Both the position numbers and the translations under genes were made by a program. Of a DNA stretch of 64,000 nt, positions 1 through 64,000 are shown piece by piece. Source of the DNA: Prevotella sp. (GTDB taxonomy: Bacteria; Bacteroidota; Bacteroidia; Bacteroidales; Bacteroidaceae); NCBI GenBank assembly GCA_017449495.1, contig JAFTFO010000042.1, forward strand, positions 1 to 64,000, written 5' to 3'. How positions within the stretch are numbered: the first letter of the stretch is position 1; each line of letters opens with the position of its first letter. Under the pieces are notes generated by a model. That model was not told the origin of the DNA. It did no database searches and was given only the letters and a program-made list of their open reading frames with translations.

Positions 1-192
1 AGGAATATTAAAAGTCGTGATTTTAGTCATCATTTCTTGAATATCATTCACTTGAGGTGATTCAGAACTATTCTCTTCTTTCGGAGAATCACTTGTCGCA
101 TGGACAGTGATGACATCGTCATTGCTGCTGCATGAAAAGAATAGTCCCAATGACATCAGCAGGCTCACCATTAATGCTAAATTCTGTTTCAT
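1..192 (-). CDS. Partial lipoprotein, N-terminal 64 residues
   Basis: The gene runs off the left edge. It starts at the ATG complementary to 190-192 with MKQNLALMVSLLMSLGLFFSC, a lipoprotein signal with the lipid-modified Cys at residue 21, followed by a Ser/Asn/Asp/Glu-rich linker typical of surface-exposed Bacteroidetes lipoproteins. The visible part has no recognisable domain. It lies 50 bp downstream of the DUF3244 gene in the same direction, so the two may be co-transcribed. Confidence 0.7.
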   Translation of the reverse strand, partial: MKQNLALMVSLLMSLGLFFSCSSNDDVITVHATSDSPKEENSSESPQVNDIQEMMTKITTFNIP

Positions 193-242
193 AATAAATT
201 CGTCTTAATTTTAATCTCTTTTCGTTATCTCATTTATCCATC

Positions 243-608
243 TTATAGATTAATGTCTCCGTAGAAACAGAAAATACCTCTTACAATCTGGATTTCATAA
301 TCACCAGAGAGATAGGAGGGAAGCACAAGGCTGGTGGCGCCAGTCGGAATGACAGTGGAATATGCCACCACATCATTCTCATCGATCAGGCGGAGCACAC
401 ATCCGTCACAGGGTGTGTAGAAGGTCAGGGTATAACCATCGATGTCAACGTTAGGAATAAGGATGGGAGAACGAGGATAATCACCCATAGGATTTGTCGG
501 GTCCTCATAACCAACACTGAAATCAATGGGCTGAGCCATGACACACAAATTAGACAAAGGCAGCAGGGCCAGCGTCAATAATAAAACAAAAAGTCTTTTC
601 TTCTTCAT
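243..608 (-). CDS. Small secreted DUF3244-type protein
   Basis: A 121-residue protein with a signal peptide ending near VMAQ (residue 26). The mature part has the pattern of Bacteroidetes DUF3244 proteins: a Pro-rich N-terminal piece (RSPILIPNVDIDG), a beta-rich middle (LRLIDENDVVAYST) and the closing LPSYLSGDYEIQIVRG. The family is small, secreted and of unknown function. A TAnnTTTG promoter element lies about 28 bp upstream. The gene follows a TPR-HTH regulator gene (804-2543) on the same strand. Family assignment is by remembered pattern, not by search. Confidence 0.75.
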   Translation of the reverse strand: MKKKRLFVLLLTLALLPLSNLCVMAQPIDFSVGYEDPTNPMGDYPRSPILIPNVDIDGYTLTFYTPCDGCVLRLIDENDVVAYSTVIPTGATSLVLPSYLSGDYEIQIVRGIFCFYGDINL

Positions 609-635
609 ATTTGTTCGAATTTATAGTTTGCGCTG

Positions 636-667
636 CAAATATAAGAACAAATAAATAATGATGTAAA
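636..667 (-). promoter_or_regulatory. Promoter of the DUF3244 gene
   Basis: On the minus strand TATATTTG (636-643) is preceded after 20 bp by TTTA (664-667), one mismatch from the Bacteroidetes -33 element TTTG. It is placed for a short leader to the gene starting at 608. Confidence 0.6.
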
Positions 668-803
668 GATTAAAAGAAGAAAGAGTACATGAAAGTACAA
701 GGCAAAAGGCTAATAAGTGTTAATACGAGAAACGCATCAATCTCATAATCAGCAGATTGTGATTACAAGATCAAGAAAGTACAGAAAAGTACATGTTTAT
801 GGG

Positions 804-2543
804 TTAGATAACAAGCAGATGATACTTGGCAACTATATTCTGGCTGATGTCTCGTGAAGTGTTCTGATTGAATATCTTTTGATTGATGGCTGTTTTGGCA
901 TTGGTCACCTCTTGTTTGGTGATGTCCAAAAGGGCTGCCTGTTCATTATGGCGCACACCCAATGCAGACAACATACAGACACGTATCATTATTTGGCTGG
1001 CATTGTTTTGACGAAGGTCGCTGAGCAACTGAGGACAATAGCGGGCGAAGACTTTTGTCAACAGCCGCCACTCCTCCTGCGTCATCGTTCTTGGTTTCTG
1101 GGCCAGTTCATTAACCCGCTTGACGATGGGCTCGTCGGACAGATTGTCAGATGCCGTAGCGTTCTCCCGGATCTTCATCTGTCCAATCTCTTCTTTCAGA
1201 GAATGGTTCTCTTTGGCCAGAAGTGATTTCTCTTCCGCCATTTGCGTCTTCTCATGCTCATGCTGTAAGACCTCATTCTGTAGAATCTCAACAACTTGCG
1301 AACGGGACTTCAACTCCAAAAGCTTTTCCCGTCTCCACCTTAAGAGTTTCTTCCCTGTGTATGCTAATACAAGCAAGCCTAACACAACGAAAATGCACAG
1401 GTACAAGAGTCTGTTTTGAGCTTCCAATGCTTTGTTTTCGCTTTCAAGAGCCTCCCTCTGATACCTGTTATAATTATATAGTGATGCCATCTGGGCTGTC
1501 AGCGCCTGATCCTTCTTGGCAATCGACGAGTCGTTCGCCTCACCATATAGCAGAGCATATTTGGCAATGGAGTCTGCCTGATGACGTTTCTTAAAGACAC
1601 TCAATAGTCCTCGGTACATTGGGTCCTTGTCTACAGGCCCCATATTAGGGCGATATATCTTCCGGTAGTAATACTCTGCCGAGTCGAGATTTCCTGTTCT
1701 GTCAAAATATTGTCCTTTATACGAATAGTATTGGCGTCTTGACGGTGGCAACTCATGATGACTGTCGAACCAGTCTGACTCGGATTCGAACTGATCTATC
1801 AGTTGTTTGGCCTCTGGTAGTCTATCCGATGATTTTACATACATATATAATAAAGAGAGTGAGGCTTGCATGGCTTCCTGCTGGTAACCATGTTTTATAT
1901 AAAGATCAATGTCTTCTTTTAAAAGACATTCCGCAGAATCATTCCTATTCAATAAAAGATAGGTACTTGCAATCAGATCTTTATTAAAGATAGCAATGCA
2001 TGTGTCTCCATCCAAAAGAGCATAATGGCTTGAATGCTTCTGGGCCTCAATCTCATCTGTCAACAACAATTGTTGATGATATATCTTAGCCATCTGAGAA
2101 TAGGTGACGGCCAGCGTATGGTAGTCGCAGTCGGCAGCGGTAGTATCGGCCAGACTAATGGCGTCAAGATAGCAGCCGACGGCATGGGGCGCCTCACCAA
2201 GGTCCCGGTAGACACAGCCAAGAAGGTAGTGGGCCAAGAGACGGTCGTTGGAAGAACCGTTGTCGTCGTAATAGCCAACGAGGTCGCGGGCAAGAGAGTC
2301 GGAGGTGAAGGGAATGTAAGCCTTGTTCTGTGCCTTCAGCGTGAGCAGGCTGTGGCGCATGCGCAGGCTTTTGGGCCATGTCGCAGCTTCGGTGCTCAGG
2401 CTGTCGAGCAGGCGGAGGGCGGAGTCGGGCTTCTCGTTGATGACGGAATCGATGGCACGAAGCGGCGAGGTGTAGCCATCACCGCCACAACCCGTCAGGA
2501 GCAAGAGCACTCCCACCGTCAAAATGCCGATCGTTCTTTTCAT
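804..2543 (-). CDS. TPR lipoprotein with transmembrane helix, coiled coil and C-terminal HTH-like domain
   Basis: The start is set at the internal MKRTIGIL (2543) because it begins a good lipoprotein signal (LLLLTGC); an upstream in-frame ATG would overlap the promoter. The 579-residue protein has TPR-like helical repeats up to about residue 370, one transmembrane helix (LYLCIFVVLGLLVLAY, about 380-396), a basic stop-transfer stretch, a long coiled coil (about 405-460) and a C-terminal helical domain with HTH-like spacing. This suggests a periplasmic sensor joined across the inner membrane to a cytoplasmic DNA-binding output, a layout seen in Bacteroidetes one-component regulators. It resembles the protein at 44252-45721. 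The small secreted-protein genes downstream may be targets. Topology and regulator role are inferred. Confidence 0.7.
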   Translation of the reverse strand: MKRTIGILTVGVLLLLTGCGGDGYTSPLRAIDSVINEKPDSALRLLDSLSTEAATWPKSLRMRHSLLTLKAQNKAYIPFTSDSLARDLVGYYDDNGSSNDRLLAHYLLGCVYRDLGEAPHAVGCYLDAISLADTTAADCDYHTLAVTYSQMAKIYHQQLLLTDEIEAQKHSSHYALLDGDTCIAIFNKDLIASTYLLLNRNDSAECLLKEDIDLYIKHGYQQEAMQASLSLLYMYVKSSDRLPEAKQLIDQFESESDWFDSHHELPPSRRQYYSYKGQYFDRTGNLDSAEYYYRKIYRPNMGPVDKDPMYRGLLSVFKKRHQADSIAKYALLYGEANDSSIAKKDQALTAQMASLYNYNRYQREALESENKALEAQNRLLYLCIFVVLGLLVLAYTGKKLLRWRREKLLELKSRSQVVEILQNEVLQHEHEKTQMAEEKSLLAKENHSLKEEIGQMKIRENATASDNLSDEPIVKRVNELAQKPRTMTQEEWRLLTKVFARYCPQLLSDLRQNNASQIMIRVCMLSALGVRHNEQAALLDITKQEVTNAKTAINQKIFNQNTSRDISQNIVAKYHLLVI

Positions 2544-2548
2544 CGGTG

Positions 2549-2579
2549 CAAAGTTAATAAAAATCCGCGAAACCACAAT
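2549..2579 (-). promoter_or_regulatory. Promoter of the TPR-HTH gene, nearly leaderless
   Basis: TAACTTTG (2549-2556) with ATTG 19 bp upstream (2576-2579) on the minus strand. Only five bases separate the -7 box from the ATG at 2543, so the transcript would have almost no 5' leader. This also supports the chosen start. Confidence 0.55.
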
Positions 2580-2681
2580 AACTTTCGCAGAAATGTTTGA
2601 CCGATTGGCTAATATTCTTAAGACTCACTACGCTCGAATAAGCGTCGCAAAGCACCGGGGGGCAGAGAGTCCCCCGCCCCC

Positions 2682-3084
2682 TTACCTCACGATGTTTTCG
2701 GGTCGCCATTTCTCTGGCACTTCGTAACGCTTGGTGCCATCGGTTACCACGTCGGGCATAATGGCATCGCGGAAACGGCGCTCGTTCTTGTACATTAGAA
2801 CTGGCTTACTGCTATGATGCGTAAGGTTATCTTTCAGGTCACAACTAAAGTTTGAAGGCGGGAAATAGACCTTGATTCGCTTCTCTGGATATTGCTTTTG
2901 AATGAACTCTAAAGGTGGAACAAGATCGCTGTCGGCACTGACAAGCACGATGGTATCTAATAGTAGTCACCCCACTGCGGTTCATTTCGTTTGGTGCGAC
3001 GAAGACCGTAGTAGAAGTTCTTGCCTTGCAAGCGAACAAGTTCGAGCGGAATCCGTCAATGTAGAATGTTACGCGTTGTGCCAT
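2682..3084 (-). pseudogene. Broken NYN-domain (LabA/DUF88-like) gene
   Basis: The start MAQRVTFYIDGF and the end (LVSADSDLVPPLEFIQKQYP, SNFSCDLKDNL) are both recognisable NYN-domain PIN-like nuclease segments but lie in different frames. After IDGF an insertion of about 23-29 nt (around 3020-3048) shifts the frame; the old frame then reads NFYYGLRRTKRNEPQWGDYY before a stop. It jumps at about 2955-2960 directly to DTIVLVSADSD, so most of the middle of the domain is deleted. Intact relatives are RNA-processing or retron/defence-associated PIN-like proteins. The C-terminal 88 residues remain open but are unlikely to be functional alone. Confidence 0.8.
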
Positions 3085-3100
3085 ATAGCGTCAATATAAT

Positions 3101-3160
3101 AAAAAAGCCGTCCTCGGACGGCCATGTCCATTCAAGAAAGAATGGCGGAGCTTAATAATT
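3101..3160 (-). ncRNA. Candidate small RNA or attenuated leader
   Basis: A perfect Bacteroidetes promoter (3166-3197) is followed within about 60 nt by two hairpins: CCATTC-N6-GAATGG (about 3125-3142) and GCCGTC-CGAG-GACGGC (3107-3122) followed by TTTTTT. This is a complete promoter-to-terminator unit of about 60 nt with no ORF of its own. It lies directly upstream of the broken NYN gene, so it is either an independent sRNA or the attenuator leader of that gene. No known RNA family was recognised. Confidence 0.4.
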
Positions 3161-3165
3161 TGTTG

Positions 3166-3197
3166 CAAAGGTAGCCTTTTTTTGCGATACTTGCAAA
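3166..3197 (-). promoter_or_regulatory. Strong promoter upstream of candidate sRNA/NYN remnant
   Basis: TTTG (complement of 3194-3197), exactly 20 bp, then TACCTTTG (complement of 3166-3173). Both boxes match the Bacteroidetes consensus. The rest of the gap, 3198-3350, shows no gene. Confidence 0.7.
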
Positions 3198-3350
3198 CAT
3201 TTCGCACAAAAAGTTAAGGCTGCTTTCGCTTTTTCTTCATTTTTCCGTGTTTTGACTCATGAATCAGAGTGCATAGGACTTATTTCTGGTTGCAAAGATA
3301 CAAAAAGTTTTGGAAACGGAGTTCTATTGAACAACTTCTATGCACAAAAC

Positions 3351-4403
3351 TTACCTGACGACGACCTTTCGGCCGCGGCGGATGTAGACGCCCTTCTTAG
3401 GATGCTTGCCCTTGACACGCTGACCCTTCAGGTTATAGAGCTTGTCTGAGGCTGGCGCCACCGTCTTGTGGACATCGGTGATGCCCGTCGTCGCTGGCTC
3501 AACGTAGTTGTCGTAGCTGAAGGCCACGTCCATGCTATTACCCCAGATATATTGCTCCAGTCCCGGGTAGTCGATGAAGGGGTTGCGGTTCTTCTGAATG
3601 TCGTAGATGGCCTCGTTGCGACGAATCTCCTTCTCGCTGATAGGATCCTGTGCGGCCCAGCGCAGGAGCATCTTCAAGGCCCAGTCGGTGAAGAAGGGAT
3701 AGACGTCGCTCGTCAGCATCGGGCTGCTCCAGTTCTTAGGACTGCGCTCCTTGCCGGCATTGCTCTGGTACTGCTCGTAGCAGGTGGCCATATAGAAGTA
3801 GGCGCGGGCCAGGTCGCCCTTGTACTCGTCGTTGGGTTCAAAGACACGGGCCTGGCCATTCGTCACCGTATAGCCGATGGCAGGGTCGCAGATGCCAAAC
3901 TTAGAGAATCCTTCTGCCGACTGTTTCGTGGGGTTGCGGTTGGGGTCCAGTTCCCCGTATGGATAGTTGGAACGCATCGAGTTGACGGCCCGATCGGTAG
4001 GGAACAGATGGTGCAGGTCGGTGTACATGGGGTACGACTGATCGCTCGAGCCCTCGTTGAACCAGCTCTTAGGCATGGCGTGCTCACGGTTGTAGACGAC
4101 ACCTTCCTCGTTGATGTCAAGGCCCTTGTCCTGATCCGTGATGGGGGTGAAGTTGGAGATGCCGGAATAGATGTCCCAGATGTAACCGTCGGGACGGATA
4201 TCGTATGAGTTGATACCGTTCCACACACCAGGCGTGTACGACTGCATCTCGTGGGGCGAGATAATCTGGAAGAGAGCGGTCTTGAGTTCCGCGCCCTTCT
4301 TACCGTCGGCTCCCTGATAGTAGGTGCCCGTGCCGCTCGGCACTTGTGAGAAAACGGCTGGTGATGCCAATAATGACATCACCAGCAGGATATACTTTTT
4401 CAT
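3351..4403 (-). CDS. Secreted endonuclease I family nuclease
   Basis: A 350-residue protein with a signal peptide (residues 1-20, cut near VFSQ). The EndA/Vvn-type beta-beta-alpha-metal motifs are intact: REHAMPKSW (106-114, catalytic His), DLHHLFPTD (129-137) and VNSMRSNYPYGE (140-151). These enzymes cut DNA and often RNA without sequence specificity, outside the cytoplasm. The C terminus (YNLKGQRV...GVYIRRGRKVVVR) resembles the short Bacteroidetes tail linked to type IX secretion or surface attachment. The gene is third in an operon, 6 bp after the OB-fold lipoprotein gene, suggesting it digests external nucleic acid for uptake. Confidence 0.9.
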   Translation of the reverse strand: MKKYILLVMSLLASPAVFSQVPSGTGTYYQGADGKKGAELKTALFQIISPHEMQSYTPGVWNGINSYDIRPDGYIWDIYSGISNFTPITDQDKGLDINEEGVVYNREHAMPKSWFNEGSSDQSYPMYTDLHHLFPTDRAVNSMRSNYPYGELDPNRNPTKQSAEGFSKFGICDPAIGYTVTNGQARVFEPNDEYKGDLARAYFYMATCYEQYQSNAGKERSPKNWSSPMLTSDVYPFFTDWALKMLLRWAAQDPISEKEIRRNEAIYDIQKNRNPFIDYPGLEQYIWGNSMDVAFSYDNYVEPATTGITDVHKTVAPASDKLYNLKGQRVKGKHPKKGVYIRRGRKVVVR

Positions 4404-4409
4404 AAGCGA

Positions 4410-5948
4410 TTAGTTGTCAACTTCAGCGGGCTTCCCGAAGTCGAAGCAAACACCACCGCAGAGTTCAACGAGTCCTTTGTAGGTGTCCTTGTAGCCAATG
4501 ATGGTGATCACGTCGCCTACCTCAATGCCGTTGTCGGCAATGAAGAACTTACGGAAGTCACCCGTAGCGCCCCATCCGGGATAGCATCCATAGACATACA
4601 ACTCACTGGTACCGTCGGAGAAGTAGAGGTTGCCATAGTCGTTCTCTGCACCCTTGCTGTCAAGAAGCGAGGTGATGGTACCTGTAACCTTATAATAGGT
4701 ACCCTTGTCATCGGGCTGTGCAAGGAAGTCTGTAATACTGATCTCCGTTACAGGGATGACGGCCTCCAACTGAGCACCGGTCATCTGGGCTGAGCCCTTA
4801 TACTCGCCACGCTTACCGACAAGTGTCACCACGTCGCCCTCCTTCAGTCCGGCAGCCTCGAAGTCTCCCTTCGAACCGATACCGTAGACGTATGCCTCGC
4901 CAGAGAAGTCCTTGATATAGACATTGCCGTAGGTGGGATTAGCCACGCTCTGGATGACACCCTGGATGCGGTACTGGGTGTCGCCGACCTCTGCTGCGAG
5001 GAACTCTGCAACAGAAGCATCGATGATGGCACCTGTCTGGCTGACAGAGAACTGAGAGGTATACTCCTTACCGCCGCTATAGGTCTTCAGCGTCACTGTT
5101 GCGCTGCGGTCACCACCGGCATTGGGCTGAGCACGGAAGGTCACCGTGTTCGAAGAGATGGCAGAGATCGTAAGCCAGTCGGGGAGCTCATCGACATTGA
5201 TGCCATCACCCTTGCAAGTGACGTGAGCCGTCACATCACCTCCGTCAAGAGGCAGGATAGCGGGATCAACGGTCTCACCGGCAATGCTCAGGGAGTCGAC
5301 CTTGATGAGCGACTTATTAATCTTGATAACAGTCACATTCACCAGTTCAACGGTTGAGCCGTAAGTAGTCTTCGGACCTTCGACGGTAATCTCGTCGCCC
5401 ACCTCGATACCCCAAACAGAGATAGAGTTGTTCTGACCTGCATTACCATTCTTGTCGAGTGTACCGTAAATATAGACCTCACCAGTTCCATCGTTCAGAT
5501 ACCAGTTACCATAGGTTGTGTTGGCGATGCCTGTCACAGTACCCGTCACACGGAAGGTCTTGGAATCAGGACCGGCAATAATCTCGGCACAGGTAGCATT
5601 GGTAACGGTAGCAATACCCTGGATCACGTTGATGCGCTGGGTCTTGCCGCCACATTCAATCAGTACCTCAGCGGTACGGCCTTCAGCAGCCTCGGCAGAG
5701 AAAGTGATCGTGCCACTGCCAGAACCAGAGGCGGGAGATACGGTCAGCCAGTCGGGAGCGCCGGAAACGCTCCAGCTGCCAGCAGCCTCGATATCAATAG
5801 AGGCAGAACCACCACTGGTGCTAAGAGACACATACGACTGCGATACACGGATCTCACTGAGATAGGTGGGATCGTTGTCGTCGGAACATCCTGTAAACAC
5901 AGCAGCAACCACTGCCATGAGAGTCGGAATGAAATATCTTAGTTTCAT
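4410..5948 (-). CDS. Surface lipoprotein with two BACON and three OB-fold-like domains
   Basis: The start is at the internal MKLRYFIPTL because it begins a lipoprotein signal (VFTGC, Cys21); the ten upstream residues come from spacer repeat. Order over 512 residues: BACON (about 31-110), OB-like (about 115-212), BACON (about 215-306), OB-like (about 310-400), OB-like (about 401-505). The OB units repeat the pattern VTGT(V/I)...YGN(W/L/V)Y...G..(V/L)Y(I/V)YG...GD.(I/V)T. BACON domains are extracellular carbohydrate- or mucin-associated modules; OB folds commonly bind nucleic acid. The position between a TonB receptor and a secreted nuclease suggests a capture lipoprotein for nucleic-acid fragments. 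The ligand is inferred. Confidence 0.75.
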   Translation of the reverse strand: MKLRYFIPTLMAVVAAVFTGCSDDNDPTYLSEIRVSQSYVSLSTSGGSASIDIEAAGSWSVSGAPDWLTVSPASGSGSGTITFSAEAAEGRTAEVLIECGGKTQRINVIQGIATVTNATCAEIIAGPDSKTFRVTGTVTGIANTTYGNWYLNDGTGEVYIYGTLDKNGNAGQNNSISVWGIEVGDEITVEGPKTTYGSTVELVNVTVIKINKSLIKVDSLSIAGETVDPAILPLDGGDVTAHVTCKGDGINVDELPDWLTISAISSNTVTFRAQPNAGGDRSATVTLKTYSGGKEYTSQFSVSQTGAIIDASVAEFLAAEVGDTQYRIQGVIQSVANPTYGNVYIKDFSGEAYVYGIGSKGDFEAAGLKEGDVVTLVGKRGEYKGSAQMTGAQLEAVIPVTEISITDFLAQPDDKGTYYKVTGTITSLLDSKGAENDYGNLYFSDGTSELYVYGCYPGWGATGDFRKFFIADNGIEVGDVITIIGYKDTYKGLVELCGGVCFDFGKPAEVDN

Positions 5949-5985
5949 AATTATCAATTTTCTATTATCAATTTTCAATTATCAA
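5949..5985. repeat. AT-rich tandem repeat filling the spacer
   Basis: Units of about 13 bp (AATTGATAATTGA/AAATTGATAATAG on the minus strand) fill the whole gap between the TonB receptor and the lipoprotein genes. The repeat includes the receptor's TGA stop (5982-5984) and reaches the next ATG. It is an A-rich leader with no Shine-Dalgarno. Confidence 0.7.
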
Positions 5986-8900
5986 TTAAAGAAGTACTTG
6001 ATACCAACAGAAGCATACCAGCACTGGCTGAGTGCGTAGTTCGGCGTCCAGGTCTCGGTCTTGCCGCTGATAGAAGAAGGTGTCGAGAAGGTGGCATAGC
6101 CCTGTGCGTCGACGCCCTCGTACTTCAGGATACGAGCCTCCTGGCCAATGGCAGGATTCAGGTATTTCTGAACACCCCAAGCAGAGTTGAAGAAGTTCAG
6201 CACGTTCTTCATATCAAAGCTCAGCTGCAGGCAGTGCTTCGTCTTGCCGACATTCAGCTTGAAGTCGTGCTTATAACCGAAGTCAATGCGGTGTACCCAA
6301 GGAGAGTAGACACTGTAGGGCTCGGAATACTCACCCTGATGGCTGCTCAGATAGTCATCCATGTGAACATAGTCCATGAAGCGAGTCATATCATCCTGAG
6401 AAACGAAACGGAAGTTTCCAGTACCAACGCCTACCTCATTATCATTGGGGATATAGATAGCGTCGTAGTTGTAACCGTCGCTGTTCATATCGTTCTGCAT
6501 CATGTATGAGTAGTTGTAACCACCGCGCCAAGCCTCATAGATGAAGCTGTAGTGGTTGCCCACCTTATCGTGGATCGTAGCACTGGCCACGAGACGGTCA
6601 GGTGTCACATACTGTGAGTTGTGCAGACGGATGTTATTCGGACCCTCAACCGTAGGAACGTATGTGAAGGCAGACTCAGCAGCAGAACCCGGCATACCGG
6701 TAATCTCCTTGCTGACGGTGTGGGTATAGGCAGCCATCAGGCTCAACCACTCGTACGGCTGGGCATTCAAGGTGATGTTAGCACTCCATCCATAACCCTT
6801 GCTCGTGTTCTCCAGCATGAACGCCTTGGTGTTCGTGCGGAAACCTGAAGGATAGATGGGACGGTTGTCGACACCGTTGAAGCGGGCGAAGCCACCTACG
6901 CTGGGGATAGCCCAGTCGGAGATGCAGACGGCATTGATAGTCTTGTTGAAGATTCCCTCAACAGTGGCCGTGAACGGGAATGATACGGGGATCTGATAGT
7001 CGATGGCTACAGAGGTCTTCCATACCTGAGGCATCTTGAAGTCGGGATCGACGCCGCAGATAGCAGAAGGAACAGCGCCATCTTCAGGAGAGACTGTCAT
7101 CGGGTAGCCTAAGCCCTGAAGCTTATTCATCATCTGGCTGATGGAAGTCATAGGACCACCAGCGAACTCATCCATGGAGAAGCCCATCTTCTTAGCGTTG
7201 CTGGCGTTGATCTGTGCCTGATACTGCACGAGGCCACCGTTGGTAGGCATGTTCGTGAAGAACACGAGAGGCAGACGGCCAGAGAAGAGACCTGTACCAC
7301 CGCGAACCTTCAGTGACTTGTCGCCAAACACGTCGTAGGTGAAACCTACACGTGGAGAGAAGGTGATGCTGTTGTCGGGCCAAGCGCCAGTATCAATGTG
7401 ACGTCCGTCATAGTCGAGACCAAGGATTCCACTACGTACGAGTTTCCCATTAGCATCATAAAGTGGGTAAGTACTATTGGTCGCAGCATTCCCGTTCTTA
7501 TCATAAAGGCTTCCCGTATAATCACTGCGATACACACCATTAGTCATCAAATCACTATTGTCGAAGAACAGTCCGTCGATACGCAGGCCGTAGGTCAGCT
7601 TGAACTTGTCGTTAATGTTCCAGTCGTCCTGAGCATAGATACCGGGACGGTTGAACTGCACACGGGCAGCAGGCTTAGACTCACCGTCGTAACCATAGGT
7701 CAGACAGAATATCTCAGGTGTCTGGTTGAAGAGCTCTTCTACAGACATGCCGTCGGCCCAGTTGTAACGATAGTAACCTGTACCGTTACGCATGTACTGG
7801 TTGTCGGCCATCTGGTGCTCGAAGGTAATACCAGCCATGATCTTGTGGGCACCCATATAGTAGGTCACGTCGTCCTTGAAGTTCCAGATGGTATTGTGAA
7901 CGGCGTTGTTCCAGGTGAACAGCTCATAACCGAGGGCCATGTAGTTATTACCGTCCTTCGTGATATCGATGAAGGGGAACTCTGCGGAATCAGTACCACG
8001 GATATCATCAAGCTTGGAGATAGTAGCCAGGAACTGGTTCGACAGGTTGTCCGTCAGACGGCTGTTCAGGTCGATAGACCAAGAGTGAACGACGTTCTCC
8101 ATCGAGTACATCGAGTTAGCGAACGACATAGAGTACTGCGACACACGACCACCGCTCATACGGGTACCACCATCCATAGAAGAAGCGTTAGGATTGTTCC
8201 AAATATTGTTCTTCGTATAGTTGTAGCGCAGGGCCAGGTGATGACGATCGGTGATGTTCCAGTCCAGACGTGCCAACAGCTTGTAGTTGCTCTCGTCAGC
8301 GGGGAAGCTGGTCCAGCTACCTGTGTTATAGCCATACTTGCTGGCCACATAGTTGGAAACGGCTGCAAGGTCAGCGTTGGTTGTACGAGAGACATAGTTA
8401 TTGGGATCAGCGGGATTATCAGCATCTGCACCTCTCCAACGGTTGACAACGGTAGGAATATTGATCATCTCACCATTGACGAAGAAGAAAAGCTTGTCTT
8501 TGATAATCGGGCCACCGAGAGTGAAACCGTAAGTGGTAGTCTGCGACTTGTCGCGGGCACCGGCAATCTGCTGACGCTTCACGGCATCACCCTGCATATT
8601 CTCATTCTTGTGATAGATGTAGGCAGTACCCTTGAAGGTGTTCGTACCAGACTTCGTGATAGCATTCACACCACCACCGATGAAGTTGGTCTGACGGACA
8701 TCGTAAGGAGAGATCACCACCTGCAACTCCTCGATGGCATCGATAGAGATGGGGTTACCGCCACCAGGTAGGTTAGATGACAGACCGAAGTTGTTGTTGA
8801 AGTTAGCACCATCAACGGTGAAGTTGGCAGTACGTCCGTCAGCACCGGCGAAGCTCATGCCGTTACCTCCGTAAGGAGACAGACGAGTCACGTCAGTAAT

Positions 8901-9362
8901 AGAACGGCTGACCGTCGGCAAGTTGGCGATCTGCGAGTTATTGATGTTGGTAGAAGCACCCGTCTTCTCAGCGGCGAACTTCGAAGCCTTACCACTGACC
9001 ACCACCTCAGCCAGCTGAGTGGCATCCTCAGAGATCCAAACGGCCAAGTTGTAAGTCTCGGCGAGCTGGAGTACGACACCCTTAACCACCTTCGGCTGAT
9101 AGCCGATGTATGACACAGTCACCTCGTAAGGGCCACCAGTACGCATACCTTGGATCGTGAAACGGCCTGATGCGTTTGTCACTGCCGTGTAACGAGTTCC
9201 GGAGGGCTCATGGAGAGCCACAATGGTAGCACCAATGACTTCTTCGCCGTTAGCATCGTCAAAGGTCACTTTACCAGCCATACTGGAAGTCGTGATTTGT
9301 GCTACTGCCGACAACGTCAGTGTCAGCATCGCAACAAGAAGCAAAAACAATCTTTTCTGCAT
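5982..9362 (-). CDS. Oar-like TonB-dependent outer-membrane receptor
   Basis: A 1126-residue protein with a signal peptide ending AVAQ (residue 22), a carboxypeptidase-regulatory-like beta domain (about 25-110, GKVTFDDANGEEVIGATI... and GRFTIQGM), a plug domain (about 130-240, NLPTVSRSITDVTRLSPYGG) and a large beta barrel ending in YASVGIKYFFN with the aromatic C-terminal residue pattern of barrel proteins. It is of the Oar/OmpA-related single-chain type rather than a SusC with a SusD partner; no SusD gene is present. As first gene of the operon with an OB-fold lipoprotein and a secreted nuclease, it may import nucleic-acid breakdown products. Substrate unproven. Confidence 0.9.
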   Translation of the reverse strand: MQKRLFLLLVAMLTLTLSAVAQITTSSMAGKVTFDDANGEEVIGATIVALHEPSGTRYTAVTNASGRFTIQGMRTGGPYEVTVSYIGYQPKVVKGVVLQLAETYNLAVWISEDATQLAEVVVSGKASKFAAEKTGASTNINNSQIANLPTVSRSITDVTRLSPYGGNGMSFAGADGRTANFTVDGANFNNNFGLSSNLPGGGNPISIDAIEELQVVISPYDVRQTNFIGGGVNAITKSGTNTFKGTAYIYHKNENMQGDAVKRQQIAGARDKSQTTTYGFTLGGPIIKDKLFFFVNGEMINIPTVVNRWRGADADNPADPNNYVSRTTNADLAAVSNYVASKYGYNTGSWTSFPADESNYKLLARLDWNITDRHHLALRYNYTKNNIWNNPNASSMDGGTRMSGGRVSQYSMSFANSMYSMENVVHSWSIDLNSRLTDNLSNQFLATISKLDDIRGTDSAEFPFIDITKDGNNYMALGYELFTWNNAVHNTIWNFKDDVTYYMGAHKIMAGITFEHQMADNQYMRNGTGYYRYNWADGMSVEELFNQTPEIFCLTYGYDGESKPAARVQFNRPGIYAQDDWNINDKFKLTYGLRIDGLFFDNSDLMTNGVYRSDYTGSLYDKNGNAATNSTYPLYDANGKLVRSGILGLDYDGRHIDTGAWPDNSITFSPRVGFTYDVFGDKSLKVRGGTGLFSGRLPLVFFTNMPTNGGLVQYQAQINASNAKKMGFSMDEFAGGPMTSISQMMNKLQGLGYPMTVSPEDGAVPSAICGVDPDFKMPQVWKTSVAIDYQIPVSFPFTATVEGIFNKTINAVCISDWAIPSVGGFARFNGVDNRPIYPSGFRTNTKAFMLENTSKGYGWSANITLNAQPYEWLSLMAAYTHTVSKEITGMPGSAAESAFTYVPTVEGPNNIRLHNSQYVTPDRLVASATIHDKVGNHYSFIYEAWRGGYNYSYMMQNDMNSDGYNYDAIYIPNDNEVGVGTGNFRFVSQDDMTRFMDYVHMDDYLSSHQGEYSEPYSVYSPWVHRIDFGYKHDFKLNVGKTKHCLQLSFDMKNVLNFFNSAWGVQKYLNPAIGQEARILKYEGVDAQGYATFSTPSSISGKTETWTPNYALSQCWYASVGIKYFFN

Positions 9363-9425
9363 AAAAATAAAACTGTTTAATTAATTAATTACCGGTCCAG
9401 AGACCGAGTCCATGAAATTTCGCTG

Positions 9426-9433
9426 CAAATTTA
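9426..9433 (-). promoter_or_regulatory. Probable -7 box for the receptor operon
   Basis: TAAATTTG on the minus strand, 63 bp upstream of the receptor ATG. No good TTTG is seen 20 bp further up, so the promoter may need an activator. The leader holds a small hairpin GGTC-TCTG-GACC and TTAATTAATTAA. Confidence 0.5.
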
Positions 9434-9503
9434 AGAAAAAGAATTGAGATAAAGTTATAAATAAGGAACTTTTTTTAAAATTGGTAAAAATACTTGCGGA
9501 TTA

Positions 9504-10295
9504 TTAATAAAGCAAGATACCCGTCAATATTCTGCCTGACTGGGTGCCAAGGCGACGGGCTGAGAAATAATCATCGCAATGGTCGTAGGTGCAGATGCCT
9601 ACGGTCTGTATCTGGGCTGCGGGGATGCCTGCGGCCTCGAGTTGGAGCTGACAGCATCGCCAGAGGTCGATGTGCCAACGTTGCTCCCTTGAAGCAATCT
9701 CTTCCATAGGATAACCTGCCTCGGCAAAAGCATCATACACCTCGTCGCCCACTTCAAAGTTCTTCTGCGAGATGCCCGGCCCAATCACAGCCTGCAGAGC
9801 CTCCGGACGAGAATGGAAGGCTCGCTGCATAGAGGCGACGGTTGCCTCGGAGATATTTGCCACCGTGCCCCGCCACCCGCTATGGACGACGCTGGCAGCA
9901 TGATGCTCGTGGTCATATATAATAATAGGTATACAGTCGGCCGTCGATACGCCGATGCAGACATCCTTCTGGTTAGTCATCAAGGCGTCGATGCCCTCAA
10001 GAACCTGAGTACGCACCTCGTCGGAGAGGCGGAAGAAGGTGGGGCCTATCTGGACAACGCCCGTGCCATGTACCTGATGGGGCATGACCAGACGATCCTT
10101 CTTGATCCTGAGCAACTGGCAGAGGGCCTTGCGGTTATTGTCGATATCTTCGGGCTCATCCCCACAATAGCGGTTCACGTTGAACTCACCATAGTTGCCA
10201 TGACTATAGCCGCCGTGGCGCGTAGAGCTGAAAGCCGTGATGCCCTCGGCGATATCGTAGAAAGTCAGTTGGGGCTTAATCGTCGGTCTCCTCAT
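9504..10295 (-). CDS. pgeF: Peptidoglycan editing factor PgeF (YfiH/laccase-domain family)
   Basis: A 263-residue protein with the family's metal/catalytic residues: QVHG (H76), TADC (C121) and HSGWRG (H138). PgeF removes L-Ser wrongly inserted at position 1 of the peptidoglycan stem peptide; older names were multicopper polyphenol oxidase or purine nucleoside phosphorylase-like. The start [12 protein letters not shown] at 10295 is preferred because it gives the usual family length. Upstream in-frame ATGs would extend it through the acidic tail codons of obgE. The chosen start overlaps obgE by 20 bp, indicating translational coupling in the hpt-adk-obgE-pgeF operon. Confidence 0.9.
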
Positions 10296-11511
10296 ACTCA
10301 AAGTCATCGAGGTCTTCGATGTCCTCGATATCTTCTGCATCAACATATTCAATGTCCTCATCCTCACCCTCGTCGGCGAGTTCTGCGGCAAAGCGGCTCA
10401 TATCCTTGTCACGATGCACCAATGTATCCTCGGCTGTCAAGGTTGCCAATTTGTTACTCTCGGCATTCAGTTCCCGCCAGAGCACATCCTTCAGTTCTTC
10501 CAGCCCAAAGCCGGTAACGGCAGAGATAAACACTACGGGCGTGTAACAGAGGGACGGTTCTTTTGTTACATCGCCGCTGTTGATATCACAAAAGAACCGT
10601 CCCTCTGTTACACCAAGCTGCTCCTTGAGCATCTCGATGAGTTCCTCGTCTAGGAGGTCACACTTCGTTACAGCCAGCACACGGTGCTTATCGAGCATCT
10701 CGGGGTTGAACTGCTTCAGTTCGTTGAGCAGGATCTCATATTCCCTCTTGATATCATCCGTATCGCCCGGCACCATGAACAACAATAGCGAATTGCGCTC
10801 GATATGCCGGAGGAAGCGGAGGCCGAGGCCCTTGCCCTCCGAAGCACCCTCGATGATGCCCGGGATATCAGCCATCACAAACGACTTGTTGTCGCGATAG
10901 CCCACGATTCCCAATGAGGGTTCCATCGTGGTGAAGGGGTAATTAGCAATCTTAGGACGGGCATTGGAGAGAGCAGACACCAACGTAGACTTACCGGCAT
11001 TAGGGAATCCCACGAGACCAACATCGGCCAGCAGCTTCAATTCCAGAATGATGGTCATCTCCTGCATGGGTTCTCCGGGCTGGGCATAGCGCGGTGCCTG
11101 GTTCGTGGCACTGCGGAACTGAAAGTTACCCAGTCCGCCACGACCACCTTTCAGCAGCAGTACCTCTTGCCCGTCATAGGTGACGTCGCAGACGTACTTG
11201 CCTGTCTCTGCATTGTAGACTACCGTCCCACATGGCACGTCGATAAACACATCCTTGCCGTCGGTACCATGACACTTGTCCTTGCCACCATTGCCGCCAT
11301 GCTCTGCGAAGATATGACGTTCGTATTTCAGGTGTAGCAGTGTCCAGTAGTTATGGTTACCGCGCAGATAGACGCTACCGCCCTTGCCGCCGTCGCCGCC
11401 GTCAGGGCCGCCATTGGGGTTGTATTTCACATGCTTCAGGTGCATCGAGCCCTTACCGCCCTTACCCGAGCGGCACATAATCTTCACATAGTCTACGAAA
11501 TTACTCTCCAT
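10276..11511 (-). CDS. obgE: GTPase Obg/CgtA with an in-frame repeat-derived insertion
   Basis: Obg is a GTPase acting in 50S ribosome maturation and stress control. The Gly-rich Obg fold (about 1-158) is followed by the G domain with GFPNAGKS (G1, 168-175), DIPG (G3, 215-218), TKCD (G4, 282-285) and SAVTG (G5, 330-334), then a very acidic C-terminal tail (about 372-411) typical of the group. The protein is 411 residues; usual relatives are near 386-390. The excess equals residues 300-324, encoded by a perfect inverted repeat (10541-10613) lying between G4 and G5. Because the frame and all G motifs are kept, the protein is probably functional. Adjacent adk and pgeF fit the usual Bacteroidales order. 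Confidence 0.95.
10541..10613. repeat. Perfect 26-bp inverted repeat inserted inside obgE
   Basis: Left arm 10541-10566 and right arm 10588-10613 are exact reverse complements; the loop is 21 bp. The arm contains GAGGGACGGTTCTTTTG. Arms plus loop correspond to 25 codons (10540-10614), exactly the part of ObgE missing from the usual family length. The motif resembles REP-type palindromes mobilised by RAYT/IS200-like transposases, though no such transposase lies in the window. Confidence 0.85.
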
Positions 11512-11523
11512 ACTGTTTTCTCT

Positions 11524-11583
11524 ACAACGGATTTAACGGATTTCCATATTGTTTTCATCCGTGGAATCCGTTAAATCCGTTGT
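11524..11583. repeat. 19-bp inverted repeat between adk and obgE
   Basis: The arms 11524-11542 and 11565-11583 are perfect reverse complements containing CAACGGATTTAACGGATT; the loop is 22 bp and contains another copy of ATCCGTGG. It can fold in the adk-obgE mRNA. It is not followed by a T-run on the minus strand, so it is a dispersed palindrome rather than a typical terminator. Confidence 0.75.
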
Positions 11584-11588
11584 TAAAA

Positions 11589-12161
11589 TTATATGTTGTC
11601 AATCACGTCACAGATATCAGCGAAGATGCGGTCGAGTTCGCCGAGGCCATTGATGTGGTAGTGGACCCCCTCCTGCTTGTACCACTCGATGAGCGGCTGT
11701 GTCTGGGAGTGGTACACCACAAGGCGCTTCTTGATGGTCTCTTCATTGTCGTCGGCACGGCCACTCTGCTGTCCACGGAGGATCAGGCGCTTCATCAACT
11801 CATCCTCTGGCACGTCGAGTTCAATCATGGCAGCCACCTTGTCACCCCGTTCGTCGAGCATCTTCTTCAGGGCCTCTGCCTGTGGGATGGTACGGGGGAA
11901 TCCGTCGAAGATCACGCCCTTGTGGTTACGGCCGAAGGCATCGTAGACGGAAGCAAGGATGCTCACCATTAGGTCGTCAGGGATCAGCTGTCCCTGGTCT
12001 ATATACCCCTGGGCGGTCTTACCCAGTTCCGAACCCTTCTTGATCTCAGCCCTCAGCACATCGCCTGTGGAGATGTGGTTCAAGCCGTACTTCTCAATCA
12101 TCTTGTCACTCTGTGTGCCCTTGCCTGAGCCGGGAGCACCGAAAATTACAATATTCTTCAT
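11589..12161 (-). CDS. adk: Adenylate kinase
   Basis: Catalyses ATP + AMP to 2 ADP in the cytoplasm. The 190-residue protein has the P-loop GAPGSGKGTQ (9-18), AMP-binding DGFPRT and the LID arginines (RGQQSGRADD). The LID is short with no Cys4 zinc site, as in other short-type Bacteroidetes enzymes. The gene is 18 bp downstream of hpt and upstream of obgE on the same strand, consistent with a purine/ribosome housekeeping operon. Confidence 0.97.
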   Translation of the reverse strand: MKNIVIFGAPGSGKGTQSDKMIEKYGLNHISTGDVLRAEIKKGSELGKTAQGYIDQGQLIPDDLMVSILASVYDAFGRNHKGVIFDGFPRTIPQAEALKKMLDERGDKVAAMIELDVPEDELMKRLILRGQQSGRADDNEETIKKRLVVYHSQTQPLIEWYKQEGVHYHINGLGELDRIFADICDVIDNI

Positions 12162-12179
12162 GCTATAAATGGTGTTGGT

Positions 12180-12722
12180 TTACTTATCACTGACTATCGT
12201 ATAAACATGTTTCAGGCCACGACCCTCCTGGTCATAGTCCAAGCCATAGCCCACAATGAAATCATCGGGTATGCTGAATGCGGCATAGTCGATGTCAAGA
12301 GGCTCCTCCAGTTTCGTAGGCTTCACGAAGAGGGTGCAGATATGCACCGAGGCGGGATTGCGAGTGCCCAGCGACTCTATCATCTGCCGCATTGTACGGC
12401 CCGTATCCACGATATCCTCCACGATGACGATTGTCCGTCCGGAGAGATCCTCGTTCAGCCCGATGACCTCCTTCACCTTTCCCGTCGAGGTGGTACCCTG
12501 ATAGGAGGCCAACTTCACAAAGGAGATGTTGCACGGGATGGTAATCTCGCGCAACAGGTCGGCAGCGAAGATGAAGGAACCGTTGAGCACACAGAGGAAA
12601 AGGGGATTCTTTCCTTCCATATCCTTGTTGATCTGTTCTGCCACCTCTTTCACACGCCGCTTGATTTCCGTCTCATGAATGGAGACACGGAAGCATTTGT
12701 CCTTGATTTTAACACTGTCCAT
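12180..12722 (-). CDS. hpt: Hypoxanthine phosphoribosyltransferase
   Basis: Purine salvage: hypoxanthine (and guanine) + PRPP to nucleotide. The 180-residue form starts at MDSVKIKD (12722); the longer in-frame start would lie inside the promoter. The PRPP-binding motif VIVEDIVDTGRTM and the flexible-loop and base-binding segments (KLASYQGT, DFIVGYGLDY) are present. It is first gene of the hpt-adk-obgE-pgeF operon, with its own promoter facing the nnr promoter. Confidence 0.95.
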   Translation of the reverse strand: MDSVKIKDKCFRVSIHETEIKRRVKEVAEQINKDMEGKNPLFLCVLNGSFIFAADLLREITIPCNISFVKLASYQGTTSTGKVKEVIGLNEDLSGRTIVIVEDIVDTGRTMRQMIESLGTRNPASVHICTLFVKPTKLEEPLDIDYAAFSIPDDFIVGYGLDYDQEGRGLKHVYTIVSDK

Positions 12723-12745
12723 AGGTCTATTTCGATATTTTTTTG

Positions 12746-12777
12746 CAAAAGTACGTATTTTTTTTGGAATCACCAAA
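12746..12777 (-). promoter_or_regulatory. hpt promoter
   Basis: On the minus strand TTTG (12774-12777), 20 bp, TACTTTTG (12746-12753). Both boxes match the Bacteroidetes consensus. It overlaps the divergent nnr promoter over 12763-12777. Confidence 0.75.
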
Positions 12778-12794
12778 TCTTTTTCCTACCTTTG
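12763..12794 (+). promoter_or_regulatory. nnr promoter, leaderless start
   Basis: TTTG (12763-12766), 20 bp, TACCTTTG (12787-12794). The nnr ATG is at 12802, seven bases after the -7 box, so the mRNA should begin at or next to the start codon. Confidence 0.75.
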
Positions 12795-12801
12795 CACCAT
12801 T

Positions 12802-14313
12802 ATGAAGATTTTTACGAGTGCCCAGATCCACGAACTGGACAAATACACGATTGAAAATGAGCCCGTCAAGTCCATCGACTTGATGGAGCGTTCAGCCAAG
12901 GCCATCACCCAAGCCATCACAGAAGTGTGGGGCAGTGCCACACGTGTCATCGTCTTCGCCGGACCAGGCAATAATGGTGGCGACGCCCTCGCCGTAGCCC
13001 GTCTGCTGCTTGACCGGAACTACGATGTCACGACTTATCTGTTCAACATCCAAGGTCATCTCTCCGAAGACTGTGCCATCAACAAGAAGCGACTGTTGGA
13101 CAAGAAGCCGAAGGCGCTCATAGAAGTGATTCAGGAGTTCGAGCCGCCACAGCTCGAAGCAGACACGCTCGTTGTCGACGGCCTCTTCGGCTCCGGACTA
13201 AACAAGCCCCTCGCCGGTGGTTTCTCCTCGCTGGTAAAATATATCAATGCCTCACCCTCCAAGGTCGTCAGCATCGATATCCCCTCCGGACTCATGACCG
13301 AGGACAACACCTATAATGTCCGCGCCAACATCATCCGTGCCGACATGACGCTCACGCTCCAGCATCAGAAGCTCTCGTTCCTCTTTGCCGAGAACCAGCA
13401 GTTCATCGGACAGTTGAAGGTACTCGACATCCGACTGAGCAAGGAGGGTACCGAGAAGATCGACGCCCAGTACACCTTGCTTGAGGAGAACGATATCCGC
13501 AAAAGGCTTCTGCCACGTGACCCCTTCGCCCATAAGGGTAAGATGGGCAATGCCCTCATCATCGCCGGCAGCTACGGCATGGGCGGCGCCGCTGTTCTGG
13601 CCACGAAGGCCTGTCTGCGGGTGGGAGCAGGCCGTGTCACCACCCACACCCCCAAGCGCAACCATCTCATCATGCAGATCAGCGTGCCCGAGGCCGTGCT
13701 ACAGTTCGACCGTGAGGAGACCACCTTCTCTGAGGCCGTCGACACAGAGGACTTCACTGCCGTAGGTATCGGTCCCGGACTCGGCACCAGCGAACAGACA
13801 GCCATCGCCATCATCGCCCAGTTGCGCCGCACCCAGTGCCCGTTAGTGGCCGATGCCGATGCCATCAATATCCTGTCCAACCACCGCGCATGGCTGCAGC
13901 AACTGCCCAAGGGCATCATCATGACCCCCCACCCCAAGGAGTTTGACCGTCTCGAAGGCCCCAGCGGCGACAGCTTCGAGCGTCTGATGAAAGCCCGCGA
14001 CCTGGCAGAACGCCTTCAGGCTTATGTACTACTCAAGGGTCACCACACCTCGCTTTGCCTGCCCGACGGGCACATTGTGTTCAACACTACGGGTAACGCA
14101 GGCATGGCTACCGCCGGTAGCGGCGACGTGCTAACAGGCATCATCACCGGCCTACTGGCCCGCGGCTACAAACAGGAGGACGCCTGCATCGTGGGTATGT
14201 ATCTGCACGGACTCTCCGGCGACATCGCCGCCAAGGAGTTGGGACAGGAGAGCGTCATCGCCAGCGACCTCATCCAGTATCTGCCCTACGCATTTAAGCG
14301 CATCAAAGAGTAA
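12802..14313 (+). CDS. nnr: Bifunctional NAD(P)H-hydrate epimerase/dehydratase
   Basis: Repairs hydrated NAD(P)H. The N-terminal YjeF-type epimerase domain (about 1-215) carries the AGPGNNGGDAL loop and VDGLFGSGL; the C-terminal ADP/ATP-dependent dehydratase (about 230-503) has GNALIIAGSYGMGGAA, GPGLG and the GNAGMATAGSGDVLTG signature. 503 residues fits the fused enzyme. The start at 12802 (MKIFTSAQIHELDKY) is chosen because it matches the family N terminus and follows the promoter; 41 in-frame upstream codons lie in the promoter and hpt. Confidence 0.95.
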   Translation: MKIFTSAQIHELDKYTIENEPVKSIDLMERSAKAITQAITEVWGSATRVIVFAGPGNNGGDALAVARLLLDRNYDVTTYLFNIQGHLSEDCAINKKRLLDKKPKALIEVIQEFEPPQLEADTLVVDGLFGSGLNKPLAGGFSSLVKYINASPSKVVSIDIPSGLMTEDNTYNVRANIIRADMTLTLQHQKLSFLFAENQQFIGQLKVLDIRLSKEGTEKIDAQYTLLEENDIRKRLLPRDPFAHKGKMGNALIIAGSYGMGGAAVLATKACLRVGAGRVTTHTPKRNHLIMQISVPEAVLQFDREETTFSEAVDTEDFTAVGIGPGLGTSEQTAIAIIAQLRRTQCPLVADADAINILSNHRAWLQQLPKGIIMTPHPKEFDRLEGPSGDSFERLMKARDLAERLQAYVLLKGHHTSLCLPDGHIVFNTTGNAGMATAGSGDVLTGIITGLLARGYKQEDACIVGMYLHGLSGDIAAKELGQESVIASDLIQYLPYAFKRIKE

Positions 14314-14413
14314 AGGTAAAAAAGTAAAAAGTAAAATGAAGATGAATGGATTATGTAAAGTCACAACGTGGGTAAAAGTTTTACCTTTTTACCTCTTTAC
14401 CTTCTTACCTTTG
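14311..14413. repeat. Inverted GGTAAAAA/TTTTTACC repeat at the nnr-DUF4831 junction
   Basis: A purine-rich left arm (14311-14336, GGTAAAAAAGTAAAAAGT) contains the nnr stop codon. A pyrimidine-rich right arm (14379-14413, TTACCTTTTTACCTCTTTAC) lies inside the next gene and encodes the hydrophobic core of its signal peptide. The centre contains a 15-bp palindrome with 7-bp arms GGTAAAA/TTTTACC (14371-14385). Confidence 0.75.
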
Positions 14414-15469
14414 CATGCTCAGACCGTGAGCAGTGTCTACCAGCCGGGCGTCACCGCCGAGGGAGCGGTCTACTTCCTTCCCAAGACCGCCATCACCGTC
14501 ACTGTCACTGTCGAGAAGACCACCTACACCCCCGGCGACCTCTGTCAATACGCCGAGCGCTATCTGCGCATCAAGGATGTGTCCCCCGTCCCCTCCTTCG
14601 GCTACCGCATCACGGCCATCCGCCAGGAGGCCTCAGCCGTGCCCGACACCACCAAGCGCTACGCCGTGAAGTTCGACCCCAAGACTGCTGCCGCCAACAT
14701 CCGCCTCTCCGACGACGGTGTACTCCTTGGGATTAATACTGAGAGGAAAGAGGAAAGTGGAAAGTGGAAAGAGAATACTCCTGGGGCGGGACATCTCGGC
14801 TCGAACATTTCTCCTTCCCCTAAGCCCAATCCCCGCCAGTACATGAACGAGGAGACGCTGGCCGCAGGCAGCACCGCCAAGATGGCCGAGCTCACGGCAC
14901 AGGACATCTACGATATCCGTGAAAGCCGCAGCCTGCTCGTCCGCGGACAGGCCGACAATATGCCCAAGGACGGAGAGCAGCTACGCCTCATGCTCAGCCA
15001 GCTCGACCTGCAGGACCGTGCCCTCACCTCCCTCTTCACCGGCACATACGAGCGCGACACGATGGAACAGGCCTTCACTATCGTCCCTGATGAAAGAGCT
15101 GAAAGCCAACAGCCCATCGTCCTCTTCCGCTTCTCACAGAAGCTGGGGATCGTCGATGCCGACGACCTTGCGGGCGTACCTTATTATATAAACATAGAGA
15201 ACCTCAGAAGCGTTCCACCGTCAGCACCCGCCGATCCCAAGAAGAAGCAGAAGCCTATCTACGGCATCTACGTCAACATCCCCGGACGCCTGCGCAGCAC
15301 CCTCTCCGACGGTCAGCGCCCCATCATGGCCGAAGAGTTCCCAGCCGGACAGTTCGGCAACGTGGAACTGCTCAGCGGTGCCCTCTTCAACAAGCGGTAC
15401 ACCACCCGTCTGCAACTCAATCCCCTTTCCGGTGCCATCGAGCACCTCGACGCCGAGTTGCCCCGATAG
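14336..15469 (+). CDS. Secreted DUF4831-family protein
   Basis: A 377-residue protein matching the Bacteroidetes DUF4831 pattern (start VYQPGVTAEGAVYFLPKT, then ITVTVTVEKTTYTPGDLCQYAERYL; near the end GIYVNIPGR and a C-terminal sandwich). Function unknown. The signal peptide core (VLPFYLFTFLPLHAQ) is encoded by the TTTTTACC repeat, and Gln after the cleavage site is typical of the phylum. Residues of about 137-160 (ERKEESGKWKEN and following) look like a low-complexity insertion encoded by GGAAAGTGGAAAGTGGAAAG. It lies between nnr and clpS on the same strand. Start could also be the Met two codons downstream. Confidence 0.8.
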   Translation: MKMNGLCKVTTWVKVLPFYLFTFLPLHAQTVSSVYQPGVTAEGAVYFLPKTAITVTVTVEKTTYTPGDLCQYAERYLRIKDVSPVPSFGYRITAIRQEASAVPDTTKRYAVKFDPKTAAANIRLSDDGVLLGINTERKEESGKWKENTPGAGHLGSNISPSPKPNPRQYMNEETLAAGSTAKMAELTAQDIYDIRESRSLLVRGQADNMPKDGEQLRLMLSQLDLQDRALTSLFTGTYERDTMEQAFTIVPDERAESQQPIVLFRFSQKLGIVDADDLAGVPYYINIENLRSVPPSAPADPKKKQKPIYGIYVNIPGRLRSTLSDGQRPIMAEEFPAGQFGNVELLSGALFNKRYTTRLQLNPLSGAIEHLDAELPR

Positions 15470-15484
15470 ACCGCCACCAAGAGA

Positions 15485-15802
15485 ATGAGTATGTCGAAGG
15501 AACAGACGAGCATCCGCGAACGCCAGCGCACGGACCTACGAGAGCCGCGACGCTATAAGGTCACCATCTACAATGATGACTTCACCACCATGGAGTTTGT
15601 GGTGATGATTCTCAAAGTAGTGTTTTTCAAGAGCGACGCAGAGGCAGAGGCCCTGATGCTCCAGGTACACCACTCCGACCATGCCGTGGTGGGCATCTAC
15701 AGTTACGATGTAGCCACCTCGAAGGTGCGCAAGGCTACCGACATGGCCCGTGAGGCCAACTTCCCACTGCGCCTGACCGTTGAACCAGAAGAACAAACGT
15801 AG
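15485..15802 (+). CDS. clpS: ClpS adaptor for the N-degron pathway
   Basis: A 105-residue protein with the ClpS fold: YKVTIYNDDFTTMEFVVMIL (N-degron pocket region) and LMLQVHHSDHAVVGIYSYDVA. ClpS recognises destabilising N-terminal residues and hands substrates to ClpA. The gene is 5 bp upstream of clpA. The start may be the first or third Met (15485 or 15491). Confidence 0.95.
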   Translation: MSMSKEQTSIRERQRTDLREPRRYKVTIYNDDFTTMEFVVMILKVVFFKSDAEAEALMLQVHHSDHAVVGIYSYDVATSKVRKATDMAREANFPLRLTVEPEEQT

Positions 15803-15807
15803 CGCTT

Positions 15808-18024
15808 ATGGCAGAGATCAGACAGACAGAACGAGCAGCCCAGGTACTGCGAGAAACCATGAAATGCTGCAAGGAGTACCGGCATGAGTTCATCATGCCC
15901 GAGCACCTGCTGCTGGTACTTGTCGAAGACTACAACTTCAGCAGGACACTTAGCGCCTATTACCCCCCGGAGAGCCTGGCCGAACGCGTAGAGGACGAGT
16001 TAGAGGGCGTCGAGACCGTTCCAGAAGGCCGGGAATATGATCCGGAGGCATCAACCCAACTCGGACAGGTGATAGAGGCGGCCTGTCGTCAAGTTCTCAA
16101 CAGCAGCGCCCAGGCGATGGACATCCCCCATCTGGTGACAGGCATCCTGCAACTCAAAGAGTCGTGGGCAAGCTATCTGCTGAAAGAAGCACTCGGCGGC
16201 ATGGAGAGCCACTTCATAAGTCAGCTGATCAGTGCCTACGCCTATGACGACCACCTGGAGGAAGAGACAGGCGAACGCCAGTCGGATGCAGCCTGGCGAA
16301 GACTCGTCACCTGCATGAATGACCTGTATCAGCACCACAATCCGCTCATCGGCCGTGAACAGGAGCTGTCACGTACCATCCAGGTGCTCTGCCGTCGCGA
16401 CAAGAACAATCCCCTGCACGTAGGAGAGCCCGGCGTAGGAAAGACTGCCCTCGTCTGGGGCCTGGCACGGATGATTGCCGAGGGCCATGTGCCAGAGCGC
16501 CTGAAGGGCAGCCGCATCTATCAGCTCGACATCGGGACCCTCCTGGCAGGCACCCAGTATCGCGGCGACTTCGAGAACCGCATCAAGCAGATCATGGACG
16601 GCATCCAGGAAGAGAGCGACCGTAACATCGTGTATATCGACGAGATACATACCTTAGTAGGAGCCGGCGCCATCGGCGAGGGGTCGATGGACGCCTCGAA
16701 CATGCTGAAGCCCTATCTCGAGGCGGGCACCATCCGCTTCATCGGCTCCACCACCTACGAAGAGTACAACCGCCACTTCTCCCGTTCGAAGGGACTGGTG
16801 CGCCGCTTCCAGCAGATCGACATCCCCGAGCCGACGCCCGAGGAGACGAAACATATCCTCCGCCAGCTCCGCCAGCAGTACGAGCGCTACCACGGTGTGA
16901 CCTACGACGACGAGGCCCTCGACTTCGCCGTCGATGCCAGCTATAAATATGTGAACGACCGATTCCTGCCCGACAAGGCCATCGACCTGATCGACGAGGC
17001 AGGAGCGAACTTAGAGGTGAGAGGTAAGAGTGACGAGGCGAGAGTGACGAAAGCAGACATTGCCGATGTGCTGGCCAAGACCTGTAAGGTGGATGCCCTG
17101 GCGATGAGCAGCGACGATGACAACGGCCGACTGGAGACACTGGGCCCGCGGCTGCTCTCGAAGATCTATGGGCAGGACGAGGCCATCCGTCAGGTGGTGG
17201 AATCCGTACAGATGTCGAAGGCAGGTCTGCTCGACGACAACAAGCCCCTGGCCTCACTGCTCTTCGTGGGACCGACGGGTGTCGGCAAGACCGAGGTGGC
17301 CCGCGTGCTCGCCCAGGAATTAGGCATCGAGCTGCTACGCTTCGACATGAGCGAATACACCGAGAAGCACACCGTTGCCAAGCTCATCGGCTCGCCTGCG
17401 GGCTATGTAGGCTATGAGGACGGAGGTCTGCTGACCGATGCCATCCGCAAGACACCCAACTGCGTGCTGCTGCTCGACGAGATAGAGAAGGCCCATCAGG
17501 ACATCTATAACATCCTGCTGCAGGTGATGGACTATGCCCGCCTGACGGACAACAAGGGTCGTAAGGCCGACTTCCGCAATGTGATCCTCATCATGACCTC
17601 GAATGCCGGTGCACAGTTCGCCGCCCAAGCCAGCGTCGGCTTCACCGGCACTACGTCGCGTGGCGAGGCCATGCTCAGACAGGTGAAGAAGACCTTCAAG
17701 CCAGAGTTCATCAACCGCCTGACGGGAACAGTGGTCTTCAACGATATGGACGAGCCTATGGCCAGACTCATCCTCCGCAAGAAACTGGGCGAGCTGCAGG
17801 AGAAGCTTACCGCCAAGCAAGTGACAATGACCCTCAGCGACGAGGCCTTTGCCCTGCTCCTGAAGGAAGGCTTCACCCGTGAATACGGAGCCCGCGAGAT
17901 GGACCGTATCATCGCCCAGCGACTCAAGCCCCTGCTGATGCGCGAGATCCTCTTCGGCAGTCTCAAACAAGGCGGCACAGTGGAAATGGAGGTGACCGAT
18001 GGCAGTCTTTCAATTAGACGATGA
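15808..18024 (+). CDS. clpA: AAA+ unfoldase ClpA
   Basis: 738 residues. The Clp N domain (about 1-145) binds ClpS. AAA1 carries GEPGVGKT (about 206-213) and YIDEIH; AAA2 carries GPTGVGKT (about 488-495) and LLLDEIEKAH. The ClpP-docking loop reads VGF (about 610) in the place of IGL/IGF, and the C-terminal D2-small domain is complete. It forms the ATP-dependent ClpAP protease with ClpP, encoded outside the window. Its end overlaps aat by 26 bp. Confidence 0.96.
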   Translation: MAEIRQTERAAQVLRETMKCCKEYRHEFIMPEHLLLVLVEDYNFSRTLSAYYPPESLAERVEDELEGVETVPEGREYDPEASTQLGQVIEAACRQVLNSSAQAMDIPHLVTGILQLKESWASYLLKEALGGMESHFISQLISAYAYDDHLEEETGERQSDAAWRRLVTCMNDLYQHHNPLIGREQELSRTIQVLCRRDKNNPLHVGEPGVGKTALVWGLARMIAEGHVPERLKGSRIYQLDIGTLLAGTQYRGDFENRIKQIMDGIQEESDRNIVYIDEIHTLVGAGAIGEGSMDASNMLKPYLEAGTIRFIGSTTYEEYNRHFSRSKGLVRRFQQIDIPEPTPEETKHILRQLRQQYERYHGVTYDDEALDFAVDASYKYVNDRFLPDKAIDLIDEAGANLEVRGKSDEARVTKADIADVLAKTCKVDALAMSSDDDNGRLETLGPRLLSKIYGQDEAIRQVVESVQMSKAGLLDDNKPLASLLFVGPTGVGKTEVARVLAQELGIELLRFDMSEYTEKHTVAKLIGSPAGYVGYEDGGLLTDAIRKTPNCVLLLDEIEKAHQDIYNILLQVMDYARLTDNKGRKADFRNVILIMTSNAGAQFAAQASVGFTGTTSRGEAMLRQVKKTFKPEFINRLTGTVVFNDMDEPMARLILRKKLGELQEKLTAKQVTMTLSDEAFALLLKEGFTREYGAREMDRIIAQRLKPLLMREILFGSLKQGGTVEMEVTDGSLSIRR

Positions 18025-18649
18025 CCTCTGGTTCCCCGATCCCCATCTGGGAGAGGACGACGGTCTGATAGCCGTGGGCGGCGACCTCTCCGTCGACCGT
18101 CTGCTGCTGGCCTACAGCAACGGTTTCTTCCCCTGGTTCTCGTTCCGCAGTCAGCAAGAGCCGATGTGGTACTGCCCCTTGCAGCGTTTCGTCATCATTC
18201 CGGGCGAGATACACGTCAGCCACTCCATGCAGCAACTCATCAACAAGAACCGCTACCGCCCCACCATCAATCAAGACTTCGAAGGTGTGATCCACGGTTG
18301 CGCCACAGCCCAGAACCGCAACCGTGAGGAAGGCGCCTGGCTGGGCCCCGACATCATCAAGGCCTACACCGAACTGCATCGCCAGGGCTTTGCTGCCAGC
18401 GTCGAGGTGTGGGACGAAGACCGCTTGGTGGGCGGACTCTATGGTGTGAGCCTCGGTAAGTCGTTCTTTGGCGAGAGCATGTTCTCGCTCGTGCCCAATG
18501 CCTCCAAGCTGGCCCTGATCCATCTCGCCCACATGTTCGACATCCTTGGCGGGCAGATGATCGACTGTCAGTTCGAGACGCCTCACCTCCGTTCTATGGG
18601 CGGTCGCTACATCTCTTACGAGGAATACATCACCATCATCCGCAAGTGA
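17999..18649 (+). CDS. aat: Leucyl/phenylalanyl-tRNA--protein transferase
   Basis: Transfers Leu or Phe from aminoacyl-tRNA to proteins with N-terminal Lys/Arg, creating ClpS-recognised degrons. The 216-residue protein has the family motifs FPDP, GLIAVGGDLS, LLLAYSNGFFPWF, WWxP-like MWYCPLQRFV, GGLYGVSLGKSFFGESMFS and DCQFETPHLRSMGGRYI. The ATG overlaps the clpA end, which suggests translational coupling. All three cytoplasmic recognition steps of the N-degron pathway are thus in one operon. Confidence 0.96.
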   Translation: MAVFQLDDDLWFPDPHLGEDDGLIAVGGDLSVDRLLLAYSNGFFPWFSFRSQQEPMWYCPLQRFVIIPGEIHVSHSMQQLINKNRYRPTINQDFEGVIHGCATAQNRNREEGAWLGPDIIKAYTELHRQGFAASVEVWDEDRLVGGLYGVSLGKSFFGESMFSLVPNASKLALIHLAHMFDILGGQMIDCQFETPHLRSMGGRYISYEEYITIIRK

Positions 18650-19106
18650 TGTCAGCGTGATGACTTATTCGTGCTAAAAGTCGGTTCTTCTCGTCAAGAG
18701 ATTGTAAGGCTTCTTTGCCTAAAAAAACGTCGCAAGGAATGGACGAAATAGAGGAAACTTGAGAGCCAGATAGAGCCTTCGGAGAGTTTAAAGGCACTAA
18801 ACTGGGAGTTTACTTACGGTAAAGTGGGAGTTTCCTTACGGGAAACTCTACCAAAACAAGTTGTTTTCCTCAGCTCCGGATAGGCTTTTTGCCCGTTAAA
18901 GATAGTCTTAACGACACCAAAACAAGTTGTTTTGGTCTGGAAAGAGGTATCTCTTCGAACAGAAAAGATGCCTCTTTTCCGTAACGCACATAGTCTCAAT
19001 GACTTACGCAAACGCCTCAAAACTCGCGTATTTGCGGCCCACATCCTGTTTCCTGACCGCCGTGCGATTCTCAGAGACCGCTTTGTCCGCTTATTTCATT
19101 CTGTCA
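18650..19106. other. Gene-poor region with palindromes
   Basis: No convincing gene. Two tandem hairpins with identical TTACG loops (TTTAC/GTAAA at 18809-18823 and AGTTTCC/GGAAACT at 18829-18847) sit in GGGAGTTT repeats with 22-bp period. Two AAAACAAGTTGTTTT palindromes follow at 18853-18867 and 18919-18933; the second extends to 10-bp arms ACCAAAACAA around a central G (18916-18936). Minus-strand frames read through these repeats but lack any family pattern. Confidence 0.6.
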
Positions 19107-19241
19107 TCACAGGCGATTCTTCTTGTCATTACCTGCACCAGTACCCTTGTACTTCGAGCGGATGGCGTTGAAGTTGTATTGCAACGCCATCCCGTCATAA
19201 TGACGCCTGAAGATCTGTTCGAACTCTGTCTTGTCAATCAT
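19107..19241 (-). pseudogene. Possible remnant of an ECF sigma factor gene
   Basis: A 44-residue frame starts MIDKTEFEQIFRRHYDGM, which matches the first helix of ECF sigma-70 factors, and then changes into unrelated QYNFNAIRSKYKGTG. The switch coincides with an 11-bp hairpin GGATGGCGTTG/CAACGCCATCC (19160-19192). A TACTTTTG element lies upstream on the minus strand (about 19302-19309). This looks like the promoter and first codons of a lost gene; it is too short for certainty. Confidence 0.35.
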
Positions 19242-19370
19242 CTGTTTCGCTTGTCTTTTACTCTATATTCAATCGGGCACCCCGTTTTCCTAAGCAAAAG
19301 TACAAAAAAGTTTCGTGGTCTGATGAAAAGCCTCTTGAAGAATGTCGCCATCGACACAATTTTCTGAACG

Positions 19371-19399
19371 TAAAAGCCCGCTCCAAGGTGAAGCGGGCT
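19371..19399 (-). terminator. Terminator of fba
   Basis: Stem AGCCCGCT/AGCGGGCT (19375-19382 with 19392-19399) with a 9-nt loop, followed on the minus strand by TTTTA. It lies 33 bp after the fba stop. Confidence 0.8.
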
Positions 19400-19431
19400 C
19401 TAAGGGAAATGTTGTCGTCGGAAGGACGAGC

Positions 19432-20436
19432 TTACTGAGCGAGTTTGCCGTCAGAACCGAGCACATCGACGATCTTGTGGATGTACATCTTCTTCATGTT
19501 CTCACGGGCGGGCTTCAGATACTGACGAGGATCGAAGTGGTCGGGATGCTCTGCCAGATACTTACGGATGGCAGCTGTCATGGCCAGACGGGAGTCGGAG
19601 TCGATGTTAATCTTGCAGACAGCGCTCTTGGAGGCCTTGCGGAGCTGCTCCTCGGGGATACCTACTGCGTCGGGCAGCTTGCCACCGAAGGCATTGATGG
19701 TGTCGACCTCGTCCTGGGGTACTGACGACGAGCCGTGGAGCACGATGGGGAAGCCGGGGAGCTTCTGCTCGATCTCTGCCAGCACGTCGAATGCGAGTGG
19801 CGGGGGAACGAGCTTACCGGTCTTCGGGTCGCGGGTGCACTGCTCGGGCTTGAACTTATAGGCGCCGTGAGAAGTACCGATAGAGATGGCGAGAGAGTCG
19901 CAGCCTGTACGGGTGGCGAAGTCGATCACCTCCTCGGGCTTGGTGTAGTGAGACTCCTCAGCCTGAACCTCATCCTCAACACCAGCGAGCACGCCGAGCT
20001 CACACTCAACGGTCACGTCGTACTTGTGGGCATACTCCACCACCTGGCGGGAGATGCGGATGTTCTCCTCGTAGGGCAGTGAGCTACCATCATACATCAC
20101 TGAAGAGAAGCCCATGTCGATACAGTCCTTGCAGAGCTCGAAGCTGTCGCCATGGTCGAGGTGCAGCACGATCTCGGGGTGCTCACAGCCCAGTTCCTTG
20201 GCGTAAGCCACAGCGCCCTCGGCCATATAGCGGAGGATGGTGGCGTTGGCATAGTTACGGGCACCCTTGGACACCTGCATGATGACGGGTGACTTGGTCT
20301 CAACGGCTGCCTGGACGATGGCCTGCATCTGCTCCATCGTATTGAAGTTGAAAGCGGGGATGGCATAGCCACCGGCTACTGCTCTCTTGAACATCTCGCG
20401 GGTATTCACGAGTCCTAAATCCTTGTAGTTTACCAT
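19432..20436 (-). CDS. fba: Class II fructose-bisphosphate aldolase
   Basis: Zn-dependent cleavage of fructose 1,6-bisphosphate to DHAP and glyceraldehyde 3-phosphate. The 334-residue protein carries PAFNFNTMEQ, VLHLDHGDSFELC (zinc His and active-site Asp), SVMYDGSSLPYEENI, ECELG and the phosphate-binding VLHGSSSVP. It is monocistronic, with its own promoter element and terminator. Confidence 0.96.
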   Translation of the reverse strand: MVNYKDLGLVNTREMFKRAVAGGYAIPAFNFNTMEQMQAIVQAAVETKSPVIMQVSKGARNYANATILRYMAEGAVAYAKELGCEHPEIVLHLDHGDSFELCKDCIDMGFSSVMYDGSSLPYEENIRISRQVVEYAHKYDVTVECELGVLAGVEDEVQAEESHYTKPEEVIDFATRTGCDSLAISIGTSHGAYKFKPEQCTRDPKTGKLVPPPLAFDVLAEIEQKLPGFPIVLHGSSSVPQDEVDTINAFGGKLPDAVGIPEEQLRKASKSAVCKINIDSDSRLAMTAAIRKYLAEHPDHFDPRQYLKPARENMKKMYIHKIVDVLGSDGKLAQ

Positions 20437-20478
20437 AATTTTTAAGTTTTAAATGTGTGATACGTCTTTTATCGAGTG

Positions 20479-20486
20479 CAAAGGTA
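20479..20486 (-). promoter_or_regulatory. fba -7 box
   Basis: TACCTTTG on the minus strand, 42 bp upstream of the ATG. The place of the -33 box is occupied by GAAGAGT repeats (from 20496) and has no TTTG. Confidence 0.6.
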
Positions 20487-20495
20487 ATAAAAAAA

Positions 20496-20652
20496 GTGAA
20501 GAGTGAAGAGTGAAGAGTAAAGAATTTGCTACCGCGTCACTTCTATTTTAATGTTTATTTGCAGAATGGCAGCGCAATGCGGCTATTTTGCAAAACCCGC
20601 ATTTCACTTTTTTACCTTTTTACTTTTTTACCTTTTTACTTCTCACTCCTCA
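20496..20652. repeat. Dispersed repeat, copy 1 (GTGAAGA units, TTTGCTACCGC core)
   Basis: Three GTGAAGA units lead into the core AAGAATTTGCTACCGC (20520-20535). A central stem AATGCGG/CCGCATT encloses the palindrome TTTTGCAAAA. A pyrimidine-rich right arm (20603-20652, TTTTTACC and CTTCTCACTCCTCAC) runs into the stop codon of the response regulator gene. The core is shared with the copies at 42075-42191 and 61224-61275. The element fills the whole fba/regulator intergenic space. Confidence 0.75.
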
Positions 20653-21360
20653 CACCAGCGTGTGCATATCGAAGTAGTTCTGTACCTCGTCCTTGTAGTT
20701 CTCGGAGATGGGGATGTAGTTCTCGCCGAAGACGATACGGAAGCGATCCACAAGTGGCGTCTCTGTCATGTGGACGATATAGGAACGATGGGTACGCAGG
20801 AACTCGGGCTTGGGCAGATACTCCTCGAGCTTCTTCATCGACATGAGCGACATGACTCGCTCCCCGTTTTTCAGATAGAAGCGCACATAGTCTTTCAGTC
20901 CCTCGATGAAGAGGATGTCGTTAAGGTTCACACGCTGCAGCTTGTAGTCGGTCTTGACGAACATGAAACGGTCGCGCCGATAGGCGTCTTGCCGCTGGAT
21001 GACGGAGAACCACTCCAGCGCCTTGTCGGTAGACTTGAGGAAGTCCTCATACGAAACGGGCTTCAGCAGATAGTCGAGTGCGTTGACCTTATAGCCTTCG
21101 ACGGCATACTGCGGGAAGGCGGTGGTAAAGATGATCCTGGTGTCCTTGGGTAGGATCTTGGCGAACTCGATGCCGCTGAGCTCGGGCATCTGTATGTCGA
21201 GCAAGAGCAACTGGACAGGATTATCGCGTAGGTCCTTCATGGCCAGGATGGCACTGCTATAGGTTCCTACAAGATGTAGATACGGCGTTTTCTGGGCATA
21301 GCTCTCAAGCAGCCCTGCTGCCAATGGCTCGTCGTCGATAATGGCACATGTAATTGTCAT
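20650..21360 (-). CDS. LytTR-family response regulator
   Basis: 236 residues. The receiver domain (1-120) has the acidic pair IDDEP, phosphoacceptor Asp in LLLDIQMPE, TTAF and LLKPV. The LytTR DNA-binding domain (about 135-232) has RFMFVKTDYKLQRV, ILFIEGLKDYV and FLRTHRSYIV. It is last of the six-gene export operon, 13 bp after its probable kinase, so it likely regulates that operon. Confidence 0.94.
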   Translation of the reverse strand: MTITCAIIDDEPLAAGLLESYAQKTPYLHLVGTYSSAILAMKDLRDNPVQLLLLDIQMPELSGIEFAKILPKDTRIIFTTAFPQYAVEGYKVNALDYLLKPVSYEDFLKSTDKALEWFSVIQRQDAYRRDRFMFVKTDYKLQRVNLNDILFIEGLKDYVRFYLKNGERVMSLMSMKKLEEYLPKPEFLRTHRSYIVHMTETPLVDRFRIVFGENYIPISENYKDEVQNYFDMHTLV

Positions 21361-21373
21361 TGTCTGAATGGGT

Positions 21374-22435
21374 TTAAGGATTGGTTTCTAAAATGATAAC
21401 TGATGTATATATCTTTCCGTCGTCGCTGACGCCGTGGCGCCATTCGTAGCGACCGGAATAGGAAAGGTCGAGACGGTGCTGCACCTGCTGAAGTCCGATG
21501 CCGTGACCGCTGCGGTCACACTCGTTCTTCGGATGGTTGGAATTCTGTATGTCGATGATCACACGGGTGTCCTCGACAGCAATACGGATATGCACGAAGC
21601 TCGGCTCCGTGGGGCTGACGCCATGCTTGAATGCATTCTCTATCAGGGACACGGCTATCAGGGGGGCCACCTTTGGCACAAGGTCGGCGGGGGTATAGTC
21701 GAAGCGCACGTCGACATTGCCAGAGAGGCGGATCTTCATCAGATTGACATAGTTCTCGAGGAACTGCACCTCATCAGTGAGTGGTACTAATTGTTCCTGA
21801 TTGTCGTAGAGCATGTGTCTCAACAGCTTTGACAACTGCTGGATAGCTCTCTGTGCCCTCGTAGCGTCGATTGCCGTCAGCGCATAGATATTATTCAGCG
21901 TGTTGAGCAGGAAGTGAGGATTGATCTGTGAGCGCAGATTACTCAGCTCTGCCGTCACCCGGGCCGCCTCGGCCTTGACGCGGGCTGTCTCGGCCAACTT
22001 ACGTGCATTGTCGGCCCAGAACCACCTTGATGCCAAGGCGATGGTAGTGCCACCAGTAGCAAAGGTGACCAGGTTCACGAAATCACGCACATAGAAGATC
22101 ACCTCATCGATGGTATCGGTCCACCTGAACAGCGGTGCGTTGCTATGGAAGATGTAGTTCGTATATCCACTCCAATAGTGCAGGAATACCACGAAGACAG
22201 CAACCATCACCGTATTGATCATCAGGAAGTAGCGGTGTTTGCCAGCCACGAAATAATGCGGAGTGAGCCACAGATAGTTGGTATAGAACATCACCATCAG
22301 CAGCAACGGACTCATACAGTTCATCCAATACTGGATCATGGGCATGCCCGTACCTCTCATGAACTGCATGGGGGAGAGGAACATATACGCCCAGAACGCA
22401 ATATGGAGGAGCTGTTTTAATCGCTTATTAATCAT
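21374..22435 (-). CDS. LytS/YehU-type sensor histidine kinase
   Basis: 353 residues: four predicted membrane helices in the first 150, a short linker helix, then the His_kinase domain with LRSQINPHFLLNTLNNIYAL (phosphoacceptor His), ENAFKHG (N box) and GHGIGLQQV (G box). No extracellular sensor domain; such kinases sense within the membrane. It is paired with the adjacent LytTR regulator. Confidence 0.93.
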   Translation of the reverse strand: MINKRLKQLLHIAFWAYMFLSPMQFMRGTGMPMIQYWMNCMSPLLLMVMFYTNYLWLTPHYFVAGKHRYFLMINTVMVAVFVVFLHYWSGYTNYIFHSNAPLFRWTDTIDEVIFYVRDFVNLVTFATGGTTIALASRWFWADNARKLAETARVKAEAARVTAELSNLRSQINPHFLLNTLNNIYALTAIDATRAQRAIQQLSKLLRHMLYDNQEQLVPLTDEVQFLENYVNLMKIRLSGNVDVRFDYTPADLVPKVAPLIAVSLIENAFKHGVSPTEPSFVHIRIAVEDTRVIIDIQNSNHPKNECDRSGHGIGLQQVQHRLDLSYSGRYEWRHGVSDDGKIYTSVIILETNP

Positions 22436-22461
22436 TGTCTCTCAACACTTTTCACTTCTCA

Positions 22462-23679
22462 CTACTCATGACGGATGGCTTCGATAGGATCCATGTTGGC
22501 AGCCTTCTGGGCTGGGATATAGCCAAAGAGCACGCCGATGAACACACAGACGAGGAACGACACGTAGATGCTCCACGCCGGCACACTTGACGGCATGCCG
22601 AACGAGGACACGAACGCACTCGCCCCTACCCCGACCATGACGCCAATCAGTCCTCCCGTCACTGAGATGAGTACCGACTCGATGAGGAACTGTAGGGAGA
22701 TGACTGGCCCAGTGGCACCCACAGCCATACGGAGGCCGATCTCCTTGGTGCGCTCCGTCACCGACACCAGCATGATGTTCATGATGCCGATACCAGCCAC
22801 GAGCAGGGAGAAAGCGGCTGCCACGACGAGGATGATGGTCACAGTATCCATCGTTGACGACATGGTCTCCATCATCTCTGCCTGTGAACGGATGGTGAAG
22901 TCATCGTCGGCATCTTCCTTCAGCTTATGATTGTCGCGCAGAATCTGTGTCAACTCCTCGATGGCGGCATCGGAGAGTTCCTCGGTCACAGCCGAACAGA
23001 CGATGCTGGAGAAATAGGTCTGGGCGACGATACGCTTCATGACGGTTGTGTAGGGGGCAATGATCACGTTATCCTGATCCATTCCCCATGAATTATAGCC
23101 CTTGGCCTTCAGTACGCCGACGATACGCATGGGGATGCTCTTGAAACGGATGGTCTTACCGATACAATCGGCCCCCTCACCGAAGAGTTCCTTCACGATT
23201 GTGGCGCCTACCACACACACCTTGGCAGCTTTCTTGATATCCTCCTCGGTGAAGCACTCACCCTCCTCAATGGTCCACAGGCGAATGTCAAGGTAATCGA
23301 TCGACTCGCCATACATCGAGGCATTAGTATTGTTGTTACCATAGATAGCCTGTCCACTGGCCGTCACCTCAGGTGACACCTTCGTTACAAACTTCTTCTC
23401 ACGCAGGATGCGTTCGTAGTCGGCCATCTTCAGGGTTTGCATCGAAGACGGGTCTTGACGCACACCACCACGCATGTCGGCACCGGGACGGATCGTCAGC
23501 AGGTTGGTACCCATCGTAGAGAGCTCGGCTCGAATACTCTCCTTCGAGCCCTGTCCAATGCTCATCATGATAATGACAGCCGCCACACCGATGATGATAC
23601 CCAGCATGGAAAGGAAGGAGCGCATCTTGTTGTTCGCCACTGCCTTCAGGCTAACCTTAAATAGATTCAGTATATTCAT
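22462..23679 (-). CDS. MacB/FtsX-type ABC transporter permease
   Basis: 405 residues with an N-terminal membrane helix (MLGIIIGVAAVIIMMSIGQG), a periplasmic MacB_PCD domain (about 45-245) and a C-terminal FtsX unit of three helices starting IILVVAAAFSLLVAGIGIMNIMLVSV and containing RTKEIGLRMAVGA. Its ATPase is a separate gene, unlike E. coli MacB. It works with the adaptor and TolC genes upstream in this operon to export a peptide, lipid or antibiotic across the envelope. Confidence 0.93.
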   Translation of the reverse strand: MNILNLFKVSLKAVANNKMRSFLSMLGIIIGVAAVIIMMSIGQGSKESIRAELSTMGTNLLTIRPGADMRGGVRQDPSSMQTLKMADYERILREKKFVTKVSPEVTASGQAIYGNNNTNASMYGESIDYLDIRLWTIEEGECFTEEDIKKAAKVCVVGATIVKELFGEGADCIGKTIRFKSIPMRIVGVLKAKGYNSWGMDQDNVIIAPYTTVMKRIVAQTYFSSIVCSAVTEELSDAAIEELTQILRDNHKLKEDADDDFTIRSQAEMMETMSSTMDTVTIILVVAAAFSLLVAGIGIMNIMLVSVTERTKEIGLRMAVGATGPVISLQFLIESVLISVTGGLIGVMVGVGASAFVSSFGMPSSVPAWSIYVSFLVCVFIGVLFGYIPAQKAANMDPIEAIRHE

Positions 23680-23685
23680 AACACA

Positions 23686-24441
23686 TTAATCGTCTTGTGG
23701 TGCAGGCAGCAGGGCGAGGGCCTCAGCAGCCGACTTGATGTTGGTATTGATGGTATCCTCACGTATCTTGCCGTCGCGCAGATTGATGTTACGCGAACTG
23801 TACTCGGCAATCTCAGGATTATGGGTCACGAAGATGATCGTGTTACCCTGCTTGTAGAGTTCCTGGAAGAGTACAAGCATTTCAAACGAGGTACGAGTGT
23901 CCAGGTTACCGGTGGCCTCGTCGGCCAACAGCACGGCTGGATCGTTCACCAGGGCACGGGCAATGGCCACGCGCTGCATCTGACCACCCGACATCTGGTT
24001 CGACTTGTGATACATACGGTCGCCCAAGCCTACGGCCTGCAGGGCCTTGATAGCCTTCTCCCTGCGCTCCTCTGCCGAGACCTCCGAATTATACATCAGC
24101 GGCAGTTCCACATTCTCAAGCGCCGTGGTCTTGGCCAACAGGTTATAGTTCTGGAACACAAAGCCGATTTTACGGTTGCGTAGCTTGGCACGCTGAGTCT
24201 TCGACATGGTGCGCACCGAGATGCCGTCGAGGAAATACTCTCCGCTGGTAGGGGTGTCCAGACATCCGAGCTGGTTCAACAGCGTCGACTTGCCCGAGCC
24301 CGATGTACCCTGGATGGTGACGAACTCGCCCTCGTATATCTTGAACGAGACACCACGCAGAGCCTTCACCGTCTCGGAGCCCACCTGGAAGTAGCGCTTC
24401 ACGTTCTGCAGCTCGATGACAACTTTTCTATTCTCTTCCAT
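23686..24441 (-). CDS. MacB/LolD-type ABC transporter ATPase
   Basis: 251 residues from MEENRKVVIELQ; longer in-frame starts would lie in the adaptor gene. Walker A GTSGSGKST, Q-loop FVFQNYNLL, signature MSGGQMQRVAIARAL, Walker B AVLLADEATGNLD and H-loop FVTHNPEIAEY are all present. It lies 4 bp after the adaptor gene and 6 bp before the permease. Confidence 0.95.
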   Translation of the reverse strand: MEENRKVVIELQNVKRYFQVGSETVKALRGVSFKIYEGEFVTIQGTSGSGKSTLLNQLGCLDTPTSGEYFLDGISVRTMSKTQRAKLRNRKIGFVFQNYNLLAKTTALENVELPLMYNSEVSAEERREKAIKALQAVGLGDRMYHKSNQMSGGQMQRVAIARALVNDPAVLLADEATGNLDTRTSFEMLVLFQELYKQGNTIIFVTHNPEIAEYSSRNINLRDGKIREDTINTNIKSAAEALALLPAPQDD

Positions 24442-24445
24442 ACGG

Positions 24446-25663
24446 TTATTTTCTTGACTGCTGACCATTGCTGTTGCCACTACCGCTACGGCTGTTATTG
24501 TTCCTTGGACGCGGCATGAAGGGATTGCCTCCCTGCTGTTCCATCTCGGGGGCAGCACCTCCAGAGATATCAAAGTCGGCAAGTACCTCTGTGCCAGCGG
24601 GTATACCAGAGACAATTTCAGTCATGACACCATTGGAAGTGCCCACCTCCACCTTGTAGGCCTTGAAGACAGGACCTTCCTTCGTCCAGAGCTTATGATC
24701 GCCCTCACAGTCACTGATGCTCTCGCCCTTTTTCAGTAAAGCCTCGTTGGGCTGGAAGCGCAGGGCCTTGGCGGGAACGGCCAGTATATTGTTCTTCTCC
24801 ATCGTATAGATAGTGACGTTAGCTGTCAGTCCAGGCTTCAGCTTCAGGTCGGCATTGGGTGCAGAGATGACCACCTCATAGGTTACCACATTACTCTCCG
24901 TGGTAGCCTCCTGGCGCACCTGAGTCACAGAACCCTCGAACGTATCGTCGGGGAAGGCGTCGACAGTGAAACTCACACGCTGTCCTTCCTTCACACCACC
25001 GATGTCAGCCTCATCGATATCGGCGATCACTCGCATGTCCGTCAGGTCCTGGGCAATCACGAAGAGTTCCGGGGTATTAAACGAAGCAGCCACCGTCTGT
25101 CCTTCCTCTACCGATTTCGAGAGGATGATACCGTCGATAGGCGAGGTGATCGTGGCATAGCCAAGGTTGGTCTGTGCACGCTGCACGCTCTCCCTCGACT
25201 GGGCAACCTGTTCCTTGGCCTGCTGATACTGCAGTCGGGCACTCTCAAACTCATCGGCGCTCACCAGTCCCTTGTCGTAGAGCGTCTTATATCTCTCATA
25301 ATTGCTCTGCTGGTAGTTGAGCGAGCTCTGCGCACTGGCCAGACTGGCCTTCTGGGCATTCAGCTCACTAATCAGGTTGGTACGATCGAGCTCTGCAATC
25401 ACCTGACCTTTCTTTACTACAGAGTTATAGTCCACATAGAGGTGGCTCACGATACCTGACACCTGAGTACCTACTGTCACCTCCGTCACAGGCTCAATAG
25501 TTCCCGTAGCAGTGATGCTGGTCTGGATACTGGTGTTCTCCACCTTAGCGGTCTCAAACGTTACCTTCTCTTCTTTCTTTCCGCCACGCAGGAGAAGCCA
25601 TGCAATTAGAATCACGGCGATAACGCCAATGGCGATCCAACCTTTCTTTCCAATCTTTTTCAT
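24446..25663 (-). CDS. MacA/HlyD-type periplasmic adaptor
   Basis: 405 residues with an N-terminal membrane anchor (GWIAIGVIAVILIAWLLL), a split lipoyl domain (VGTQVSGIVSHLYVDYNSVV and ATITSPIDGIILSKSV), an alpha-helical hairpin (about 105-170) that meets TolC, and beta-barrel and membrane-proximal domains. The C terminus is a Pro/Asn/Ser/Gly-rich tail (about 375-405). It links the inner-membrane ABC transporter to the outer-membrane channel. Confidence 0.93.
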   Translation of the reverse strand: MKKIGKKGWIAIGVIAVILIAWLLLRGGKKEEKVTFETAKVENTSIQTSITATGTIEPVTEVTVGTQVSGIVSHLYVDYNSVVKKGQVIAELDRTNLISELNAQKASLASAQSSLNYQQSNYERYKTLYDKGLVSADEFESARLQYQQAKEQVAQSRESVQRAQTNLGYATITSPIDGIILSKSVEEGQTVAASFNTPELFVIAQDLTDMRVIADIDEADIGGVKEGQRVSFTVDAFPDDTFEGSVTQVRQEATTESNVVTYEVVISAPNADLKLKPGLTANVTIYTMEKNNILAVPAKALRFQPNEALLKKGESISDCEGDHKLWTKEGPVFKAYKVEVGTSNGVMTEIVSGIPAGTEVLADFDISGGAAPEMEQQGGNPFMPRPRNNNSRSGSGNSNGQQSRK

Positions 25664-25694
25664 ATCCTTATCTTTTTACTTTTTACATTCACTT
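25664..25694. repeat. GTAAAAA spacer repeat
   Basis: On the minus strand the 31-bp gap between tolC and macA reads AAGTGAATGTAAAAAGTAAA followed by AAGATAAGGAT before the ATG; the repeat phase begins at the tolC stop TAA. A-rich leader, no Shine-Dalgarno. Confidence 0.55.
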
Positions 25695-27032
25695 TTACCT
25701 AATCTCACCTCCCCGATAGAAGTTCAGCATCTGCTGATTGTAGAGTGTCTGATACTTAGACTGCAACTGGTTCTGCTGAGCCGAGAGCAGATTGTCCTTG
25801 CCCGTCATCAGTTCCACGATATTCTTCAGACCGAGACGGAACTGCTCTGAGAGCAGGTCATAGCTCTGCTGGGCACTCTCCACACTGCTGGTGGCAGCCT
25901 TGTACTTCTCCTGATTGGTCACAGCATTCAGCCAGTACTGCTGGATGTCGGTATAGAGTGTCTTCTGCTGATCCTGCAAGTCGAGTTGTGCCTGCAACTG
26001 TTGGATCTTAGCCTTGTTGACGGCGGTCTTCGTAGAGCGCCCGTCGTAGACAGGTACACTAACGCCTACACCGAGCTGGGTGTTCACATTGCTCTTAAAC
26101 TGTGAGCCCCATCCACTACCACTCAGCGAGTTTGTGGAAGTGGTGACGCCACCCGTCAGACTAACATTCGGCATCCATCCTGCCTTGGCAATGCTCAGGC
26201 TTACCTCACTGCCCTTGACGGCTAACTGTGAGCGTTCTATCTCCGGACGACTCACCAGCGCCTCCTCATAGACGGTCTGCAAGGCGGGAATCTCTGAGAG
26301 GATACGCTCATCACCTATCTCCGGCACGGCGACATCAAACTCCGTCTCGTCAGTAATCTCCAACAGTTGCTTCAGCTGTAACTTATAGTTCTGCAACTGG
26401 CTCCGCGTCTCCACGATACCATACTCATCATTGGCACGCTGGGCAGTCAACTGTGCAAGGTCAGCTTTCGACATCTTGCCGACATTGACCATCTCCTGAC
26501 CACGTTCCTCATTCTTCTTACTGGTCTCGAGCATCTGTTCATTCACCTTCACATTCTCGTCGAGATAGAGTATCTGCGTGAATATCTGTGCTATACGCTC
26601 CTGAATGCTATTTGCCGTTTCACGGGCAGAGAGTTCTGCCTCCTGCTCCGCCAACCGGTCGAGCTTGATCGTATTGGTATTACGGCCACCATTCCAGACA
26701 GTCCACTGCCCGTTCAGCGAATAGGAGCCGTTGTAGGATGTCTTGTCTACCTTAGTGTTCACCGTACCGTTTGTGACATACGACATGCCCGTGTCCTTCC
26801 ACGGCTGGTAACCCAGGCTCTGGTTTGTGGAGGCATTGACCGTAGGCAGCAGGGCAGCCTTCGCACCTTTCAGATCCTCTGTCGCGCTCTGCTTCTGCAA
26901 CTGCGACTTCTTCAGCGTGATATTGTTTTCAAGAGCATAGTCGATGCAGTCTTGAAGGGTCCACTTCTTCTGGGCTGACGCCTGGACTGTCCCCAGCAGT
27001 ACGACACCTATTAATAATAATACTTTCCTCAT
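25695..27032 (-). CDS. TolC-family outer-membrane efflux protein
   Basis: 445 residues with a signal peptide (MRKVLLLIGVVLLGTVQASAQ) and two structural repeats of the OEP family; typical motifs are WTLQDCIDYALENNITLK and NQSLGYQPW. The start at 27032 is chosen for its signal peptide; an upstream ATG would add 19 residues that overlap the promoter. First gene of the tolC-macA-ATPase-permease-kinase-regulator operon. Confidence 0.93.
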   Translation of the reverse strand: MRKVLLLIGVVLLGTVQASAQKKWTLQDCIDYALENNITLKKSQLQKQSATEDLKGAKAALLPTVNASTNQSLGYQPWKDTGMSYVTNGTVNTKVDKTSYNGSYSLNGQWTVWNGGRNTNTIKLDRLAEQEAELSARETANSIQERIAQIFTQILYLDENVKVNEQMLETSKKNEERGQEMVNVGKMSKADLAQLTAQRANDEYGIVETRSQLQNYKLQLKQLLEITDETEFDVAVPEIGDERILSEIPALQTVYEEALVSRPEIERSQLAVKGSEVSLSIAKAGWMPNVSLTGGVTTSTNSLSGSGWGSQFKSNVNTQLGVGVSVPVYDGRSTKTAVNKAKIQQLQAQLDLQDQQKTLYTDIQQYWLNAVTNQEKYKAATSSVESAQQSYDLLSEQFRLGLKNIVELMTGKDNLLSAQQNQLQSKYQTLYNQQMLNFYRGGEIR

Positions 27033-27058
27033 AATCTGTTTATTTCTTAAATCGTCGG

Positions 27059-27090
27059 CAAAGGTACGGAGTTTATCGTAAACTTCCAAA
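27059..27090 (-). promoter_or_regulatory. Promoter of the efflux operon
   Basis: TTTG (complement of 27087-27090), exactly 20 bp, TACCTTTG (complement of 27059-27066). Full consensus, 26 bp upstream of the tolC start. Confidence 0.75.
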
Positions 27091-27178
27091 AGAAATAGAT
27101 AAGATTTAACAGTTAATAGTATTCTCTTGCCAATTCTTCGATAAAATTAAGAAGAATATCACCTAACACAAAACTATT

Positions 27179-27210
27179 CCGTCCCTTGCCTATGAAACGG
27201 CAAAGGACGG
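27179..27210 (-). terminator. Possible terminator of the aquaporin gene
   Basis: Stem of about 12 bp, CCGTCCCTTGCC (27179-27190) with GGCAAAGGACGG (27199-27210), one mismatch or wobble, 31 bp after the aquaporin stop. The T-run is weak (AATAGTTTTG). Confidence 0.5.
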
Positions 27211-27241
27211 AAAACCATAGACGTTGAAAGGAATCCGAATC

Positions 27242-27919
27242 TTACTCCTTACCCGGCTCAATGAGCTTCCAGATACCAGCTGCGCAGGCACCACCTACGA
27301 ACGGGCCAATGATGAAAATCCAGAGATTCTCAAGGGCAGTACCACCCTGGAAGATGGCAGGAGCAATAGAACGGGCAGGGTTCACGGAAGTACCTGTGTA
27401 ACGGATACAAACGAGATGTACCAGGATCAGTGAGAGGCCGATGGCCAGACCTGCGAAGTTGTTGGTTGCGCCGTTGGTCTTTGAAGTAGCACCCAGCACA
27501 ACAAGTACAAACACACAGGTGAAGATGATCTCAGCCAGCAGGCCACCGAGCATAGACACGTTTGCCTGTAAGTCGTTGGCGCCAGTACCCTCCAGGCCAG
27601 GCACATTCTCCGTAAGCACGAAGAGCAGCAAGCTACCGATGAAAGCTCCGATCACCTGGAACAACATGTACATACCACAATCCTTGGCATTCATGCGTCC
27701 ACTCAGGAACACGCCGAGTGTAATGGCCGGATTAATGTGGCAACCGCTGATACCGCCAATGGTATAAGCCATGGCTACGACGGCAAGGCCAAAGGCGAAG
27801 GCTGTTCCGACGACAGCAGTAATGTTATTGACAGGATCACAAACCAGACTGACAGCTACACCGCAGCCCATTAATACGAGCACCATCGTGCCCACCATCT
27901 CTGCTAAATACTTTTTCAT
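27242..27919 (-). CDS. aqpZ: Aquaporin (MIP family, AqpZ-like)
   Basis: 225 residues with six membrane helices and both pore half-helices intact: GCHINPAIT and GTSVNPARS. The narrow-filter residues fit a water channel (AqpZ-like) more than a glycerol facilitator, which would have a longer loop and GLYAR-type signature. Single gene with a perfect promoter and a weak terminator. Confidence 0.92.
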   Translation of the reverse strand: MKKYLAEMVGTMVLVLMGCGVAVSLVCDPVNNITAVVGTAFAFGLAVVAMAYTIGGISGCHINPAITLGVFLSGRMNAKDCGMYMLFQVIGAFIGSLLLFVLTENVPGLEGTGANDLQANVSMLGGLLAEIIFTCVFVLVVLGATSKTNGATNNFAGLAIGLSLILVHLVCIRYTGTSVNPARSIAPAIFQGGTALENLWIFIIGPFVGGACAAGIWKLIEPGKE

Positions 27920-27975
27920 ACACTTTAGTTGTTTAATGATTAATAATATAAAATGGTTATTTCGTTATTTGGGGG

Positions 27976-28007
27976 CAAAGGTACAAAGAAGAAAGGAGAA
28001 AACCAAA
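27976..28007 (-). promoter_or_regulatory. Aquaporin promoter
   Basis: TTTG (complement of 28004-28007), 20 bp, TACCTTTG (complement of 27976-27983). Confidence 0.7.
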
Positions 28008-28048
28008 AGTTTTCAGAATTTTCTTTTCCTTTTGTGCCTATCCTTTTA

Positions 28049-29122
28049 TCATTGTCCACCCAGACGTGAGAAATAGTCGGCGATATCATCCCACGTCTTG
28101 AAAGTGTCGCTGCCAAAGCGGATGAGCGTTGCCATACCCTCTGTCTCTGAAGCATCGATCAGGTAATCGCCATAGAGCAGTTGTTTCTGGTTGGTAAAAA
28201 CGGTATGGGCATAGGCTGGTACATTGATATATTCATACAGCCAGCTGTTGATGTCCGCATAGTAGGAAGGCACTGCAGGTGCTTCGGCAACGAAGTAGAG
28301 CTGATAGGTCTCCAACAAGGTACGGACGGTCTTCTGCGAAGAACTCTGGGGTTTGGCTTTGCCGAGCTCCGTCGCGACTAAGCCATTCCCAAGCGCACTC
28401 AGATGGCTCTCGCTGCCCCGTCCTTTCTGCCACTTGTCAATCAGCGTATTCACATCGATATAGACGATGGGACGCTCCCTACCCTCCTGGCGGTCGTCGA
28501 TCCAACGGATGACAGGCACGACGGCATGCATGAAAGACTGGTCGTTCATGCGATGCTCTCCATGAAAGCGGATAGCGGTGGGATAATGCTCCCGGAAGAG
28601 GTCATAGGTATTCACCGTCGTGTCCTCATCGCCGAAGAGTCCCCAGACACGACGCTGTTCCTCTGGAGTCACCGTCGAGAAGCACTGCTCCGTCATCTCC
28701 TTATATTCCTTCACAAGTGCCTTCGTCACGATGAAGTCCTGCACACCATCCTGCCTTGGATTAGAGAAGTGCTGGGCACCTATCATCCCATGCTCCTTCA
28801 TCGTGTCACCCATCTGCAAGGCCGGGTTCACGAGGATACGGTCATAGCCACTGAGAATCTCTGCATACATACCACCCATCGATGTTCCGATGATGAGGTC
28901 CGGCTGTTCCTGCTGGCACACCTGGCGCAGCAGGGTCATGGCCTCCCCTGGTATGACAGGAAGGTCGGGGGCTATCACCACGGCACTGGGGAACACCTCA
29001 CGGATACGGGTGACGGTACCAGACTGTCCCGACGAGCCGAACCCATGGACATAGAGTATCTTCTTCCCCTTCATCAGCTCAGGGAACTGTTTGATATAGC
29101 GATTCTGACCAGTCTGTTCCAT
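28049..29122 (-). CDS. YqiA-type alpha/beta hydrolase fused to a HAD-like domain
   Basis: 357 residues. The N-terminal part (about 15-200) is a small esterase-like alpha/beta hydrolase: KILYVHGFGSSGQSGTV, nucleophile elbow IIGTSMGGMYAE, acid in LFGDEDTTVNT and His in HRMNDQSF. The C-terminal part (about 215-357) begins IVYIDVNTLIDKW and contains VFTNQKQLLYGDYLIDA, which resembles the 5'(3')-nucleotidase-like HAD group, but the usual DxD nucleophile reads DVN. It is 5 bp downstream of the receiver/ATP-grasp gene, so the two are co-expressed. Substrates unknown. Confidence 0.75.
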   Translation of the reverse strand: MEQTGQNRYIKQFPELMKGKKILYVHGFGSSGQSGTVTRIREVFPSAVVIAPDLPVIPGEAMTLLRQVCQQEQPDLIIGTSMGGMYAEILSGYDRILVNPALQMGDTMKEHGMIGAQHFSNPRQDGVQDFIVTKALVKEYKEMTEQCFSTVTPEEQRRVWGLFGDEDTTVNTYDLFREHYPTAIRFHGEHRMNDQSFMHAVVPVIRWIDDRQEGRERPIVYIDVNTLIDKWQKGRGSESHLSALGNGLVATELGKAKPQSSSQKTVRTLLETYQLYFVAEAPAVPSYYADINSWLYEYINVPAYAHTVFTNQKQLLYGDYLIDASETEGMATLIRFGSDTFKTWDDIADYFSRLGGQ

Positions 29123-29127
29123 AGTGT

Positions 29128-32100
29128 CTATTCTGTAGGTAAGAGGATGACGCCCTGTTGCTTCTTGCCATCCATCATGATCTTCAGCGGACGGTCGAAC
29201 CGCACATGGCGCACATACTCCGTCTCTTCGACAGCAGGCATCGCGTCGAGGAGTTCCTTCTGGAAGATGCCATTGTCCACATCAGCATTAATGGTGAAAT
29301 AGCCCACGCCGAAGGAAGTGAGGTTCTGGAAGAAGTGGGTGCCTTGAGAAGGATCCACATGGTAATTCTTCAAGGCCGTCTCCACGATCACCCGGGCAGC
29401 AGAGATATGAGGCCACTTCACAGGGATGCCCAGCCAAGGGTCGGAAGAGCCCCAGCGGCCCGGGCCTATCAGCACATAGGAACTACCCCCCTGCCCCGCA
29501 GAAAGAGGTGTGAGATAGTCGCCATTGAGGAAGCGCTGGTTGATGCGCTCGATATGATAGGCGATAGTTGGGTTGTTGGCTGCGGTGAATTCGTCGTCGG
29601 TCTTGACATAGACCACATCCAGCACATCCTCCGAGATGCCATGACCGAGGGAGTTGTAGGACCGTAACAGACAGGCGTCATCGGCAATCTGCTGGAGGTC
29701 TTCGTCCAACACTTGCTTGGAGTCGACGATGGGACGTATCTGAAGTAGGTACAGCTCTCCCCTAACCTCCCCCGAATCATCGGTACCTAAGTTACAGGCG
29801 AACTCAATCTCTATGGGGCGGCGCATCTCTTCGGAGCCATACTTCTGCGCCATCTGTAAGAGCTCGGGTAAGGGGAACACCCCTTGCTGGAGGACTCCAC
29901 AGAAGGTGATGACCTTACGACCGCCATCATAGATACCGTCGCGGATCACCTGGTCTATAGGGTCGAAGGTCGAGGCAATGTAGTTCAGGGAGCCATCGGC
30001 ATCGGCCTGCTTCACACGAAGTTTCTTGATATTGAAGCCATCGTCTACCTGGAAGTCATCTCCCACATGACTCATATCCAAGGCATAGAACCGTGTCTGG
30101 GTGTCACGCAAGGCCGTCTCCATCTCAGAAGTCTGGAGCACCTGCGTGGGATGATAGGGTGACACGCGGAGCGTCTGGCCGCCGTCGACGATATACTTTC
30201 CCAGTCCGAGGGCCAGCGAGGCTATTCCCTCCTCGGCCGTCTCCTCGCCAATAGGATAATAGTTCAGTGAGCGCAGCACGCCGGAGAAGTTCGGATAGTA
30301 CAGGTCACCATACCGTTTACCCACCACCTCCTGCAGGATGACCGCCATCTTCTCCTGGTCGATCACGTTCTGCGTAGCCAGCATATAGGCCTTCGAGTCC
30401 TTATAGTACACCGAGGCATAGACACCCTTGATGGCACAGGCCAGCATCCGGAGCATCTCGTACTTATCGTCGAGATAAGGAATCATATAGGTAGAGTAGA
30501 TACCAGCAAAGGGCTGATAGTGGGAGTCTTCGAGCAATGAAGAGGAGCGCACGGCTATCGGCGACTTCACGGCATCGAAGAACGTGAAGAAGTCGGCTAT
30601 CAGCGAGTCAGGCAGCTGGGCTTTCATGAAGTGGTGCAGTATCTCCTCATCAGGGGCATCGCTGAGGGCGATGGGATAGAGGTTGTTCTTCTCCATGAAC
30701 TCATCGAAGAAGTCTGTGCAGAGCACTACCGTCTTTGGTATCGACACCTGCGCATTCTCATACTGGTTCAGTTCCGGATGACGCTTGATGATATTATCGA
30801 GGAACGCCAGGCCACGGCCCTTACCGCCCAACGAGCCCTCGCCGATACGGGCGAAGTGGCTATAGGCATCGAACTTCAGACGGTCGAACACTGCCACCAC
30901 ACCGATGTTCTTCATCCGTCGGTACTGTACGATGGCATCGAAGATAATCTGCCGATGGGCATCGACATCCTGTAGCTTATGCCACGTGACATGCTTCAGA
31001 AACGCCGACACGGGGAAGATAGCCCGTGCCGTCAGCCAGCGGCTCATGTGGTTGCGGGAGATATGATACTTCAGCGACTCCGTCGGAATCTTGAAGATAT
31101 TGTCCTGTAAGTCCTTCAGCGAAGTGATGCGAGCGATCTCCTGCTTCGTCTCTGGGTCACGGAACACAAAGTCGCCAAAGCCCATGTGCTCTTCCATCAG
31201 CCGGAGCAGGTCGAGGTTCATCGTCGTTGAGTTCTTGTCGATGAAGTGGAAGCCTTTGGCGGCTGCCTTCTCACGGTTGACCGTTTCTTTCGAATCGAGT
31301 ATCAGTGGCACGTACTCATCGCGGCGACGTATCTCCTGTAACAGCTTCAGTCCTGCCTCCGGATCACCTTCCTCCACATGTGAGAGACGGCCATACACCA
31401 TCTTCATCGGGAAGCGGGTGTCGCTGATCACACCTAAGGTATTGTCATGGTACTTCTCGTAGATCTGCATTGCCTCCTCGTAGTTCGTGGCGAGCACCAC
31501 CTTCGGTCGTCCTCTCTTCCGCTGGGCAGCGGCATGAGGGTTCAGGGCTTCCGTAGAAAAGCGCTTCGACTGGGCGAGGATGTAGTTATAGAGGTTCGGA
31601 AGAACGGAAGAGTAGAAGCGGATATTATCCTCGACGAGCAGGATCATCTGCACACCTGCCTCATGGATATCGTGCTCGATGTTCATCTTGTCCTCCAGCA
31701 ACTTGATGATCGACATGATGAGGTTCGTATTGCCCAGCCAGCAGAACACATAGTCGAACACCGACATGTCCTCGTTCTCGATGCGCTTGGTGATACCATG
31801 ACTGAAGGGTGTCAGCACCACACAGGGGATGTTGGGATGGGCTGCCTTGACCTCACGAGCCACGGCAAAGGCGTCGTTGTCGGCATTACCGGGCATACAG
31901 ATCACGAGGTCGACGTCTGTGGTCTTCAGCACCTCATTGGCCTCCTCGGTGGTCGACACCTGTGTGAACGTCGGCGGGTAACGCATGCCCAGCTCCATAT
32001 ACTCGTCGAAGATCTTCTCGTCGATACGGCCGTCATCTTCGAGCATAAAGGCATCGTAGGGATTGGCCACGATCAGCACATTGAAGATGCGCCGTGTCAT

Positions 32101-32172
32101 CAGATTGACGAACGACACATCCTTCAGATAGAACTTATTCCATTCCTGTGGTATTTTCTTCGCTTCTTCCAT
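29128..32172 (-). CDS. Receiver-like domains plus PEP-synthase-type ATP-grasp protein
   Basis: 1014 residues from MEEAKKIPQEW; the longer start lies in the promoter. The N-terminal half has two receiver-like alpha/beta domains (about 30-165 and 170-345; MILLVEDNIRFYSSV resembles a real receiver start). The C-terminal half (about 440-900) is a PPDK/PEP-synthase N-terminal nucleotide-binding domain: GSLGGKGRGLAFL, AVRSSSLLEDSHYQPFAGIYST, AVILQEVVGKRYGDLYYP. No swivelling-His motif and no PEP-binding barrel follow, so it is not a complete PEP synthase or PPDK. It may phosphorylate another protein or molecule. Conserved in Bacteroidales but of unknown role as far as I know. Confidence 0.8.
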   Translation of the reverse strand: MEEAKKIPQEWNKFYLKDVSFVNLMTRRIFNVLIVANPYDAFMLEDDGRIDEKIFDEYMELGMRYPPTFTQVSTTEEANEVLKTTDVDLVICMPGNADNDAFAVAREVKAAHPNIPCVVLTPFSHGITKRIENEDMSVFDYVFCWLGNTNLIMSIIKLLEDKMNIEHDIHEAGVQMILLVEDNIRFYSSVLPNLYNYILAQSKRFSTEALNPHAAAQRKRGRPKVVLATNYEEAMQIYEKYHDNTLGVISDTRFPMKMVYGRLSHVEEGDPEAGLKLLQEIRRRDEYVPLILDSKETVNREKAAAKGFHFIDKNSTTMNLDLLRLMEEHMGFGDFVFRDPETKQEIARITSLKDLQDNIFKIPTESLKYHISRNHMSRWLTARAIFPVSAFLKHVTWHKLQDVDAHRQIIFDAIVQYRRMKNIGVVAVFDRLKFDAYSHFARIGEGSLGGKGRGLAFLDNIIKRHPELNQYENAQVSIPKTVVLCTDFFDEFMEKNNLYPIALSDAPDEEILHHFMKAQLPDSLIADFFTFFDAVKSPIAVRSSSLLEDSHYQPFAGIYSTYMIPYLDDKYEMLRMLACAIKGVYASVYYKDSKAYMLATQNVIDQEKMAVILQEVVGKRYGDLYYPNFSGVLRSLNYYPIGEETAEEGIASLALGLGKYIVDGGQTLRVSPYHPTQVLQTSEMETALRDTQTRFYALDMSHVGDDFQVDDGFNIKKLRVKQADADGSLNYIASTFDPIDQVIRDGIYDGGRKVITFCGVLQQGVFPLPELLQMAQKYGSEEMRRPIEIEFACNLGTDDSGEVRGELYLLQIRPIVDSKQVLDEDLQQIADDACLLRSYNSLGHGISEDVLDVVYVKTDDEFTAANNPTIAYHIERINQRFLNGDYLTPLSAGQGGSSYVLIGPGRWGSSDPWLGIPVKWPHISAARVIVETALKNYHVDPSQGTHFFQNLTSFGVGYFTINADVDNGIFQKELLDAMPAVEETEYVRHVRFDRPLKIMMDGKKQQGVILLPTE

Positions 32173-32181
32173 AATTGGGTA

Positions 32182-32189
32182 CAAAGGTA
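32182..32189 (-). promoter_or_regulatory. -7 box of the receiver/ATP-grasp gene
   Basis: TACCTTTG on the minus strand, 9 bp upstream of the ATG, giving a very short leader. It begins immediately after the T-run of the glnA terminator; no clear -33 box. Confidence 0.55.
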
Positions 32190-32190
32190 C

Positions 32191-32231
32191 AAAAAATCCC
32201 TGAAACTCCATCAGTCGTTCAGGGATTTTTT
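32191..32231 (-). terminator. glnA terminator
   Basis: Strong hairpin AATCCCTGAA/TTCAGGGATT with 13-nt loop, flanked by A and T runs (32191-32204 with 32218-32231). It ends in TTTTTT on the minus strand, 4 bp after the glnA stop. Confidence 0.88.
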
Positions 32232-32234
32232 TGC

Positions 32235-33740
32235 TTAGCCACAGTGGAAGTACTTCGTGACGAGCTTCTGTATCTCATCAGGATAACCCTCCACGTCTCT
32301 CCGCAGCGTCTTGTCGTCGAAGGCCCGCAGCTGGGCGATGATGCCGTCGATCATCGCCGGTGAGAACACGTTGTGCTCCTCAAACACCTTGCGCTGACGC
32401 TCCAAGCAGTCGGCAGAGGCCACGCAGGAGTCGGGCAGCTGTGCCAGCGTCGCCAGGCGGTCGGCATGCTCGGCAGCATGGATATTCACATTGACATAGG
32501 TCTTCTCTGCCAGTTCGAGGGCCTGGTCCATCTCGAAGCCATGACGACAGGCGACGCAGAGACCGGCCAGCAACTGGTAGAGGTCGGCACTGCCGTCGGG
32601 TGAGCGCATCTCCACGGTCTGCTTGATGCTTGTGTCGTACTTCGTCTCAACCTCCAACGGATTTGCCTTGTGACTCATATCCACATCGGCAGCCCAGCCT
32701 AAGGGCACACGTACCAAGACGGAACGGTTACGGTCGCCCCAGCACACGTTCGTAGGTGCCTCCTGATGGGGCACGAGGCGGAAGTAGCTCATGGGATTCT
32801 TATTACCGAAGGCGGTGATCGACGGAGCGAGGTCCATCATGCCTGCGATCATCTTACGGGCGCTCTCCGAGAGCACGCCGCCGGCCAGCATCTGGTTCTT
32901 GCCGTCCTTCACCATCCGCATGTGGATGTGCAGTCCGGAGCCAGCCTTGCCCGTGGTGATCTTCGGAGCGAAGGTCACATCGTAGCCCATCTCGTAGCCG
33001 AGGTTACGGATGATCCACTTGGCAAGCATCAACTGGTCGGCGGCCTGCTCAACAGGCACGGGCAGGAACTCGATCTCGTTCTGCTCGTAGTTCAGGTCGT
33101 TCAGCGAGAAGTTACCCACCTCGCTATGGCCGTACTTGATCTGTCCGCCGGCCTGTGCAATGTACTTCATGCACTGGGTACGGAACTCATTGGCCTTGGC
33201 GTAAGGAGCCGACTCGTGATAACCACGCTGATCCTGGGCAGGGAACACGCCCTCGTCGTCGCTGATCACATAATACTCCAACTCACCCATCGCCTGGAAC
33301 TCCATGCCCGTCACCTCACGGAAAGCCTCTGCAGCCTTATGGAGGGTGTGCTCTGGCGACGACTCCAAGGGGTTGCCGTCCTTATCGAAATAGGAACAGA
33401 GCATCGACACGGTGGGGATCTCTGCGAAGGGGTCTACGAAAGCCGTACGGAAACGAGGCAGCACATAGAGGTCGCTCGACCCTGCCTGAATGAACGAGAA
33501 GAGGCTGCTACCGTCGACACGCTCACCACAGGTGAGGATGGTCTCCAGATAGTCGAGGTCGTTGATAACGAAGTTCAGCGTCTTCAGCTTGCCGTCGCCA
33601 CCGGGATACATGAAGTTCACCATGCGGATCTCGTTGTCCACAATGTACTGGATGATGTCAGCCTTGGTAAACTCAGCCGACGGTTTCTGCAATGCCACTA
33701 CGATCGGATTGGCATTCAAGGTAAGGTGTTTGTTGTCCAT
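32235..33740 (-). CDS. glnA: Glutamine synthetase
   Basis: ATP-dependent amidation of glutamate; main ammonium assimilation route with gdhA at 40680. 501 residues: beta-grasp N-terminal domain (to about 125), catalytic domain with metal and substrate motifs ELEYYVI, NYEQNEIEF, KAGSGLHIHMRM and MEMR-like VEMRSPDGSADLY. It is a single-subunit type I-like enzyme; no NVxxDK-type adenylylation site is evident. Start at 33740 or the adjoining Met at 33743. Its own promoter and terminator make it monocistronic. Confidence 0.93.
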   Translation of the reverse strand: MDNKHLTLNANPIVVALQKPSAEFTKADIIQYIVDNEIRMVNFMYPGGDGKLKTLNFVINDLDYLETILTCGERVDGSSLFSFIQAGSSDLYVLPRFRTAFVDPFAEIPTVSMLCSYFDKDGNPLESSPEHTLHKAAEAFREVTGMEFQAMGELEYYVISDDEGVFPAQDQRGYHESAPYAKANEFRTQCMKYIAQAGGQIKYGHSEVGNFSLNDLNYEQNEIEFLPVPVEQAADQLMLAKWIIRNLGYEMGYDVTFAPKITTGKAGSGLHIHMRMVKDGKNQMLAGGVLSESARKMIAGMMDLAPSITAFGNKNPMSYFRLVPHQEAPTNVCWGDRNRSVLVRVPLGWAADVDMSHKANPLEVETKYDTSIKQTVEMRSPDGSADLYQLLAGLCVACRHGFEMDQALELAEKTYVNVNIHAAEHADRLATLAQLPDSCVASADCLERQRKVFEEHNVFSPAMIDGIIAQLRAFDDKTLRRDVEGYPDEIQKLVTKYFHCG

Positions 33741-33780
33741 CATTTGTCTTGTTGTTTTGAAGTTTGCGTAATAATGAGTG

Positions 33781-33810
33781 CAAAGGTACAACAAAAAACT
33801 CAAAAACAAG
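33781..33810 (-). promoter_or_regulatory. glnA promoter
   Basis: TACCTTTG (complement of 33781-33788) with CTTG 18 bp upstream (complement of 33807-33810). The -33 match is imperfect. Confidence 0.55.
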
Positions 33811-33861
33811 ACAACTATATGATATTTTTCATCCGTTTTAAAGAATATCCACCCTACCCCG

Positions 33862-34935
33862 TCATTTCAGCATCTTCTCTGCCCGCTCCATCATCTCCGT
33901 GAGCTGGGCAGTGGGTTTCTCCTCCTTTCGGGCGAGGACGAGGAACTGCTGGTAGTAAGCCTTTGCCTGTTCCTGGTCTTTCAGCAGGAAGGCGTAGGCA
34001 TTGGCTATATTATAATAGGTGGCCACGGAGCCCGGGTTATAGGCGAGGTGTTCCTTCCAGGCCGCGACGGCTTCGGGGTAATGTTCCGTCAGGTAGTAGC
34101 CTTCGCCCTGCGAGAGGGTGATGGCCTTCATGACAGTGGTGTCGGGCAGCATCAGCTCCTTAGCCAGATCGAGATAGCCAAGCCCTTCGGGATAGCGTTT
34201 CGTGTCGATGCATACCACGCCGAGGCGGTAGGCACAGCCGTAGTGCTGCATGCCGCTGATGAGGAAAGCCTTTAGCAAGTATTGGTAGGCTCGCTCGAGG
34301 TTGCCCGTCTGCGAATGGCTCATGCCGGCAGAGTAAAGGGTATTGAAGGTAGAGTCGCCCTGTGCCAGCAACCGGTCGTACAGCATGGCCGCTGCCGTGA
34401 AGTCGCGGTTCAGGAACCAAGCATCAGCCAGCGCACGATGCACCAGGATATCCGTAGAGTCCCTAAGACTGTACTTCAATCCGCAGATGATACCTTTCTG
34501 TGGCTGATTCTGCTGCGCATAGCCCAGAATCAGCCCTGCCACTATCTCACCATCCATGGGGTAGCGTTCCACCAGACGGTTCGCCCAATAGACATAGGAG
34601 TCGTTATCGCCCTGTTTCTTATAACTCAAGGCCAGCTCACGGAAGGCCTCATGAGAGAGCGAATCCTCGGGAATCAGTTTCAGCAGGTCGACAACCTCAC
34701 GGTAGTTCGCCCGCTTATAATAGCAGTCGGCCAACTTGGTGCGCACCTCATAGGTATCGGCCAGCGCAAAGGCCTGCCTATAATAGCCGAGTGCCTCGAA
34801 GGTGTTGTACTGCTGCATGCAACTGTCTCCCTGCTGGAGGTTTATCTGCAAAGAATCGGCAGGCTGGGAATCCTCGCCCTTGGCGGTGGAGACCGTCAGG
34901 AGGGCGAGGACCAGCATACATAGTTGCTTCATCAT
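33862..34935 (-). CDS. Secreted TPR-repeat protein
   Basis: 357 residues with a signal peptide (QLCMLVLALLTVSTAKG) and about eight TPR units, for example LADCYYKRANYREVVDLL and YYNIANAYAFLLKDQEQA. It is the third gene of the blaI-M56-TPR operon, 12 bp after the M56 gene. TPR proteins scaffold partners in the periplasm; the partner here may be the M56 sensor. Start may be either of two adjacent Met codons. Confidence 0.8.
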   Translation of the reverse strand: MMKQLCMLVLALLTVSTAKGEDSQPADSLQINLQQGDSCMQQYNTFEALGYYRQAFALADTYEVRTKLADCYYKRANYREVVDLLKLIPEDSLSHEAFRELALSYKKQGDNDSYVYWANRLVERYPMDGEIVAGLILGYAQQNQPQKGIICGLKYSLRDSTDILVHRALADAWFLNRDFTAAAMLYDRLLAQGDSTFNTLYSAGMSHSQTGNLERAYQYLLKAFLISGMQHYGCAYRLGVVCIDTKRYPEGLGYLDLAKELMLPDTTVMKAITLSQGEGYYLTEHYPEAVAAWKEHLAYNPGSVATYYNIANAYAFLLKDQEQAKAYYQQFLVLARKEEKPTAQLTEMMERAEKMLK

Positions 34936-34947
34936 AAAGAGAGAGAG

Positions 34948-36747
34948 TTATTTCTTCTTGGTAGTGATGACGACGGCACCGTTCTTGGCCTTGTCGCCAT
35001 AGAGTTCTACAGCCGACTTATCCTTCAGCACATCCATGTGGTCTATCGTTGAAGGATCGACCCGCTTCAGTTGCTCAGCCGTGATGGGCTTACCGTCCAG
35101 AATGAAGAGCGTCTCGTCTGCCGCAAAGGTGTATCCTTCCACTTTACGTTCTGTCACTTCCGCGTTATCCGCATTTTCAGTTTCCGGCTTTGACTGGAGG
35201 AAAGTCACGGGTACGGTGTACTTCACGGCGACGGCTTTACCATTCTGCTTGCCGGGAATCCAGTTTGGCATGCTATTCACCAGGCGGAGAGCCTCTTCGT
35301 CCAAGGACGGAGAAACACCCTTCACGACATGGGCGCCGCTGATGCTGCCATCCTTGCCGACAACGAACTGGATGATCACACGGCCCTGAACACCTGCATC
35401 GAAGGCATCCTTCGGGTAGCGGATGTTCTTCATCAGATACTCCATCATGGCCGAAGGGCCGCCAGGATACTGGGGCATCTCATCCACCACGTCGAAGACC
35501 TTATCAGGAGTAGACTCTACCGTGTACTCTACGATGTCTTCGTCCGATGCCAGTTCGACGGCAAAGTCGGTGGTCCGGTCATCGTTCACCTGAATATAGG
35601 CCGATCCCAAACCGATATACATCACCTCGACGACACTGCCTACAGGCACCGTCATGGCCACGATTCCTTCCTTGTCAGACACGGAGCCAAGTTTTGCTCC
35701 TGCCACCCTGGCAACAGCGCCGACGACGGGCTTGCCGTCGCTCTGGGCGGTCACCTTGATTCTGATCGCCACGTTCTCAGTTCCCGTGGCGGCTTGTTCC
35801 ACCTTGATCTCCTGACCTCCCACCTTGATGGTACCGTCCTTTATGCCTTTCTTAGTCATTTGCTTCTGGGGCTGGGTATAGACCACGTCGACGACGGTTC
35901 TGGCATTCACGGCTAAAGCGACAGCCACGATGGGGATGAGGGCGAGCAGCTTCAGCAGATGGCTGCCCTGCGATTTCTTATGTAACATCATATTGATTCT
36001 GTTTTTGAGGGTACTGTAATTAATTCCGTTGGCAATGGAGTACCCGCCGATGCCCGCGGCTTTCGAGATTAACAGATATTGATATTGACGCGCATTAATC
36101 CCTTGAGAGAGTACCTCACCATCGGCCTCATACTCGTGGATGGCCCGCAAGTCGGTGCGCAGCATCCACATGGCGGGGTTGAACCACTGGAGGGCGGTGA
36201 GAAGGTCCACGAGGAGCAGGTCCCAGGAGTGCCTGAGACGGATGTGTCCCCGTTCATGAGCGAGAATGGCGGCGTCATGCGCCTCGTAGTCCGAGCGGTT
36301 CATGACGATATAGCGCATCCAACTGAATGGCGACAGCTCGGCGTTACCGGTCACGCAGAGGACGGTGCCATCAGGTTGCGGATGCTTCTCACTCCGTTGT
36401 ATCAGCAGCCAGACTTTCAGTACCGACAGGAGCGTATGGCCCAGCGACACTGCTACACCTATTATAAATATAAGGGGCAGCACGACTTGCCACACCTCGG
36501 GCTCAGCCTCAGCGACGGCCTCCATGCGGATGTCGCCTATACCAACCACGGGCACAGCCGCCATCGTCACCGTCTTGTGGAGGGTGATCACACACAGCGG
36601 CAGCACGAACGAGGCCACTGCCGTCAGCAACAGCACCACACGGTTCACCCTGTGGAAGGTCTCGCGGCTGAGCATCAGACGGTAGAACATGTAGAACACG
36701 ATGATGAGCACAGCTACCTTGGCGTCGTATATCAGAAAGTCTGTCAT
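34948..36747 (-). CDS. M56 (BlaR1-type) metalloprotease with TonB C-terminal and plug-like domains
   Basis: 599 residues. The membrane protease core (1-285) has helices at about 8-22, 38-56, 88-110 and 266-283, with the zinc motif HERGH (164-168) and HEYEADGE (204-211). Then follow a carboxypeptidase-regulatory-like beta domain (about 325-400), a TonB C-terminal domain (about 425-515, PQYPGGPSAMMEYL, GRVIIQFVVGKDGSI) and a terminal plug-like piece (LFILDGKPI...VLKDKSAVELYG...GAVVITTKK). The BlaR1 group cleaves BlaI-type repressors. The extra domains suggest contact with outer-membrane TonB receptors. Paired with blaI upstream. Confidence 0.9.
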   Translation of the reverse strand: MTDFLIYDAKVAVLIIVFYMFYRLMLSRETFHRVNRVVLLLTAVASFVLPLCVITLHKTVTMAAVPVVGIGDIRMEAVAEAEPEVWQVVLPLIFIIGVAVSLGHTLLSVLKVWLLIQRSEKHPQPDGTVLCVTGNAELSPFSWMRYIVMNRSDYEAHDAAILAHERGHIRLRHSWDLLLVDLLTALQWFNPAMWMLRTDLRAIHEYEADGEVLSQGINARQYQYLLISKAAGIGGYSIANGINYSTLKNRINMMLHKKSQGSHLLKLLALIPIVAVALAVNARTVVDVVYTQPQKQMTKKGIKDGTIKVGGQEIKVEQAATGTENVAIRIKVTAQSDGKPVVGAVARVAGAKLGSVSDKEGIVAMTVPVGSVVEVMYIGLGSAYIQVNDDRTTDFAVELASDEDIVEYTVESTPDKVFDVVDEMPQYPGGPSAMMEYLMKNIRYPKDAFDAGVQGRVIIQFVVGKDGSISGAHVVKGVSPSLDEEALRLVNSMPNWIPGKQNGKAVAVKYTVPVTFLQSKPETENADNAEVTERKVEGYTFAADETLFILDGKPITAEQLKRVDPSTIDHMDVLKDKSAVELYGDKAKNGAVVITTKKK

Positions 36748-36779
36748 ATGGCTTAACTACTTAACTTCTTAACTACTTA
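36748..36779. repeat. GTAGTTAA 8-bp tandem repeat between blaI and M56
   Basis: On the minus strand four units (GTAGTTAA, GTAGTTAA, GAAGTTAA, GTAGTTAA) fill the spacer. The first unit contains the blaI stop TAA; the last ends 7 bp from the M56 ATG. Confidence 0.75.
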
Positions 36780-37136
36780 ACTACTTTTCTCAATCTGTTC
36801 GATAAGTTCACGCAGTTCCTCTACGCTGATCTTCTCTTCCTTGACAAACGAGGAGACGGCTGAGAGGTAGGAGTCGTCGAAGTAGTTCTTGATGATACCC
36901 GCAATCGACTTACGTCCGTACTCCGCCTCGGATATGAGGGGATAGTACTGGTAGGTATTACCATACTGCTTGTGGTCGAGGAATCCCTCGCGCTCCAGGA
37001 TGCGTACGATCGTGGAGAGGGTATTGAAGTGAGGGCGAGGCTCAGCATAATGCTCCTGCAACTCGCGGACGAACATCGGGCCGTACTGCCAGTACAACTC
37101 CATGATTTCCTTTTCCTTGTTGGTCAGTTTCTTCAT
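36777..37136 (-). CDS. BlaI/MecI-family repressor
   Basis: 119 residues. The winged-helix domain (1-75) has LTNKEKEIMELYWQYGPMFV and a recognition helix before FNTLSTIVRILEREGFL; the C-terminal dimerisation part (80-119) holds the FDDSYLSAVSSFVKEEKIS motif. BlaI dimers repress their own operon until cut by the BlaR1-type protease encoded next. Autoregulation is supported by a palindrome at 37221-37237. Confidence 0.93.
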   Translation of the reverse strand: MKKLTNKEKEIMELYWQYGPMFVRELQEHYAEPRPHFNTLSTIVRILEREGFLDHKQYGNTYQYYPLISEAEYGRKSIAGIIKNYFDDSYLSAVSSFVKEEKISVEELRELIEQIEKSS

Positions 37137-37191
37137 CTTTTTCGGGTTTTAAGTTTACCTTACACTTGCGTCAATATTCAATATCTGAGTG

Positions 37192-37237
37192 CAAAGTAAC
37201 TAAAACTTTTCGTTATATACAACTAAAACCTTTAGTT
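37192..37237 (-). promoter_or_regulatory. blaI promoter with candidate BlaI operator
   Basis: A near-consensus -7 element (TTACTTTG, complement of 37192-37199) and, at the -33 place, the 17-bp palindrome AACTAAA-ACC-TTTAGTT (37221-37237). Further half sites ACTAAAA and TTTAGTT occur at about 37199-37205 and 37260-37266. Confidence 0.5.
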
Positions 37238-37387
37238 TTTAAACTATTTTAATTAGTTTATTTAGTTGTTAACCATTCCGGAAAGTCCTCCCACCAGCAG
37301 CGGCAGCACCCTAAGAGCGACAGAAGAGGCAGGACTTTATAGGGTAACAGGCAGGACTCAATGGGTCATCAGGCATACCTTTGAAAA
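37238..37387. other. Intergenic region, no gene seen
   Basis: Between the blaI promoter and the 22-bp repeat array I see no ORF of interest and no strong hairpin; the only note is AT-rich sequence at 37238-37275. Confidence 0.5.
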
Positions 37388-37497
37388 CAAATTCAGTGTA
37401 ATCAAAAAGCAAATTCACTGAAATTGCAATGCAAATTCAGTGAAATTAGTCACCAAATTCAGTGAATTTGGTCAGTAAATTCAGTGAATTTGCTAAA
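37388..37497. repeat. Five tandem 22-bp dyad repeats upstream of GH43 gene
   Basis: Units start at 37388, 37410, 37432, 37454 and 37476, each beginning (C/T)AAATTCA(G/C)TG. Units 4 and 5 carry a full palindrome AAATTCA-G-TGAATTT; the last 6-8 bp of each unit vary. The 22-bp period equals about two helical turns, so all sites face the same side of the DNA. Position just upstream of a promoter suggests an operator array. Confidence 0.85.
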
Positions 37498-37533
37498 TCG
37501 TTGATACTTAGCAACAAACAAAGGTGCCAAAAG

Positions 37534-37565
37534 ATTGGTAGTTAGAAATAATTTGTGTATATTTG
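37534..37565 (+). promoter_or_regulatory. GH43 promoter
   Basis: ATTG (37534-37537), 20 bp, TATATTTG (37558-37565). The repeat array ends 36 bp upstream. Confidence 0.65.
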
Positions 37566-37598
37566 CACCCAGTTATAAACCAAATATTAAGAACCGAC

Positions 37599-39242
37599 AT
37601 GACATCAAAAGCCCTTATCATGATCGCTGGTGCAGCCTGCTGCGCCGTGATGACCGCCTGCAGCCCGCAGGCCCAGGAGACCAAGCAAGTGAAGATGACC
37701 GTAGGCAACCCCTACCTGCCCATGTGGGAGCACATCCCCGACGGAGAGCCCTACGTGTTCGACGATCCCGACAACCCGGGCCAGCAGCGCGTATATATCT
37801 ATGGTTCGCACGACGACATCAAGACAGATTACTGCGGTCGCGACCAGGTGGTGTGGTCGGCCCCGGTGGACGACCTGAGCCAGTGGCGCTACGACGGTGA
37901 GATACTCGTAGTGGACAAGAACGGCAAGGGCGAGCCCTTCGACTCGGCTGGCACGGCCGACGTGCTCTTTGCCCCAGACGTGACACTCCTAACCGACAGT
38001 ACGGGCAAGAAGACCTATTACCTCTTCCCCAACGACCAGACAGGCTATCGCAACGGGCTGATCGCGAAGAGCGACAGGCCCAACGGGCCCTTCGAGGTGT
38101 GCAACTGGAACCAGGACGACCCGAACAAGGTGGACGGCATCTACGGTTTCGACCCCGCCGTGTTCGTGGACGACGACGGGCGGGTGTATGGTTACTGGGG
38201 CTTCGGCCACTCGATGGCTGCCGAGATCGACCCCACGACCATGTGTACCGTCAAGCCCGGCACAACGGTGGTCGACGGGATGGTGTCGGGCTATCAGGAG
38301 CCCGGACAGTTCCGCTTCTTCGAGGCATCGTCGATCCGGAAGATCAAAGACAAGTATGTGTTTATCTATAGCCGCTTCACGGAAGACGGCGAGTTCGGGC
38401 TGCCCACGTCGAACTATACCCTCGCCTATGCCTACAGCGACCAGCCCTTAGGCCCCTGGACCTACGGAGGCACGATCATCGACGGTCGCGCCAGGGAGAA
38501 GGACGAGCAGGGCAACGTGATCGCATCGGCCACGCCCGACGGCAACACGCACGGCTCGATCTGCGAGATCAAAGGCCAGTGGTACGTGTTCTACCACCGT
38601 CAGACGGGTACCAACGAGTTCGCCCGTCAGGCCATGGTGGCACCCATCGAGGTGAAGGTCGAGGAAGGCCAGGGCGGCAAGGTGGAGATCAGCGAGGGCG
38701 AATACAACTCGGAGGGCTTTGCACTCGACGGCCTCAACCCCTTAGAGCGCCACTCGGCAGGCATCGCCTGCTGGCACACAGGCCCCAAGCCCGCCATACA
38801 CGACTGGCCCAACAACACCTTCTTCGGCTCCTACATCGAGTCGAGCTACGGCACGGACACGAACTTCGACGCCCCCTACGACCTGAAGAACAACTCGAAC
38901 CGCATCGTGAACAATACGGCAGGATCGATCGTGGGCTACAAGTACTTCAACTTCACCGAGACCAACGGCAAGGAGAACCTGCAACTGCTGCTGCGGCTCA
39001 CGCCTGAGGGCGTCGACGGCACCATCGAGGTGATGGCCGACCGTCCGTGGCAGTCGCAGGGAGGCGTGCTCCTCGGCGCCATCGAACTGAAGGCCGACAT
39101 GCCACAGACCTCTACGGAGCTGGCCGTCAGCCTGCCGGCACTCACCGAGATGACAGGCAAGCACGCCATCTACTTCATCTTCACCTCAGAGACGACGGAC
39201 AAGTCGCTCTGCAAACTTGAGGACTTCGTATTCACCGAATAA
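37599..39242 (+). CDS. Glycoside hydrolase family 43 lipoprotein
   Basis: 547 residues from the ATG at 37599, which begins a lipoprotein signal (CCAVMTAC). The GH43 five-bladed propeller (about 25-385) shows the expected acids: Asp in PYVFDDPD, Asp in FAPDVTL and Glu in FFEASSIRK. A C-terminal CBM6-like beta-sandwich (about 410-545) ends LCKLEDFVF. GH43 enzymes act on arabinan, xylan or galactan side chains; the exact substrate cannot be read. No SusC/SusD pair is near, so it is an isolated enzyme. Confidence 0.9.
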   Translation: MTSKALIMIAGAACCAVMTACSPQAQETKQVKMTVGNPYLPMWEHIPDGEPYVFDDPDNPGQQRVYIYGSHDDIKTDYCGRDQVVWSAPVDDLSQWRYDGEILVVDKNGKGEPFDSAGTADVLFAPDVTLLTDSTGKKTYYLFPNDQTGYRNGLIAKSDRPNGPFEVCNWNQDDPNKVDGIYGFDPAVFVDDDGRVYGYWGFGHSMAAEIDPTTMCTVKPGTTVVDGMVSGYQEPGQFRFFEASSIRKIKDKYVFIYSRFTEDGEFGLPTSNYTLAYAYSDQPLGPWTYGGTIIDGRAREKDEQGNVIASATPDGNTHGSICEIKGQWYVFYHRQTGTNEFARQAMVAPIEVKVEEGQGGKVEISEGEYNSEGFALDGLNPLERHSAGIACWHTGPKPAIHDWPNNTFFGSYIESSYGTDTNFDAPYDLKNNSNRIVNNTAGSIVGYKYFNFTETNGKENLQLLLRLTPEGVDGTIEVMADRPWQSQGGVLLGAIELKADMPQTSTELAVSLPALTEMTGKHAIYFIFTSETTDKSLCKLEDFVFTE

Positions 39243-39270
39243 ATAAAAATAACGACAGACAGAAAGACAT

Positions 39271-40554
39271 ATGGACAAGAAACTCAGGCAGGGCTCGCTC
39301 TGCGTACATGCCGGCTACAAGGCCAAGAACGGGGAACCGATCGAGTTGCCTATCATCCAGTCGACGACCTTCAAGTACGACGACTCCGACGAGATGGCAC
39401 AACTGTTTGACCTGAAGAAAGAGGGCTACTTCTACACCCGACTGCAGAACCCCACCAACGACGCGGTGGCAGCGAAGATAGCCGCCCTGGAAGGCGGTGT
39501 GGGCTGCGTGCTCACCTCGTCAGGACAGGCTGCCAACTTCTACGCTGTGTTCAACATCTGCGAGGCCGGCGACCATATCATCACCTCGAACGAGATATAC
39601 GGCGGCACGTACAACCTCTTCGGCGTGACCCTCAAGAAACTCGGCATCGACTGCACGTTCATATCGCAGGAGGCCTCGGACGAGGAGATCCAGGCCGCCT
39701 TCCGACCGAACACGAAGGCCATGTTCGGCGAGACTATCTCGAACCCGGGCTGCGCCGTGTTCGACATCGAGCGCTTCGCTAAGATTGCCCACAGGAACGG
39801 CGTGCCCCTGATCGTGGACAACACGTTTGCCACACCCATCAACTGTCGCCCGTTCGAGTGGGGCGCCGACATCGTGACCCACTCCACCACGAAGTATATG
39901 GACGGCATGGCCGCCCAGGTGGGAGGCTGTGTCGTCGACAGCGGCAACTTCGACTGGCTCGCCCATGCCGACAAGTTCCCCGGTCTCTGCACACCCGACG
40001 AGTCGTATCACGGTCTGACCTACGTGAAGGCCTTCGGCAAGATGGGCTATACCACGAAGCTCGTGGCCCAGCTGATGCGCGACCTCGGCAGCATCCCAGC
40101 ACCGCAGAACTCGTTCCTGCTACACCTCGGACTGCAGACACTCCACCTGCGAATGGCCCAGCACTGTAGGAACGCACAGCGTGTGGCCGAGTTCCTGCAC
40201 GACGAGCCGAAGGTGGCTTGGGTACACTACTGCGGTCTGCCCGACGATCAGGCCTACGCCCTCGGACAGAAATATCTGCCCAACGGCTCCTGCGGCGTCA
40301 TCGCCTTCGGACTGAAGGGCGACCGTGAGACGGCCATCAAGTGGATGGACTCATTAGAGATGATCAACATCGTGACCCATGTGGCCGATGCCCGTACCTG
40401 CGTGCTCCACCCCGCCAGCCACACTCACCGCCAGCTCAGCGATGAACAGCTGCGCGAGGCAGGCGTGGCACCCGACCTGATCCGCCTCAGCGTCGGTATC
40501 GAGGACGTGGAAGACATCCTTGACGACATCCGCCAAGCCCTGACAAAGATCTAA
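39271..40554 (+). CDS. metY: O-acetylhomoserine (thiol)-lyase, MetY type
   Basis: 427 residues of the Cys/Met metabolism PLP family. Motifs: RLQNPTNDAVAAKIAALEGG, SSGQAANFYAVFNI, IVDNTFATP and the PLP lysine in HSTTKYMDG. MetY makes homocysteine directly from O-acetylhomoserine and sulfide. The gene is 28 bp downstream of GH43, on the same strand, perhaps by chance. No SAM riboswitch is seen upstream. Confidence 0.9.
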   Translation: MDKKLRQGSLCVHAGYKAKNGEPIELPIIQSTTFKYDDSDEMAQLFDLKKEGYFYTRLQNPTNDAVAAKIAALEGGVGCVLTSSGQAANFYAVFNICEAGDHIITSNEIYGGTYNLFGVTLKKLGIDCTFISQEASDEEIQAAFRPNTKAMFGETISNPGCAVFDIERFAKIAHRNGVPLIVDNTFATPINCRPFEWGADIVTHSTTKYMDGMAAQVGGCVVDSGNFDWLAHADKFPGLCTPDESYHGLTYVKAFGKMGYTTKLVAQLMRDLGSIPAPQNSFLLHLGLQTLHLRMAQHCRNAQRVAEFLHDEPKVAWVHYCGLPDDQAYALGQKYLPNGSCGVIAFGLKGDRETAIKWMDSLEMINIVTHVADARTCVLHPASHTHRQLSDEQLREAGVAPDLIRLSVGIEDVEDILDDIRQALTKI

Positions 40555-40598
40555 TTTAACAAAATGTAACCATATAGGAAAAAATATTCGCTATTTCT

Positions 40599-40630
40599 CT
40601 TGGAGGGTAACGATTTTTTTCCTATATTTG
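40599..40630 (+). promoter_or_regulatory. gdhA promoter
   Basis: CTTG (40599-40602), 20 bp, TATATTTG (40623-40630), about 50 bp upstream of the gdhA start. Confidence 0.6.
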
Positions 40631-40679
40631 TACCATCATTCGTAACATAATGACATTTTAAACTAAAAACCATGAAGCT

Positions 40680-42014
40680 ATGGAAGTAGAGAAAATCATG
40701 CAGTCGCTGGAGCAGAAGCATCCCGGCGAGTTAGAGTATTTGCAGGCAGTAAGAGAGGTGCTGGAGTCAGTAAAGGATGTCTATAACCAGCATCCCGAGT
40801 TTGAGAAGGCAAAGATCATTGAGCGCATCGTGGAGCCCGAGCGTATCATCACCTTCCGCGTGCCTTGGGTCGACGACAAGGGCGAAGTGCAGGTGAACCT
40901 GGGCTACCGTGTGCAGTTCAACAGCGCCATCGGCCCTTACAAGGGCGGACTGCGCTTCCACTCCTCGGTGAACCTAAGCATCCTGAAGTTCCTCGGCTTC
41001 GAGCAGACCTTCAAGAATGCACTCACTACCCTACCTATGGGCGGTGGCAAGGGCGGATCAGACTTCTCTATCCGCGGCAAGAGTGACAATGAGGTGATGA
41101 AGTTCTGCCAGGCATTCATGACGGAGTTGTACCGCCATATCGGTCCCGATGAGGATGTGCCCGCAGGCGACATCGGCGTCGGTGCCAGAGAGATCGGCTA
41201 CCTGTTCGGACAATATAAGAAGTTGACGCACCAGTTCCAGGGTGTGCTCACCGGCAAGGGTCGCGAATGGGGCGGATCAATCCTCCGCCCTGAGGCCACA
41301 GGCTACGGGGCACTATACTTCGTCAACCAGATGTTGACGGAGCACGGTCTCGACATCAAAGGCAAGACGGTGGCCCTGAGTGGTTTCGGCAACGTGGCCT
41401 GGGGAGCCGCGAAGAAAGCAACCGAGCTGGGGGCAAAGGTGATCACCATCAGCGGCCCCGACGGTTATGTGTATGATCCCGCCGGCCTCGACGTGGAGAA
41501 GATTGAGTACATGCTGGAACTGCGCGCCTCGGGCAACGATGTGTGCCAGCCGTATGTGGAGGAGTTCGACGGGGCTACCTTCTATCCCGGCAAGAAGCCC
41601 TGGGAGCAGAAGGCCGACATCTATCTGCCATGCGCTACCCAGAACGAGCTGAACGGCGAGGATGCCGACCGTATACTGGCCAACAAGCCACTCTGCGTGG
41701 CTGAGGTATCTAACATGGGTTGCACCGCCGAGGCAGCAGAGAAGTTCATCGCTGCCAGACAGCTCTTCGCCCCGGGCAAGGCAGTGAATGCCGGTGGCGT
41801 GGCTACGTCGGGACTGGAGATGACGCAGAACTCGGAGCGCATCTCATGGACAGGTGCTGAGGTGGACCGCATGCTACACCAGATTATGTCGGGCATCCAT
41901 GAGCAGTGCGTCAAGTACGGCAAGGATGGTGACTACATCAACTATGTGAAGGGAGCCAATGTTGCCGGCTTCATGAAGGTCGCCAAGGCAATGCTGGCGC
42001 AGGGCATTGTATAG
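40680..42014 (+). CDS. gdhA: NADP-type glutamate dehydrogenase
   Basis: 444 residues, the hexameric class. It reductively aminates 2-oxoglutarate. Motifs: GPYKGGLRFH, LPMGGGKGGSDF (substrate Lys), PAGDIGVGAREIGYLFG, the Rossmann GFGNVAWGAA and NAGGVATSGLEM. The length and GGKGGSDF region match NADP-specific bacterial enzymes. The 3' end is partly duplicated downstream (see 42000-42070). Confidence 0.96.
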   Translation: MEVEKIMQSLEQKHPGELEYLQAVREVLESVKDVYNQHPEFEKAKIIERIVEPERIITFRVPWVDDKGEVQVNLGYRVQFNSAIGPYKGGLRFHSSVNLSILKFLGFEQTFKNALTTLPMGGGKGGSDFSIRGKSDNEVMKFCQAFMTELYRHIGPDEDVPAGDIGVGAREIGYLFGQYKKLTHQFQGVLTGKGREWGGSILRPEATGYGALYFVNQMLTEHGLDIKGKTVALSGFGNVAWGAAKKATELGAKVITISGPDGYVYDPAGLDVEKIEYMLELRASGNDVCQPYVEEFDGATFYPGKKPWEQKADIYLPCATQNELNGEDADRILANKPLCVAEVSNMGCTAEAAEKFIAARQLFAPGKAVNAGGVATSGLEMTQNSERISWTGAEVDRMLHQIMSGIHEQCVKYGKDGDYINYVKGANVAGFMKVAKAMLAQGIV

Positions 42015-42070
42015 AGCTCGGCGAAAGCCAAGGTCTATATGATGCCATGTGAGTACAGGGCATTGTATAG
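42000..42070. repeat. 15-bp direct repeat of the gdhA 3' end
   Basis: CAGGGCATTGTATAG occurs at 42000-42014, ending with the gdhA stop, and again at 42056-42070. The 41 bp between have no gene. This suggests local duplication at the insertion point of the repeat element that begins at 42075. Confidence 0.75.
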
Positions 42071-42074
42071 TATT

Positions 42075-42191
42075 GAAGAGTGATAAAATGAAGAATGAAG
42101 AATTTGTTTCCGCTGTCCGATGGCACCGCATGCTCGTTGCATGCGTACTACTATGGGGTGCGATAGCTAATTCTTCATTCTTCACTCTTCA
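42075..42191. repeat. Dispersed repeat, copy 2, overlapping the start of the rlpA-like gene
   Basis: GAAGAGTGA and GAAGAATGAAGAATT (42090-42104) form a perfect 15-bp inverted pair with AATTCTTCATTCTTC (42169-42183). The core AAGAATTTGTTTCCGC is at 42098-42113. The middle contains GCATGC-TCGTT-GCATGC and GCACC/GGTGC pairs. The element supplies the start codon and signal peptide of the next gene. Confidence 0.75.
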
Positions 42192-42645
42192 CCCATCATT
42201 TCTGCACGCCCAAGATATGCAGAGTGGCAAGGCCTCCTACTATGCTAAGAAGTTCTCTGGCCGAAGGACGGCCAGCGGGGAACGCCTGCACCACGACAGC
42301 CTGACCTGTGCCCACCGCACCTACCCCTTCGGTACCAAGCTGAAGGTGACCAATCCTGCTAACGGCAAGCAGGTCATCGTCAGGGTGACTGACCGGGGAC
42401 CGTATGTCAAGGGAAGGATCATAGACCTCTCGGTACGGGCGGCCCGTGAACTCGGCATCCTCAGTCAGGGTATCGCCCCTGTCACCGTTGAGCGTTATAC
42501 CGAGACAGCCATCCCCTTTAAGCCTGAGGAGATCTTAGACCTGCCTGAGTTTGACATTGGCACGAACGAAGGCTCTGACACCAAGCCAATCTGGATGGAG
42601 CTTAGGGATCAGTACAAGAAAAAGACACAGGAGGAAAAGGAATAG
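42088..42645 (+). CDS. rlpA: RlpA-like double-psi beta-barrel lytic transglycosylase
   Basis: 185 residues from MKNEEFVSAV; an alternative start is the Met at 42130. The signal peptide ends FLHAQ. The RlpA/DPBB domain follows: GKASYYAKKFSGRRTASGE, YPFGTKLKVTNPANGK, VRVTDRGPYVKGRIIDLS (catalytic-type Asp and Glu/Asp positions) and RAARELGILSQGIAPVTVE. RlpA proteins cleave peptidoglycan strands lacking stem peptides at the septum. No SPOR domain is present. The signal peptide lies inside a dispersed repeat element. Confidence 0.9.
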   Translation: MKNEEFVSAVRWHRMLVACVLLWGAIANSSFFTLHPSFLHAQDMQSGKASYYAKKFSGRRTASGERLHHDSLTCAHRTYPFGTKLKVTNPANGKQVIVRVTDRGPYVKGRIIDLSVRAARELGILSQGIAPVTVERYTETAIPFKPEEILDLPEFDIGTNEGSDTKPIWMELRDQYKKKTQEEKE

Positions 42646-42673
42646 GAGTTCATTGCTAACTCCTATTCCTTTT
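42635..42673. terminator. Bidirectional terminator
   Basis: A perfect 16-bp stem AAAAGGAATAGGAGTT (42635-42650) pairs with 42658-42673 across a 7-nt loop, with A/T runs on both sides. It covers the rlpA stop and reaches the stop of the converging glycine-zipper gene. Confidence 0.92.
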
Positions 42674-43467
42674 TATTTTGCAGTCTGTATGGGGAAGTCC
42701 TTGGTCTGCGAGGCGATTTCCCTGTTCTGGTGGAGCACACTGATACGGATGACAGCCTCGCCGTCTTTCAAGCGGTTGTCGGCCTTGATGACTGCTGTAT
42801 AACGAATGCCCTTACCTGGCATGATACTCTCCACAAGCACGTTCTGAGAAACATAAATATGCTTGTTGTTCGTCACCTCGGCCACCGTAGGCTGGATCTG
42901 GAAGATGGGCTTCGACGAGTTGTTAAACACCTCGAACACCATCCGCACCTCCTCGCCACGACTCAGGATGCCGTCGTGACTGGCATCGACGATATGGGCA
43001 TTGCGAATCTCGATGGCAGGCAAAGAGAGGGAAGACACGCTCACACTGCTACTGTCAGCCTTGGGGCTGAAGTCCTCATCAAAGCCATAGAGACGGTCGT
43101 CACCACTGTTCGAGCTGTCGAAGCCGCTCTGCTCGTCATTCTCGTCATACTGGGGCACGGTACGCTCACTGCGTGTTGAGCGATTACTCTCGTAACGACG
43201 CTGACGACGCTGCTCGGCATAATCCTCATAACGACGCTGCTCAGCTTTGTCGGCAGCAGAGCCTATCGCTGCGCCGACCGCCGCACCACCGGCCATGCCG
43301 ATGAGCGATCCCACATCACTACCCCGCCAACCACCAGCGATACCGCCAATGGCAGAACCGATGATCGAACCAAAACTACCACCCACATAGGCTCCCTGGC
43401 CCGTGTAAGTGCCGCAGCTGCTCAAGAGCAACAGGGCGCAGACTGATACTACCAATGTCTTCTTCAT
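42673..43467 (-). CDS. Glycine-zipper lipoprotein
   Basis: 264 residues with lipobox LLLLSSC and an N-terminal glycine zipper (GGSFGSIIGSAIGGIAGG and GMAGGAAVGAAIGSAA, about 29-72). An Arg/Glu/Asp/Ser linker follows, then a C-terminal beta domain (about 150-264, IEIRNAHIVDASHDGILSRG). Glycine zippers associate with membranes or oligomerise; the C-terminal domain resembles oxygen-free CARDB/BACON-like sandwiches but I do not recognise it. Own promoter. Confidence 0.75.
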   Translation of the reverse strand: MKKTLVVSVCALLLLSSCGTYTGQGAYVGGSFGSIIGSAIGGIAGGWRGSDVGSLIGMAGGAAVGAAIGSAADKAEQRRYEDYAEQRRQRRYESNRSTRSERTVPQYDENDEQSGFDSSNSGDDRLYGFDEDFSPKADSSSVSVSSLSLPAIEIRNAHIVDASHDGILSRGEEVRMVFEVFNNSSKPIFQIQPTVAEVTNNKHIYVSQNVLVESIMPGKGIRYTAVIKADNRLKDGEAVIRISVLHQNREIASQTKDFPIQTAK

Positions 43468-43493
43468 AACCGTAAGTTTTATCTTCTACGGTG

Positions 43494-43525
43494 CAAAGGT
43501 AATCATTCTATCCCAAATAGCCAAA
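43494..43525 (-). promoter_or_regulatory. Promoter of the glycine-zipper lipoprotein gene
   Basis: TTTG (complement of 43522-43525), exactly 20 bp, TACCTTTG (complement of 43494-43501). Confidence 0.75.
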
Positions 43526-43592
43526 AGGAATTTCCCGAAATTGACATAGGGAAAACCCTAATTCCTCAGTCCATGCACTGATCAACGCACGA

Positions 43593-44255
43593 TCAATGCA
43601 TGATCCGCTTCTTGCCGTTCTGGATGACAACACCCTTATACGAGGCGTCCACCTTCTGACCTGAGAGGTTGTAGATGGCTACGTCGGGGGCTTTCGCGGA
43701 CTTGACGCGCTGGATACCAGAGCCACTCACACGCTCTAAGACTTCAACCTCCTTAATGATTGTAGTGCCTGGGACCCAACCACAACCTAACAAGACGAAA
43801 GCATTGCCTATGACATTGTTGCCGTATTCAGGATAGTCAACATCAATAATCTGGAACTCATCTTTAGCCTTTGCTGGTACTACACAAAGAAAAGAGCCAT
43901 CCCAGTTGCCCAGACATACCCAGTAGCTGCCGTCGGAGGGTACCTTCATAGTGATACGAACAACATAGTTGTGGTGTTCCTGCAGTGTCAGTTCACCTGA
44001 TAATAATGCCACCATCGGGGTATATATATTTTCTCGCATCCGATCATTATAGATACCGAGGCCCTCATCAAGTATCTCCAGTCTTGCCTTATCACCTGGA
44101 TTCGGAGAATCAGCAAAAAAAAGAAGCTCACCTAATTCACCTGAATATCCCTTCCAGTCTACCTTAGCCAGTGACACCAGAGTGTCATTAGCTTCTTGGG
44201 CATGGATAGTCAAACAACAGAAGATGATGGTCGCGGATAGCAGTATCTTTTTCAT
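43593..44255 (-). CDS. Secreted protein of unknown function with sorting-like C terminus
   Basis: 220 residues with a signal peptide (CCLTIHAQ). The middle part (about 25-170) is beta-rich with no family I recognise. The C terminus (VAIYNLSGQKVDASYKGVVI, then QNGKKRIMH) resembles the tail of the endonuclease I at 3351 and other Prevotella exported proteins. The start overlaps the end of the TPR-HTH gene by 4 bp (ATGA type), so it is translationally coupled to that regulator. Confidence 0.75.
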   Translation of the reverse strand: MKKILLSATIIFCCLTIHAQEANDTLVSLAKVDWKGYSGELGELLFFADSPNPGDKARLEILDEGLGIYNDRMRENIYTPMVALLSGELTLQEHHNYVVRITMKVPSDGSYWVCLGNWDGSFLCVVPAKAKDEFQIIDVDYPEYGNNVIGNAFVLLGCGWVPGTTIIKEVEVLERVSGSGIQRVKSAKAPDVAIYNLSGQKVDASYKGVVIQNGKKRIMH

Positions 44256-45721
44256 ATCTTAACGCTCTTTTTACCAATTTTATCGATTTCATCGTTGAAT
44301 TGATCGGCTGTTCCCTCTATCTGGAAGACTTTCTTCAGAAGTTTACTACGAATATTTGAGACGTACGAAGGAACGCACTTCTTCAACTTCGCTATATCGC
44401 TGGGCGAGATGTGCACACGTGTCAACAAGCAGATGTCGTACTCGATTTCCGTCAAAGGCACCTCGTCTGCATCCATAATGTCACGGAATTCAGGTATCTC
44501 CTGCTCCACCAAGAGACGCAACTGTTTCCAGTCATCATTAGTCGGATATTGTGGCGGATTGCTCTTAGCCAATGACCTGAGCCGCCTCGTTATAGGGGCA
44601 TTCTCCAGACGGTATTCAAACGCCGCATTCTTGAAAAGGCGATAACGCACAAAGAGTTGCCATATCAATATGCCCGAAATGAGAATAACGATGATGGCAG
44701 TGAGCCAGGCGATCTTTGCCTCCGACTCTTTCTGCTTAGCCAGGAAACGCTGATGATTGTAATTGTAGGAAGCCTGGAACTTCTGGATATTCTCCATCTC
44801 GGAAAGGGAATAGGCAGAGTCATTCAACTCATAGGCCAATGTGGCATATTTAGCGATGGAATCGGAGTTTTTCTTCTGTTCAAAGACCTCTTGAAGACCT
44901 TTGCTTCCTGCTATCTGATTACGGATATCCTGCCCGTCGTGCAGTTCCTTCCTGAACCAATACTCTGCGGAGTCTGGTTGATGGATCGCTAAATAACACT
45001 CACCTTTTATATAATAATAGATCTCAAAACCCTTGGATATATTCTTGTTGCCATCAAACAATCCAGACTCTTCCTCATAGATACGGCTATAAGCTATCGC
45101 CTTGGAAACATCTCCTTTCTTTAATAAAGAGGTGATGAGACTGCCGCCGAGTGTACGGGCAGCCCTATCGGTCTTTCCTATCTCACGGAACATACGCGCT
45201 GCCTGTTCCTTAACGTAGATAACGGAATCGGGCATCTTCAGGAAATCGTACGCCCCACTCTGCTGGGAATAACGCTTGATAGCCTGCAAGGTGTCCTTAT
45301 CCTTCCATGCGTAGAACTCCGCCAGTCTTAACTCACTCAGTTCGCTACGAGGCTGCACCTGTGTATGATAAATCATGGCGCACTGCCCATGGATGAGACT
45401 CAGCAGCTTATAATCACAGTCGACCTGCGTAGTGTCGGCACAGTCGGCTGCCTCGTAATAGACCATCAGGGCCCGGGGCAGTTCGTTAAGATTGGAATAA
45501 GTACATCCAAGAATATACTTGGCACGCATTTGCTCAGTGGCATCACCATGTCTGTCGAAATACATCACTAACGATTCTGCCAGTGAGTCGTTGAGCAACT
45601 TCTCCCCACTACTGTTCTGCTGTTCTAACTCTTCCAGCTGCTGTCGCATCTGCACACCATCGCCTGTGCAGCTCATCATGAACCACACAAGGCACAACCA
45701 TAAAAAACTGTTTATCCTCAT
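44252..45721 (-). CDS. TPR lipoprotein with transmembrane helix and LuxR-like HTH
   Basis: 489 residues, related in layout to 804-2543. Lipobox FMMSC, TPR-like repeats (about 30-310), transmembrane helix TAIIVILISGILIWQLFV (about 335-352), then a C-terminal domain whose LTEIEYDICLLTRVHISPSD and KLKKCVPSYVSNIRSKLLKK fit the LuxR/sigma-4-like HTH pattern (about 420-470). A periplasmic TPR sensor with cytoplasmic DNA-binding output is inferred. It precedes and overlaps the secreted-protein gene. A palindrome lies next to its promoter. Confidence 0.75.
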   Translation of the reverse strand: MRINSFLWLCLVWFMMSCTGDGVQMRQQLEELEQQNSSGEKLLNDSLAESLVMYFDRHGDATEQMRAKYILGCTYSNLNELPRALMVYYEAADCADTTQVDCDYKLLSLIHGQCAMIYHTQVQPRSELSELRLAEFYAWKDKDTLQAIKRYSQQSGAYDFLKMPDSVIYVKEQAARMFREIGKTDRAARTLGGSLITSLLKKGDVSKAIAYSRIYEEESGLFDGNKNISKGFEIYYYIKGECYLAIHQPDSAEYWFRKELHDGQDIRNQIAGSKGLQEVFEQKKNSDSIAKYATLAYELNDSAYSLSEMENIQKFQASYNYNHQRFLAKQKESEAKIAWLTAIIVILISGILIWQLFVRYRLFKNAAFEYRLENAPITRRLRSLAKSNPPQYPTNDDWKQLRLLVEQEIPEFRDIMDADEVPLTEIEYDICLLTRVHISPSDIAKLKKCVPSYVSNIRSKLLKKVFQIEGTADQFNDEIDKIGKKSVKI

Positions 45722-45752
45722 ACGATATCACTATGACCAATAAATCACGCCA

Positions 45753-45784
45753 CAAAGATAAGAAAAAAAAGAATATATGCCAAA
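45753..45784 (-). promoter_or_regulatory. Promoter of the TPR-HTH gene
   Basis: TTTG (complement of 45781-45784), 20 bp, TATCTTTG (complement of 45753-45760). Confidence 0.75.
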
Positions 45785-45791
45785 AAAACGC

Positions 45792-45810
45792 TTGTGAAAT
45801 CATTTCACAA
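45792..45810. promoter_or_regulatory. Palindrome next to the TPR-HTH promoter
   Basis: Arms TTGTGAAAT and ATTTCACAA around a central C, ending 7 bp upstream of the -33 box. Position and symmetry fit an activator or autoregulatory operator. Confidence 0.5.
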
Positions 45811-45836
45811 TCTAACAAAACACCTGATTAAGGCAC

Positions 45837-45868
45837 AAAAAGCCCGCATCTGTCAGAAGATGCGGGCT
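45837..45868 (-). terminator. Terminator of the ribosomal cluster
   Basis: Perfect 11-bp stem AGCCCGCATCT (45841-45851) with 45858-45868 and a 6-nt loop, followed by TTTT on the minus strand, 26 bp after the rplQ stop. It ends the str-S10-spc-alpha transcription. Confidence 0.92.
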
Positions 45869-45894
45869 TCACTATAGAAGATAAATGATAATGC

Positions 45895-46449
45895 TTACTC
45901 AGCCTTTGCCTCCTCAGCAGCAGGTGCAGCTTCCTCAGCAGGAGCCTCTGCCTGTGCCTCTTCAACGACGGGAGCCTCCTCCTTAGTCTCTTCCTTGGCA
46001 GCAGCCTCTGCAGGAGCAGCAGCCTCAGCCTTAGGAGCTGACTTACGAGAACGACGGGTAGACTTCTTCTTCGTATCCTTTGCCATTTCGGGATCAAAGT
46101 CTACGAGTTCGATGAAGCAGACCTGTGCGGCGTCACCCTGACGGGTACCGAGTTTGATGATACGGGTGTAGCCACCGGGACGGTCGCCCACCTTCTCACT
46201 CACTGCAGAGAAGAGTTCCTTGATAGCCTCTTTGTTCTGCAGATAGCTGAATACCACACGACGGGAGTTGGTAGAGTCTTCCTTTGCCTTTGTGATCAGC
46301 GGCTCTACATACTTCTTCAGGGCCTTGGCCTTTGCGACGGTCGTAGTGATTCTTTTGTGCATGATCAGCGAGATGGCCATGTTAGCAAGCATGGCATTAC
46401 GGTGACTGGCAGTACGACCGAGATGATTGAATTTCTTATTATGTCTCAT
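45895..46449 (-). CDS. rplQ: 50S ribosomal protein L17 with Ala/Glu-rich tail
   Basis: 184 residues. The L17 core (1-125: [40 protein letters not shown]) is followed by a basic piece ([14 protein letters not shown]) and an Ala/Glu/Pro-rich tail of about 45 residues, common in Bacteroidales L17. Last gene of the alpha group. Confidence 0.96.
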
Positions 46450-46493
46450 TTTCTTTCTTGATTTTATTGGGCATTCGGCATGTCCTCACAGAC

Positions 46494-47486
46494 TTACTCC
46501 CTGTCCAGTTTATACTTGGAAATGTCGGTTCCAAACGACAGATTCAGACTCTCGAGCAAATCATCAAGCTCAGTGAGCGATTTCTTACCAAAGTTGCGGA
46601 ACTTCAAGAGGTCTGTCTTGTTGTACTGTACCAGGTCGCCAAGTGTCTCCACATCGGCTGCCTTGAGGCAGTTGAGGGCACGAACAGAGAGGTTCATGTC
46701 GACGAGACGGGTCTTGAGCAATTGGCGCATGTGCAGGATCTCCTCATCAAACTCCTGATTGCCCTCGGTATCTGTGTTCTCGAGGGTGATCTTCTCATCG
46801 GAGAAGAGCATGAAGTGATAGATAAGGATCTTAGCAGCCTCCTTCAGGGCATCCTTCGGGTGAATGGAACCATCCGTCGTAACCTCAAGCACAAGCTTGT
46901 CGTAGTCGGTCTTCTGTTCGACACGATACGGCTCCACTGCATACTTCACGTTACGAATCGGAGTGTAAATAGAATCGATGGCGATGACGTTCACGTCGGT
47001 GCAGAACTCACGGTTTTCGTCAGCGGGGACATAGCCGCGGCCCTTGTTGATAGTGAGGTCGATCTGCATCGATGCCTTGGAATCTAAATGACAAATCACC
47101 AAATCGGGATTCAGCACCTCAAATCCGGTCAGATACTTGCCTATGTCTGCGGCTTTGAATTCTGTAGAATTCTCGACCGTGATACTGACTTTCTCGTTCT
47201 CGAATTCTTCTACAACTTGCTTGAACCTCACTTGTTTCAGGTTCAAGATAATGTTGGTCACGTCTTCCTTTACACCAGGTACTGAGGAGAACTCATGCTC
47301 AACCCCTGCGATACGCACGGTATTGATGGCATAGCCCTCGAGCGATGAAAGAAGAATGCGGCGCAGCGCGTTTCCGATGGTCACACCGAAACCGGGCTCC
47401 AAAGGACGAAATTCGAACTTGCCGAATTTGTCATTGGCTTCCAACATTACGACTTTATCGGGTTTTTGAAATGCTAATATCGCCAT
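46494..47486 (-). CDS. rpoA: RNA polymerase alpha subunit
   Basis: 330 residues: assembly domain (1-230, with [21 protein letters not shown]) and C-terminal DNA/activator-binding domain (about 255-325, [20 protein letters not shown] and [13 protein letters not shown]). It nucleates the beta/beta' core. It lies between rpsD and rplQ as usual. Confidence 0.98.
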
Positions 47487-47500
47487 TAATTTAAATGATT

Positions 47501-48109
47501 TTAGTTCTTAGAGTACAACTCAACGATTGACTGTTCCTTAATGTTCTCAGGGATATCGGCACGCTCCGGCATGTGCAGGAACTTACCACCCTTAGCGTTC
47601 TCATCCCACTCGATCCAGGGGTACTTGCTGTGGTTGAAACCAGCAAGGGCTGCCTCGATAACCTCGAGAGACTTTGACTTCTCACGGACGGCAACGATCA
47701 TGCCGGGCTTTACCTGGAATGAAGGAATGTTGACTACCTTACCGTCAACAGTGATGTGCTTGTGACCCACGAGCTGACGAGCAGCTGCACGAGTAGGAGC
47801 AATACCAAGACGGAACACCACATTGTCGAGTCGGCTCTCCAACAGCTGGAGCAGCACCTCACCGGTGATACCATCAGCCTTGGCGGCCTTCTCAAACAGG
47901 TTACGGAACTGACGCTCAAGCACTCCATAAGTATACTTGGCCTTCTGCTTCTCTGCCAGCATGACGGCATACTCCGACTGCTTACGACGACGGTTGTTGC
48001 CATGCTGTCCCGGGGGGAAGTTCCTACGGGACAAAACTTTGTCTGCGCCGAAGATGGGCTCACCAAAACGACGCGCAATTTTTGATTTCGGTCCTAAATA
48101 TCTTGCCAT
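47501..48109 (-). CDS. rpsD: 30S ribosomal protein S4
   Basis: 202 residues from [10 protein letters not shown], three codons after an alternative Met. Primary 16S 5'-domain binder with the S4 RNA-binding domain ([20 protein letters not shown]). The N-terminal Cys4 zinc site of some S4 proteins is missing (C-minus form). S4 often autoregulates the alpha operon. Confidence 0.97.
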
Positions 48110-48130
48110 AATTAACAAAAAATAATTCTA

Positions 48131-48520
48131 TTATACTCTACGACGCTTCGGGGGACGGCATCCGTTATGTGGCAGCGGCGTAACATCGATGATCTCCATG
48201 ACCTCAATACCTGCGCCGTGGATAGCACGGATAGCAGACTCACGGCCATTGCCGGGACCCTTCACATAAGCCTTCACCTTACGAAGACCGAGGTCGTATG
48301 CAACCTTGGCGCAATCCTCTGCTGCCATCTGAGCTGCGTACGGCGTGTTCTTCTTCGAACCACGGAAACCCATCTTACCAGCTGAAGACCAAGAGATCAC
48401 CTGACCCTCGTCATTAGCCAGTGAAACGATAATATTATTGAAAGAACTGTGTACGTGCAACTGGCCGATGGCGTTCACACGAACATTCCTTTTCTTGGAA
48501 GTGACTGTTTTCTTTGCCAT
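48131..48520 (-). CDS. rpsK: 30S ribosomal protein S11
   Basis: 129 residues, platform protein next to the mRNA exit. Contains [33 protein letters not shown] and the C-terminal [13 protein letters not shown]. Confidence 0.97.
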
Positions 48521-48558
48521 AATAATTAAACTCTTAATTCTTAACTTTTAATTCTTAA
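48521..48558. repeat. TTAAGAA spacer repeat before rpsK
   Basis: On the minus strand TTAAGAATTAAAAGTTAAGA and one more TTAAGAG unit fill the rpsM-rpsK gap directly after the rpsM stop. Confidence 0.65.
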
Positions 48559-48939
48559 TTACTTGGTGGCCTTCTTCTTATTAGCAACAGTCTTCTTCTT
48601 TCCCTTACGGGTACGAGCATTATTCTTGGTGCTCTGACCGCGAACAGGAAGACCATTACGATGACGGACTCCACGATAGCAACCAATATCCATCAGTCGC
48701 TTGATGTTCAACTGGATCTCACTGCGGAGATCACCTTCCACTTTGAATTCAGCGCCGATGATTTCACGGATCTTGGCTGCCTGGTCGTCAGTCCACTCGT
48801 TGACCTTCAGGTCACGGCTGACACCTGCCTTATCCAATATCTTTGCTGAACTACTTCGACCTATACCATAGATATAGGTCAATGCGATTTCGCCACGCTT
48901 ATTCTGGGGCAAATCTACTCCAACAATTCTTATTGCCAT
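48559..48939 (-). CDS. rpsM: 30S ribosomal protein S13
   Basis: 126 residues, head protein contacting the P-site tRNA and L5. Contains [36 protein letters not shown] and a basic C-terminal tail. First gene after the internal promoter at 48996. Confidence 0.97.
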
Positions 48940-48995
48940 TTGAAAATTAATAAAAAAATAAAACGTTAAATTTCGAAATTCTGCTAAAAAGCATG

Positions 48996-49003
48996 CAAAG
49001 GTA
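48996..49003 (-). promoter_or_regulatory. Internal promoter element before rpsM (alpha group)
   Basis: TACCTTTG on the minus strand, 56 bp upstream of the rpsM ATG in a 108-bp gap after rpmJ. No consensus -33 box at 20 bp, but TTTG occurs closer. It could drive rpsM-rpsK-rpsD-rpoA-rplQ separately. Confidence 0.5.
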
Positions 49004-49047
49004 CGAAGATTTTCTCAAACCTCCGCACATTTTATGCTTATTTAACA

Positions 49048-49164
49048 TTAACCCTGACGCATTTTATACTTTGGGTTCTTCTTGTTGATAACGAACAGGC
49101 GTCCCTTGCGACGTACAATCTTGCAATCCGGGGTACGCTTCTTCAATGATGCTCTTGTCTTCAT
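49048..49164 (-). CDS. rpmJ: 50S ribosomal protein L36, zinc-free form
   Basis: 38 residues ([14 protein letters not shown]..., ending NPKYKMRQG). Of the four zinc ligands of the common C-plus form (Cys, Cys, Cys, His) only one Cys remains, so this is the C-minus type. It lies between infA and rpsM as in other Bacteroidetes. Confidence 0.93.
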
Positions 49165-49178
49165 AATCGTTCTTTTGT

Positions 49179-49397
49179 TTATTTGTATCTGAATACAATT
49201 CTACCTTTTGTCAGATCATAGGGACTCATCTCCACCTTCACCTTATCACCGGGGAGGATCTTGATGTAGTGCATTCTCATCTTGCCAGAGATATGCGCAA
49301 TAATCTGTACTCCATTCTCAAGTTCTACTCGGAACATCGCATTCGACAGCGACTCAACGATGGTTCCGTCCTGCTCTATAGCGGATTGTTTTGCCAT
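49179..49397 (-). CDS. infA: Translation initiation factor IF-1
   Basis: 72 residues, S1/OB fold: [35 protein letters not shown] and [13 protein letters not shown]. Binds the A site of the 30S subunit. Lies 5 bp after map. Confidence 0.97.
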
Positions 49398-49402
49398 ATA
49401 TT

Positions 49403-50203
49403 TTAATATAAATGTCCTTCTATTTGCTCTACTTCCTCGAAAGAAGACAGAATCTCAGCCTTGCCTCGTCTGATCACAATCGTATGCTCGAAATGGGCAG
49501 CAGGTTTTCCGTCCCGCGTCCTGATGGTCCAACGATCTTGGTCCAGCCAGATAGAACGGTCACCCATCGTGATCATCGGTTCGATGGCGATACACATGCC
49601 AGCTTTCAGCATCACGCCATTCCCCCGTCTGCCATAGTTCGGCACCTGCGGATCTTCGTGCATCTCACGACCGATACCATGTCCGGTCAACTCACGCACT
49701 ATTCCATATCCCTGTGCCTCGCAGTGGTCTTGCACGGCACTGCTGATATCACCCAGATGCTTTCCTGCTACCGCCTGCTCAATGCCAAGATAGAGTGACT
49801 CCTTGGTTGTCTTGAGCAACTGCTTGACTTCGTTGGAGACCTCACCCACACAGAATGTATAGCAAGAGTCGCCGTTGAACTCATTCAAGAGTGTCCCACA
49901 GTCGACGGAGATGATGTCTCCTTCCTTCAGGACTGTACTCTCATTAGGCACACCATGTACGACGACATCATTCACCGACGTACAGATGCTGGCAGGAAAC
50001 GGCCCTCCATATGGATTAGGGAAACCCTTGAACGTCGGGACGGCACCATGGTCTCTGATGAACTCGTCCGCAATCTTGTCCAACTGGAGGGTCGTTACTC
50101 CAGGTTTGATATGCTTTGCTAATTCTCCAAGCGTGTGACCAACAAGTTGGTTCGCCTGGCGTATCAGCTCTATCTCATCTTCAGTCTTCAGATAGATCTT
50201 CAT
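49403..50203 (-). CDS. map: Methionine aminopeptidase type I
   Basis: 266 residues; removes the initiator Met. Metal ligands are visible: Asp in [16 protein letters not shown] (two Asp), His in [15 protein letters not shown], Glu in IAIEPMI and Glu in HFEHTIVI. Between secY and infA. Confidence 0.97.
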
Positions 50204-50209
50204 AGAAGA

Positions 50210-51550
50210 TTAATAAGCCGCCATGCCACGACCGTGGATACGGCCGGAACTGAGCAGACCGTCGTAGTGGCGCATCAGCAGATGACTCTCTATCTGTGCG
50301 AGTGTGTCAAGCACCACACCGACGAGAATCAGCAGCGAGGTACCACCGAAGAACTGAGAAAACGCATCCTGCACGTTCAGCAAGCTTGCCAGTGCAGGCA
50401 TCACAGCGATGAAGGCGATGAACAACGAGCCGGGCAATGTGATACGCGACATCACGGTGTCGATATACTCTGCCGTTTCCTTGCCAGGCTTCACGCCGGG
50501 GATGAATCCGTTGTTACGCTTCATGTCCTCAGCCATCTGCGTCGGGTTGAGCGTGATGGCCGTATAGAAGTATGTGAATGCGATGATCAGCAGTGCGAAG
50601 ATGATGTTATAGGTCCAGCTGTGATGATCAAGCATCGTGCGGACAAACCAGCTGGCATTCTCCGGAGCAGAATACTGCACGAGTGTCAGCGGGATGAACA
50701 TCAGTGCCTGGGCAAAGATGATAGGCATCACGTTGGCTGCGAACAGCTTCAGCGGGATATACTGGCGGGCACCGCCTACCTGCTGATTGCCTACGATACG
50801 CTTGGCATACTGAACAGGTACCTTGCGGACACCCTGTACCAGAACAATTGATGCACAAACAACTGCGTAGAGAATGATGATCTCGACGAGGAACATCACC
50901 AGACCACCACCAGAGATAGCGGTGAATCGAGATGTCAGCTCCTGGATGAATGCCTGGGGCAGACGGGCGATGATACCAATCATAATGATCAGCGAGATAC
51001 CATTTCCTATACCTTTATCGGTAATGCGCTCACCCAGCCAGAGGATAAACATACTTCCTGCGGACAGGATAATGACGGCCGGAACCATGAATGCAGACCA
51101 AGAGATACCCGGTGCGAGGGCAGCACCGGCCTGCATCTTCAGATTCATCAGGTAACCCGGAGCCTGGAACAGCAGGATTGCCACTGTCAGCCAACGGGTA
51201 TACATACTGATCTTCTTACGACCGCTCTCACCCTCACGCTGCATCTTCTGTACGTAAGGCACAGCGACGGCGAGGAGCTGCATAACGATTGAAGCAGAGA
51301 TGTAAGGCATGATTCCAAGCGCAAAGATAGATGCGTTGGAGAATGCACCACCAGAGAACATATCAAGCAGCGACATCAGACCGCCGGCAGTCTGCGACTG
51401 CAGCTGGCTCAACATGCCCGGGTTAATACCGGGAAGTACCACGAACGAGCCAAAACGATAAATCGCCACGAACAGGAGTGTGATGAGGAGGCGCTGGCGC
51501 AGATCCTCAATCTTCCAGATGTTCTTCAGTGTCTCTATTAACTTCTTCAT
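50210..51550 (-). CDS. secY: Protein translocase subunit SecY
   Basis: 446 residues with ten membrane helices; forms the SecYEG channel. Contains the plug/helix-2 region (GLMSLLDMFSGGAFSNASIFALGIMPYISASI) only in part quoted here as GIMPYISASIVMQLL, and loops KRNNGFIPGVKPG and VRKVPVQYAKR. Follows rplO by 6 bp. Confidence 0.97.
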   Translation of the reverse strand: MKKLIETLKNIWKIEDLRQRLLITLLFVAIYRFGSFVVLPGINPGMLSQLQSQTAGGLMSLLDMFSGGAFSNASIFALGIMPYISASIVMQLLAVAVPYVQKMQREGESGRKKISMYTRWLTVAILLFQAPGYLMNLKMQAGAALAPGISWSAFMVPAVIILSAGSMFILWLGERITDKGIGNGISLIIMIGIIARLPQAFIQELTSRFTAISGGGLVMFLVEIIILYAVVCASIVLVQGVRKVPVQYAKRIVGNQQVGGARQYIPLKLFAANVMPIIFAQALMFIPLTLVQYSAPENASWFVRTMLDHHSWTYNIIFALLIIAFTYFYTAITLNPTQMAEDMKRNNGFIPGVKPGKETAEYIDTVMSRITLPGSLFIAFIAVMPALASLLNVQDAFSQFFGGTSLLILVGVVLDTLAQIESHLLMRHYDGLLSSGRIHGRGMAAY

Positions 51551-51556
51551 TACTGT

Positions 51557-52003
51557 TTAGATTTTTGTTGCGTTACCACCTACTGCCTTGATTGCTTCCT
51601 CGGCAGTCTTTGAGAATGCGTTGGCCTCGACGTCAACCTTAGCCTTCAATTCACCTTTGCCAAGTATCTTCACCAGCTCCTTGCCGTTGGTCAGGCCAGC
51701 AGCCACAAGCTCTGCGATACCGATCTTGGTGAGATTCTTCTCTTCTGCGAGCTTCTGCAGGGTAGAGAGATTCACAGCGAAGTACTCCTTGTGGTTAATG
51801 TTCTTGAAACCACCCTTCGGGACACGACGCTGGAGAGGCATCTGACCGCCTTCGAAACCAACCTTCTTCTTATAACCAGAACGAGCCTTGGCACCCTTAT
51901 GACCACGGGTAGAAGTACCGCCCAGTCCTGAACCAGGACCGCGACCGATACGACGACGAGAGTGGGTAGAACCTTCAGCCGGCTTTAAATTATTCAGTTT
52001 CAT
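51557..52003 (-). CDS. rplO: 50S ribosomal protein L15
   Basis: 148 residues: MKLNNLKPAEGSTHSRRRIG, Gly-rich GRGPGSGLGGTSTRGHKG, and a globular C-terminal half. Late-assembly 23S binder. Confidence 0.97.
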   Translation of the reverse strand: MKLNNLKPAEGSTHSRRRIGRGPGSGLGGTSTRGHKGAKARSGYKKKVGFEGGQMPLQRRVPKGGFKNINHKEYFAVNLSTLQKLAEEKNLTKIGIAELVAAGLTNGKELVKILGKGELKAKVDVEANAFSKTAEEAIKAVGGNATKI

Positions 52004-52031
52004 AATCGAATCTACTTTTTAATTGTTGCTA

Positions 52032-52208
52032 TTAGTCAATAACGGTCACGAGATGGTGAACCTTGCGGATCATACCACGGATTGAAGGAGTATCCTCAAC
52101 TTCAACAACCTGAGAGATCTTACGCAGGCCGAGAGCCTGGAGCGTACGCTTCTGGTCTACCGGATAACCGATCTTACTCTTAATCTGCTTTACCTTAATT
52201 GTTGCCAT
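52032..52208 (-). CDS. rpmD: 50S ribosomal protein L30
   Basis: 58 residues read directly from the sequence: [20 protein letters not shown], then [11 protein letters not shown] and a terminal HHLVTVID. Matches the short bacterial L30. Lies between rpsE and rplO in the usual order. Confidence 0.94.
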
Positions 52209-52222
52209 AGTCTTTATCTCCT

Positions 52223-52735
52223 TTAACCTTTGAATACTTTTTCCATACTGATACCACGAGTACCTGCCACTGTGTAGGGGTCACGCATCAGGCTCAGAGC
52301 CGTGATGGTAGCCTTCACCAGATTGTGGGGGTTCGAGGAACCCTTTGACTTGGCAAGCACATCCTTGATACCAGCACTCTCCAAAACGGCACGCATAGCA
52401 CCACCGGCCACCAGACCGGTACCGGCAGCTGCCGGCTTCAGGAACACCTGTGCACCACCGAAGTGTGCCTCCATCTCATGGGGGATGGTACCCTTGAGCA
52501 CGGGAACTTTCACAAGATTCTTCTTGGCTGCCTCTACACCCTTGGCAATGGCGGCGGTCACTTCGCCAGCCTTACCCAGACCCCAGCCGATGATGCCGTT
52601 GCCGTCACCGACAACAACGATGGCTGCGAATGTAAAGGTGCGACCTCCCTTGGTAACCTTCGTTACACGGTTGATGGCAACCAGTCTGTCTTTCAACTCT
52701 ACGTCACTATTTACTTTAACATTTTTCATTGCCAT
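52223..52735 (-). CDS. rpsE: 30S ribosomal protein S5
   Basis: 170 residues: N-terminal dsRNA-binding fold ([20 protein letters not shown]) and S5 C-terminal domain ([20 protein letters not shown]). Fidelity protein at the mRNA entry. Confidence 0.97.
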
Positions 52736-52741
52736 AATCGT

Positions 52742-53086
52742 TTAGAAATTAAGTCCACCTTTACGAGCTGCGTCTGCCAGAGACTTGATACGGCCGTGAT
52801 ACAGATAGCCATTACGGTCGAAGACAACGGCGCTAACGCCAGCCTCCAGAGCCTTCTTGGCCAAGAGCTCACCTACCTTCTCAGCCTGCTGGATCTTCGG
52901 CATGGCCTCCAGACCCAGAGAAGATGCAGATGCGAGTGTTTTACCTTCCAAATCATTAATCACCTGAGCATAGATCTGCTTGTTGGAGCGGAACACGCTC
53001 AGACGGGGACGCTCAGCTGTGCCGAACACGTTCTTGCGAATTCTATATTTGATCTTAATTCGTCTTTCTACTTTCTTTGTAGTCAT
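52742..53086 (-). CDS. rplR: 50S ribosomal protein L18
   Basis: 114 residues; binds 5S r[23 protein letters not shown] and [16 protein letters not shown] are typical. Confidence 0.97.
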
Positions 53087-53122
53087 AATCTCTTAATTCT
53101 TAATTCTTAATTCTTAATTAGA
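53087..53122. repeat. TTAAGAA tandem repeat before rplR
   Basis: Four 7-bp units (AATTAAG register) on the minus strand fill the rplF-rplR spacer and end 3 bp from the rplR ATG. Confidence 0.75.
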
Positions 53123-53692
53123 TTACTTTGCGGATGCCGACTTACCCGACTTACGACGGATAACCTCACCCTTGAACAAGATACCCTTTCCCTTGTAAGG
53201 CTCAGGCATGCGGAAAGAACGAATTTTTGCGCAGATCAGACCGAGCAGTGCCTTGTCGCAAGACTCGAGGATAATCTGGGGGTTCTGATTACGCTCCATC
53301 TTGGTCTCAACCTTCACTTCCTTCGGAAGCTGAATGAAGATGGGGTGCGTATAGCCGAGTGCGAACTCAATGATGTTACCCTGGTTAGACACACGGTAAC
53401 CGACACCGACAAGCTCCAGCTCCTTCTTGTAACCCTCACTCACACCAACAACCATGTTGTTGACGAGTGCACGGTACAGACCGTGGAAAGCCTGCTTCTG
53501 CTTGATGTTGACAGGACTCTTCTTGTCAACCTCGAATGTGATGTGGCCATCCTCAATCTTCACCTTGATAGAGGCGTCTACCTTCTGTGAAAGTTCTCCC
53601 TTGGGACCCTTCACGGTCACGATACCGTCCTTGTCCTGAGCAACTGTAACGCCTGCGGGAATACTAATTGGCAATTTACCTATTCTTGACAT
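53123..53692 (-). CDS. rplF: 50S ribosomal protein L6
   Basis: 189 residues, two similar alpha/beta domains: MSRIGKLPISIPAGVTV and the C-terminal RMPEPYKGKGILFKGEVIRR. Near the factor-binding site. Confidence 0.97.
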   Translation of the reverse strand: MSRIGKLPISIPAGVTVAQDKDGIVTVKGPKGELSQKVDASIKVKIEDGHITFEVDKKSPVNIKQKQAFHGLYRALVNNMVVGVSEGYKKELELVGVGYRVSNQGNIIEFALGYTHPIFIQLPKEVKVETKMERNQNPQIILESCDKALLGLICAKIRSFRMPEPYKGKGILFKGEVIRRKSGKSASAK

Positions 53693-53706
53693 ATGCTATC
53701 CTCCAA

Positions 53707-54102
53707 TTAATATACGTAGCAAAGAACCTCGCCGCCAATTTTCAGGGCAGCAGCCTCTTTGTCAGTCATAACACCTTTGGACGTGGAAATGATGGCGATA
53801 CCAAGTCCGTTAATTACTCTCGGCATGTCTTTGTAGCCAGTGTAGCGGCGGAGACCCGGGGTGGATACTCTCTTAAGACACTTGATGGCGTTCTCACGCG
53901 TAGCGGGGTCATACTTCAGAGCGACCTTGATAGTGCCCTGAGGACCATCCTCGATGAACTTGTAGTTCAGGATGTAACCCTTCTCGAAGAGGATCTTCGT
54001 AATCTCCTTCTTCAAGTTAGACGCAGGAACCTCCACAACACGGTGATGAGCCATGATGGCGTTTCTGAGTCTGGTCAGATAATCTGCTATTGGATCTGTC
54101 AT
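53707..54102 (-). CDS. rpsH: 30S ribosomal protein S8
   Basis: 131 residues: MTDPIADYLTRLRNAIMAHH and the C-terminal GIAIISTSKGVMTDKEA. Central-domain 16S binder, spc operon autoregulator in E. coli. Confidence 0.97.
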   Translation of the reverse strand: MTDPIADYLTRLRNAIMAHHRVVEVPASNLKKEITKILFEKGYILNYKFIEDGPQGTIKVALKYDPATRENAIKCLKRVSTPGLRRYTGYKDMPRVINGLGIAIISTSKGVMTDKEAAALKIGGEVLCYVY

Positions 54103-54174
54103 AAAATAAATGTTTTAATTGATCGGGACTACCCCGACAATATTAATAATAAAATACTTCTGTTTCGCTCTGGT

Positions 54175-54492
54175 TTACCAGCTTGCCTTCTTCACACCGG
54201 GTATCAGGCCGCTTGATGCCATCTCACGGAACTGGATACGGGAGAGGCCGAACTGACGCATATAACCCTTCGGACGACCCGTGATCTTGCAACGGTTGTG
54301 CAGACGGATGGGGTTGGCGTTCTTGGGGATGCTCTGCAGCTTGCGGGCTGCCTCATAAGCAGCCATAGCGCCCTCCTCGGTATTCACATCGGCAGTAGCG
54401 ATGATCTTCTTCAAGGCTGCACGCTTCTCAGCATAGCGGGCAACGAGCTTAGCGCGCTTCACCTCGCGGGCTTTCATTGATTCCTTTGCCAT
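54175..54492 (-). CDS. rpsN: 30S ribosomal protein S14, zinc-free form
   Basis: 105 residues: [20 protein letters not shown] and the C-terminal [20 protein letters not shown]. Lacks the CxxC pairs of the short zinc form; this is the long C-minus type. Confidence 0.97.
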
Positions 54493-54497
54493 ATCTC

Positions 54498-55055
54498 TTA
54501 ATCGTTTTTAGCGTTCTTGAATGGGAGACCGAAGGCCTTCAGCAGGGCGTAGCCTTCCTCATCGGTCGGAGCCGTGGTCACGAAGGTGATGTTCATACCC
54601 TGGATGCGGTCTACTGAATCGATATTGATCTCCGGGAAGATGATCTGCTCCTGGATACCCAGCGTGTAATTACCACGACCGTCGAACTTGCTCTCGATAC
54701 CCTTGAAGTCACGGATACGAGGCAGTGCGATACGGACGAGCTTCTCCAGGAACTCATACATGCGCTCACGACGCAGGGTCACCATCACGCCGATAGGCAT
54801 CTTCTTACGAAGCTTGAAGTTGGCGATATCCTTCTTGGAGTAGGTTGCCACAGCCTTCTGGCCACAGATGGCGGAGATCTCATTGATAGCTACATCGATG
54901 ATCTTCTTGTCCTGAGTGGCGTCACCCAGACCCTGGTTGACGACGATCTTCTTCAGAACGGGAATCTGCATATCCGATGTGTAGTTGAACTGCTTCTTCA
55001 GAGCGGGAGCGATCTTCTCCTTATACTCTGTCTTTAACTGTGCTGTATTTGCCAT
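54498..55055 (-). CDS. rplE: 50S ribosomal protein L5
   Basis: 185 residues; 5S rRNA binder contacting S13. Contains [39 protein letters not shown] and QEQIIFPEI. The start shares a base with the rplX stop region. Confidence 0.97.
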
Positions 55056-55372
55056 TACTTAATCTCCTCCCCTGACTTTTTAGCGATACGGGTGACCTTC
55101 TTGCCCTCGCGCTTGATGGCGACACGGGTAGCCTTGCCACTCTTCGGATCAATCAAACTAATATTTGAGATGTGAATAGGAGCCTCCATCTTCACGAAGC
55201 CTCCCTGAGGGTTCTTGGCACTTGGCTTGGCACTCTTGTTGACCATGTTCACACCTTCAACAAGTGCGCGCTGCTTGTCGGTCAGGACCTTCAGCACCTT
55301 ACCCGTCTTGCCCTTGTCCTCACCGGCCAGGACGATGACGGTATCATTCTTCTTAATTTTGAACTTTGCCAT
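55055..55372 (-). CDS. rplX: 50S ribosomal protein L24
   Basis: 105 residues, KOW domain [20 protein letters not shown]. Assembly initiator on 23S. Ends one base into rplE. Confidence 0.97.
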
Positions 55373-55393
55373 TTCTTACTTACATTTTAAATA

Positions 55394-55759
55394 TTAAAGT
55401 ACCTCAGGTGCCAAAGAAACGACCTTCATGTTCACGGCGCGAAGCTCACGGGCCACAGGGCCGAAGATACGGCTGCCGCGGAGCTCACCTGCATTGTTCA
55501 GCAGCACACAGGCATTGTCGTCGAAGCGGATGTACGAGCCATCTGCACGGCGGATCTCCTTCTTCGTGCGAACAACCAAAGCCTTTGATACTGCACCCTT
55601 CTTCACGTCACTTGTAGGGATCGCGTTCTTGATAGAGACGACGATGATGTCACCTACGCTGGCATAACGGCGCTTTGTGCCGCCCAGCACACGGATGCAG
55701 AGAGCCTCACGTGCACCGCTGTTGTCAGCAACAGTCAATCTGGTTTCTGTCTGTATCAT
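55394..55759 (-). CDS. rplN: 50S ribosomal protein L14
   Basis: 121 residues: [20 protein letters not shown] and [13 protein letters not shown]. Interface protein near the EF-G site. Confidence 0.97.
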
Positions 55760-55761
55760 AA

Positions 55762-56019
55762 TTACTTAGCTTTTTCTACGATTTGAACTAATCTCCATCT
55801 CTTTGTCTTCGACAGAGGACGGGTTTCCATAATGAGCACGGTATCACCAATGTTGCACTCGTTCTTCTCGTCGTGTGCGTGATACTTCTTTGTCTTCTGG
55901 ACAAACTTACCATAAATAGGGTGCTTCTCCTTGAACTTAGCGGCAATAACAATGGTTTTATCCATCTTGTTGCTGATAACGACACCCTGTCTTGTCTTTC
56001 TTAAATTTCTTGTTTCCAT
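55762..56019 (-). CDS. rpsQ: 30S ribosomal protein S17
   Basis: 85 residues from [20 protein letters not shown]; the upstream in-frame Met three codons earlier overlaps the rpmC spacer. OB fold with [19 protein letters not shown]. Confidence 0.96.
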
Positions 56020-56030
56020 ATGGACCATTG

Positions 56031-56225
56031 TTATTTTTTGAGTTCTCTCTGATGAAGTTCTGATTTCATACGTGCGATATCACGACGGGCAGCTTTAATC
56101 TGAGACGGATTCTCAAGCGGGGTGATGGCGTGGTTCAACTTCATCTGGTTGTACTTCGCAACCTCAGCCTCAATACGCTCTGCCAAGTCCTTGGTCTCGA
56201 GCTCTCTTACTTCTTTAATCTTCAT
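56031..56225 (-). CDS. rpmC: 50S ribosomal protein L29
   Basis: 64 residues, helical: [20 protein letters not shown] and [14 protein letters not shown]. At the exit tunnel, near the trigger factor site. Confidence 0.96.
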
Positions 56226-56232
56226 ATCTCAA

Positions 56233-56661
56233 TTAAGCGTTTTTATCGTAATCACGTCTAACAACAAACTTTGTCTTAACAGGCAGTTTCTGTGCGCCGA
56301 GGCGGAGAGCCTCCTTGGCGATGTCGAAAGGAACGCCTTCCACTTCAAAGAGGATACGGCCGGGAGTGACTGGAGCCACCCATCCTGCGGGATCACCCTT
56401 ACCCTTACCCATTCGCACGTCAGCAGGCTTGCGGGTGATGGGCTTGTCGGGGAAGATGCGGATCCACACTTGGCCTTCACGGTTCATATAACGGTTGATG
56501 GCAACACGTGCTGCCTCAATCTGGCGGCTGTCGATCCACTTGGCATCCATTGTCTTGATGCCGAAGCTGCCGAAAGCCAGCGTTGTACCTCTGTGGGCGT
56601 TGCCTTTGTTGCCGCGTCCGTCCTGAGGTCTTCTATATCTTACTCTTTTGGGCTGTAACAT
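56233..56661 (-). CDS. rplP: 50S ribosomal protein L16
   Basis: 142 residues: [20 protein letters not shown], then [16 protein letters not shown] and [14 protein letters not shown]. Organises the A-site tRNA region. Confidence 0.97.
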
Positions 56662-56686
56662 AATAATTCTCTACTTTAAACGATTA

Positions 56687-57409
56687 CTACTTCTTCTTAT
56701 TACGGAACTTTCTGTCACGGCCACCACCGGCATTGGCACGGCTACTACTCTTCTCCTGTGTGAAATTCGGGGTCAGGTCTACGTCACCATAGATCTCACC
56801 ACGGCATATCCACACCTTGATACCCAGCAGACCGACTTTCGTCAGGGCCTCTGTGTGGCAGTAGTCGATGTCAGCACGATAGGTGTGCAGCGGGGTACGA
56901 CCCTCCTTGAGCATCTCACTGCGTGCGATTTCAGCACCGTTCAAACGACCGGAGATCAGCACCTTGATACCCTCGGCACCGGCACGCATCGTGTTCTGGA
57001 TGGCCATCTTGATGGCGCGGCGGTAAGCGATCTTGCCCTCTACCTGGCGAGCGATGTTGTTGGCAACAATCGTGGCATCGAGCTCAGGGCGCTTCACCTC
57101 GAAGATATTAATCTGTATCTCTTTGTCGTAGAGCTTCTTCAGCTCCTCCTTCAGTTTGTCAACATCCTGTCCGCCCTTACCAATGACGATACCCGGACGA
57201 GCCGTGCAGATCGTGATGGTGACCAGCTTCAGTGTGCGCTCGATGACAATCTTCGACACGCTGGCCTTGGCCAGACGCTCGTTCAGATACTTGCGGATTT
57301 TCTGATCCTCTACCAGGTTATCTCCGAAGTCTTTGCCTCCGAACCAATTCGAATCCCAACCTCTAACGATTCCAAGACGGTTGCTAATTGGATTTACTTT
57401 CTGTCCCAT
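56687..57409 (-). CDS. rpsC: 30S ribosomal protein S3
   Basis: 240 residues: [22 protein letters not shown] domain with [20 protein letters not shown], and C-terminal domain [14 protein letters not shown]. mRNA-entry helicase protein. A basic Ser/Arg/Gly tail ends the protein. Confidence 0.97.
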
Positions 57410-57411
57410 AC

Positions 57412-57819
57412 TTATTCTTTTACGTCATTAGTTTTAGCGTCAACGAACAGAGTCACGTGGTTGCTACGCTTACGGATGCGGTAGCCACGACCCTGAGGTG
57501 CCGGTCTCATTCTCTTCATCGTCACACCCTCGTCAACGAACACGCGGGTGATGAACAGCTCACCGTCCTCTGCCTTACGGTCATTCTTGGCTTCCCAGTT
57601 AGCAATGGCCGAGCGGAGGAGTTTCTCTACATCAGCTGCAGCTGCCTTCTTCGAGAAACGAAGCACACCCAGTGCGCGATTCACTTCCATGCCGCGGATC
57701 ATGTCGACGACATAGCGCATCTTGCGGGGTGAGGAGGGGCAGCCCTTCAGCTTGGCAAAATACTGTGTCTTAAGTGCTGCTTTTCTTTCTTCAGCCTTAA
57801 TATGTTTTCTTGCTCCCAT
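57412..57819 (-). CDS. rplV: 50S ribosomal protein L22
   Basis: 135 residues: [20 protein letters not shown] and the tunnel loop [20 protein letters not shown]. The loop lines the exit tunnel (macrolide region). Confidence 0.97.
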
Positions 57820-57857
57820 TTTAATTCTTAATTCTTAATTCTTAAATTCCCCTGGGA
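57820..57857. repeat. TTAAGAA tandem repeat before rplV
   Basis: Three units on the minus strand directly before the rplV ATG, after a short CAGGGGAATT stretch behind the rpsS stop. Confidence 0.7.
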
Positions 57858-58124
57858 TTACTTCTTGTTACCGGCATGACCACCGAAGCGACGGGTGGGT
57901 GCGAACTCACCGAGCTTGTGACCTACCATGTTCTCAGTAACGTAGACAGGGATAAACTTATTACCGTTATGAACTGCAACAGTGTGTCCCACGAAGTCCG
58001 GGGAGATCATTGATGCTCTGGCCCATGTCTTGACGACATTCTTCTTACCGCTCTCATTCATAGCGAGAATCTTCTTCTCGAGAGAGACGTTGATGTACGG
58101 ACCTTTCTTTAATGAACGACTCAT
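57858..58124 (-). CDS. rpsS: 30S ribosomal protein S19
   Basis: 88 residues: [40 protein letters not shown] and [14 protein letters not shown]. Head protein. Confidence 0.97.
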
Positions 58125-58149
58125 AATTTACTCTTGTTTAACTTCGTGA

Positions 58150-58977
58150 TTACTTCTTGTTAGCTCTTTCAATGATGTACTTGTTTGAAAGCTTCTTGGG
58201 TGCGCGTGTCTTCAGACCCTTAGCGTACAGACCCTTACGTGAGCGCGGATGTCCACCAGACTGACGGCCTTCACCACCACCCATCGGGTGATCATGCGGG
58301 TTCATCACGACACCACGGTTGTGAGGACGCTGACCCAACCAGCGGCTGCGACCAGCCTTACCACTCTGCTCAAGAGCGTGGTCTGAGTTGCCTACACTAC
58401 CGACAGTAGCCTTACAAGCGGAGAGAATCTGACGAGTCTCGCCTGAAGGGAGCTTGATAACACAATAGCTGCCCTCACGAGAAGTCAACTGAGCAAAGTT
58501 ACCAGCCGAACGGACGAGCTTGGCACCCTGGCCGGGACGCATCTCAATGTTGTGGATGACGGTACCGACGGGGATGTTGGCCAGCGGAAGCGCATTACCC
58601 ACCTCGGGCACTGCCTCTGCACCAGACATCAGGGTTGCACCTACCTGCAGTCCATTAGGAGCAATAATGTAACGTTTTTCACCATCAGCGTAGAAGAGCA
58701 GAGCGATACGAGCCGAACGGTTCGGATCATACTCAATGGTCTTAACTACAGCTGGAACACCATCTTTCTCTCGCTTGAAGTCGATCAGACGATACTTCCT
58801 CTTGTGACCGCCGCCCATGTAGCGGACAGTCATCTTACCGGTGTTGTTTCGACCACCGGTAGAACGCTTACCGTAAACGAGAGACTTCTCTGGCACGGAT
58901 GCAGTAATATCCTCGAACGTGCCAATAATCTTGTGTCTTTGACCCGGAGTTACGGGTTTTAATTTACGTACTGCCAT
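58150..58977 (-). CDS. rplB: 50S ribosomal protein L2
   Basis: 275 residues: [20 protein letters not shown] and the C-terminal [20 protein letters not shown] with the peptidyl-transferase-centre His. Primary 23S binder. Confidence 0.98.
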
Positions 58978-58980
58978 TTC

Positions 58981-59328
58981 TTATTGAATATTGCTATAAA
59001 AATCAATTGTATCGCCCTCCTTCAGAGTAACGATTGCTTTCTTGAACGCGTTCTTCTGGCCCTTGATCAGTCCAGCCTTCGTATAACGAGAGCTGCGCTT
59101 ACCGGCATAGCGACACGTGTTCACGCTGAGAACAGTCACATTGTACATGCTCTCAATCTCTTTCTTAATCTCAAGCTTATTGGCTTCGGGCTTCACGATG
59201 AAACCATACTTGGTCTCGGCCTTCTTTGTGCGCTCCTCACCCTTCACCTTATAAGTTTTCTCTACAGAAGACTTGTCTGTAATCTTGGTCATCTTCTCAG
59301 TGACCAGGGGTTTGATGATAAATGCCAT
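58981..59328 (-). CDS. rplW: 50S ribosomal protein L23
   Basis: 115 residues, about 15 longer than typical because of a charged insertion (KVKGEERTKKAETKYG). Otherwise MAFIIKPLVTEKMTKI and the C-terminal KKAIVTLKEGDTIDFYSNIQ. Exit-tunnel dock for trigger factor and SRP. Confidence 0.96.
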   Translation of the reverse strand: MAFIIKPLVTEKMTKITDKSSVEKTYKVKGEERTKKAETKYGFIVKPEANKLEIKKEIESMYNVTVLSVNTCRYAGKRSSRYTKAGLIKGQKNAFKKAIVTLKEGDTIDFYSNIQ

Positions 59329-59343
59329 ATCTCTTGTCTCCTT

Positions 59344-59973
59344 TTACTTGTTTAAGATACCGTCGATCACCTCCAGAGACTTCTCCGAGATCACCAGCAC
59401 GTCAGCGTTCAACACCTTATAAGTATTGACCTTCTGAGCCTCCATGACCTCTGTGCCCTGCAGATTACGAGCCGACAGATATACGTTGTTATTACCACCT
59501 GCCAGAACGAAGAGCGACTTCTTGCCGTCCACTTTCAGATTCTTGGCAATTGTTACGAATTCCTTTGTCTTCGGAGCATCGAGCGTGAAGTCCTCCACGA
59601 CGACGATGGCATTCTCCTGAGCCTTGTATGACAGAGCCGACTTACGAGCCAGCTGCTTCACCTTCTTGTTCAGCTTGAAGCTGTAGTCACGGGGCTTGGG
59701 ACCAAACACGCGGGCACCACCACGCAGCAGCGGAGAGTTGATGTCACCATGACGTGCGCCGCCGCCACCCTTCTGACGACCGAGCTTACGTGTAGAACCG
59801 GAGATTTCACTTCTCTCCTTCGACTTAGCATTACCCTGACGCTGGTTGGCCAGATACTGCTTCACATCCAGATAAATCACATGGTCATTAGGTTCAATGC
59901 CGTAGATAGCATCGTTCAGAGTTACCTTGCGTCCGGTCTCCTGACCTTTGATATTCAATACGCTAACTTCCAT
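59344..59973 (-). CDS. rplD: 50S ribosomal protein L4
   Basis: 209 residues: tunnel loop [20 protein letters not shown] and globular domain. In enterobacteria L4 autoregulates the S10 operon; a leader before rplC here could play a similar role. Confidence 0.97.
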
Positions 59974-59974
59974 C

Positions 59975-60589
59975 TTACTTGTTGATTATGACTGTTGAAC
60001 CATTATAACCAGCGCAGCTTCCCTTCACGAGAATCAGATTGTGCTCTGGAATTACCTTTAACACTCTGAGGTTCTGGGTTGTCACACGGTCGCCACCCAT
60101 CTGGCCACCCATGCGCATGCCCTTGAACACCTTGGCGGGATAAGAACAGGCACCGATAGAACCCGGCTTACGCAGACGGTCGTCCTGACCGTGCGTCGAC
60201 TGGCCTACGCCGCCGAAACCGTGACGCTTCACAACGCCCTGGAATCCCTTACCTTTAGACGTGCCGACAACGTCGACGAACTCTGAGCCCTCGAAGATGT
60301 CGACAGTAACGGTGTCGCCGAGGTTGAGCTCCTCGTCAAACTTGAACTCGGCCAAGTGGGCCTTGGGTGTCGTGTTGGCTTTCTTGAAGATACCCATCAT
60401 TGCCTTGGTGGTGTTCTTCTCCTTCTTCTCACCGAAAGCGAGCTGAACGGCCTGATAGCCATCCTTCTCGACTGACTTCACCTGAGTGACAACACAAGGA
60501 CCAGCTTCGATAACAGTGCACGGTACATTCTTACCGTCGGCACTGAAAACGGATGTCATTCCGATTTTTCTTCCAATTAATCCTGGCAT
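59975..60589 (-). CDS. rplC: 50S ribosomal protein L3
   Basis: 204 residues: [20 protein letters not shown] and [20 protein letters not shown]. Early assembly protein near the peptidyl-transferase centre. First gene after the leader at 60590-60771 with its own promoter. Confidence 0.98.
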
Positions 60590-60610
60590 TTCAGTTTAAA
60601 ATTAATAATG

Positions 60611-60697
60611 TTATAAATATAATAAATCCTTTTTAAGTGTCATCTTTGCCATCCGAGGCGCACAAACCCACTTAAAAAGGAACCTCAACCGCTTCAT
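60611..60697 (-). CDS. Possible leader micro-ORF upstream of rplC
   Basis: A 28-residue basic frame (MKRLRFLFKWVCAP..., ending LLYL) lies wholly inside the rplC leader and spans the 12-bp stem. It could be a regulatory leader peptide or chance. No family recognised. Confidence 0.25.
   Translation of the reverse strand: MKRLRFLFKWVCAPRMAKMTLKKDLLYL
60628..60680 (-). promoter_or_regulatory. rplC leader stem, possible ribosomal-protein autoregulatory element
   Basis: A perfect 12-bp stem (CCTTTTTAAGTG, 60628-60639, with 60669-60680) and a 29-nt loop in the roughly 175-nt leader between the promoter at 60772 and rplC. Position fits feedback control of the S10 group by a ribosomal protein such as L4. 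Confidence 0.5.
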
Positions 60698-60771
60698 TCT
60701 TGAAGGCTAAGTTGCTCTTTATCAGGGTATTGATAGCTCTCGGGCCAGCGCAATACGCACTTTTGCGGGTG

Positions 60772-60803
60772 CAAAGGTACATATAAATAATGAGACGCAC
60801 AAC
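60772..60803 (-). promoter_or_regulatory. rplC promoter
   Basis: GTTG (complement of 60800-60803), 20 bp, TACCTTTG (complement of 60772-60779). The -33 box lies inside the hairpin that follows rpsJ. Confidence 0.7.
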
Positions 60804-60820
60804 AGAATTGTACGTCTCAT
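60790..60820 (-). terminator. Hairpin after rpsJ overlapping the rplC promoter
   Basis: Arms ATGAGACG (60790-60797) and CGTCTCAT (60813-60820) with partial inner pairing; no T-run follows, so termination would be leaky. It shares bases with the -33 region of the rplC promoter. Confidence 0.5.
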
Positions 60821-60845
60821 AACGTTTTTTAAAGTTTTTTATACT

Positions 60846-61151
60846 TTATACCTTGATTTCCACCTCTACACCGCTGGGAAGCTCGAGCTTCATCAGGGCG
60901 TCAACCGTCTTGGCGGTAGAGCTGTAGATGTCGATCAGACGCTTGTAGTCTGACAACTGGAACTGCTCACGAGCCTTCTTGTTGACGAAGGTAGAACGGT
61001 TCACGGTGAAGATACGCTTGTGTGTGGGAAGGGGGATAGGACCGCTGATAATAGCACCTGTAGCCTTCACAGCCTTCACGATTTTCTCTGCTGACTTGTC
61101 AACCAACTTGTGGTCGTAGCTTTTCAGCTTGATACGAATTTTCTGACTCAT
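60846..61151 (-). CDS. rpsJ: 30S ribosomal protein S10
   Basis: 101 residues: [20 protein letters not shown] and [20 protein letters not shown]. Also the NusB partner in antitermination. Follows fusA after a 124-bp gap holding a hairpin and repeat copy 3. Confidence 0.98.
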
Positions 61152-61182
61152 TGTCTTTTATTGTTTTATTTGTTAATATTGT

Positions 61183-61214
61183 GCTCCGCTAAAGAGTCAT
61201 TTGCTCAACGGAGC
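61183..61214 (-). other. Hairpin between fusA and rpsJ
   Basis: Stem GCTCCG (61183-61188) with CGGAGC (61209-61214) and inner pairs TGAG/CTCT; no T-run follows. It may protect mRNA or attenuate. Confidence 0.5.
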
Positions 61215-61223
61215 GTTTTATAC

Positions 61224-61275
61224 GTGAAGTGAAGAGCGGAAGCAGATTCTTCACTCTTCACTTTTCACTCTTCAC
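61224..61275. repeat. Dispersed repeat, copy 3, between fusA and rpsJ
   Basis: On the minus strand, starting right after the fusA stop, GTGAAGAGTGAAAAGTGAAG units lead to the core AAGAATCTGCTTCCGC (61236-61251) and a right arm CTCTTCACTTCAC. Shorter than the copies at 20496 and 42075 because the middle is absent. Confidence 0.75.
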
Positions 61276-63405
61276 TTATACGAGGTCTGCGCGTCCCTTC
61301 ACCTCCTCAAGCACGGCCTTGGCCAGAGCGCTGGAGAGCGGTGCATGGTGATCGTACTCCATCGAGCTGGTGGCACGACCGGAAGTGATCGTACGCAGGG
61401 CAGTCACATAGCCGAACATCTCCGACAGGGGCACCTGGGCCTTGATGACGCGGGCACCGCTGCGGGCCTCGTCCATACCCTCTACCTGACCGCGACGCTT
61501 GTTCAGGTCGCCGATCACGTCACCCATGTTCTCCTCGGGTGTCACCACCTCAAGTTTCATGATGGGCTCCATCAGTACGGGCTTAGCCTGAGCACAGATT
61601 GCCTTATAGGCCATCTGGGCAGCGACCTCGAACGACAGCTGGTCAGAGTCAACGGGGTGGAACGAACCATCGACGACAACCACCTTCAGCGAGTCCATGG
61701 GATAGCCACCGAGGATACCGTTCTTGAGTGATGCCTCGAAGCCCTTCTGGATAGCGGGGATGTACTCCTTGGGGATGTTACCACCCTTCACCTCGTTCAC
61801 GAACTGCAGAGCTCCGTTCTCCTTGATATCGTAATCCTCGTCCACAGGGCCTACGTTCACGATGATGTCAGCGAACTTACCGCGACCACCCGACTGCTTC
61901 TTATAGACCTCACGGTAACCCATGACGGTCTTGGTGATGGCCTCCTTGTAGTTCACCTGGGGCTTACCCTGGTTACACTCCACCTTGAACTCACGCTTCA
62001 GACGGTCGATGATGATGTCGAGGTGAAGCTCACCCATACCCGAGATGATGGTCTGGCCACTCTGCTCGTCGGTACGTACGGTGAAGGTCGGGTCTTCCTC
62101 AGCCAGCTTGGCGAGACCGTTGTCGAGCTTGGCCACGTCGGCCTGGCTCTTCGGCTCAACGGCAATAGAGATCACCGTGTCGGGGAAGGTCATCGACTCC
62201 AGCACGATGGGCTTGTCCTCATCACAAAGGGTGTCACCCGTACGGATATCCTTGAAGCCTACGCCTGCGCCGATATCACCGGCATCGATCGACTCCATGG
62301 GAATCTCCTTATTTGAGTTCATCTGGAACAGACGGCTGATACGCTCCTTCTTGCCCGAGCGGGGGTTGAAGACGTAGCTTCCTGCGGTGATCTTACCCGA
62401 GTAGACGCGGAAGAACACCAGACGTCCCATATACGGATCGGTAGCAATCTTGAAGGCGAGGGCAGATGTCGGAGCATCCTCTGAGGGCTCACGGTCCTCT
62501 TCCTCGTCGGTGTTGGGGTTGGTACCCTTGATCACCTCCACGTCAACAGGTGCGGGCAGGAAAGCACACACGTAGTCGAGCAGCGGCTGGACACCCTTGT
62601 TCTTATACGACGAACCGAGCAACATCGGGGTACACTGCATCGAGATGGTACCCTTGCGGATGGCAGCGATAATCTCGTCCTCTGTGATAGAGTTGGGATC
62701 GTCGAAATACTTCTCCATCAGCGCCTCGTCATACTCAGCGGCAGCCTCGAGCAGCTTGTTACGCCACTCGTCGCACTCAGCCTGCAGGTCGGAGGGGATC
62801 TCCTCAATGTCGTACTCAGCGCCCATGGTCTCGTCGTGCCACAGGATAGCCTTCATCTTGATCAGGTCAACAAGACCCTTAAAGTTCTCCTCAGCGCCGA
62901 TAGGCACCTGGATGACGACGGGGTTGGCGCCCAGGATGTCCTTCATCTGCTGCACGGTCTCAAAGAAGTCGGCACCAGAGCGGTCCATCTTGTTCACATA
63001 ACCAATACGGGGCACATTGTACTTGTCGGCCTGGCGCCATACAGTCTCAGACTGGGGCTGCACGCCGTCGGCAGCAGAGTAAGTAGCCACAGCTCCGTCG
63101 AGCACACGAAGCGAACGCTCCACCTCGGCGGTGAAGTCCACGTGTCCCGGAGTATCAATCAGGTTAATCTTGAAAGTCTTGTTGTTCCATGTCCAGTTAC
63201 AGGTTGTGGCAGCACTGGTGATAGTGATACCGCGCTCCTGCTCCTGCGCCATCCAGTCCATCGTGGCAGCACCGTCGTGCACCTCGCCGATCTTGTGCGT
63301 CTTACCTGTATAGAACAGGATACGTTCAGAGGTCGTCGTCTTGCCCGCATCAATATGCGCCATGATGCCGATGTTTCTTGTCAAATGTAGATCGCGATTT
63401 GCCAT
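61276..63405 (-). CDS. fusA: Translation elongation factor G
   Basis: 709 residues, all five domains. G motifs: [10 protein letters not shown] (16-25), DTPGH (84-88) and NKMD (138-141). GTP-driven translocation. The gene stands between rpsG and rpsJ in the merged str-S10 cluster. Confidence 0.98.
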
Positions 63406-63458
63406 TTTACGTTTATCCTTTTTACTTTTTTACCTTTTTACCTTTACCTATACCTATC
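63406..63458. repeat. GGTAAAAA spacer repeat before fusA
   Basis: On the minus strand GGTATAGGTAAAGGTAAAAA followed by GGTAAAAAAGTAAAAAGG fills the rpsG-fusA spacer up to the fusA ATG. Confidence 0.75.
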
Positions 63459-63935
63459 TTAGAATCTGAAGTGTGCAAATGCGCGGTTAGCCTCAGCCAT
63501 GCGGTGCATATCCTCCTTACGCTTGAAGGCACCACCCTGGTTGTTATAGGCATCCATGATCTCTGCGGCCAGCTTGTCGGCCATCGACTTGCCACTGCGC
63601 TTGCGGGCAAACGAGATCATATTCTTCATGGAGACGCTCTCCTTACGGTCGGGGCGGATCTCCGTAGGCACCTGGAAAGTAGCACCACCGATACGGCGGC
63701 TCTTCACCTCCACCTGCGGGGTGATGTTGTCGAGGGCCTGCTTCCAGATCTCCAGGGCAGACTTCTCCTCGTTCTGCATCTTTGCCTTCACTGTCTCCAG
63801 TGCATTGTAGAAAATCTCATACGACTTCGACTTCTTACCGTCGTACATCAGGTGGTTCACGAACTTAGACACCTTCTGGTCGTTGAACACGGGATCCGGC
63901 AGGATCACGCGCTTCTTGGGTTTTGCTTTTCTCAT
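63459..63935 (-). CDS. rpsG: 30S ribosomal protein S7
   Basis: 158 residues: [40 protein letters not shown] and the C-terminal [14 protein letters not shown]. Head nucleator and, in E. coli, str operon repressor. Confidence 0.98.
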
Positions 63936-63973
63936 TTTGTTTTGAATGTTTAAATTCTGCTTGGGGGCTGTTC

Positions 63974-64000
63974 TTACTTGTTCTTCAACGCTCTCACGCG
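63974..64000 (-). CDS. rpsL: 30S ribosomal protein S12, last 8 codons
   Basis: The frame at the right edge reads RVRALKNK and stop, 38 bp upstream of rpsG. The basic end and the invariant rpsL-rpsG order support S12; the rest lies outside the window. Confidence 0.7.

Follow-up and report, generated by a model that had tools for sequence, protein, structure and literature searches.

A REPIN-like palindromic repeat of Prevotella lies in frame within obgE and in many other coding genes

REPs are usually described as extragenic elements. In Pseudomonas fluorescens SBW25, inverted REP pairs termed REPINs form a hairpin in a unit of about 70 bp and are presented in PMC3116915 as conserved, RAYT-linked and extragenic doublets. 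Intragenic cases have also been reported: the account of GTAG/CGTC REPs in PMC3733652 includes dimers located wholly within open reading frames (ORFs) of O. terrae, Thauera, R. conorii and others, where they encode 20–30 residues, core genes (uvrA, for instance) being among the hosts, and where the REP ends may supply stop codons, most REPs in these organisms being intergenic. Likewise, Rickettsia palindromic elements (RPEs) are treated there and in PMC10969869 as selfish palindromes inserted in frame into unrelated functional genes. With intragenic REP dimers (PMC3733652) and RPEs (PMC10969869) already in print, the aspects new to us are the Prevotella families described below, the predominance of their genic copies in six genomes, the apparent homogenisation and the covariation among orthologs, and the repeated invasion of one loop of ObgE. 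Among the matches listed, no description of such elements in Prevotella was recognised in the open-licence literature.

We analysed a stretch of 64,000 nt from a Prevotella sp. contig (JAFTFO010000042.1, positions 1–64,000), referred to as the window, for whose obgE gene an in-frame palindromic insertion had been proposed. The insertion was confirmed as a 73-bp inverted repeat that is read as part of the protein between the TKCD and SAVTG motifs (Table 1). The original prediction had equated the element with exactly 25 codons; its 26-nt perfect arms and its position held, but 73 is not a multiple of three and the codons therefore cover 75 nt. The protein had also been described as longer than usual by the same 25 residues; because the usual loop of relatives has four residues, the net gain is only about 21, and the insertion site lacks about 12 nt of host sequence. 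Over their full length the arms are 94% complementary, and the RNA fold of the palindrome reaches −53.4 kcal/mol (z = −9.1), a value as low being obtained in 0/200 shuffles. In a scan of the window for inverted repeats (arms of ≥17 nt, ≤1 mismatch, loops of 3–44 nt), it was the longest of four. Other inverted repeats are located at 11524–11583 (arms ACAACGGATTTAACGGATT..., between adk and the obgE start, possibly a leader or regulatory palindrome), at 42635–42673 (17-nt arms; this might be a terminator) and at 37410–37470 (17-nt arms).

Table 1. Features of the obgE locus, with positions in the 64,000-nt window
Feature	Position	Strand	Basis or remark
obgE host gene, 411 aa	10276–11511	−	ObgE/Obg homologs in PDB
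73-bp palindromic element (inverted REP doublet, REPIN-like)	10541–10613	.	Inverted-repeat analysis, fold, covariance model
One arm, 32 nt	10541–10572	+	Outer 26 nt (10541–10566) perfectly complementary to the other arm
Other arm, 32 nt	10582–10613	−	Outer 26 nt: 10588–10613
Loop between the arms, 9 nt	10573–10581	.	Loop region unlike the orthologous copy in genome G119
ObgE codons 300–324, element-encoded	10540–10614	−	In the place of 4 residues (PxDL) in most relatives

Homologs of ObgE in the PDB are 1udx, 5m04, 4csu and 1lnz. Alignments with 1udx, 1lnz and 7odt end at residues 299–300, and those with 5m04 and 4csu continue through the insert site. The insert occupies the loop directly preceding the strand that leads to G5, which we take to be the alpha4-beta6 loop of the Ras fold; in this fold, the alpha4-beta6 loop is positioned away from the nucleotide. 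An effect of the peptide on nucleotide or ribosome contacts, as had been suggested, found no support, since the site is a loop that varies in length and sequence within the genus.

ObgE matches were obtained in 80/80 same-genus genomes searched, and many sequences of close relatives align up to about residue 299 and resume at 324 or 325. For a detailed alignment, 38 same-genus sequences were used (the window genome, G119 and 36 from the 80 genomes searched). The insert was present in two of them, the window genome and G119, so that residues 300–324 are absent from 36/38 and the same 25 residues are far from being common to all close relatives; 28/38 have a 4-residue PxDL-type loop at this site and 8/38 have other, longer loops. 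Excluding the insert, obgE of the window genome and of G119 shows a nucleotide identity of 0.849 over 386 codons (dN 0.029, dS 1.10). The two copies agree at every one of the outer 26 + 26 arm bases (0/52 differences) and have identical insert junctions; their loops differ. The ObgE tree joins both carriers with a support of 0.907; G018, a genome without the obgE insert, is nearest to the window genome in 6/7 other genes.

The palindrome belongs to a dispersed repeat family. A search of the window genome for the arm, as the original prediction had proposed, yielded 21 matches to a 21-nt arm pattern (≤3 mismatches) and 0 in the reversed control; a looser 15-nt pattern gave 41 matches versus 16 in the control. 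Among exact or near-exact matches, nine copies have two arms versus at least six with a single arm. All nine two-arm copies lie in frame in genes, namely those for Fkp, RNase HII, ObgE, PnuC, MenE, a GH97 enzyme, RsmF, an RluA-type pseudouridine synthase and a PAD_porph protein (agmatine-deiminase-like). A covariance model was built from 47 copies and run on 16 genomes, of which 13 contained a match; the obgE element (10540–10614) was matched on both strands with E values of 4.3e-19 and 9.9e-19, this copy being itself part of the model alignment. The genomes compared are mostly draft MAGs.

For six genomes, the distinct model matches listed, which include sister palindrome types likewise found in open frames, were classified by whether a stop-free frame of ≥120 aa spans them; matches in G051, G025, G074, G013, G020, G050 and G035 lay outside this classification, and for the window genome the list covers 26 of 27 strand matches. 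At first 62/73 were spanned (among the matches listed, 13/13 in the window genome, 5/5 in G018, 14/19 in G031, 16/18 in G119, 9/11 in G090 and 5/7 in G099); the match beside the RAYT gene of G031 is not truly genic, which leaves 61/73. Strand and frame of the copies were set by the longest ORF and may be wrong for L328 and some short ORFs. Pfam matches at E ≤ 1e-3 were obtained for 42 of the 47 host ORFs scanned (out of 59 distinct ones), 41/47 being above the curated cut-off. Only 208/426 element frames (six per copy, 71 copies) are free of stops; unselected insertions would mostly break genes.

These counts have to be read against the base rate. Random 73-nt windows of the same loci were spanned by a long frame in 10840/11877 cases (91%), so that 61/73 indicates neither avoidance of genes nor a preference for them, and genic location as a preference was rejected. 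At non-Bacteroidales loci (mostly Firmicutes), which were retrieved with the exact two-arm pattern, 31/83 palindromes among the matches listed were spanned at a base rate of 4594/5100 (90%), and the difference from 61/73 is significant (Fisher p = 2.9e-9); taxon groups were assigned from record titles, and this group includes one bin titled 'uncultured bacterium'. A stricter in-frame classification gave, among the matches listed, 13/15 for named Prevotella, 21/28 for same-genus loci, 12/80 for Firmicutes, 1/2 for Actinobacteria, 1/9 for one unnamed bin, 2/10 for other Bacteroidales and 2/14 for uncultured Prevotellaceae bins, the last value meaning that the genic habit is not common to all Prevotellaceae.

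Several copies and related palindromes deserve mention in their own right. Decayed copies occur in Fkp of the window genome, in RluA of G090 and at second sites in MenE and RsmF. The decayed second insert of MenE (L031 1078–1150, window genome C18) is intact at the same site in RGIG5155 (L154). A sister palindrome encoding HRGTVPCVSSxADYTGTVPSV (L037 1289–1361 and L350 1501–1573; window genome C23 and C3) lies in frame in RsmF, as the second insert of that gene, and in an acyltransferase. Another in-frame type with the peptide VTLGSGYFVTS...VTKYPDPNVT was found in L352, L355, L356 and L358 of G031, where the hosts are radical-SAM, glutamine amidotransferase, tRNA_Me_trans and methionine-synthase-like proteins, and in L366 of G090. 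One P-type ATPase ORF (L228, G119 C23) contains two intact in-frame palindromes, and in RnhB of G018 (L289) the RNase HII loop that bears the palindrome in the window genome holds a different repeat-like stretch, TVNCQLSTVNSQ.

The frames in which the arms are read were compared for 42 genic copies: on the left, 28 copies read DGS, 13 RFF and one GTV; on the right, 34 read KEP, five QKN and three KRT. RFF and GTV are equally open, as are KEP and KRT, and the biased use within both pairs (13 vs 1, p = 0.0018; 34 vs 3, p = 1.2e-7) therefore suggests selection on the encoded peptide. The end TAACAG, which would terminate the DGS frame, was seen in 0/28 DGS copies versus 10/13 RFF copies (p = 2.6e-7); this was dropped as independent proof of translation because genic copies had been called by open frames, which makes the absence partly circular. 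Outer-arm complementarity extends 11 positions past the core and then falls from 31/42 to 11/42, the conservation of the arms being partly biased by the many copies found through the near-exact arm pattern. Arm pairs covary, with 132 double-change cells versus 48.8 ± 7.7 in shuffled data and 8–19 with slid partners; since copies were gathered with near-exact cores, only the outer and inner pairs are informative here. The bias in frame choice and the covariation of the arms suggest that both the peptide and the palindrome are under constraint.

Eight insertion sites are common to two or three genomes. At the seven with comparable flanks, dS is 0.77–2.25 and the arms are mostly near-identical, in a sample that favours intact copies because most sites were found by exact arms. 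Arm differences, counted as left + right of 26 + 26, amount to 0 in three pairs for RsmF, 1+1 (mirrored) for both RluA and MenE, 2+2 (both mirrored), 3+2 (two mirrored) and 1+0 for an MntP-like gene, 1+0 for a 764/962-aa ORF (LGLEEP) and 3+8 (two mirrored) for Fkp with its decayed copy; PrmC shows 2+2 (mirrored) and has too little alignable flank for dS. In RluA, the 16-nt loops of G018 and of the window genome (G000) are exact reverse complements of each other, and the left junction is offset by two codons between these genomes. The RsmF loops of the same two genomes are identical despite a flank dS of 0.80. We read the shared sites as old or recurrent occupancy with arms that would have been renewed at the DNA level.

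In G067 and G051, the obgE loop is occupied by other strong palindromes, with folds of −51.7 and −58.2 kcal/mol, respectively (values without a shuffle control). Both belong to repeat families of their own, with 46 arm matches for the former and, for the latter, 22 in G051 and 48 in G034, all controls being 0. The copies fetched (4 of 46 and 20 of 75 matches) lie in stop-free frames of ≥120 aa in 24/24 cases, to which the base rate of about 90% applies, and 10/10 scanned hosts, including leucyl-tRNA synthetase and UvrA, gave Pfam matches.

A search of the window genome for a RAYT/IS200-type transposase, likewise proposed beforehand, revealed two Y1_Tnp genes. PF01797 scored above the cut-off in L001, L002 and L248, and the RAYT ORFs carry the HuH motif NHVHLL/NHLHLL; a further candidate (L256 826–1737) was rejected because the Pfam scan identified it as a PAP2 protein. 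The RAYTs of the window genome are flanked only by degenerate or variant REPs, and the better-matched ORF is short (174–181 aa) and adjoined by a degenerate one. In G031, 8 nt separate the end of the RAYT ORF from the REP core of a full element, and the TAA of this element provides the stop codon of the ORF, the other flank being the contig end; in G119, REPs are located 75 and 66 nt to either side. A related repeat was found within 200 nt of 5/10 RAYT ORFs of this class in the palindrome genomes. Relatives of the G119 RAYT (E ≤ 1e-20) are present in 42/200 genus genomes, namely in 6/7 with an exact palindrome versus 36/193 without (p = 3.7e-4); G051, with a single exact and intergenic palindrome, gave no such relative at this threshold.

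As in the REPINs of SBW25, as far as they are described in PMC3116915, the Prevotella element consists of two inverted REPs in one hairpin with a similar unit size and a RAYT link, the cognate gene being flanked by the same REP on one side in G031 and on both sides in G119. It differs in its core (GGGACGGTTC) and in location: SBW25 REPINs are extragenic, whereas most classified Prevotella copies are inside genes, with 61/73 of the matches listed within long open frames at 91% for random windows. Compared with the GTAG/CGTC REPs as portrayed in PMC3733652, genic copies prevail in six genomes, and comparison of the Prevotella orthologs adds covariation, homogenised arms and the recurrent invasion of a single loop; the 47-copy consensus has neither GTAG nor CGTC at its ends, CGTC occurring within the arm core (CCGTCC). 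The likeness to RPEs that had been drawn, compared here by their published description, is supported in that the Prevotella palindrome also lies in frame in unrelated coding genes. Set against this, the RAYT-associated Prevotella element differs from RPE-1 in size and host. RPE-1 type elements are about 150 bp long and found in Rickettsia, and we know of no transposase link for RPEs. Overall, the original prediction was partly supported: the REP-like nature proved right, the element being an inverted REP doublet resembling a REPIN and RAYT-linked in two relatives, and the idea of a mobile palindrome accepted in a core gene was sound as to dispersal and frame and understated the many genic copies elsewhere.

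Considering the repeat family, its open in-frame placement, the absence of the insert from most relatives, the covarying arms and the RAYT linkage, we hold it highly probable that a REPIN-like, RAYT-copied element is retained and translated where it is in frame in tolerant loops, with homogenised arms. A Y1-HuH RAYT transposase, acting in trans, would most likely copy the inverted pair of REP-type hairpin sequences (core GGGACGGTTCTTTTGT; about 70–75 bp in total), which in a group of Prevotella would insert into genes. Copies breaking the frame or a folded core would be lost; those in frame in tolerant, presumably surface-exposed loops would persist and be translated as a linker of about 20–25 residues. 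The obgE insertion would have occurred in a lineage common to the window genome and G119, and the likeness of the arms would be maintained at the level of DNA, most likely through conversion between arms or between copies, or through the arrival of fresh copies in place of old ones.

Other explanations were weighed against this one. A loop native to ObgE and inherited vertically, palindromic in its codons by chance and involving no mobile element, would fit the naturally varying loop length in the genus and the occurrence of the insert in two species; the recurrence of the same DNA palindrome in unrelated genes with reversed controls at 0, the 36/38 aligned ObgE without it and the identical arms at a flank dS of 1.10 oppose it, and given that the genome-wide repeat family refutes it, we assign it practically no weight. 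Removal of the element from the message or bypass by the ribosome, leaving it untranslated, is very improbable, even though the mRNA hairpin is very strong and core genes are hit: a skipped element need be neither open nor in frame, yet at most 12/73 copies among the matches listed lie outside a long open frame, spanning prevails though fewer than half of the element frames are open, and the choice among equally open frames is strongly biased. That DGS-frame copies are free of TAA agrees with translation in a partly circular way.

Retention because the peptide or the mRNA hairpin benefits the host, by tuning expression or as a regulated loop, would account for old shared insertions, constraint on both arms and core genes among the hosts; we consider it improbable, as the hosts are functionally unrelated, loop variability is seen in species that lack the element and the peptide differs between frames. 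A more serious contender, which we still judge unlikely, is repeated site-specific insertion in each species in place of homogenised ancestral insertions. Arms that are alike around different loops, the inverted RluA loop with its shifted junction and the two unrelated families in the same obgE loop argue for it; the ObgE tree and identical obgE junctions, the identical RsmF loops and decayed copies at orthologous sites, which point to age, argue for ancestral insertions with homogenised arms.

With sister copies in frame in many genes, palindromic DNA of this kind is apparently translated as tolerated protein loops, so that parasitic palindromes would be accommodated in genes rather than excluded from them. 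We tentatively put forward, as possible though short of probable, that tolerant loops of core proteins in rumen Prevotella serve translated selfish palindromes from several unrelated families as docking sites, and that copies at occupied sites are still exchanged through RAYT-driven replacement or conversion, flips included. If so, the inserts would be translated, exchangeable cassettes and not decaying fossils, with arms kept fresh while their hosts approach synonymous saturation. Among the copies examined, a REPIN-like family and at least two unrelated ones reside mainly in coding sequence of Prevotella, several carriers being rumen MAGs and core genes being among the hosts. For annotation, recurrent stretches such as GDGSFVTS...VTKEPSPCYT or APSGAVGGA in proteins of Prevotella are to be regarded as repeat-derived and not as domains. 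The family thereby offers dozens of natural insertions of about 20–25 residues that conserved enzymes tolerate, and its orthologous sites allow the turnover of REPINs to be dated and tracked.
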